Below are positions 1-23,501 of a DNA stretch of 23,501 bases, piece by piece (positions within the stretch are counted from its first letter, which is position 1; each line of letters starts with the position of its first letter). This DNA comes from a virus. The notes below the pieces were generated by a model. That model was not told where the DNA came from. It was given only the letters and a program-made list of their open reading frames with translations, and did not search any database. The stretch lies in IMG/VR virus record IMGVR_UViG_3300010153_000121, positions 1 to 23,501 of that record. One strand, given 5' to 3'. Both the position numbers and the translations under genes were made by a program.

Positions 1-2
1 TA

Positions 3-1022
3 AATTCAGAAAACATATCACTAGTATCTTTAGGTATCCCATTCCAACTAAATTATAATATCTTTAAGTACCGTATGGAGTTAGCTCTTGCTCGTAGTAA
101 AGACATCATAGCACAGTTTGACATCAACATGATCCCAAAGAAGTGGGATTTAGATAAGTTTATGTACTATGTAGAAGGTACCGGTATTGCATGGGTTGAT
201 TACAACAAAGAAGGTATACAACTGTCACCGCAACATCAGTCTGTGTTAGATATGTCAATCAAGACTATTGGGCAATACATTCAATTATTAGAATCTATTT
301 TTGCTGAGTGGGAACGTATATCTGGAGTTAACAGGCAAAGACAAGGAATGGTTGGGCCGTATGAAGGTAAAGCATCTTCACAACAAGCCATTATGCAATC
401 GTCACATATTACAGAAGACTTGTTCCGTAAGTTCAATAGATTTGAGCAACGTGAAATGCAAGGTTTACTTGACTACTCTAAAGAAGCGTGGATTTCTGGA
501 AAGAAAGCTATGTATGTAATGCCGGATAATCAAATTGATATGTTTGAGCTAGAGGCAGAAGATCATATGGAAAGTGAATATGGTATCTTTGTATCTGATG
601 CGGGTAGAGATCTAGAAAAGTTAGATCAAGCTAAGCAGTTATCTCAAGCTATGATTCAAAACGGAATGAAAACTTCTGAAGTACTTGAGTTGTTCGATAC
701 AGAAAACTTTACAGGTATTAAAGCTAAAATTGCTAAAGCAGAACGTGCTCGTGAAGCTCTTGAACAAAAACAACAAGAAGCTCAGCAGCAACAACAGCAG
801 CAGGAAATGCAATTAAAGCAACAAGCGTTACAACAAGAGCAGCTTGAAAAAGATAAAGACAGGCAAATTCAAATAGAAACTGCTTTAATACACGCCGAGG
901 CTAATGATTCTACAGGCAAGCTAAATTTAGATTTAGAAAAAATGCTTAAAGAACATGAAATTAAACAACGTGAGCTTTCTATTAAAGAAAAAGAGATAAG
1001 TCAAAAGAATGACGCTCAATAA
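3..1022 (+). CDS. Portal protein, C-terminal part (5' end outside window)
   Basis: The reading frame is open from base 3 with no stop before the first ATG at 75, so the gene is cut by the window edge; 339 residues are visible. The visible part has mixed helical segments around W-D-L-D-K-F and GTGIAWVDYNKEG. A long Q/E/K-rich coiled-coil tail follows, roughly the last 110 residues, with a run of glutamines near bases 780-840. Portals form the dodecameric ring at the head vertex through which DNA is packaged and to which the tail binds. A portal with a long glutamine-rich C-terminal helix just upstream of scaffold and capsid genes is the usual arrangement in crAss-like and other flavobacterial podoviruses. 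The assignment rests on this context and general character, since the conserved N-terminal half is absent. Bases 1009-1022 overlap the next gene. Confidence 0.7.
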   Translation, partial: NSENISLVSLGIPFQLNYNIFKYRMELALARSKDIIAQFDINMIPKKWDLDKFMYYVEGTGIAWVDYNKEGIQLSPQHQSVLDMSIKTIGQYIQLLESIFAEWERISGVNRQRQGMVGPYEGKASSQQAIMQSSHITEDLFRKFNRFEQREMQGLLDYSKEAWISGKKAMYVMPDNQIDMFELEAEDHMESEYGIFVSDAGRDLEKLDQAKQLSQAMIQNGMKTSEVLELFDTENFTGIKAKIAKAERAREALEQKQQEAQQQQQQQEMQLKQQALQQEQLEKDKDRQIQIETALIHAEANDSTGKLNLDLEKMLKEHEIKQRELSIKEKEISQKNDAQ

Positions 1023-1449
1023 TAAAAATAGAAGAGAGCTTCTAGATAGGGCTAGAGCATCAGATTATCCTGGATCTATCATTGATATATATGATGGGTA
1101 CCGTAAAGGTAGAGATGTAATAGCTGAATTTGAAGCGCAAAAGCAGGGTAACATTGCTGTATCCCCGTCGCAGCAACAAGCCGGACTTGGCCCTGCTCAC
1201 CAGGCCGGAGGGACAGACCAGAGTATGATATTTCCTAATATAGGACCCAACGCTACTATGACTACAGCGAATAAAGGGATCAAAGCTAACCTGGACGTTA
1301 AAGGGTATGATGGTCGAGGCCATCTAGTAAAATCGTATGAGTCTGTCCCGCCTGGTGTTAAAGCCCTACCTATGGGCCCTAGAGCAACCACAGTAGTAGA
1401 AACCCCATCTCGCTATGCAAGGCTTGGTGGATTCTTAAGTGATATATAG
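1009..1449 (+). CDS. Small protein between portal and scaffold, function unknown
   Basis: This 146-residue protein is not recognised. It begins with a short basic helix (NRRELLDRARASDYPGSIID), continues with a helical stretch (YRKGRDVIAEFEAQK), and then becomes glycine-, proline- and alanine-rich with little predicted structure. It ends with an aromatic/basic segment, SRYARLGGFLSDI. The ATG at 1009 overlaps the portal stop by 14 bases, which supports translational coupling and this start. The position between portal and scaffold suggests a minor head protein, such as an internal or portal-associated component. That role comes from context only. Codon use is like its neighbours, and a Pro/Gly-rich linker is common in small virion proteins. 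Confidence 0.75.
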   Translation: MTLNNKNRRELLDRARASDYPGSIIDIYDGYRKGRDVIAEFEAQKQGNIAVSPSQQQAGLGPAHQAGGTDQSMIFPNIGPNATMTTANKGIKANLDVKGYDGRGHLVKSYESVPPGVKALPMGPRATTVVETPSRYARLGGFLSDI

Positions 1450-1474
1450 TAATAGCATTTATAAAAAATAATTT

Positions 1475-1482
1475 TATACTTG
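1475..1482 (+). promoter_or_regulatory. Possible Bacteroidota-type -7 element before scaffold gene
   Basis: The 63-base gap between the small head gene and the scaffold contains TATACTTG. This is one mismatch from the Bacteroidota sigma-ABfr -7 consensus TAnnTTTG and lies 30 bases upstream of the scaffold ATG. No clear TTTG -33 box is visible at the right distance. It is a weak candidate supported only by motif and intergenic position. Confidence 0.2.
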
Positions 1483-1512
1483 CACCCTTAAAACCAAACA
1501 AATAAATTTGCA

Positions 1513-2619
1513 ATGAGTGATGAAAAAAAATTAGACTTCAGTGCTATTTCCTTTGACGATGTTATTGGAGATGGAGCCGCAGGACTAACAACAGAAGCTC
1601 CTCAAAATGTTGAGGAAACCGTAAGTGAGGAACTTGTTAATGACGAACTCGATCAAGACATTGAGGAAGTCCAAGAACCTTTAGAAGATAACAATGATGA
1701 AGTCGAAGTCAGCGATTCAGAAGAATACGACGACCAAGATGAAGTCGAAGACTCTGACGAAAACCCAGATTCTAGTGTAGCTTTAGAAATAGCAGAAACA
1801 TTAGGAATGGACTTAGAAAATAACTATGCTGATACAGTAGAAGGATTAACTGAGTTTGTTAGAGACATGTCTCAAGAAGTTGCAGAGAATCAGATTGAAG
1901 ATCTGTTTCAGCAGCATCCACTAGTACAACAACACTTAGACTATGTCCTCTCTGGAGGTGAGTCTGAAAAGTTCTTTGAAGCATACAATCCTAAATTGGA
2001 TTACAATAACTTCACAATCAATAAAACTGATTCTGGGGTACAAGCAGCAGTATTATCTCAATACTTTCAAGCAAAAGGGCACGAGCCCGAGTTTATTCAA
2101 GAACTATTAGAAGATTATTCTGATAGTGGTAAACTTTACGATAAAGCAGAAGCAGCTAGGCAAGCATTAGGCCAAGCTCAAGCTTTAGAAAGAGAAAATA
2201 TGTTAGCTAATCAGCAAGAGCAATATGAAAAGCAACAAGAAGAACAGAATGAATTCTGGGAAGGAGTTGCAGAAACTATAGAAGGTGGCAATGAGTTTGC
2301 AGGGATTCGTATCCCAGATGCAGATAAATCTAACTTCTTTGATTACATATCCGCTCCCGTAGACGACAATGGTCGCACACAAAGAGATGTTGATTACGCT
2401 GAAGCTGATGTAAATGTAAAACTAGCTATAGACTATCTAATGTTTGGTGGATTCAAACTTGATGAAATCATTGATACTAAAGCTAGAACTAAGAGTGTAC
2501 AAGGACTCAAAAACCGTATTGTTCGGAACGAAGCTCAAGTTAAAAACGCTAGAGGAGCTCAACGTTCTAAACCTAAATCATTTGATCCAGATCAACTGGA
2601 CATAAACGCGCTTTTTTAA
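1513..2619 (+). CDS. Putative capsid scaffolding protein
   Basis: This 368-residue protein lies directly upstream of the major capsid gene. Its N-terminal third is strongly acidic (residues about 33-86, mostly D and E). The middle is helical, with a Q/E-rich coiled-coil stretch at about residues 215-250. The C-terminal end has a basic segment (residues about 322-356) followed by FDPDQLDINALF. Acidic, helical, low-complexity proteins with a basic C-terminal tail, encoded just before the capsid gene, are typical of scaffolds, which guide procapsid assembly and then leave. The basic tail may contact the capsid protein, as in P22-type scaffolds; this is inference. No protease motif is seen, so there is no evidence of a fused prohead protease. 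The ATG at 1513 follows an A/T-rich leader with no Shine-Dalgarno motif. Confidence 0.7.
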   Translation: MSDEKKLDFSAISFDDVIGDGAAGLTTEAPQNVEETVSEELVNDELDQDIEEVQEPLEDNNDEVEVSDSEEYDDQDEVEDSDENPDSSVALEIAETLGMDLENNYADTVEGLTEFVRDMSQEVAENQIEDLFQQHPLVQQHLDYVLSGGESEKFFEAYNPKLDYNNFTINKTDSGVQAAVLSQYFQAKGHEPEFIQELLEDYSDSGKLYDKAEAARQALGQAQALERENMLANQQEQYEKQQEEQNEFWEGVAETIEGGNEFAGIRIPDADKSNFFDYISAPVDDNGRTQRDVDYAEADVNVKLAIDYLMFGGFKLDEIIDTKARTKSVQGLKNRIVRNEAQVKNARGAQRSKPKSFDPDQLDINALF

Positions 2620-2651
2620 AATAAGCAATTAACTTTTAATAATATATAATC

Positions 2652-4115
2652 ATGGCATTGACTAACGTACTAAAAACGTACTACAATGATTCGCAGATGA
2701 CTGACACCAATTCGTTGGTCAATGCGTTGATGGAGAAGCCGGAAGAGCTGTCTCCAATTATCACGCACCTCGCAGGGCGTGAAGAAAAGAAATTCCCATT
2801 GTCTTTCATGACAGAGGGAGTAGGTAACACTAAATCTATCGATCGTTTTGAATACGAGTACCGAGTGAAAACTCATGAGGTAAACGTTCGTCCGGTTGTA
2901 GCTGCTTCTGGAACAGGAGCTGGTGGTGCAACTTTTACTATTACTTTCCCAGATCGCTGGTTTGTATTCCCATACACTCTAGTTTCTGAAAATGGGGTAT
3001 TAGCTCGTATTATGGAAGAACCGTCAGCTGTAAGTGGCGGGTATCGCTATACTATGAAGCTTGTATCACCAGATCAAGCCGCTCTTGTAGACACAGATAC
3101 TACTGGAGATCTTGCACCTGGTGCAATGTGGGGTCAGCTATACGCTAACGTAGGAATTGACTTCTCTCGTGGAAACGCTTCTAACTGGAGTGCACCTGGC
3201 TTAGTTCGTTCTAAGATTGGAACTATTCGTAAGTCTTATCAGTTTTCTGGTAATGCAAAAGACTACGTTGCTCAATTTGAACTCCCACTAAAAGAAGGTT
3301 CTACTACTAAACTTTGGATGGACTATGAAGAGTACCGTCATATGTTGAAGTTTAAGGAAGAGTGTGAGATGTACTACTGGTATGGCCAGAAGACTCATGA
3401 CTCTACCGGTCGAACTAATATGGTAGATGAAAATGGACAACCAGTTGTTTCTGGTCCTGGTTTATTCGAGCAGATTATCAATAAAGATTCTTACTCTACA
3501 TTAACTCAAACTAAAATTGAGGATGTGATTGGTGACTTATTCTACGGAATGACTGACGCTACTGATAAACAGGTTACTTTGTATACTGGTATTGGGGGAG
3601 CACGTGAATTTGATAAAGCTATGCGTAACTACTACGCTAGCGGCAATGGTGGGGCTACTAGTGTTACTGCAGGACAGCGTGGCTACTTAACTACTTCAGA
3701 TTCTAAGTTCATTACAGGTAGTGGACGTAGTCTTGGTGTTACTGGTTACTTCAACTCTTATGACCACATTGATGGACATACAGTAAACGTAGTTAAAGTT
3801 CCATTATTTGACCATGGTCCTGTTGCTCAGGCTTCTAGGAAGCACCCAGAGTCGGGTCTTCCATTAGAGTCTTATCGAATGACATTTGTTGACCAGTCTA
3901 CTTATGACGGAGAAAACAATCTCCAAATGATCAATAAGAAAGGTCGTGAAATGTTGCGTTGGGCTGTTGCTGGTTCTGTTGTGCCTAAGGGCTTTACAGG
4001 GTCTGACACTCGCGCTAGTGATATAGACGGTGCTTCCGTACACATGCTAAAGACAGCTGGTATCCTGCTTCGCAGATTTGATACTTCGCTTGATATGACT
4101 TGTACTGCATCGTAA
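2652..4115 (+). CDS. Major capsid protein
   Basis: The 487-residue product is of a size usual for HK97-fold capsid proteins of crAss-like and flavobacterial podoviruses. It lies directly after the scaffold and is followed by a strong hairpin, as expected for the most highly expressed late gene. Visible features include an N-terminal arm (residues 1-60), a charged and aromatic stretch EEYRHMLKFKEECEMYYWYG at about 226-245 that resembles the long spine helix region, and a C-terminal domain that ends in RRFDTSLDMTCTAS. Arginine is coded by CGN in about 21 of 23 cases, unlike the AGA-rich large adhesin gene downstream, which suggests selection for efficient translation. The start context AATCATG recurs at other genes here. 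Family membership is inferred from context and length; a structure search would settle it. Confidence 0.85.
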   Translation: MALTNVLKTYYNDSQMTDTNSLVNALMEKPEELSPIITHLAGREEKKFPLSFMTEGVGNTKSIDRFEYEYRVKTHEVNVRPVVAASGTGAGGATFTITFPDRWFVFPYTLVSENGVLARIMEEPSAVSGGYRYTMKLVSPDQAALVDTDTTGDLAPGAMWGQLYANVGIDFSRGNASNWSAPGLVRSKIGTIRKSYQFSGNAKDYVAQFELPLKEGSTTKLWMDYEEYRHMLKFKEECEMYYWYGQKTHDSTGRTNMVDENGQPVVSGPGLFEQIINKDSYSTLTQTKIEDVIGDLFYGMTDATDKQVTLYTGIGGAREFDKAMRNYYASGNGGATSVTAGQRGYLTTSDSKFITGSGRSLGVTGYFNSYDHIDGHTVNVVKVPLFDHGPVAQASRKHPESGLPLESYRMTFVDQSTYDGENNLQMINKKGREMLRWAVAGSVVPKGFTGSDTRASDIDGASVHMLKTAGILLRRFDTSLDMTCTAS

Positions 4116-4128
4116 TTTGCGTTTGGTT

Positions 4129-4160
4129 TGCAAAAGGGGGGAGCAATCCCCCCGATTGCA
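4129..4160 (+). terminator. Hairpin terminator after the capsid gene
   Basis: A perfect 6-bp G/C stem (GGGGGG at 4136-4141 with CCCCCC at 4148-4153) closes a six-base loop, AGCAAT. An outer 5-bp stem (TGCAA at 4129-4133 with TTGCA at 4156-4160) extends it across a two-by-two internal loop. It lies 14 bases after the capsid stop codon in otherwise AT-rich DNA. There is no immediate T-run, so it may act as a partial terminator or an mRNA 3'-end stabiliser that raises capsid mRNA levels. Confidence 0.7.
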
Positions 4161-4179
4161 TCAATTATATAAAAAAATA

Positions 4180-4235
4180 AGTTATTCTTCTTAATAAAAG
4201 AACAGCTTAGTTATTCTTTCTAAACTTAAAAGAAC
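4180..4235 (+). repeat. Imperfect tandem direct repeat upstream of 4236 gene
   Basis: Two copies of a unit of about 24-27 bases lie head to tail, at 4180-4203 and 4209-4235. Each begins AGTTATTCTT and ends TTAAnnn-type sequence followed by AAAAGAAC. The second copy carries an insertion of about 3 bases in the middle. The second copy ends directly before the ATG at 4236. It could be a duplicated leader, a phage promoter or protein-binding site, or a replication slip. Confidence 0.6.
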
Positions 4236-5039
4236 ATGAGAAAAATTTACATTCGACGAAAGGAGACTTCAAGTTTCCTACCAAAAGAGGTCCGAGTAGG
4301 AGCTCGAGTTACAATTGGTTCTATATTTGTAGGACGACAACCACTCAGAGGAGTGGAAGGAGAAGAGGCTAAAAAGTACCTACCAGGTCTTATAGGTCTA
4401 CCGTATGATCACCCAGACTTTCCTTCGCGGGAAAAAGATTACTGGGCAAGTCTAAGAGTTAAAGTCCCATTTGAAGGAAAAGAACTTGATATTAGTACTC
4501 ACGAAGATGGTAGTCCTATCAATGTTGAAGATTACATTACTTATAAATGGTGTATGAAACACAGACAAGTAGTTGAAACTAAAGAAGAAATGACTACTAC
4601 TTCAGGTGCTAGATTCTACATATACGATCCTCAAAAGGATTTAATTAAAAAGAACGCAAGAGTTAAAATTGCAAAAGAAGCAGATAAAGAGTTTATTAAA
4701 GCTTCTTCAGATGTTGCAAGAATGAAAAGATTATTAAGGGTATTAACGAATACAAACCCTGATAAACTTACAGATCTAGAAATTGAAAATAGTTTGTATG
4801 ATTTAAAAACTAAATCACCTGCTAAATTTCATAAAGCAGCCATAGATAAAGATCTTGATCTTAAAGATGAGATTGCTGAAATGGTACAACAAGATATCAT
4901 TCGTAAGATAGGCAACCAGCATATCCACGGTGATGAAACAATAGGAGAAGATTTAACTGATACTATTGTATATTTTAAAAATAAAAAGAACTCAGGAGCA
5001 ATAAATGCACTGAGGGCAAAACTTAAAGAAGTCAAGTGA
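4236..5039 (+). CDS. Structural-module protein of unknown function
   Basis: This 267-residue protein is not recognised. Its N-terminal part (residues 1-60) looks beta-rich: KIYIRRKETSSF, VRVGARVTIGSIFVG. This is followed by an aromatic and charged middle (DYWASLRVKVPFEGKELDI at about 68-86) and a mostly helical, lysine-rich C-terminal half (about 125-267). No membrane segment or signal peptide is present, and there is one cysteine. The gene lies between the capsid protein and a ring-type connector candidate and overlaps the latter by four bases, so a role in head completion or the head-tail interface is plausible. A regulatory role cannot be excluded, because the long charged helical half is also seen in nucleic-acid-binding proteins. 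The start follows directly on the tandem repeat. Confidence 0.8.
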   Translation: MRKIYIRRKETSSFLPKEVRVGARVTIGSIFVGRQPLRGVEGEEAKKYLPGLIGLPYDHPDFPSREKDYWASLRVKVPFEGKELDISTHEDGSPINVEDYITYKWCMKHRQVVETKEEMTTTSGARFYIYDPQKDLIKKNARVKIAKEADKEFIKASSDVARMKRLLRVLTNTNPDKLTDLEIENSLYDLKTKSPAKFHKAAIDKDLDLKDEIAEMVQQDIIRKIGNQHIHGDETIGEDLTDTIVYFKNKKNSGAINALRAKLKEVK

Positions 5040-6232
5040 CAATAGAAGAGATGCATATTGCTGTTAACCTGGGAGTCCAAAAAATTGGGTCTTTCCAGGT
5101 TGACAATCTCTTGCCTGAAGAAATAGACCATGAGCTTAATTTAGCTCAGCGTCGTTTCATCAAGCAAAAATACTCTGCTACGTCAAACCCAAAACAAATT
5201 GGATTTGAACAATCGCAAAAAAGATTAGATGATCTTCGTAATTTAATTGAAGATTTTACAGCTTATGAGAATTTCTATATGGGTCCTATTTACACATCTA
5301 GCTCTAAAGGAGATATTTTTGTAGATCGATATAAACTGCCTTTAGATTACATGCATTTAGTTAGCGTTAGAAGTGAGGTTAAAGATGGATGTAATAAAGC
5401 TATTCAAATAAGGATTGAAGATCAAAGATTTGAATATTTACGTATTCCTATTACAATAAATTTAAGAGGTTTTTATCTTACTAGTATTCTTCTTGCAAAT
5501 AGTGATGGGGGTGTAAATTCAATTAAAAGTAATCCTAATGGATTAACTATAGATGATCTTAGACGAGATGATTATCCTTATGGATTACAACCTAGTTTAT
5601 CATCAAATGATACATTTAGTGATCTTACAAGTAATAGTTTATCTGCAGATTCACCTGTTGCAGATGCAAATGAAATTTTCTTAAAAAAATCTAAAACTGA
5701 TGGAATAGATGCGGATGGTAATACCAATAGTTTTTCAATAGTTACAGCAGATGGTCTTGGGGCTGAAAGTGCGGGAGCTTATGCTATTTTAGTATTTACT
5801 AATGCAAGAGGAGAACAAGAAAGTATAAATGTTATGCAACCTCCTATTTCTGCTAGAAACCAATCACGTAAACATAATCCTACATCTAAAAATGATTTTT
5901 TAGTTAAAAGAACACTTTGCAAGTATGTTCAACAGGATGATATATATAAAGTATTAGATGATCCTTTTTCTTCAACAAAAGCATCATCACCATTGTATAC
6001 AGTTCAAGAAAATTTTGTAGATTTGTATTCAACTATAACCTTTTTACCAACTACTACAGTAATAAAGTATTTAAGGAGACCAGCTATTATGCGCAAAGCA
6101 ACAGGAGCTGGTTCCGAACTGCCTGAACACACTCATGACGAGATCATAGAGATGGCAGTTAAAAGCATTTTGGAGACAATTGAATCTCCAAGATATCAAT
6201 CACAATCTAACGAAGTGTTGGAGAGTGAATAA
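5036..6232 (+). CDS. Putative head-tail connector/ring protein
   Basis: The 398-residue product begins with a helical block typical of connector or tail-adaptor proteins in crAss-like and marine podoviruses: LPEEIDHELNLAQRRFIKQK at residues 26-45, then FEQSQKRLDDLRNLIEDF at about 57-74. A beta-rich part follows with YKLPLDYMHLVSVRSEV at about 99-115. The C-terminus is again helical, with ELPEHTHDEIIEMAVKSILE before ESPRYQ. Residues about 160-260 are serine/asparagine-rich and look like a variable insertion. The chosen GTG start overlaps the previous stop as GTGA; an in-frame ATG at 5051 is an alternative that would remove five residues. Such proteins form a ring under the portal. The family assignment is from remembered sequence pattern and context, not from a search. 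Confidence 0.6.
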   Translation: MTIEEMHIAVNLGVQKIGSFQVDNLLPEEIDHELNLAQRRFIKQKYSATSNPKQIGFEQSQKRLDDLRNLIEDFTAYENFYMGPIYTSSSKGDIFVDRYKLPLDYMHLVSVRSEVKDGCNKAIQIRIEDQRFEYLRIPITINLRGFYLTSILLANSDGGVNSIKSNPNGLTIDDLRRDDYPYGLQPSLSSNDTFSDLTSNSLSADSPVADANEIFLKKSKTDGIDADGNTNSFSIVTADGLGAESAGAYAILVFTNARGEQESINVMQPPISARNQSRKHNPTSKNDFLVKRTLCKYVQQDDIYKVLDDPFSSTKASSPLYTVQENFVDLYSTITFLPTTTVIKYLRRPAIMRKATGAGSELPEHTHDEIIEMAVKSILETIESPRYQSQSNEVLESE

Positions 6233-6240
6233 TTTTTTAT

Positions 6241-6268
6241 TAATCATGAAAAAATAAATAATCATGAA
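6241..6268 (+). promoter_or_regulatory. Duplicated start site with a three-codon leader ORF
   Basis: The ten bases TAATCATGAA occur at 6241-6250 and again at 6259-6268. The first ATG (6246) opens ATG-AAA-AAA-TAA, a three-codon ORF in the same frame as the real ATG at 6264. It may be a relic of a duplicated leader, or it may hold ribosomes near the start of a highly expressed structural gene. Confidence 0.45.
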
Positions 6269-7463
6269 TCAAGTTTTCGTTTCGAATCATATGAGTGGAA
6301 TCTCAGATAACTCTCATGCACTATGGAGCACTTTAGCACATACTACAGGGGCCGCAGCAGGTCACGATACCTGTATGGTAGGTATTTGGGATCCAGTTGG
6401 GGGAACATTCCTAGATGGGTCAACAGCTGCTCTTTCACTTATAAATGCACGTAATCTTGCAAGTGCTGCTGCAGCTCTTGCTAATGCTGATTGGGATAAG
6501 TCCTCTTCAGGTACAAGTGTTTTAGCAGATGATACTGACCTTACAGGTGCTGGTGGTGTTGTTAATGTACGTCCTTCTAGTCCACAATGGTTGAACAACC
6601 AGTTCCAAATTGTGCAGGCTATGCCAAGTGGTAATCCAATTGCTTCCCCAATTATCCATAGTAATCAAGTTAAAAGATTAAGTTATAACTTTAGTGTTGA
6701 ACCAGTTTTGCATCAATTAGATATTGATACTGATGCAGGTCTTAACCCGGTTGTAGAAGGTGACACTATGAAGCTTATATTAAGAATACATTATACGAAT
6801 GATGTTGCATTTTATGAAGCTCAAGTTAACCCAAGTGGATCTGTAACTTCTGTTACTCCTGCTTTGTCTAATGCTTTTAATAATCCTCAACGTATTTATA
6901 AAGTAGAAGTTGCTGCTACTAATGACACTGAGGCTGATCAGTCTGCTGTTCTTGTTGCTGCTATCAATGCTGATCCTACAGTTAGCCAACTTGTTACTGC
7001 AACTGATGACGGTGATGGTCTTCTCCTTGAAGCTAAGTTCTTTGGAACAGTCCTTAATGCTACAGTTACTAAAAATGGTGATACAGCAGGTGTTGTTCTT
7101 GATAATTCAGGTGATGATATGACTATTGGTGTTGGATCTTACGCAGAAGTTCTTTCTGCTGAGAAGAAAGCTCAATATTCACAGGGGCATTTCAATAGAA
7201 TGTATCTCCCAACAGGTGGGGTAACTATGGCATCTACGACTGCTGGTGGTTTGTCTTCTGAAACAGCTTTGTATAATAGGCTTGTTATTGAGTATGTTAA
7301 CGGTAATTCAGCAATGCCTGGATTTAATGCTCAAGGCAATACTTCTACAGTTACTTTGTATACTCCTAGAGCAACATTTGCTAATGAGGATACTGGAAAA
7401 GGTTTAGAGGCAGTATTTGGTTTACAGAGTGCTTCAGATACAAATGTAGAATATATTTGGTAA
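6264..7463 (+). CDS. Virion structural protein, tail tube-like candidate
   Basis: This 399-residue protein is beta-rich and poor in cysteine (one), with no signal peptide or membrane span. The N-terminal third is Ala/Gly/Ser-rich (about 25-105). A separable middle domain runs from about 164 to 290: EGDTMKLILRIHYTNDVAFY, then YKVEVAATND and SAVLVAAINADPTVSQLVTA, then LLLEAKFFGTVLNATV. This pattern (ligand strand, 'AAINADP..S.LVTA', and a final strand pair) resembles the insertion domain of tail tube and sheath-like proteins in many marine phages. The C-terminal part (about 300-399) has strands NRLVIEYVNG and STVTLYTPRATF. A strong hairpin just after the gene suggests abundant expression. A capsid-decoration or head-cargo role is an alternative. 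Confidence 0.55.
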   Translation: MNQVFVSNHMSGISDNSHALWSTLAHTTGAAAGHDTCMVGIWDPVGGTFLDGSTAALSLINARNLASAAAALANADWDKSSSGTSVLADDTDLTGAGGVVNVRPSSPQWLNNQFQIVQAMPSGNPIASPIIHSNQVKRLSYNFSVEPVLHQLDIDTDAGLNPVVEGDTMKLILRIHYTNDVAFYEAQVNPSGSVTSVTPALSNAFNNPQRIYKVEVAATNDTEADQSAVLVAAINADPTVSQLVTATDDGDGLLLEAKFFGTVLNATVTKNGDTAGVVLDNSGDDMTIGVGSYAEVLSAEKKAQYSQGHFNRMYLPTGGVTMASTTAGGLSSETALYNRLVIEYVNGNSAMPGFNAQGNTSTVTLYTPRATFANEDTGKGLEAVFGLQSASDTNVEYIW

Positions 7464-7483
7464 TTATTAATCTATAAATTAAT

Positions 7484-7508
7484 GGGGGTGCAATTGGGCA
7501 CCCCCTTT
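7484..7508 (+). terminator. Rho-independent-type terminator
   Basis: A perfect 8-bp stem (GGGGGTGC at 7484-7491 with GCACCCCC at 7498-7505) closes the loop AATTGG and is followed by TTTAATACTTT. It lies about 20 bases past the stop of the tube-like structural gene. No comparable hairpin follows in the next 16 kb, so genes from 7523 on are either read from a downstream promoter or by read-through. Confidence 0.8.
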
Positions 7509-7522
7509 AATACTTTAAAAAC

Positions 7523-7987
7523 ATGGCATCAAAAGCAGTATATAACGACACTAAAGTTAGAGTGAAAGCTACTAAGCTTCAACCTAGAACTCGATACACT
7601 ATTGAGATTACAGATCTTACAAGTGGGGCACGAGCTTCTTTTTCTCAGAATTCTAGAAAAGGCACTTTTACTAAAACAGTTCATTTAAAAACTGCAGGTG
7701 TTGTGCGTACTATTATACGAGATTCACGTGGTGGAGTAGTTAAGGAAAACTATTCGGTTTCTACTGCAGAGATAGATTGCTGCATAGCAAAACTCGTACA
7801 TGATGCAATTAATTGTACATGTAAGTGCAATAAGTGTGATGAAGATTTACAACGAGCTCAAACAATTCATCTTCTTCTCCAATCAGCTAAACATGAAGCC
7901 CATGTATTAGGGGCTGCAGAAACAGCTAATCAAAAAGTTTTAAAAGCAAAAGAACTATGTACCGAGGTCTGCGCATGCGGATGCTAA
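7523..7987 (+). CDS. Small cysteine-rich virion-module protein
   Basis: The 154-residue protein has two parts. Residues 1-80 look like a small beta-sandwich (KVRVKATKLQ, RYTIEITDLTSG, FTKTVHLKTAG, VVRTIIRDSRGG), the kind of extracellular or virion Ig-like fold used as a spacer. Residues 84-154 are helical and carry ten cysteines: C86, C87, C98, C100, C102, C105, then C146, C150, C152, C154. The C98-x-C-x-C-x2-C105 cluster and the terminal C-x3-C-x-C-x-C could bind metal or form disulfides; which is unknown. The helix DEDLQRAQTIHLLLQSAKHEA lies between the two clusters. The gene sits between a terminator and the giant adhesin gene (11-base gap), so it may be an adhesin partner or chaperone. 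I recall similar 'C.C..C' helical tails in other Bacteroidota phage proteins, but no named function. Confidence 0.8.
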   Translation: MASKAVYNDTKVRVKATKLQPRTRYTIEITDLTSGARASFSQNSRKGTFTKTVHLKTAGVVRTIIRDSRGGVVKENYSVSTAEIDCCIAKLVHDAINCTCKCNKCDEDLQRAQTIHLLLQSAKHEAHVLGAAETANQKVLKAKELCTEVCACGC

Positions 7988-7998
7988 TACAATTATAA

Positions 7999-10900
7999 AT
8001 GGCTGGTAAGTATACAAAGAGTAAGAAAAAAAGTACAAAAACTACTAGTACTACAATAAGTTCTGTATCAGGAGGTACTAAAAGTGTTAGTAGTTCTGGA
8101 AGTGTAGGTAGTGGTGGAGGTCGAACTGATGATCCAAACGCTGGAAGTTCTGGTTCTGCTAATTTAAATTTTAGACCTTCTCGTCATTTTTACGTAGTTC
8201 CTACATCTGCTGACTTTCGATTAGAACATGCTGCTACAACTGTAATAGCTCCATACAAAACATATTTAGGACAATTAGGCCCTTATGTAGGAGCAGGAGG
8301 AAAAGTAAGTGATGATGTTGATAATAAATTTTATGTTGGTGCTCAAGGATTTGCAGAAGTAGTTGGCGTAGTTCCTACTAAACTTACAATAGGTAGAGAA
8401 GAAACTACAGGAGCCAAACTACTACAGGACCACATAGAAGCTATAAAGTATAACTATTTATCAAATGGTCATAAAACAATTTCTATTATTTATCCTAAGT
8501 CATCAAGTAAAGATATTAGAGAACGTATTATACAATTTAATGTTTTATTTAGTGATGGATCTGTTATTACAGTAAAACAACCTGTAGTATCTAACACCTT
8601 AGTAAGCGGAAATGGTATAGTAGCTGAAATAGATACAGGCGGTCTTCACCAAAACCCTGTGTTTAGAAACCTAAGAAATAATGGAGGTATATCTTTTAAA
8701 ATAGGTGCTCCCGCAGGCAGAGGTACTGTGACTTCTTTTATATCTGCAGGAAGTTGGATTAGAGGAAATTTTAAAGGAGGAGATAATTTAACTCCAAAAA
8801 AACATTTATGGTGGAAAGTTACAGGAAGACGTGAAGGAGGTGTTGGAAAAATTGGAGCTGTTTTTCATCAACAAGCTTACGAATCATATGGAACAGCTGG
8901 AGGTAGTAATTCTGTTAACGGGATTACATACGGTCTTGAACCGACTGTTCGTTTTAACTGGAAATCACGATATGGTCTAGCAGATAGAAATTCTTTTGCT
9001 GTTAAAACTGGTGCAGATTCGTTTGAAGGTTCTGCTGCTAATGAATTAGTAGGATCTAGTTTATACCCTAGAGGTTATTCTAAATATACTATAGCTGGAA
9101 ATTTAACAAGTAATAACGCAAGGCTTCCACGATGGCAATCTGTAAATAAACTAGGAGCTATAAATTATGAAGAAAATTCTGACGCCTATTCACAATATCC
9201 TACTAATAGGTTTGGTCCTGTAAATTCTCATTATAATGGAGGAGTTGGACACACAATACAACAAGATGGATTATGTATTTCTTTTAAATTGTTAACTAAT
9301 GAAGCAGATGCATCTAGTTTTCAGCCTCGTAATTTAAATAGAGCCCATGAATCATTAGCTCTTTCATTACGAGGATTTTTAAAAGGGTTAACAGAAAGTG
9401 TTTATATTAGTGATGGAGATGGCGATGGTGGATATGGTGGTGGCGACGGTGGTGGCCACGGTGGTGGTGATGATCACCCTGATGGACCTGATGGAGGTGG
9501 TGGCCATGGTGGTGGAGGTGGAAATGGAGATGATGGAGATAACGGTGGAGGGGGACCTAGTTATCCTGACCATGGAGGTTTTGGTGTAGAAGATGATTTT
9601 GGACTTGGTAAAAGAATATCTGGACTAAATACTGGGTCAGTAGAAATACCTAGTTCTGATCCTTTTAATATAACAGCTAATTATTATAATAATAATTTAT
9701 CAGCTGGTGAGATTTGTATGAAAACTCCTGAAGCAGGAGATACACATATATCTATTGGCCAAGGACCTGCTGATACAATTGCAAATTTAATTACAGGAAA
9801 CAGAAATTTATTTTTTACACCTGTAACCGGAGGTTCAAATCTTAAGCAAAGAGCGGTATTTGCAGCTGCGATGGGAAGATCAGTAGGTGAATATAGCTTA
9901 TCAACTAGCCAATGGTACGCTGATGAAGTTTTTGTAAATGATGAGACCTCAGGAAGTTCTGCTGATACTATAGGAGTTATATTACCATTTATGGGTACTA
10001 ATATTCGTCAAGGTTTTAGAACAGGAGAAAGAGGAGATTTAGCGCCTGATCCACAAAGTCCAAATTACAGGGGAAACGTAGTAATGCAAGCTATACCTTT
10101 TTTTAATTATATAGATTTTCCAGTAATTGAAAATGTTTATGAGCATGTAGATAAAACAGGTAGACAATCAAGGATAAAAGATGAAATTACAGAATTTCCT
10201 GCTGCTCAAGGAGTACCTGATTATGTAAGTAATAGCACTTATACTAAATCTGGAGCTACGTCAGCTACTAGAGCTATAAATAAATTACCTGTTGAGTTAA
10301 ATACATCTATATTTCCTTCCACATTTAATGGATTTAAAGCTCCTGCATATGTAAATGTAGATCCAAATACAACTTATACAATAGATAATAAACATGCTCC
10401 TGGGAATATGTCAAGTGGTAATCTACCTACCATAGGATTTGATAGAGAAACAAGACAACCTTGGGGACGATTAAATATAGACTATGGGAGTAGCCTTTAT
10501 AGTAATTACCTTATAAGTGGATATCTTCAAGATACTTTTGCTTATGCAGCAGGAAAATTGTCTAATTGCATGGTGTTTTATAACACTAGTATTGAATTAA
10601 ACTATGCAGAAAATAGAAGTTTATCTCCTAAATTAAAATTTACGCAAAAACTAGATTTGTCAGTAGAGTCTTTACTGCAAGCTGTGCCGATAAATGGTTT
10701 TATACAAAATGCTTTTGAGCTTCCACAAGACCTTTTTAGCTTACAATTTCAAACAAATTTAAGTAGTGGAGCTACTACAGTAAATTCAGAGCCACAAATT
10801 GACAGTGATTCTAATATATATGATATATATGATTGGAAATACACTCCTGGACGTTTTTTAGCAGATAATGCTTTATTTCCTATAAATACGGATGACATAG

Positions 10901-13900
10901 CTTCAGAAAGTGACATTACCTTTTATCGGAAGCTCGATATATCAGATTATGCGTACTTATTAAATGCTAGTGAATCCACTGCACAAACAACTACTATTAT
11001 ATTAGATGAAGAAGCTCCTGATAATGCAAGACCTTTTGTAGATATAGATGTAGAAGATATTCCTAGTGAAGGTTGGAATAATATTAATTCAAATAATTTG
11101 CAATTTAATGCTGCTAGTCAAATTGTAATATCTAAAACAACACAACCAATAGGTCATATTGGAAATATTTTAACAGGTGCAGATACTCAAAATTTAATAT
11201 GGTCACGAGAATATAATTTTGTTGTTCCTGGATTAACTGATTATGAAGGAGGGTTTGATACTGACGAAGTGCGTGGATGTATGGATGCTGATGCACAAAA
11301 TTTTAATGCAGAAGCTACAATTAGTGATGGTAGTTGTATTTATTGCAAACCTAAAAATAGTGATATTGTAAATCCACATTTATATATTCAAAATGGAATT
11401 AGTGGAGTAATTCCTAACCAAGCTGCGGCAGGCCAGTTTATTTTAGATGCTCCTAAAATGGGCAATGGAAGTTCATATGGTCTAGGAGGATACGTAACTA
11501 ACTCATCTTGGGCTATAGGTAATATTGGAAATGCTGTTAATTATGCAGATCCTACTTTAGGAATAGCAATTAATAATCCAGCAACAGCTGCTCCTTTTAC
11601 ATCTATGCAATTTGAAGCTAATGTAAGTCTTACAGGTATAATAAATGCTGCTCAATCTGCAGGATCTACTGTAAATACAGAAGCATGGGCAGAATATTGG
11701 ATAGAAAATCTTCCTCCTGAATCATTTAGTCTTATTATATACCCAATTGATGCATTTGATGAGGATCATTTTAATTGGGGTACAACAAATACATTAGCAA
11801 CATATACTCAATTACCAATTTTAGAAGGGTACAGTAGTGTAATTACTTTAGAAAATCAAGGAGATTCTCAACAAATTAAATTTGGAACAGATTATCCTGG
11901 TGATATAGGTAATGTTTCTTTAGGGCTTGAGCCAGGGCAACATTATTTAGCAGTACTTCAAATTCAACCAGTTGGATGCAATAGTAATTTTTATCTAGCT
12001 TATAATTTTTGGGTTCTATATTGTGATTGTAATCTTGAAGATGCAAATAATTTTGGAGGAAATAACTGGAATTATCCTTGGAGTAATATAAGCGCATTTC
12101 CAGGAGGATGGGGAGGTACTCATAAATTTTGTTTTGAAAATCCTACTTCAAGTAAAGGATGGCGTAGAACTAAAAAAGGAGCAAATGATGAAGAAGATCC
12201 AGGCTTATGCGAATTACCAGAAGAATATACTGATTGTAGTCAATTTATAGATTGGTGTGTTGTAAGTGATACTTTTGATTGTGAGCTTACGGGAAATGTT
12301 GCGTCGGGTTTCCAAAATATAGGAACTGGTACTTTAAGTATAAATGTATATGGTGTTTACACAGGATCTGAAGCAGAGTATTCAGAATATGCTTTATATG
12401 TAAATGGGCAATTATTTGAATTTAAAATTGAGCTTCTTGATATTAATACAGGTATAATAATAGATACAATTATTGTAGATGATCTTGATGATTATCTAAC
12501 TTTGTCTGGAGGTATCTCTCCGCAAAATATGCAATTTGTACAAGTTCTTTTTGAAGACATCCCAGAAGGAAATTATTACGTACATCTTACTCAATTAGGG
12601 GCATTATTCCCAATGCAAGATCCAGATGGTGCTTTATGCACATATGTACATCCAAGTGCAGGCTCTAATGAAGTAACTATTGGAGGAGATGAACCTTGTG
12701 ATAATGATATTATTTGTGATTGTAATGATCCTGCTGCATATAACTATAATCCTAATGCTACTACTGTTGTTAATGGAGTACCTTTTGATGAGTGTAATGA
12801 TCAATGTTTATATGAAGACTGTAGTGAGATATTCTCTCAAGTACTAATTACAGACGTTATTACAACTAACTCAACTGCAGAATGCGCAGAAATAGAAATA
12901 GATACAGATAGTGATGGTGTAAATGATACTACTAGTTATTATTTAGCAGATACTGCATCTGGAACTGCATCTTTTGGAGTAAGTAATTTTGATGCTAGCC
13001 AAACTGTAGGAAATAACCTTGTAACGAATGGCAATTTTAGCGCAACAAGTACAACAAAAATACTTGATGGAAACTTTCCTTCACCTAACGTAAATTGGAT
13101 ATTACATTCATCCACAATAAACGGAGGAAGCGCGACTATTACGGGTTTAGGTAGTTTAACAAGTACGGGAAACAATTGGAGCGTTTCACAAAATGTCATT
13201 GATATTGGTGTTCGTTCTTACAAAGTAACTTTTACAGCAAAACAATTAACGGGTACAGGTGCTATGTATGGCGGTATAGGTTATAATAATATCTTTAACC
13301 AAGTTGTCACGGGTGAATTTGTTACATATACATTTCATCAACATAATGTTGTCACGGAGGGCAATGGAACTCGCGTAGCATTTGGCGGTGTTTTAGCAAC
13401 TGGAGGAGAAACAGCAAACACGTTTGAAATAAAAGACGTTGTAGTTCAGGAACTCGGCGAAGATTGGACATTTGGAACGGCTTGGAGTATAACTCTGGAC
13501 GATAGTTTAGGGTCTAGAGCTTCAGTAGATTCTACTGAAACTCGTCTTTTAAGTCAGTCTACTATAAATTTAGTAGCTGGAACTTTTTATAAAATTACTT
13601 GTGAAGTAAGTAGTTACGCAGCAGGTGCATTGCAAATTCAATTTGGTGGCCTTCAGGTATTAGGCAGTACAACTAGTGACGGAGTATTTACTGTATTTGG
13701 TACGCCAGATACTAACGGCTTACCTCTTTATTTGTATGGAGTTGCTATAGATGGTGATGTAGATTTTTCAGTAGACAATGTCTCAGTTAAAGAAATTGAA
13801 GTTACAGACTTTAATATTGGTATTGTTTCTCTTTTAAATGGAGATCAAAGTACAGGAACCCAAACATTATTCCAGTATTATAGTAATAACTCTGAAGCAA

Positions 13901-15402
13901 TAATTAGTGCAGCACCAGGTACTGCTAGTATAATAACTCAAAATGGAGTAACTGTAGGTGCATTTTTATCACTAAATCAAACTACAATACCATCTGGAGT
14001 TTTTTCTGCAAATAATTTATATGCAGGAAATTTCTTAGCATTTGCAATACCAGTATCAACAGCTGTTAGTCCTGAAACTAATAACATTGAAACTTGTGAA
14101 AACGAGCTATTAGAGATTTTAGATAATTTTGCTACTTTTCAAATTTTATTAGATACCTCATCAATTCCTGATGGGTCATGTCCGGAAGGATGTAATGAAG
14201 TTACTAATCCAGAAGATTGTGATGATTATGTTGCAGGATGTACAGATGAATCAGCTAGTAATTACAATCCTTTAGCTACATACGATAGTGGAGATTGTGA
14301 GTATGGAGGAGCTGAAGACTGTGTTACTACACCAAGTTTACCAGAATGTGAGGAGTGTGAAGGAACATCAGATGCTCCTGGAGGAGGTTTAAGAATGTGT
14401 GATGAAGTAAATGGTAATGAAGCAGGATGTATGGATCCTTTAGCTTGTAACTATAATGCAAATGCTGTTATAGCAATGCCATTTTTATGTGAGTATTGCT
14501 GTGACGGAGATGATGATTGTGTAGAAACTGGAGAAGATGACGAGTGTCAAGATGAATTAGGAAATATTGATCCTGATTGTGTTACCTCTGAATGCCCAGA
14601 TCCTACTAATCCAAATTGTGGTCAACCTCCAATAAATCCATGTCCTAACCCAGGCGATTGTCCCCCACCCCCAGTTCCAGATTGTATACAATTAGGAACT
14701 TGTGGAGATGATGATGATTCTACAGATGACCCAAATGTTATTATAGACGATGTAAGTGTAGATGTAATATCTTGTGATCCATTATTTAATGGGCTAGAAT
14801 TTAGCCAATGGCAAGAAACTGCTATGACATGCTCTGCTGAAAAAGGCACGCAAATGTTATTTAAACTTCGTTCTGGAGTTAAGCAAAGTAAAACAGATAT
14901 GATTAAATTAGTATTAATTAATTATCTGTTTAATCAAGGATTAGACTTACCTTGCCTATACAGTTGCGATGCAGAAACAAAAACACTTCGTAATCGTAAT
15001 GTTGTTAAAGATTGTTTAAGAAATTGGGCACTAAGTGGTTCACAAAACTGGACTCCAAAAAGTACTTACTTAAAAGGGGAAACAGTTAGAGTACTTAAAA
15101 ATGTAAGAGGTCAAACAAAAGCTTCTTATTATATAGCTAAACAAAATATTCCTGCGCAACAAGTTAGACCTGATACTAAGATTCCTAATAATAGTTTTTG
15201 GGAATTATGCAGAACAAGAAAACCTCAAGAGTCTTCTGTAAAAGGTGCAAATTACTTACAAACTTTATATGAGTTTATGATTAAGCATTGCGAAAATTGT
15301 AGTATAAGACCTAGAGGTACTGAAACTTATCAAGGTAATGATAACGTTAAATCAATTCAATCAGGATTATCAGATGCTGATGACAACGAAATAATATTCT
15401 AA
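7999..15402 (+). CDS. Giant mosaic adhesin / tail-associated protein
   Basis: At 2467 residues this is the largest gene. In order: a low-complexity S/T/K/G-rich N-terminus (1-55); a beta-rich region (about 55-470); a Gly/Asp/His linker (about 471-530); further beta-rich blocks; the first host-type Cys repeat (1093-1113); a second (from about 1575); a TSP3-like loop starting at D1635; two tandem jelly-roll, carbohydrate-binding-like domains (about 1675-1820 and 1820-1933); two more Cys repeats (2080-2100, 2143-2164); a D/C/P-rich stretch; and a C-terminal region with a W..Y..G..V pattern like a CBM5/12 chitin-binding module (about 2351-2404). There is no signal peptide. The protein is most likely a virion-attached receptor-binding or surface-adhesion protein. 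The fibre gene starts after a one-base gap. A tape-measure role is unlikely because long helices are absent. The virion location is inferred from context. Confidence 0.75.
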   Translation: MAGKYTKSKKKSTKTTSTTISSVSGGTKSVSSSGSVGSGGGRTDDPNAGSSGSANLNFRPSRHFYVVPTSADFRLEHAATTVIAPYKTYLGQLGPYVGAGGKVSDDVDNKFYVGAQGFAEVVGVVPTKLTIGREETTGAKLLQDHIEAIKYNYLSNGHKTISIIYPKSSSKDIRERIIQFNVLFSDGSVITVKQPVVSNTLVSGNGIVAEIDTGGLHQNPVFRNLRNNGGISFKIGAPAGRGTVTSFISAGSWIRGNFKGGDNLTPKKHLWWKVTGRREGGVGKIGAVFHQQAYESYGTAGGSNSVNGITYGLEPTVRFNWKSRYGLADRNSFAVKTGADSFEGSAANELVGSSLYPRGYSKYTIAGNLTSNNARLPRWQSVNKLGAINYEENSDAYSQYPTNRFGPVNSHYNGGVGHTIQQDGLCISFKLLTNEADASSFQPRNLNRAHESLALSLRGFLKGLTESVYISDGDGDGGYGGGDGGGHGGGDDHPDGPDGGGGHGGGGGNGDDGDNGGGGPSYPDHGGFGVEDDFGLGKRISGLNTGSVEIPSSDPFNITANYYNNNLSAGEICMKTPEAGDTHISIGQGPADTIANLITGNRNLFFTPVTGGSNLKQRAVFAAAMGRSVGEYSLSTSQWYADEVFVNDETSGSSADTIGVILPFMGTNIRQGFRTGERGDLAPDPQSPNYRGNVVMQAIPFFNYIDFPVIENVYEHVDKTGRQSRIKDEITEFPAAQGVPDYVSNSTYTKSGATSATRAINKLPVELNTSIFPSTFNGFKAPAYVNVDPNTTYTIDNKHAPGNMSSGNLPTIGFDRETRQPWGRLNIDYGSSLYSNYLISGYLQDTFAYAAGKLSNCMVFYNTSIELNYAENRSLSPKLKFTQKLDLSVESLLQAVPINGFIQNAFELPQDLFSLQFQTNLSSGATTVNSEPQIDSDSNIYDIYDWKYTPGRFLADNALFPINTDDIASESDITFYRKLDISDYAYLLNASESTAQTTTIILDEEAPDNARPFVDIDVEDIPSEGWNNINSNNLQFNAASQIVISKTTQPIGHIGNILTGADTQNLIWSREYNFVVPGLTDYEGGFDTDEVRGCMDADAQNFNAEATISDGSCIYCKPKNSDIVNPHLYIQNGISGVIPNQAAAGQFILDAPKMGNGSSYGLGGYVTNSSWAIGNIGNAVNYADPTLGIAINNPATAAPFTSMQFEANVSLTGIINAAQSAGSTVNTEAWAEYWIENLPPESFSLIIYPIDAFDEDHFNWGTTNTLATYTQLPILEGYSSVITLENQGDSQQIKFGTDYPGDIGNVSLGLEPGQHYLAVLQIQPVGCNSNFYLAYNFWVLYCDCNLEDANNFGGNNWNYPWSNISAFPGGWGGTHKFCFENPTSSKGWRRTKKGANDEEDPGLCELPEEYTDCSQFIDWCVVSDTFDCELTGNVASGFQNIGTGTLSINVYGVYTGSEAEYSEYALYVNGQLFEFKIELLDINTGIIIDTIIVDDLDDYLTLSGGISPQNMQFVQVLFEDIPEGNYYVHLTQLGALFPMQDPDGALCTYVHPSAGSNEVTIGGDEPCDNDIICDCNDPAAYNYNPNATTVVNGVPFDECNDQCLYEDCSEIFSQVLITDVITTNSTAECAEIEIDTDSDGVNDTTSYYLADTASGTASFGVSNFDASQTVGNNLVTNGNFSATSTTKILDGNFPSPNVNWILHSSTINGGSATITGLGSLTSTGNNWSVSQNVIDIGVRSYKVTFTAKQLTGTGAMYGGIGYNNIFNQVVTGEFVTYTFHQHNVVTEGNGTRVAFGGVLATGGETANTFEIKDVVVQELGEDWTFGTAWSITLDDSLGSRASVDSTETRLLSQSTINLVAGTFYKITCEVSSYAAGALQIQFGGLQVLGSTTSDGVFTVFGTPDTNGLPLYLYGVAIDGDVDFSVDNVSVKEIEVTDFNIGIVSLLNGDQSTGTQTLFQYYSNNSEAIISAAPGTASIITQNGVTVGAFLSLNQTTIPSGVFSANNLYAGNFLAFAIPVSTAVSPETNNIETCENELLEILDNFATFQILLDTSSIPDGSCPEGCNEVTNPEDCDDYVAGCTDESASNYNPLATYDSGDCEYGGAEDCVTTPSLPECEECEGTSDAPGGGLRMCDEVNGNEAGCMDPLACNYNANAVIAMPFLCEYCCDGDDDCVETGEDDECQDELGNIDPDCVTSECPDPTNPNCGQPPINPCPNPGDCPPPPVPDCIQLGTCGDDDDSTDDPNVIIDDVSVDVISCDPLFNGLEFSQWQETAMTCSAEKGTQMLFKLRSGVKQSKTDMIKLVLINYLFNQGLDLPCLYSCDAETKTLRNRNVVKDCLRNWALSGSQNWTPKSTYLKGETVRVLKNVRGQTKASYYIAKQNIPAQQVRPDTKIPNNSFWELCRTRKPQESSVKGANYLQTLYEFMIKHCENCSIRPRGTETYQGNDNVKSIQSGLSDADDNEIIF
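9411..9590 (+). repeat. Gly/Asp/His low-complexity linker in the adhesin
   Basis: The DNA here is built from near-repeats of GGTGGTGG, GATGGAG and GGCCA/CGGTGG. It encodes about 60 residues that are mostly G and D with H and P (adhesin residues 471-530). It separates the N-terminal region from the rest of the protein and probably acts as a flexible, possibly metal-binding, hinge. Both strands are open here for about 180 bases as a side effect of the repeat. Confidence 0.85.
11275..11337 (+). repeat. Cys-bounded host-type repeat 1 in adhesin
   Basis: Residues 1093-1113 follow the pattern G-C-[MT]-D-x2-A-x-N-[FY]-N-x2-A-T-x2-D-G-S-C and are followed by I-Y-C. The repeat is of the kind seen in tandem in large secreted proteins of marine Flavobacteriia. 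Its fold and ligand are not known to me; a disulfide between the bounding cysteines is likely. Confidence 0.85.
12721..12807 (+). repeat. Cys-bounded host-type repeat 2 in adhesin (degenerate, longer)
   Basis: The repeat starts at residue 1575 as C-N-D-P-A-A-Y-N-Y-N-P-N-A-T. It then has a longer stretch than the other copies before its closing cysteines, near residues 1599 and 1603. The core NYNPNAT is intact. The leading glycine is replaced by aspartate and cysteine. Confidence 0.75.
13021..13467 (+). other. Codon-atypical carbohydrate-binding-like domain in adhesin
   Basis: Adhesin residues about 1675-1823 form a jelly-roll-like domain: a NGNF start, strands SYKVTFTAKQL and VTYTFHQHNV, and an end of the EIKDVVVQEL type followed by GEDWTFGTAWS, the usual junction to a next such domain in phage adhesins. 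Codon use changes here. The segment has eight ACG (counting one just past its end) and five GGC codons plus GCG, CGC and GTC, which are rare in the flanking adhesin sequence, where ACT/ACA, GGA/GGT and AGA dominate. This suggests a recently acquired domain. Confidence 0.6.
13456..13797 (+). other. Second carbohydrate-binding-like domain in adhesin
   Basis: Residues about 1820-1933 run from EDWTFGTAWSI to FSVDNVSVKEI. The GTAWS start, the YKITCEVSSY strand and the DNVSVKE ending match jelly-roll (CBM4/CenC-type) modules common in marine phage tail proteins. Codon use is like the rest of the adhesin, unlike the domain just before it. Confidence 0.6.
14236..14298 (+). repeat. Cys-bounded host-type repeat 3 in adhesin
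   Basis: Residues 2080-2100 begin GCTDESASNYNPLAT and end in a closing cysteine after Y-D-S-G-D. It closely matches the first repeat of the secreted protein near the window end (GCTSESASNYNPWAT), which suggests a common source. Confidence 0.9.
14425..14490 (+). repeat. Cys-bounded host-type repeat 4 in adhesin
   Basis: Residues 2143-2164 begin GCMDPLACNYNANA and close with C, followed by E-Y-C-C. There is an extra cysteine within the core (A-C-N-Y-N), as in some flavobacterial copies. Confidence 0.85.
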
Positions 15403-15403
15403 A

Positions 15404-16951
15404 ATGGCACGACAAATTGTAGAACTAAATTTAAAATCTAAAAGTGATTCTATCTCTGATGAAAGAATTCCTTTACAGAATAAAAAAACTAATCAAACTA
15501 GTGCTTATAAACTAGAAGATTTATTTCCTATACTTCAAGATGGAAGTACTACATCTGGTAGTAAAAGTTTAGGTAGCGCTTTAGGTGTATCTACTCTTAC
15601 TCCTTTATTTGTAGGAGGAGGGTTTGGTAATACTATAACAGGTAATGAAAAGAATACACTTATCTTTAAAGGTATTAGATCTAATGACACTGTTATTGAA
15701 ATTAAAAATGAAACCTTAAGCTCAGATCTTACTAAAACTAATTTAGTTATTGATTTTAATCAATCTCTTTTAGATCTTAGTGCTTGTAGTAATAGTTCAT
15801 CTGGATTTTTAAGCACTGTAAATCTAACTTCTAATGTAGGATCTACTATTCTTCCTGTAGCTAATGGAGGTACTGGTGTTGCAGCACTTGCTGATAAAGC
15901 TGTTCTAATTACACAAGATAGTGGAACAGATACAGTTGCAGCAGCAGCAATGTCAACAAATGGACAAATCCTTATTGGGGGCTCATCTGGTCCTGCAGTA
16001 GCAACTATTACAGCAGGTACTAATATGACTGTTACTAATGCAGATGGAGCAATTACACTTGCTTCTTCTATTGGTACTATTTCTGCTGACTTAGATATGC
16101 AGAACTATGATATTGACTTAGGGACTGGATGGTTAAGTGGAGATGGTACACATGAAGGAGTTAATATTGATTCTTCAGGTAAAGTCTTTATTGGGAGTGC
16201 AACCCCTACAGGTTACTTTACATCTGATTTAAATGTTAATTCTAGTATATCTTTGGGAGCTACTAATGGTAGCACAGCTCAAAGCATAACACTTAAACCT
16301 TGTACTTCAGGGTCATCCCCAACATTTACTATTTCTGGCTCTGCTGCTAGTGGTACAGGTAATGCAGGAGGCGCTGTTGTAGTCAATGCAGGTGCTGGTG
16401 ATACTAATGGTAATGGTGGTAATTTAGAAGTTAGAGCCGGTCTTAAAGCAGGTTCTGGTACAGACGGATCAGTTCTTATTAGGACAGGATCATCAGGTAC
16501 AATTACTACAGCTGTTACTGTAGACAATTCACAGAACGCAACTTTTGCTGCGGGTATTATACAAAGAGGTGATGCAGGTATTGTATTGCATCAAAATACC
16601 CCAGCTACCACAGATGATGGTACTGCAGTAGTATCTGCAGCCAATGTATTAACTGGCATTGTAACATGCACCCCAACAGCTGATAGAAGTAAAGCTACAG
16701 ATACTGCAGCTAACTACATTAGCACTCTTGGGCTAGCAGCAGATGACGATGCTTTTGACTTTAGCGTCATAAACTTAGCAACAGATGGTACATCCTTTGT
16801 AACCATAACTGCAGGTACAGGCGTAACACTTGTAGGTGCTGCAATCATATCTGCACAGGATGCTGCAGAAGATGCATTTACTTCAGGTGTAGGAAGATTT
16901 AGAATTAGAAGGACAGGTTCTGCCGCTGTAAGTGTGTATAGAATAGCCTAA
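15404..16951 (+). CDS. Phage fibre protein (tail or head fibre)
   Basis: The 515-residue product is Ser/Thr/Gly/Ala-rich and beta-structured. It contains the fibre motif LPVANGGTGV near residues 148-157, which is common in repeat-built phage fibres. An N-terminal segment (ARQIVELNLKSKSDSISDERIPLQNK, residues 2-27, then LEDLFPIL) may attach to the virion. A Gly/Ala/Asn-rich stretch around residues 305-350 (NAGGAVVVNAGAGDTNGNGG) resembles a triple-stranded shaft. The C-terminal part (about 430-515) forms a strand-rich tip that ends GRFRIRRTGSAAVSVYRIA. Such proteins are usually trimeric. The gene starts one base after the adhesin stop, so the two are probably co-translated. Head-fibre and tail-fibre roles cannot be separated from sequence alone. 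Confidence 0.75.
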   Translation: MARQIVELNLKSKSDSISDERIPLQNKKTNQTSAYKLEDLFPILQDGSTTSGSKSLGSALGVSTLTPLFVGGGFGNTITGNEKNTLIFKGIRSNDTVIEIKNETLSSDLTKTNLVIDFNQSLLDLSACSNSSSGFLSTVNLTSNVGSTILPVANGGTGVAALADKAVLITQDSGTDTVAAAAMSTNGQILIGGSSGPAVATITAGTNMTVTNADGAITLASSIGTISADLDMQNYDIDLGTGWLSGDGTHEGVNIDSSGKVFIGSATPTGYFTSDLNVNSSISLGATNGSTAQSITLKPCTSGSSPTFTISGSAASGTGNAGGAVVVNAGAGDTNGNGGNLEVRAGLKAGSGTDGSVLIRTGSSGTITTAVTVDNSQNATFAAGIIQRGDAGIVLHQNTPATTDDGTAVVSAANVLTGIVTCTPTADRSKATDTAANYISTLGLAADDDAFDFSVINLATDGTSFVTITAGTGVTLVGAAIISAQDAAEDAFTSGVGRFRIRRTGSAAVSVYRIA

Positions 16952-16956
16952 TCCCT

Positions 16957-16964
16957 TATATTTG
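16957..16964 (+). promoter_or_regulatory. Candidate Bacteroidota -7 promoter element
   Basis: TATATTTG matches the Bacteroidota consensus TAnnTTTG exactly and lies in a 46-base intergenic gap, 34 bases upstream of the ATG at 16998. A -33 TTTG box is not clear; TGTG occurs at about the right distance. It would serve the accessory and lysis genes downstream. Confidence 0.35.
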
Positions 16965-16997
16965 TATTTATTGTAAACCAAAAATAATTTAAAAACT

Positions 16998-17408
16998 ATG
17001 GCAACTACTAAAATAGAAGCTACAAACCGTGAACTACTTGAGGTCTTTAGAGGCCTTGAATCTGTTAAATCAATCAAAGGAGCACGTTTCGGTGTACTCG
17101 TTGGTAAAAACTTAAAAGAGTTGAGATACAAACTACAGCCAATTGAAAAAGCTGCTGAACCTACTTTTGAATTTCAAGAAGTATCTGTAAAAATGCAGGC
17201 ACTAACTGAGTCTAATGATATAGAAGCAATGACTTCTCTTGAAAAAGACAATGAAACTTTAATTGAAGAAAGAAAAGCACAGCTTGCAGCTGTAGAAGAT
17301 ATGTTAGATGCAGACACAGAAGTGTATCTACACATGATTAAAGAAGCTCAACTTCCTGATGAAATTACCGGCGAACATATTGAAAGGCTTTTGAAAATAA
17401 TTCAATAA
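16998..17408 (+). CDS. Small helical protein, possibly DUF1617-like
   Basis: The 136-residue protein is nearly all helical and charged. It has an N-terminal segment, ATNRELLEVFRGLESVKSIKGARFGVLVGKNLKELRYKL (residues 8-46), and a long E/K-rich middle and end. The pattern of a short N-terminal helix, a 'K-G-A-R-F-x-V-L-x-x-K-N' stretch and a long second helix recalls small phage proteins of the DUF1617 type, whose function is unknown. No cysteine or membrane segment is present. The two-base gap to the next gene indicates one operon. A chaperone-like or assembly role is possible but unsupported. Confidence 0.7.
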   Translation: MATTKIEATNRELLEVFRGLESVKSIKGARFGVLVGKNLKELRYKLQPIEKAAEPTFEFQEVSVKMQALTESNDIEAMTSLEKDNETLIEERKAQLAAVEDMLDADTEVYLHMIKEAQLPDEITGEHIERLLKIIQ

Positions 17409-17409
17409 T

Positions 17410-17811
17410 ATGGCAAGCATTACAACACGCTTAAGTGTACGATCTAGAAACCTTTTTAGCAATGCTATTGGCACAAGACATGATAAGTCTTTTGCTGTTA
17501 GTAGCAATGCTGATAGACGCATTAAAGTTATTAAGGAAGCCTCTGGGTCTCCTCACACACTCATAGATGCGTCTGATTATTATTCAGATACTGCACTTAC
17601 TCTATTTGCATTTGTTAAAAATGTTACTAGTACTGCAAATAAATATATTTATGTAGTAATAGGATCTCAAGTAGTAGCAAGATTACAGCCAGGGGAATAT
17701 ATGCTATTCCCTTGGCACGTAACAAGCGCTAGTAATGATTTTAAAGTGTACTCTAACGACGCTACTAATGGAGTTAAAGTAGAATACTTTGCAGCCCAAA
17801 TGAGTAGCTAA
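17410..17811 (+). CDS. Small beta-rich virion-like protein
   Basis: The 133-residue protein has a beta-rich C-terminal two-thirds. Strands include LTLFAFVKNVTSTANKYIYVVIG (residues about 63-85), VVARLQPGEYMLFPWHV (about 88-104), DFKVYSNDATNGVKVEYFAAQMSS (to the end). The 'YVKN...Y.YV...' strand, then 'L.PGEY.LFPW', then 'VEYFA' pattern occurs in small structural proteins of many marine podoviruses and cyanophages. It is likely a virion decoration or fibre-accessory protein. It lies one base before the holin gene. Confidence 0.6.
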   Translation: MASITTRLSVRSRNLFSNAIGTRHDKSFAVSSNADRRIKVIKEASGSPHTLIDASDYYSDTALTLFAFVKNVTSTANKYIYVVIGSQVVARLQPGEYMLFPWHVTSASNDFKVYSNDATNGVKVEYFAAQMSS

Positions 17812-17812
17812 G

Positions 17813-18250
17813 ATGAGCAAGAAAAAAATAAAAGATACTAAGCTAGGCGCTTGGTTATCAGAAAAAGCCCCAAATATATTGGGTGTAGTAGGAGATCTTC
17901 TTCCTGATTCTGGTGGACTAGGTGTAGTTAAAAACCTAATTAGTAAAGATGATAGCATTGACCCTGCAGAGGCTCAAGCTAAAATAGATGCTGAAATACG
18001 ATTTCAAGAGAACGTAACAGAGCGATGGAAAGCTGATATGGGTAGCGATGTAAAACTTGCTAAACTTATACGTCCTGTTACTCTTATATGCCTTATGGGA
18101 ATGTTTGTGATAACTATGTTTATAGATAGCATGGATAATGTAGCATTTAATGTAAAGGATTCTTATGTATCCTTATTAGAGCTACTTATGCTTACAGCAT
18201 TTGGTGCATACTTTGCTGGGCGTACTATAGAAAAGAAAGCTAAAAAATAA
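17813..18250 (+). CDS. Holin
   Basis: The 145-residue protein has a soluble N-terminal half with an amphipathic helical stretch (LGVVGDLLPDSGGLGVVKNLI, split by a glycine-rich turn) and two membrane segments, at about residues 88-105 and 118-137. The strong pattern is NVTERWKADMGSD before KLIRPVTL, followed by NVKDSYVSLLELLMLTAFGAYFAGR and a lysine-rich tail (EKKAKK). This matches the GTA-type/3TM holin family (Pfam GTA_holin_3TM, from memory) widespread in marine phages. Holins permeabilise the inner membrane at the end of infection. No endolysin is adjacent, so the muralytic enzyme must lie outside the window. Confidence 0.8.
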   Translation: MSKKKIKDTKLGAWLSEKAPNILGVVGDLLPDSGGLGVVKNLISKDDSIDPAEAQAKIDAEIRFQENVTERWKADMGSDVKLAKLIRPVTLICLMGMFVITMFIDSMDNVAFNVKDSYVSLLELLMLTAFGAYFAGRTIEKKAKK

Positions 18251-18267
18251 TAAACCAAACCAAACGC

Positions 18268-19407
18268 ATGACTATTAATGAGATAAAAAGTTTTTTAACA
18301 GATAAACCCGGTTATTTAAAAAAAAGTGCAGAAGTACTTTCCGGACGATTAGAGTGTGATGTTGAACTTTGTGAGACTGCACTTTATGAAATGAGAAAAA
18401 AAGCTAAGGAACAACCTGATGACAATGCCAATAATAACGACAGTGTCATTAATGAGTTCCAAGAGTTCCTTGACAAAAATGGTATCAATCCTACAGACGT
18501 TTCAAGCGTTAAGTTCTGGCAAACAGTGTCAGGTAAACAAAGATTCTCAGTAGTTACAAAGAACGAGTCCAAAACAATGGATGAGTTTAAAAAGGAGATT
18601 GAAGATTTTGCTTTAAGTTTTTCACCTACAGTGAAAGAGTATGAAGCTAAAATTAATATAGATCCTGTAGCATACGAAATATCATTACCCGACATACATT
18701 ACGGTAAATTACATAACTATACTTTAGATGAAGTTGAAGATCAGTTTATAGAGGCCGTAGTAGATTTAGTACGTAAAGCTGAAGGTCTAAACATTGAAAA
18801 GTTTATTCTGCCTATCGGTAATGATGGAATGAATTCAGAGGGTATGCGAATGGCTACAACCAAGGGAACTCCACAGCAAGATAATGCTGGGTGGAAAGCA
18901 ACCTTTACAGGTTACTGGAATCTTATGGTTATAGCAATTAATTATTTAAAATCAATTGCTCCCGTTCATGTTATTGTGATTTCAGGTAATCACGATTTTG
19001 AACGAATGTTTTATGCTGGAGATGTAATCTCTGGTTGGTTTAGGAATGATGCCGGTGTCACAGTTGATAATACTTCTAATTCACGGAAGTACTATGAATA
19101 CGGAAGTAACATGTTAATGTTTACTCACGGTGACAAAGAAAAACCTGCTGATATGCCTTTAATTATGGCTACTGAAGAACCCGAAATGTTCGCACGTACT
19201 ACAAGCCGAGAAGTACACTGTGGACATCTTCATAAAGAAATGGTTAATGAGTACAGAGGTATTAAAGTTAGGTTTCTACCATCTATTTGTCCTAACGATG
19301 AATGGCACAAGCAAATGGGGTATGAAGCTAAACGAACAGGACAAGCATATATATGGAATAAGCAAAGAGGACTTGAAGGTTATTTACAAACAAATGTTAG
19401 AATTTGA
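18268..19407 (+). CDS. Calcineurin-like metallophosphoesterase
   Basis: The 379-residue protein carries all metal-site motifs of the calcineurin-like phosphoesterase superfamily, in order: D142-x-H144 (LPDIHYGK), G184-N185-D186, G240-N241-H242-D243, H287 (FTHGDK) and G319-H320-L321-H322. The N-terminal 120 residues are charged and helical and may bind nucleic acid or a partner. Members include SbcD/Mre11-type nucleases, phosphatases and cyclic nucleotide phosphodiesterases. The phage copies in marine genomes are often called DNA-repair exonucleases, but the substrate here is not set by sequence. It lies downstream of the holin and 14 bases overlap the next gene, so it is a late gene rather than part of a replication module. 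All catalytic residues are present, so it should be active. Confidence 0.9.
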   Translation: MTINEIKSFLTDKPGYLKKSAEVLSGRLECDVELCETALYEMRKKAKEQPDDNANNNDSVINEFQEFLDKNGINPTDVSSVKFWQTVSGKQRFSVVTKNESKTMDEFKKEIEDFALSFSPTVKEYEAKINIDPVAYEISLPDIHYGKLHNYTLDEVEDQFIEAVVDLVRKAEGLNIEKFILPIGNDGMNSEGMRMATTKGTPQQDNAGWKATFTGYWNLMVIAINYLKSIAPVHVIVISGNHDFERMFYAGDVISGWFRNDAGVTVDNTSNSRKYYEYGSNMLMFTHGDKEKPADMPLIMATEEPEMFARTTSREVHCGHLHKEMVNEYRGIKVRFLPSICPNDEWHKQMGYEAKRTGQAYIWNKQRGLEGYLQTNVRI

Positions 19408-19690
19408 AGACATAGAAGATGATTTTGATATTACTTCATCAATTGATGAGGAAATAGAAATACTAGACGAAGCATATCGTAATGCATATGCTATTGTTAC
19501 TGGTAAAATGACCGTACGAGATCTTTTAAACAAGACTCCTGATATGATCTTTTTACCATTTGACCCTAATGACGCTGAGTCATTTGCTAGGATCTTAGAT
19601 GATGTAATTAAATACTTTGAGGAGAATGAAGAATATGAAAAATGTGCTGAGTTAATTAGCAGCAAAAAACAGTTAGATGACCCTAGATGA
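19394..19690 (+). CDS. Small acidic protein, function unknown
   Basis: This 98-residue product starts at the ATG at 19394 (MLEFEDIEDDFDIT), overlapping the phosphoesterase stop by 14 bases. The frame is open upstream to 19220, but that stretch lies inside the well-supported phosphoesterase gene and is a shadow. The protein is acidic and helical, with the motif FDPNDAESFARILDDVIKYF and then EEYEKCAELISSKKQL near the C-terminus. The 'I.YFE..EEYEKCAEL' pattern recurs in small phage proteins. A 14-base overlap also joins it to the next gene. No function is assigned; it may be a regulator or assembly factor. Confidence 0.75.
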   Translation: MLEFEDIEDDFDITSSIDEEIEILDEAYRNAYAIVTGKMTVRDLLNKTPDMIFLPFDPNDAESFARILDDVIKYFEENEEYEKCAELISSKKQLDDPR

Positions 19691-20339
19691 GATTGCATAC
19701 AATATATTAAACCTCATTAGAGGGGGTAGGTCTAATAATGATGATATTATATCATTAGATCAACTTAAATTTAATATACAGCACTATCGTGCTATGTTCA
19801 TACGTAGAGACTATGCTAGAAATGCGTATGTCTCTAATTCACTTGAACAAGATTTAGGGTGTCTTGATATAATTAAAGTAGATGCATCTAAATGTTGCAA
19901 TCTTCCACAGGATTGTCCTGTATATAGAACTAAAAGAAAATTACCTAGAACGGTAAGATTTAATTTTAGGGACGCTTTTACTTTTATAGGTAAACCTAAT
20001 GGCACAGGAACTATACCAAGAGTAGAAGCACACGAAGTAGAATATATACCTTATGATAAATACACTGCAGGTAACACTAAATATTATGTTATTGACGAGT
20101 ATATTTATATTTATAATCCAAAAGGATTAGAAGCTATTAATGTCCGTGGGGTTTTTGAAAATCCTAAAGACGTAGCTGAATTCGCAACATGTGAAACAGG
20201 TGTATGTTATGATGACCAGTCTCCTTATCCCCTCCCTATGGATATGGTTAGTAATATTACTGCTGGGTTAGCACAAGGGGAACTAATACTTTTAACCGGA
20301 AGTGTCAATGATACTTCTAATGATAGACAACAAAATTAA
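19677..20339 (+). CDS. Second ring/tail-adaptor candidate
   Basis: The 220-residue protein begins MTLDEIAYNILNLIRGGRSN and continues with LDQLKFNIQHYRAMFIRRDY (28-47), EQDLGCLDI, then a KLPRTVRF / FTFIG / YIPYDKY sequence. It has a C-terminal helix with YPLPMDMVSNITAGLAQGEL before TGSVNDTSNDR. I recall this arrangement from structural proteins of crAss-like and related Bacteroidota phages, which are tentatively placed as tail-adaptor or ring proteins. Cysteines occur at 62, 73, 74, 80, 172 and 177. The 14-base overlap with the preceding gene supports the start at 19677. The role is inferred from pattern and context. Confidence 0.6.
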   Translation: MTLDEIAYNILNLIRGGRSNNDDIISLDQLKFNIQHYRAMFIRRDYARNAYVSNSLEQDLGCLDIIKVDASKCCNLPQDCPVYRTKRKLPRTVRFNFRDAFTFIGKPNGTGTIPRVEAHEVEYIPYDKYTAGNTKYYVIDEYIYIYNPKGLEAINVRGVFENPKDVAEFATCETGVCYDDQSPYPLPMDMVSNITAGLAQGELILLTGSVNDTSNDRQQN

Positions 20340-20341
20340 TT

Positions 20342-21145
20342 ATGGCACTTAATACAACAAGAGAAAGACTTCTCGACAAACAAAGAAAGGCTGCTGAAGC
20401 AACCCAAAAAGCTGCAGAAGAAACCAAAACATCTCAAGATGCAGCAAATGCTTTATTAACATCTATTAAAACAGCAGTTGAAGCTTTAGATAATAGTGTT
20501 GCTGGAAATGAAACGCAAGTAGATATTGTTGCATCTCTACCTGCAGGTACAAATATAATAGGAAGTATTTTAGCTCTATCTCAAGCTTTACCTGCAGGAA
20601 CCAATGCCATTGGTAAATTAGCAGCAAACAGTGGTGTAGATATTGGTGATGTAGATGTTACTAGTATTGTACCAGGAACTGGGAGCACTAACTTAGGTAA
20701 AGCAGAAGACGCAGCACACTCTAGTGGTGATGTTGGTGTTATGCCACTTGCAGTTAGAAACGACGCAATTGCAACACTTGGTGGATCAGACGGAGACTAC
20801 GCACCATTACAAGTAGATGCAACAGGAGCTCTTTACACAAACAATCAGTTTGGGACATTTGGTAGTATTCTAGTTACAGGAACTACAGCAGTAACATGTG
20901 CTATAGCAGATAGAGTATTTGTAGCTATTTATATGCTTACAGATACAGTATTTAATTCTGCTTCAGGAGGTTTAGTTGCAGAAACAGAACAACTTTACTT
21001 AGATGATACTGGTGCAGGAACAAGCATTGATGCTAACGGAGGTGCTGCAATTGACAGTATTACTTTTCCTGCAGGTATGACTTTATATGGTAGGTATGAT
21101 GGATTTACTTTGGCTTCAGGATCAGTAGTAGCATACGTAGGATAA
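20342..21145 (+). CDS. Coiled-coil fibre / virion structural protein
   Basis: The 267-residue protein has an N-terminal alanine-, lysine- and glutamate-rich coiled coil (residues about 5-50: RERLLDKQRKAAEATQKAAE...). Two short repeats follow (SLPAGTNIIGSI and ALPAGTNAIGKL), then LGKAEDAAHSSGDVGVMPLAVRND, DGDYAPLQVDATGALYT and a beta-rich C-terminal domain with FGSILVTGTTAVTCAIAD and FPAGMTLYGRYDGFTLASGSVVAYVG. The 'LGKAEDAAHSSGDVGVM.LAVRND' block is highly characteristic of structural proteins in many marine phage genomes. A trimeric fibre with an N-terminal coiled-coil anchor and a C-terminal beta domain is likely. It overlaps the LamG gene by one base (TAATG). Confidence 0.75.
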   Translation: MALNTTRERLLDKQRKAAEATQKAAEETKTSQDAANALLTSIKTAVEALDNSVAGNETQVDIVASLPAGTNIIGSILALSQALPAGTNAIGKLAANSGVDIGDVDVTSIVPGTGSTNLGKAEDAAHSSGDVGVMPLAVRNDAIATLGGSDGDYAPLQVDATGALYTNNQFGTFGSILVTGTTAVTCAIADRVFVAIYMLTDTVFNSASGGLVAETEQLYLDDTGAGTSIDANGGAAIDSITFPAGMTLYGRYDGFTLASGSVVAYVG

Positions 21146-21879
21146 TGTTAGGATTAGGATTAGGTATAAAAGCAGCTCCAAACGTAGTAGCAGCAGCAAG
21201 CTTTGCTAATACTAAGTCTCTAGACTTTGATGGCTCTAATGATTACGTAAATACTAATTACACGGCTAACGATTTATTTAGAGGTAATTTTAGTTTTAGT
21301 TATTGGTTAAATTTAGATTCAGCAACCGGAATAGCAATAGGTGTTGAAAGAGGAACTCATTCCTCATTTGTGATACAACACTTTAATGGAAATATTAATG
21401 CATTTCATTACTCTAATAGCGATGTTGCAATTCCAGGGTCAAGTTCTACTCCAATATCTCTAGATACGTGGCATCATGTAGTGTGGACTGCAACAAAAAA
21501 TTCAGGAAGCACTACATCATATGTCTTATATGTAGACGGTTCAGCTGTAGCCACTTCTTTTTTTGCAGGTTTTACTCTGTCTGAAGCTAACCACAACGCG
21601 TGGGATGGTGATGGTGAATTCTTAGCTATTGGTGCATCCAATGATGACGGGACTCCAGATACGTTTGTAAATGGGAACATAGATGAAGTTGCAATATTTA
21701 ATAAAGCTCTTTCTTCAGGTGAAGCAAACGCTATATATAATAGCGGTGTACCAAAAAACGAAAGTAGTCATGATAATCTTTTACTTTACTACAGATTTGA
21801 AGATGATGTAACAGATACGGCAGGAACAAGTAATGCAACAAATAACGGAGCTACATTTAGTTCTACTGTACCCTCGTAA
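21145..21879 (+). CDS. LamG-like (concanavalin-type) carbohydrate-binding protein
   Basis: The 244-residue protein is almost entirely one LamG/concanavalin A-like jelly-roll. Evidence is SLDFDGSNDYV (residues 25-35), FSFSYWLNLDS (about 49-59), WHHVVWTATKNSG (109-121), YVLYVDGSAVAT (127-138), FLAIGASNDDG (159-169), IDEVAIFNKALSSGEANAIY (179-198) and LLLYYRFEDDVTDTAG (212-226). These domains bind glycans or proteins and are common in phage surface proteins and in secreted Bacteroidota proteins. The N-terminal segment MLGLGLGIKAAPNVVAAAS is hydrophobic but lacks a convincing signal peptide. A receptor-binding or virion-surface role is likely. Confidence 0.85.
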   Translation: MLGLGLGIKAAPNVVAAASFANTKSLDFDGSNDYVNTNYTANDLFRGNFSFSYWLNLDSATGIAIGVERGTHSSFVIQHFNGNINAFHYSNSDVAIPGSSSTPISLDTWHHVVWTATKNSGSTTSYVLYVDGSAVATSFFAGFTLSEANHNAWDGDGEFLAIGASNDDGTPDTFVNGNIDEVAIFNKALSSGEANAIYNSGVPKNESSHDNLLLYYRFEDDVTDTAGTSNATNNGATFSSTVPS

Positions 21880-21881
21880 TC

Positions 21882-22082
21882 ATGGATAAGTATATAATAA
21901 TAACAAAACAAGATTTTTTAGATTGGGATAGTGATAAAGTAAAAAATCATCTTTATAAAATATATGAGGTTACAGAAGAAGTAGTTGGTACAGATGAAGT
22001 AGGGGTACTTAAATTTAATACTATTCCAGCTTTATTTAGTTCAAAAACAGTTTATACTAAATCTCAAATTGACGAAAGATAA
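21882..22082 (+). CDS. Small protein of unknown function
   Basis: This 66-residue product starts two bases after the LamG stop, with start context AATCATG, the same as at the capsid gene and at 6264. It is acidic and mixed alpha/beta: YIIITKQDFLDWD, NHLYKIYEVTEEVV, VLKFNTIPALF, YTKSQIDER. No cysteine, signal or membrane segment is present. The ten-base spacing to the next gene fits the operon. It may be a fibre-assembly accessory, given its place directly after two surface proteins. Confidence 0.65.
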   Translation: MDKYIIITKQDFLDWDSDKVKNHLYKIYEVTEEVVGTDEVGVLKFNTIPALFSSKTVYTKSQIDER

Positions 22083-22092
22083 ATAATATAAA

Positions 22093-22365
22093 ATGGCAAC
22101 AGCAGCGTGGACAAGAAAAGCAGGAAAGAGTAAATCTGGAGGATTAAATCGTAAGGGTATTGCTTCTTATCGTAAAGCAAACCCAGGAAGTAAATTGTCT
22201 ATGGCAGTTACTGAAAAAAATCCTAAAGGTAAGAAAAAATCTAGACGCAAATCTTTTTGCTCACGTATGTGTGGTATGAAAAAAAGACTTACAGGAGCTA
22301 AGAAAAAAAGAGATCCTAATTCAAGAATTAATAAAGCACTTAGAAAATGGAGATGCAGATGTTAA
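22093..22365 (+). CDS. Basic DUF6321-like protein of marine phages
   Basis: The 90-residue protein is very basic. It begins WTRKAGKSKSGGLNRKG, has a middle 'ASYRK..PGS', then RRKSFCSRMCGMKKR, and ends RINKALRKWRCRC. The pattern 'W-T-[RK]-x-x-G-K-x-x-x-G-G-L-N', then 'RRKSFC.RM.GM' and a final 'AL.KW.C' is one I recognise as the small uncharacterised family DUF6321, found in many marine phages. Its four cysteines (C56, C60, C88, C90) and high arginine/lysine content suggest nucleic acid binding or metal binding. Function is unknown; packaged-DNA or host-takeover roles are speculative. Confidence 0.8.
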   Translation: MATAAWTRKAGKSKSGGLNRKGIASYRKANPGSKLSMAVTEKNPKGKKKSRRKSFCSRMCGMKKRLTGAKKKRDPNSRINKALRKWRCRC

Positions 22366-23501
22366 TAAAACAATTAATTACAATATTATTAGTAACTTTA
22401 TCTAGCTTAGTTTTTGCTCAGCCTGATAATGCTAGTTGGCTAAACGTAACGGTACAAACAGATCAGTACGGTGCGGAAACATCTTGGGAAATATTGATGG
22501 GAGGTGAGGTTGTTGCAATAAGCCCTCTATACCAAAACAGTACGCTAAGCAATGTAACGATACCTTTGCCTGCAGGAGATGACTATGAGTTTATTATTTA
22601 TGATTCTTTTGGGGATGGTATATGTTGTGACTTTGGTGCAGGTTGGTATAGTCTTACTAATACATGTGGTTTAGAGATATTTAATTATGAGTTTAATAGT
22701 GCATCAGATACTACAGGCTTTAACTTGTTTCCATGTCTACCTGTTTTATTTGGATGTACAAGCGAATCTGCTAGCAACTATAACCCATGGGCAACAGTAG
22801 ATGACGGCAACTGTAATGTAAGTGAATGTCCTGAGGGAGAAACCTTAGTAACTATGGAGCTTACGCTAGACAACTGGCCTAATGAAACTGGATTTACTCT
22901 TGTAAATTTAGCTGTAGGTGAGTTTTATGAACAGGTGTTTCCTGGTGAGTTTGACTTCGGGGATCAGCTTGCTACATACACATATGACTTTTGTGTGTCC
23001 TTAGGGTTTGAGCTCGTACTTGTAGATACATTTGGAGATGGATTAAATGGTATAGCTAGTGGAGGAGAAGCTAATGGTGCTGTAGTTATTACATCATGCC
23101 AAGACAGCATATTATGGGAGCTAGAAGATGTAGCATTTGCAGAATTTGAAGGAGGAACAATGTACTCTGGAGCTGTGTTTACAGAACCTTGCCCGCCTGT
23201 ACCACCTATATATGGGTGTATGGATGATGATTACGTAGACTATAATCCTCTAGCTACAACCCAAGACACTTGTGAAGTATTACACACATGGGGATGTATG
23301 AACTCAGAAGCTTTTAACTATGATAATACAGCTACTATATCAGATTTTAATAGTCCTTGTCCTATAACTATTACGTTAGAAGATGATGCTGGTGATGGAT
23401 GGGGTATGTCAGGTATTGGTCTAATACAAGAAGATCAGCAATGGTTATTTACTATGGGACCTGGACAGTTTCAAGAGTCGTGGGAAATTACACTTGACTC
23501 A
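22359..23501 (+). CDS. Secreted Flavobacteriia-type protein with signal peptide (3' end outside window)
   Basis: The frame is open from the ATG at 22359 (alternative ATG at 22353) to the window end, at least 381 residues. MLIKQLITILLVTLSSLVFA-Q is a classic Sec signal peptide with cleavage after FA. Residues about 25-125 resemble a domain of secreted marine Flavobacteriia proteins: SWLNVTVQTDQYGAETSWEI, then IIYDSFGDGICCDFGAGWYS. Three Cys-bounded repeats follow, at 22752-22814, 23214-23273 and 23292-23360, separated by further 'DTFGDGLNG' and 'DDAGDGWGM' strands. The start overlaps the preceding basic gene by seven bases, so it belongs to the phage operon. A type IX sorting domain could lie beyond the window. 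It may coat the infected cell or be a virion-linked surface factor; role unknown. Confidence 0.85.
   Translation, partial: MLIKQLITILLVTLSSLVFAQPDNASWLNVTVQTDQYGAETSWEILMGGEVVAISPLYQNSTLSNVTIPLPAGDDYEFIIYDSFGDGICCDFGAGWYSLTNTCGLEIFNYEFNSASDTTGFNLFPCLPVLFGCTSESASNYNPWATVDDGNCNVSECPEGETLVTMELTLDNWPNETGFTLVNLAVGEFYEQVFPGEFDFGDQLATYTYDFCVSLGFELVLVDTFGDGLNGIASGGEANGAVVITSCQDSILWELEDVAFAEFEGGTMYSGAVFTEPCPPVPPIYGCMDDDYVDYNPLATTQDTCEVLHTWGCMNSEAFNYDNTATISDFNSPCPITITLEDDAGDGWGMSGIGLIQEDQQWLFTMGPGQFQESWEITLDS
22752..22814 (+). repeat. Cys-bounded host-type repeat a in secreted protein
   Basis: Residues 132-152 begin GCTSESASNYNPWAT and close with C after V-D-D-G-N. They match adhesin repeat 3 (14236-14298) almost position for position. 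Confidence 0.9.
23214..23273 (+). repeat. Cys-bounded host-type repeat b in secreted protein
   Basis: The copy begins at residue 286 as GCMDDDYVDYNPLAT and closes with C after T-Q-D-T. It keeps the core DYNPLAT but the N of NYN is replaced by D. Confidence 0.85.
23292..23360 (+). repeat. Cys-bounded host-type repeat c in secreted protein
   Basis: The copy begins GCMNSEAFNYDNTAT and closes with C after I-S-D-F-N-S-P. It lies 18 bases after repeat b, so the two are close to tandem, as in flavobacterial cell-surface proteins. Confidence 0.85.

Follow-up and report, generated by a model that had tools for sequence, protein, structure and literature searches.

A mobile phage gene cassette encoding a predicted type IX secretion cargo, and the cysteine module its product shares with a giant protein of a crAss-like phage

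Recurrence of one small cysteine module in both a giant protein and an exported protein of the same phage raises the question of where the module came from and what an exported protein of this kind would do for a virus. The window considered here is an entire IMG/VR fragment of 23.5 kb. The phage is called crAss-like (Crassvirales) because its predicted major capsid protein (2652..4115, + strand) matches PF23898 Crass_capsid (251 bits), a placement that rests also on a match to crAss tail ring protein 2 (19677..20339, +; PF25702 Ring_2, 3e-39, 135 bits). Aligned with crAssphage capsids over 99%, the capsid shows 28-29% identity; a weak Ring_3/4 match lies at 5036-6229, and the related viral contig L052 carries a match to PF24228 Ring_1. 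A holin-like protein is encoded at 17813..18250 (+; phrog_3427, 5e-23), and the late gene region also holds a LamG-type lectin-like protein (21145-21879; PF13385, 7e-18). Directly 5′ of the gene for the exported protein (hereafter SEC) is that of a small basic protein (22093..22365, +; PF19846 DUF6321), which overlaps the SEC start by 19 bases and often has the cassette described below close by.

The Cys module comprises about 21 residues with two cysteines, and the seven copies listed by the original prediction, four in the giant protein and three in SEC, were all recovered at their positions. Those of the giant protein are module 1 (11275..11337, +; GCMDADAQNFNAEATISDGSC), module 2, a variant with a longer last loop (12718..12795, +; DCNDPAAYNYNPNATTVVNGVPFDEC), module 3 (14236..14298, +; GCTDESASNYNPLATYDSGDC) and module 4, of a third-Cys subtype (ACNY; 14425..14490, +); the range originally given, 11275-14490, spans these copies only. 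SEC carries module a (22752..22814, +; GCTSESASNYNPWATVDDGNC), module b (23214..23273, +; GCMDDDYVDYNPLATTQDTC), which is strongly conserved across the SEC family, and module c (23292..23360, +; GCMNSEAFNYDNTATISDFNSPC). Residue shuffles of both proteins gave a mean of 0.025 module matches and a maximum of 2, against the seven observed, and the other reading frames of the window held none. A literature search of partial coverage, with most subscription journals outside it, found no published description of the module.

Flavobacteriales are a rich source of the module. Searching with a DNA pattern of its core gave 241, 192, 173, 155, 133, and 128 matches in six genomes of this order, compared with 0-1 for the reversed pattern, so that the description of the module as host-type held; since it is abundant in these genomes, it is not a sequence of phages only, the finding that was to have counted against the original prediction. 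Among 296 genomes drawn evenly across Bacteroidota, 30 had any match and only two had many, and the module therefore appears to be a specialty of certain lineages. In the order to which the Flavobacteriales MAG G064 belongs, a SEC-family profile matched 198 of 199 genomes; whole SEC was never among the matches listed, which were module arrays or the N-terminal region only. Proteases of the M43, M12 and thermolysin types are among six module-bearing host proteins that were scanned, and two of the six have a tail for the type IX secretion system (T9SS). By sequence, then, the module is a compact unit built around two cysteines that recurs in large numbers in the secreted and surface proteins of certain marine Flavobacteriales. 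It also occurs in virion structural proteins of the T4-like Synechococcus cyanophages S-CAM1 (L001), S-H9-2 (L262) and S-CAM3 (L263), and therefore extends beyond one phage-host pair. Lone copies, apparently outside SEC and the giant protein, were seen at G007:C1:21825-21854 and G030:C1:53865-53894.

The original prediction went further and proposed that small modules had recently been swapped between the two phage genes, for mimicry or to share a ligand. Sharing as such was borne out: five of six other crAss-like contigs with the cassette gene c1 have the module in both proteins, as the swapping model would expect, and the sixth shows copies in the giant protein alone. Modules 3 and a, which had been called nearly identical, agree at 16 of 21 residues (76%), a level reached by only 0.4-0.9% of random giant-protein × SEC pairs (p ~0.004-0.009, post hoc). 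Their DNA, however, is identical at 42 of 63 positions, with eight synonymous differences in the 16 shared codons. Likeness between giant-protein and SEC modules was no greater within one phage than between phages, and in a permutation test across the four genomes that carry both, 15 of 24 permutations reached the observed within-genome likeness. Each copy also resembles its own family, module a having the NPW that marks SEC relatives, and module 3 resembling giant-protein modules of L052 and L095 (GCTDESATNY...). Most cassette phages of other lineages, moreover, lack modules outside SEC (confined to the exported protein or proteins in 21 of 22 contigs, among those listed). Recent exchange was rejected on the synonymous divergence and the permutation result, and swapping of this kind is improbable; the modules of the two proteins likely share an ancient origin among the modules of the host.

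The giant protein itself (2467 aa; 7999..15402, +) is very likely a virion or tail protein, since its gene lies between crAss ring-protein genes. It has no signal peptide. The name adhesin, given to it earlier, is presumptive. Searches of Pfam, PHROGs, NCBIfam and the PDB gave no useful family match, and relatives in other crAss-like contigs carry one to four Cys modules each. Within this protein the module may act as a disulfide-held stalk or as a binding unit. Two parts of the protein are joined by a Gly/Asp-rich low-complexity linker (aa 471-524; window 9409-9570), and residues 1661-1937 (window 12979-13809) form an insertion that L095 and L052, the closest relatives, lack. Within it, residues 1674-1824 share 93% identity with a 367-aa ORF of another viral contig, L083, and this suggests a recently moved domain.

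The window holds the 5′ half of SEC, 385 residues of a Cys-rich exported protein (22347..23501, +) with no stop codon before the contig end, and no overlapping contig that would complete it was found. No family in Pfam, PHROGs, NCBIfam or the PDB covers this part. In marine crAss-like phages the gene neighbors those of the tail. Relatives occur in about 80 marine viral contigs and are mostly 58-71% identical along the window's entire SEC stretch. Complete relatives are ~740 aa long and contain a signal peptide, beta-sandwich domains, modules (median 7), a Cys-rich domain and a C-terminal T9SS type A sorting domain, with a median of 37 cysteines. Full-length proteins score 46.8 (L066), 35.6 (L010), 38.1 (L036) and 48.4 bits (L068) against PF18962, for which the curated cut-off is 27 bits, and also match TIGR04183 of NCBIfam. 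The tail family was detected in 30 of 48 contigs, in 20 of them above the PF18962 cut-off; the tail scores below it (18.5-25 bits) in some crAss-like relatives (L013, L026, L106, L116), and that of L075-type relatives has no Pfam match. The motif [YF]PNP lies near the C terminus of 47 of 56 complete SEC proteins. In a structural model of middling quality (pLDDT 67, pTM 0.26), too uncertain at the Cys modules to read their fold or calcium binding, the C-terminal domain matched T9SS substrate domains from structures solved with the translocon (8glk_D, Z 9.2, rmsd 1.8 over 68; 5ag8, Z 9.2), and 8glk was also found by sequence search with the SEC tail. At the other end, a hydrophobic signal-like N terminus, called from hydrophobicity and not by a signal-peptide predictor, is present in the window's SEC and in 72 of 74 SEC proteins (likewise in 57/57 c1 and 51/51 c2 proteins of the cassette), and is absent from the giant protein. 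Because the window's SEC ends at 385 aa, we infer its sorting domain from relatives up to ~70% identical to it. The sequence and structural matches together make it probable that SEC is a phage-encoded T9SS type A cargo, exported via host machinery.

SEC rarely stands alone. In 35 of the 38 loci having both flanks, three genes, c1, c4 and c2, lie within 5 kb of it; because SEC sits at the contig end, any c1-c4-c2 of this phage would lie outside the window. The c1 strand is always that of SEC, and eleven loci show a one-base overlap between the SEC stop and the c1 start. The c1 product is a predicted outer-membrane beta-barrel, given its signal-like N terminus, a model that closes into a 12-stranded barrel (Z 13-16 against porins and translocators) and a C-terminal residue of L, F or I in 52 of 53 proteins; two c1 proteins searched against Pfam gave no PorP_SprF match at E 0.1. 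The c1 profile finds at least 590 viral loci. Among 79 further loci of this set, a protein with a T9SS tail is encoded within 5.5 kb in 76, and in 73 such a protein carries at least three modules. The second partner, c2, would be a secreted, thioredoxin-like and redox-dead protein: its sequences carry NxxN in place of CxxC (51/51 and 0/51, respectively) and the cis-Pro motif (51/51), and score below the cut-off against PF00085 (E ~1e-3). The third, c4, is an inner-membrane protein with one membrane helix (46/50) and a coiled-coil-like tail; neither an o-spanin partner nor a family match for c4 was found in the proteins scanned.

The cassette is found well beyond crAss-like phages. The broad portal family of the window, phrog_6547, is present in 44 of 47 long SEC-bearing contigs, and the window's type of capsid in only three SEC-bearing contigs; conversely, among 23 contigs with that capsid, many of the others being fragments, six have c1. 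In another group, represented in the test by L036, the terminase shares 41-47% identity with those of Flavobacterium elemo podoviruses and of an uncultured phage. When the crAss-like L013 and L052 were compared with L047, L049, L050, L053, L054, and L067, portals were 17-19% identical, c1 76-84% and SEC 64-78%, and holin, c4, and c2 were 60-83% identical in the pairs examined. The cassette has therefore jumped between phage lineages, and since the holin gene is 74-80% identical across otherwise divergent cassette-bearing phages, these comparisons show, at the level of sequence, a mobile unit that is the whole cassette passing from phage to phage with the holin gene moving along. Neither this cassette nor type IX export figured in the original prediction. 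For host-versus-phage relationships a tree was built from the SEC N-terminal domain, the 21-residue module having too few columns. It groups the window's protein with 16 further phage proteins in a single long-stemmed clade (99/97), in which crAss and non-crAss phages are interleaved; the divergent SEC proteins of L068 and L069 and the L074-L078 group, in which a second domain was matched, were poorly placed, and the tree does not extend a common origin to them. In a plasmid search the N-terminal domain only (TDxYxxETSW...) was hit in Persicobacter and Vibrio (H101-H104), which places it on large Vibrio replicons, outside Bacteroidota.

SEC does resemble host type IX cargo, and the gene might in principle be a host fragment misjoined to phage DNA. 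This is extremely improbable, as relatives lie on ~80 viral contigs, most of the long ones with a portal gene, the nearest host proteins share single domains or short pieces only (best segments 25-47% identical), and 296 Bacteroidota genomes gave no hit to the c1 profile, which does match phage contigs. Like the type A cargo of Bacteroidota (PF18962/TIGR04183 Por_Secre_tail), full-length SEC has a signal peptide and a sorting domain, and the modules and N-terminal domain are common to both; SEC differs in being phage-encoded, in forming its own phage clade, in belonging to a phage cassette, and in not being seen whole in hosts.

Phage genes with T9SS sorting domains have been reported before. 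Cryophage carries T9SS cargo genes, which were termed a unique occurrence (PMC7468147), and gut crAss-like cluster 2 has ORFs with T9SS domains near its head genes (PMC6949934). The cargo in those phages consists of variable enzymes/PA14 or BACON proteins, whereas SEC is a conserved Cys-module protein within an envelope cassette that crosses lineages. The cyanophages S-CAM1, S-CAM3 and S-H9-2 have the same module in virion proteins, as the crAss-like giant protein does, but these are other phages with other hosts, and neither full-length SEC nor c1 had a match in 50,697 phage records. No published report of the SEC family, the c1 barrel or the cassette was found in the part of the literature covered. 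Among host systems, SprF is a PorP-family outer-membrane partner encoded beside the T9SS cargo SprB, and the arrangement is similar to that of SEC and c1 in that a cargo gene adjoins an outer-membrane barrel gene; c1, however, has no PorP_SprF match, and the SEC tail is of type A, not type B. Other phages also modify the surface of their host with envelope proteins of their own making, such as T5 Llp, lambda Lom and the PA-2 Lc porin, and T5 Llp blocks surface ligands against phage rebinding. To our knowledge, none of these three involves type IX secretion or the architecture of the SEC cassette.

Taken with its predicted partners, SEC points to a phage that probably redecorates the host surface late in infection. 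SEC would be made late, together with the holin, and exported by the host Sec and then type IX machinery; it would then appear on the cell surface, with c1 serving as partner in the outer membrane and c2 and c4 assisting in the periplasm. Displayed SEC could cover or occupy surface ligands and so keep progeny and competing phages off the dying cell. Such a shield against rebinding and superinfection is the purpose we favor, tentatively, from the architecture and by analogy with T5 Llp. A fuller version, in which a mobile cassette of several Bacteroidota phage lineages hijacks the T9SS through its own barrel and coats the cell, and the module of the crAss tail binds the same ligand, so that the coat blocks rival and sister phages, is speculative and somewhat doubtful as a whole.

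Alternatively, the cassette might be a device for lysis and exit, in which the holin, c4 (with an i-spanin-like layout), c2 and c1 break the outer membrane and SEC opens or crosslinks a surface layer. The parts would span the inner membrane, periplasm, outer membrane and surface, the holin gene travels with them at the high identity given above, and a structural search with c1 finds OMPLA among others (Z 13.6). However, OMPLA fits c1 no better than porins or autotransporters do, c1 has no family match, no endolysin or lytic enzyme was recognized among the proteins scanned, and a large Cys-rich type IX cargo would be an unusual lysis component; we regard this as a rather unlikely reading. Nor is it likely that SEC forms an adhesive coat which clumps infected cells or sticks them to particles, so that progeny meet hosts, with the modules and a CBM60-like domain binding glycans. 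Module-bearing host proteins do include secreted metalloproteases, and the SEC N-terminal domain has a weak fold match to vCBM60, a calcium-dependent glycan-binding module (2xfd; Z 7.1, rmsd 2.8 over 87), but a Z of 7 lies in the chance range for beta-sandwiches.

If the cassette works as proposed, many ocean phages rebuild the surface of infected Bacteroidota, which are major marine polymer degraders. Phage T9SS cargo, earlier the subject of isolated reports only, now becomes part of a conserved cassette that crosses deep phage lineages, with c1 at the number of viral loci given above, and the cassette names a host machine and candidate genes for superinfection exclusion, which is little known in Bacteroidota.

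A second module-bearing protein is encoded directly 3′ of SEC in L034 (12073-13635), L035 (12085-13467) and L036 (12028-13260), and the L036 protein ends in a T9SS tail of its own (28.1 bits), while its N terminus is weakly CARDB-like. The SEC relatives of L068 (9941-13717) and L069 (9938-13324) contain 22 and 17 modules, respectively, and lie on contigs that show no portal of the family named above.

What the first reader, a model, noticed from the sequence alone, without database searches (positions are those of the whole stretch)
22359..23501. Phage operon encodes a Sec-exported, flavobacterial-type surface protein
A clear signal peptide is followed by a domain with the DSFGDG..C pattern and three Cys-bounded repeats, an architecture of large secreted proteins of marine Flavobacteriia. 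It overlaps an upstream phage gene by seven bases, so it is part of the phage transcript, not flanking host DNA. A phage that makes its host export a host-like adhesin or shield could alter attachment, superinfection or particle association of infected cells.
Basis: partly seen in the sequence, partly recalled or inferred. Interest (0 to 1): 0.75.

Follow-up and report, generated by a model that had tools for sequence, protein, structure and literature searches.

The report
Phage lysis-linked surface export cassette
Viruses of marine Flavobacteria carry a conserved four-gene set that makes the infected cell put a virus protein on its own surface, using the host's type IX secretion system, and the set often sits beside the genes that burst the cell.

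Summary
The window is a crAss-like phage contig. Its last ORF (22347/22359-23501) encodes a Sec-signal protein that overlaps the DUF6321 phage gene and runs off the end. About 70 IMG/VR phage contigs carry orthologs at 58-71% identity. Of 60 family members, 55 match TIGR04183, the type IX secretion (T9SS) sorting domain, and the modelled C-terminus matches the solved NucA signal in the T9SS complex. So "phage makes its host export a host-type surface protein" is well supported, with the C-terminus inferred from relatives.

The protein (A) is one part of a cassette I found no description of. B is an outer-membrane beta-barrel, C a one-TM coiled-coil protein, D a thioredoxin fold without CxxC. 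Of 73 loci with full context around B, all have A and 69 have all four. The cassette occurs in three unrelated phage types and has moved between them. It is enriched near holin and amidase genes, sometimes with overlapping frames; in one phage M15 endolysin-B-C-D overlap and A is missing.

Leading explanation: a late envelope-opening (spanin-replacing) module with a T9SS surface component. Main rival: superinfection exclusion or debris shielding. No experiment separates them. Phage T9SS cargo itself was reported before.

The parts
22347..23501 (+). Gene A: Sec-exported surface protein, N-terminal ~385 aa (alternative start 22359); truncated by the contig end
   Evidence: Open ORF; orthologs in ~70 phage contigs; T9SS CTD in complete orthologs
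22359..22418 (+). Predicted signal peptide MLIKQLITILLVTLSSLVFA (cleavage before Q)
   Evidence: Sequence; hydrophobic core conserved in 92/97 orthologs; helix 2-19 in the model of the ortholog. SignalP not available
22602..22628 (+). DSFGDGICC motif of the first beta-sandwich domain
   Evidence: Sequence; FGDG and following Cys nearly invariant
22752..22814 (+). Cys-bounded repeat 1 (GCTSESASNYNPWATVDDGNC)
   Evidence: Sequence; conserved Cys columns
23214..23273 (+). Cys-bounded repeat 2 (GCMDDDYVDYNPLATTQDTC)
   Evidence: Sequence; nearly invariant in the family
23292..23360 (+). Cys-bounded repeat 3 (GCMNSEAFNYDNTATISDFNSPC)
   Evidence: Sequence; conserved
22093..22365 (+). DUF6321 gene (small basic protein) that overlaps gene A; the same family often follows D or precedes A in relatives
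   Evidence: PF19846 E 3e-17; neighbours
17813..18250 (+). Holin gene of the window; its homolog directly abuts gene A in other phages
   Evidence: phrog_3427 E 5e-23; 88% identical protein upstream of A in G031
2652..4115 (+). Major capsid protein that types the phage as crAss-like (context)
   Evidence: 28-29% over 99% to crAss002 and other crAss phages; phrog_11589
7999..15402 (+). Giant 2467-aa protein, probably of the virion, with the same NYN-C repeats but no signal peptide or sorting domain (context)
   Evidence: Translation; A-profile hits in its homologs; no Pfam/NCBIfam match

Best explanation
Gene A is the surface component of a phage-encoded four-gene envelope cassette (A-B-C-D) that sits among the late genes. 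A leaves the inner membrane by Sec and crosses the outer membrane by the host's T9SS, guided by its C-terminal type A signal. B inserts as an outer-membrane beta-barrel. C is held in the inner membrane by one helix and sends a coiled coil into the periplasm. D is a periplasmic thioredoxin fold without the redox CxxC and may act as chaperone or adaptor. Together they would span the envelope of Bacteroidota hosts. The most likely purpose is the last step of lysis: B-C-D take the place of spanins in opening the outer membrane once holin and endolysin have acted, and A acts from outside on the surface layer or primes the envelope. Shown by computation: signal-like N-termini, T9SS signal, barrel fold, linkage of the four genes, exchange between phage types, enrichment near lysis genes. 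Inferred: orientation of C, contact between the four proteins, late expression, outer-membrane opening as the function. The export part alone I put near 0.9; the lysis function near 0.45.
For: T9SS type A domain in 55/60 A proteins and structural match of the modelled C-terminus to the NucA signal in the T9SS complex (8glk_D, TMt 0.77) and RgpB CTD. B: signal peptide plus barrel of about 12 strands; PDB matches are outer-membrane barrels. C: one hydrophobic segment and heptad-patterned tail. D: thioredoxin family, 0/119 with CxxC. Linkage: around 73 well-flanked B genes A is present in 73, D in 72, C in 69; A-B frames overlap by 4 nt in 50 of 95. Lysis context: holin within 6 kb of B on 19/38 long contigs against 7.6 expected, amidase 4/7 against 1.2; holin-A overlapping frames in 13 of 23; A-B-C-D-amidase in T4-like phages and in crAss-like G014; M15 endolysin overlapping B-C-D in G452. 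Spanin-less phages of Bacteroides and Croceibacter are known and an outer-membrane protein was suggested as possible o-spanin (PMC6139136).
Against: 15 of 45 long contigs with a detected lysis gene have none within 6 kb of B, the cassette then lying among head genes; M15 alone is not enriched (7/23 against 4.9). The enrichment tests do not correct for relatedness. C has no match to a spanin family and its charge pattern does not settle orientation. A surface protein secreted before lysis is not an obvious need for membrane fusion. Whether these phages also carry ordinary spanins was not tested.
Confidence: 0.45

Rival explanations
1. Superinfection exclusion or debris shielding: A, displayed by T9SS and held by barrel B, covers or jams the phage receptor on infected cells and on fragments after lysis, like Llp of phage T5; C and D help assembly.
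For: A is the surface part and varies more than B and C (mean pairwise identity 52% against 66% and 74%), its N-terminal part most; several contigs carry a second A. Phage T9SS cargo was proposed to serve superinfection exclusion (PMC7468147). Llp is a precedent for outer-membrane exclusion (PMC9586334).
Against: Exclusion proteins are described as expressed early (PMC9586334), whereas A-D lie among structural and lysis genes. In one phage B-C-D overlap the endolysin gene with no A nearby, which fits exclusion poorly.
Confidence: 0.3
2. Phage-made adhesin or surface coat that changes attachment, particle association or nutrient access of infected cells.
For: Cys-rich repeat architecture with T9SS signal like host surface proteins; the lectin- and cohesin-type proteins of the immuto island.
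Against: No carbohydrate-binding or adhesin family matched A; does not explain the constant barrel, coiled-coil and thioredoxin partners or the lysis-gene enrichment.
Confidence: 0.15
3. A is an ordinary virion (tail or fibre) protein and the signal peptide is a false call.
For: The 2467-aa protein of the same phage (7999-15402), probably a virion protein, carries the same GC..NYN..C repeats.
Against: Signal-like N-termini in 92/97 orthologs, T9SS sorting domain in 55/60, constant linkage to a barrel and a signal-bearing thioredoxin-fold protein. The giant protein has neither signal peptide nor sorting domain.
Confidence: 0.04

Closest known systems
T9SS cargo proteins of Cryophage (Bellas et al. 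2020, PMC7468147)
   Same: Phage-encoded proteins with T9SS type A sorting domains in a phage of Bacteroidetes; superinfection exclusion or competition suggested
   Different: There: single variable genes (endoglucanase, GH39, PA14). Here: one conserved family, always with the same barrel, coiled-coil and thioredoxin-fold genes, in three phage types
T9SS-domain proteins near head genes of gut phages with BACON repeats (de Jonge et al. 2019, PMC6949934)
   Same: T9SS sorting domains reported upstream of the head section in a gut phage cluster
   Different: BACON context, gut; no B-C-D cassette or lysis link described in the passages read
Flavobacterium phage immuto island (NC_055915, 10527-15868)
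   Same: Same genomic place (between NrdA and QueC) as the cassette of L191; signal-peptide proteins, a T9SS type A cargo (TIGR04183 44.8 bits), a one-TM protein and a barrel-like protein
   Different: No match to the A-D families by tblastn; lectin and cohesin domains instead; barrel judged by eye only
Two-component spanins (lambda Rz/Rz1 type, PMC6139136)
   Same: Inner-membrane coiled-coil protein plus outer-membrane partner encoded near holin and endolysin
   Different: Outer-membrane partner would be a beta-barrel, not a lipoprotein; extra thioredoxin-fold and T9SS surface parts; no sequence match
SprB-SprF type adhesin plus outer-membrane barrel operons of Flavobacterium gliding (from general knowledge)
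   Same: Secreted T9SS surface protein encoded next to an outer-membrane barrel
   Different: Type A signal here; B does not match PorP_SprF or any Pfam family
Llp superinfection-exclusion lipoprotein of T5 (PMC9586334)
   Same: Would act at the outer membrane to block receptors, if the rival is right
   Different: Small periplasmic lipoprotein, single gene, early expression

Membership tests
T9SS type A cargo (TIGR04183 / PF18962) | C-terminal type A sorting domain | tested here: met
   55 of 60 family members; several above curated cut-offs; not visible in the truncated window copy
T9SS type A cargo (TIGR04183 / PF18962) | N-terminal Sec signal peptide | tested here: met
   Window sequence; hydrophobic core in 92/97 orthologs; SignalP not run
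T9SS type A cargo (TIGR04183 / PF18962) | Host has a T9SS that exports and cleaves it | not testable with these tools
   Host of the window unknown; a Flavobacteriales MAG holding a related phage has many own proteins whose match to A covers only the sorting domain
crAss-like phages (Crassvirales) | Homologous MCP and TerL | tested here: met
   MCP 28-29% over 99% to crAss phages; TerL of sister contig G053 about 42%
Two-component spanin | Inner-membrane protein with periplasmic coiled coil (i-spanin) | tested here: inconclusive
   C has one hydrophobic segment and a heptad-patterned tail; orientation not settled by charge
Two-component spanin | Outer-membrane lipoprotein partner (o-spanin) | tested here: inconclusive
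   No lipoprotein in the cassette: B has no lipobox in most members, A and D signal peptides are not lipoprotein-type; some divergent B N-termini contain Cys. Not searched elsewhere in the genomes
Two-component spanin | Needed for outer-membrane disruption | not testable with these tools
   Experiment needed
PorP/SprF barrel family (B) | Match to the Pfam model | tested here: not met
   No such match for B
Thioredoxin fold (D) | Match to PF00085 | tested here: met
   24.7 bits against 23.5 cut-off for the L249 member; others below the cut-off
Redox-active thioredoxin (D) | CxxC motif | tested here: not met
   0 of 119 D proteins
Superinfection exclusion proteins (Llp type) | Blocks adsorption or receptor | not testable with these tools
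   Experiment needed

The most novel reading that the evidence does not exclude
A new class of Gram-negative phage lysis system for Bacteroidota: instead of spanins, an outer-membrane barrel, an inner-membrane coiled-coil protein and a periplasmic thioredoxin fold without CxxC open the envelope, helped by a phage protein that the host's own type IX secretion system puts on the outside; the module is traded among crAss-like, podoviral and T4-like phages.
Probability: 0.35. Interest if true: 0.9.

Novelty: new variant of a known kind. Interest (0 to 1): 0.74.

Why it matters
How phages of Bacteroidota breach the outer membrane is open: the spanin survey lists Bacteroides and Croceibacter phages as spanin-less and asks whether another route exists (PMC6139136). 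This cassette is a widespread candidate with defined parts, and it gives a phage use of the type IX secretion system that goes beyond single variable cargo genes. If the rival is right, it is instead an exchangeable superinfection-exclusion system of marine phages. Either way the question becomes testable, also through a cultured Flavobacterium phage (immuto) that has an analogous island.

Tried and rejected
Host origin or prophage edge for gene A: rejected, orthologs lie inside phage contigs and B is found in only 2 of 398 sampled Flavobacteriales genomes, both times on contigs with phage-type genes. Known family for the window fragment: none in Pfam, NCBIfam, PHROGs, no GenBank phage match. 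Extending the window by exact DNA patterns: no contig. Assumption that all surface-protein contigs are crAss-like: wrong, only 2 of 40 carry the window's MCP. The first phage-type labels of the B tree were wrong for seven loci (crAss TerL scored with the podovirus TerL model) and were redone. B or C relatives in cultured phages: none at the sensitivity used. GenBank matches to a long A cover only the NYN-C repeat region, in cyanophage S-CAM3 and one marine virus. L059's A is split in two frames and was left out. M15 endolysin alone is not significantly enriched near B. Searches failed on a limit and were repeated with fewer loci. Foldseek on the body of A (outside the sorting domain) gave no convincing relative.

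Full report
OBSERVATION. The window is an IMG/VR virus record of 23,501 bases. Its last ORF starts at 22347 or 22359 and is open at the contig end. From 22359 it overlaps the DUF6321 gene by 7 bases. The signal peptide, the DSFGDGICC motif and three Cys-bounded repeats are as described. No Pfam, NCBIfam or PHROG model and no GenBank phage matched the fragment.

FAMILY AND C-TERMINUS. A scan of IMG/VR returned 80 loci, about 70 of them at 58-71% identity to the window protein. Complete orthologs in the close family are mostly about 690-790 aa (divergent ones reach 1259), begin with varied but signal-like N-termini and end in a T9SS type A sorting domain such as VYPNPVTDVLNI...GFYQVAIRYNERTTIKKIIKL. 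TIGR04183 and PF18962 score above their cut-offs in six of nine sampled members. In a 60-member alignment 55 match TIGR04183 at E 0.01; the window row is among the 60 but is truncated. The most divergent members (L071-L080 type) have a shortened tail, and the two sampled gave no match. The AlphaFold2 model of the crAss-like ortholog L051 (mean pLDDT 79, pTM 0.40) shows a signal helix, three beta-sandwich regions, repeats, a Cys-rich helical module and a terminal beta domain. The terminal domain matches the NucA signal bound in the T9SS complex (8glk_D, TMt 0.77, rmsd 1.9 over 74 columns) and the RgpB CTD. The rest of the protein has no convincing structural match.

WHICH PHAGES. The window's capsid protein is crAss-like, and a sister contig's terminase is about 42% identical to crAss terminases. 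Only 2 of 40 long surface-protein contigs carry that capsid protein. Many of the others are podoviruses whose terminase is 42-48% identical to Flavobacterium phage elemo and an uncultured podovirus, with Cellulophaga phages also matching. A third type is T4-like, its helicase 54% identical to Flavobacterium phage immuto. Some contigs were not typed.

THE CASSETTE. Comparing whole contigs of the first two types showed that gene A is followed by the same three genes although little else is shared. B (about 348 aa) has a signal peptide and is modelled as a barrel of about 12 strands (pLDDT 70, pTM 0.62); its best PDB matches are outer-membrane barrels. C (94 aa) has one hydrophobic segment and a heptad-patterned tail. 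D (about 110-120 aa) has a signal peptide and a thioredoxin fold; one member passes the Pfam cut-off, and none of 119 has CxxC. Of 73 loci with 3.5 kb on both sides of B, all have A, 72 have D, 69 have C. The misses may partly be ORF-calling, since an opposite-strand ORF took the place of C in some. Orders are mainly A-B-C-D (72 loci) or B-C-D-A (17), and A and B frames overlap by 4 nt in 50 of 95 cases. At least 583 viral stretches encode B relatives. In 398 sampled Flavobacteriales genomes B occurs twice, both on phage-like contigs. On a tree of 63 B proteins, T4-like phages form one clade, while crAss-like and podovirus labels need 4-5 changes, at least 3 forced by strongly supported branches. 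The cassette has therefore been exchanged between lineages. Two of the crAss labels (L013, L021) rest on neighbour genes only.

LYSIS LINK. Holin (phrog_3427), M15 endolysin (phrog_894), Amidase_2 endolysin and DUF5675 genes were identified near the cassette. DUF5675 has no curated lysis function. On 49 long contigs, holin lies within 6 kb of B on 19 of 38 against 7.6 expected, amidase on 4 of 7 against 1.2. M15 alone is not significant (7 of 23 against 4.9), and 15 of 45 contigs with a lysis gene have none within 6 kb. A local shuffle gives 26 of 56 adjacent against 16.9 +/- 3.1. None of these tests corrects for relatedness, so I give more weight to recurrence in different contexts: holin-A overlapping frames, A-B-C-D-amidase in T4-like phages and in crAss-like G014, and M15-B-C-D with overlapping frames in the phage contig of G452, where no A was found in the 19 kb examined. 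The A-profile matches in that genome are on other contigs and cover only the sorting domain.

ANALOGOUS ISLAND IN A CULTURED PHAGE. At the same place (NrdA to QueC) immuto has signal-peptide lectin- and cohesin-type proteins, one with a T9SS type A domain (44.8 bits), a one-TM protein and a barrel-like protein; B and C relatives were not found in GenBank phages. So the combination of T9SS cargo, small membrane-anchored protein and barrel may have arisen more than once; the barrel there was judged by eye only. T9SS domains were not found in phi14:2, elemo or MW202828.

READING. I take export of A to the host surface through T9SS as well supported, with two limits: the window lacks the C-terminus, and its host is unknown. 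For purpose, an envelope-opening module replacing spanins is my leading inference (about 0.45), and superinfection exclusion or debris shielding is the main rival (about 0.3). The literature supplies both ideas: spanin-less phages and the suggestion that an outer-membrane protein could act as o-spanin (PMC6139136), and T9SS cargo of Cryophage proposed for competition or exclusion (PMC7468147). T9SS-domain proteins near head genes were also noted in gut phages (PMC6949934). I found no description of this cassette, but only open-licence papers could be searched.

Noticed in passing
window 7999-15402: A 2467-aa protein, probably of the virion and without signal peptide, carries several of the same GC..NYN..C repeats as the exported protein; its homologs in other crAss-like contigs do too.
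   Followed up: partly
L275 (NC_055915) 10527-15868: Cultured Flavobacterium phage immuto has an unannotated island of signal-peptide proteins, one with a T9SS sorting domain, at the place where relatives carry A-B-C-D.
   Followed up: partly
L031, L033-L036, L039: These podovirus contigs carry two A genes in a row, a full one and a shorter one of 411-521 aa.
   Followed up: no
L278 7677-10001 (genome G452 contig 16): M15 endolysin, B, C and D in overlapping frames on a phage contig, with no A within the 19 kb read.
   Followed up: partly
contigs G011 and G021 (loci L109, L137): Long contigs with the crAss-like capsid protein of the window type give no A match at all, so the cassette is not universal in this lineage; fragments cannot prove absence.
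   Followed up: no
GenBank KU686198 (cyanophage S-CAM3) about 36581-36985: The NYN-C repeat also occurs in a cyanophage protein annotated as hypothetical or virion structural, so the repeat alone does not mark flavobacterial proteins.
   Followed up: no
window 21145-21879: A LamG/concanavalin-type domain protein (PF13385) lies between the structural genes and gene A; similar proteins occur near A in other contigs (cluster c21).
   Followed up: no
window 22093-22365 and relatives: DUF6321 genes often overlap or abut the cassette (D>DUF6321 within 20 nt in 16 of 20 cases); the function of this small basic protein is unknown.
   Followed up: no
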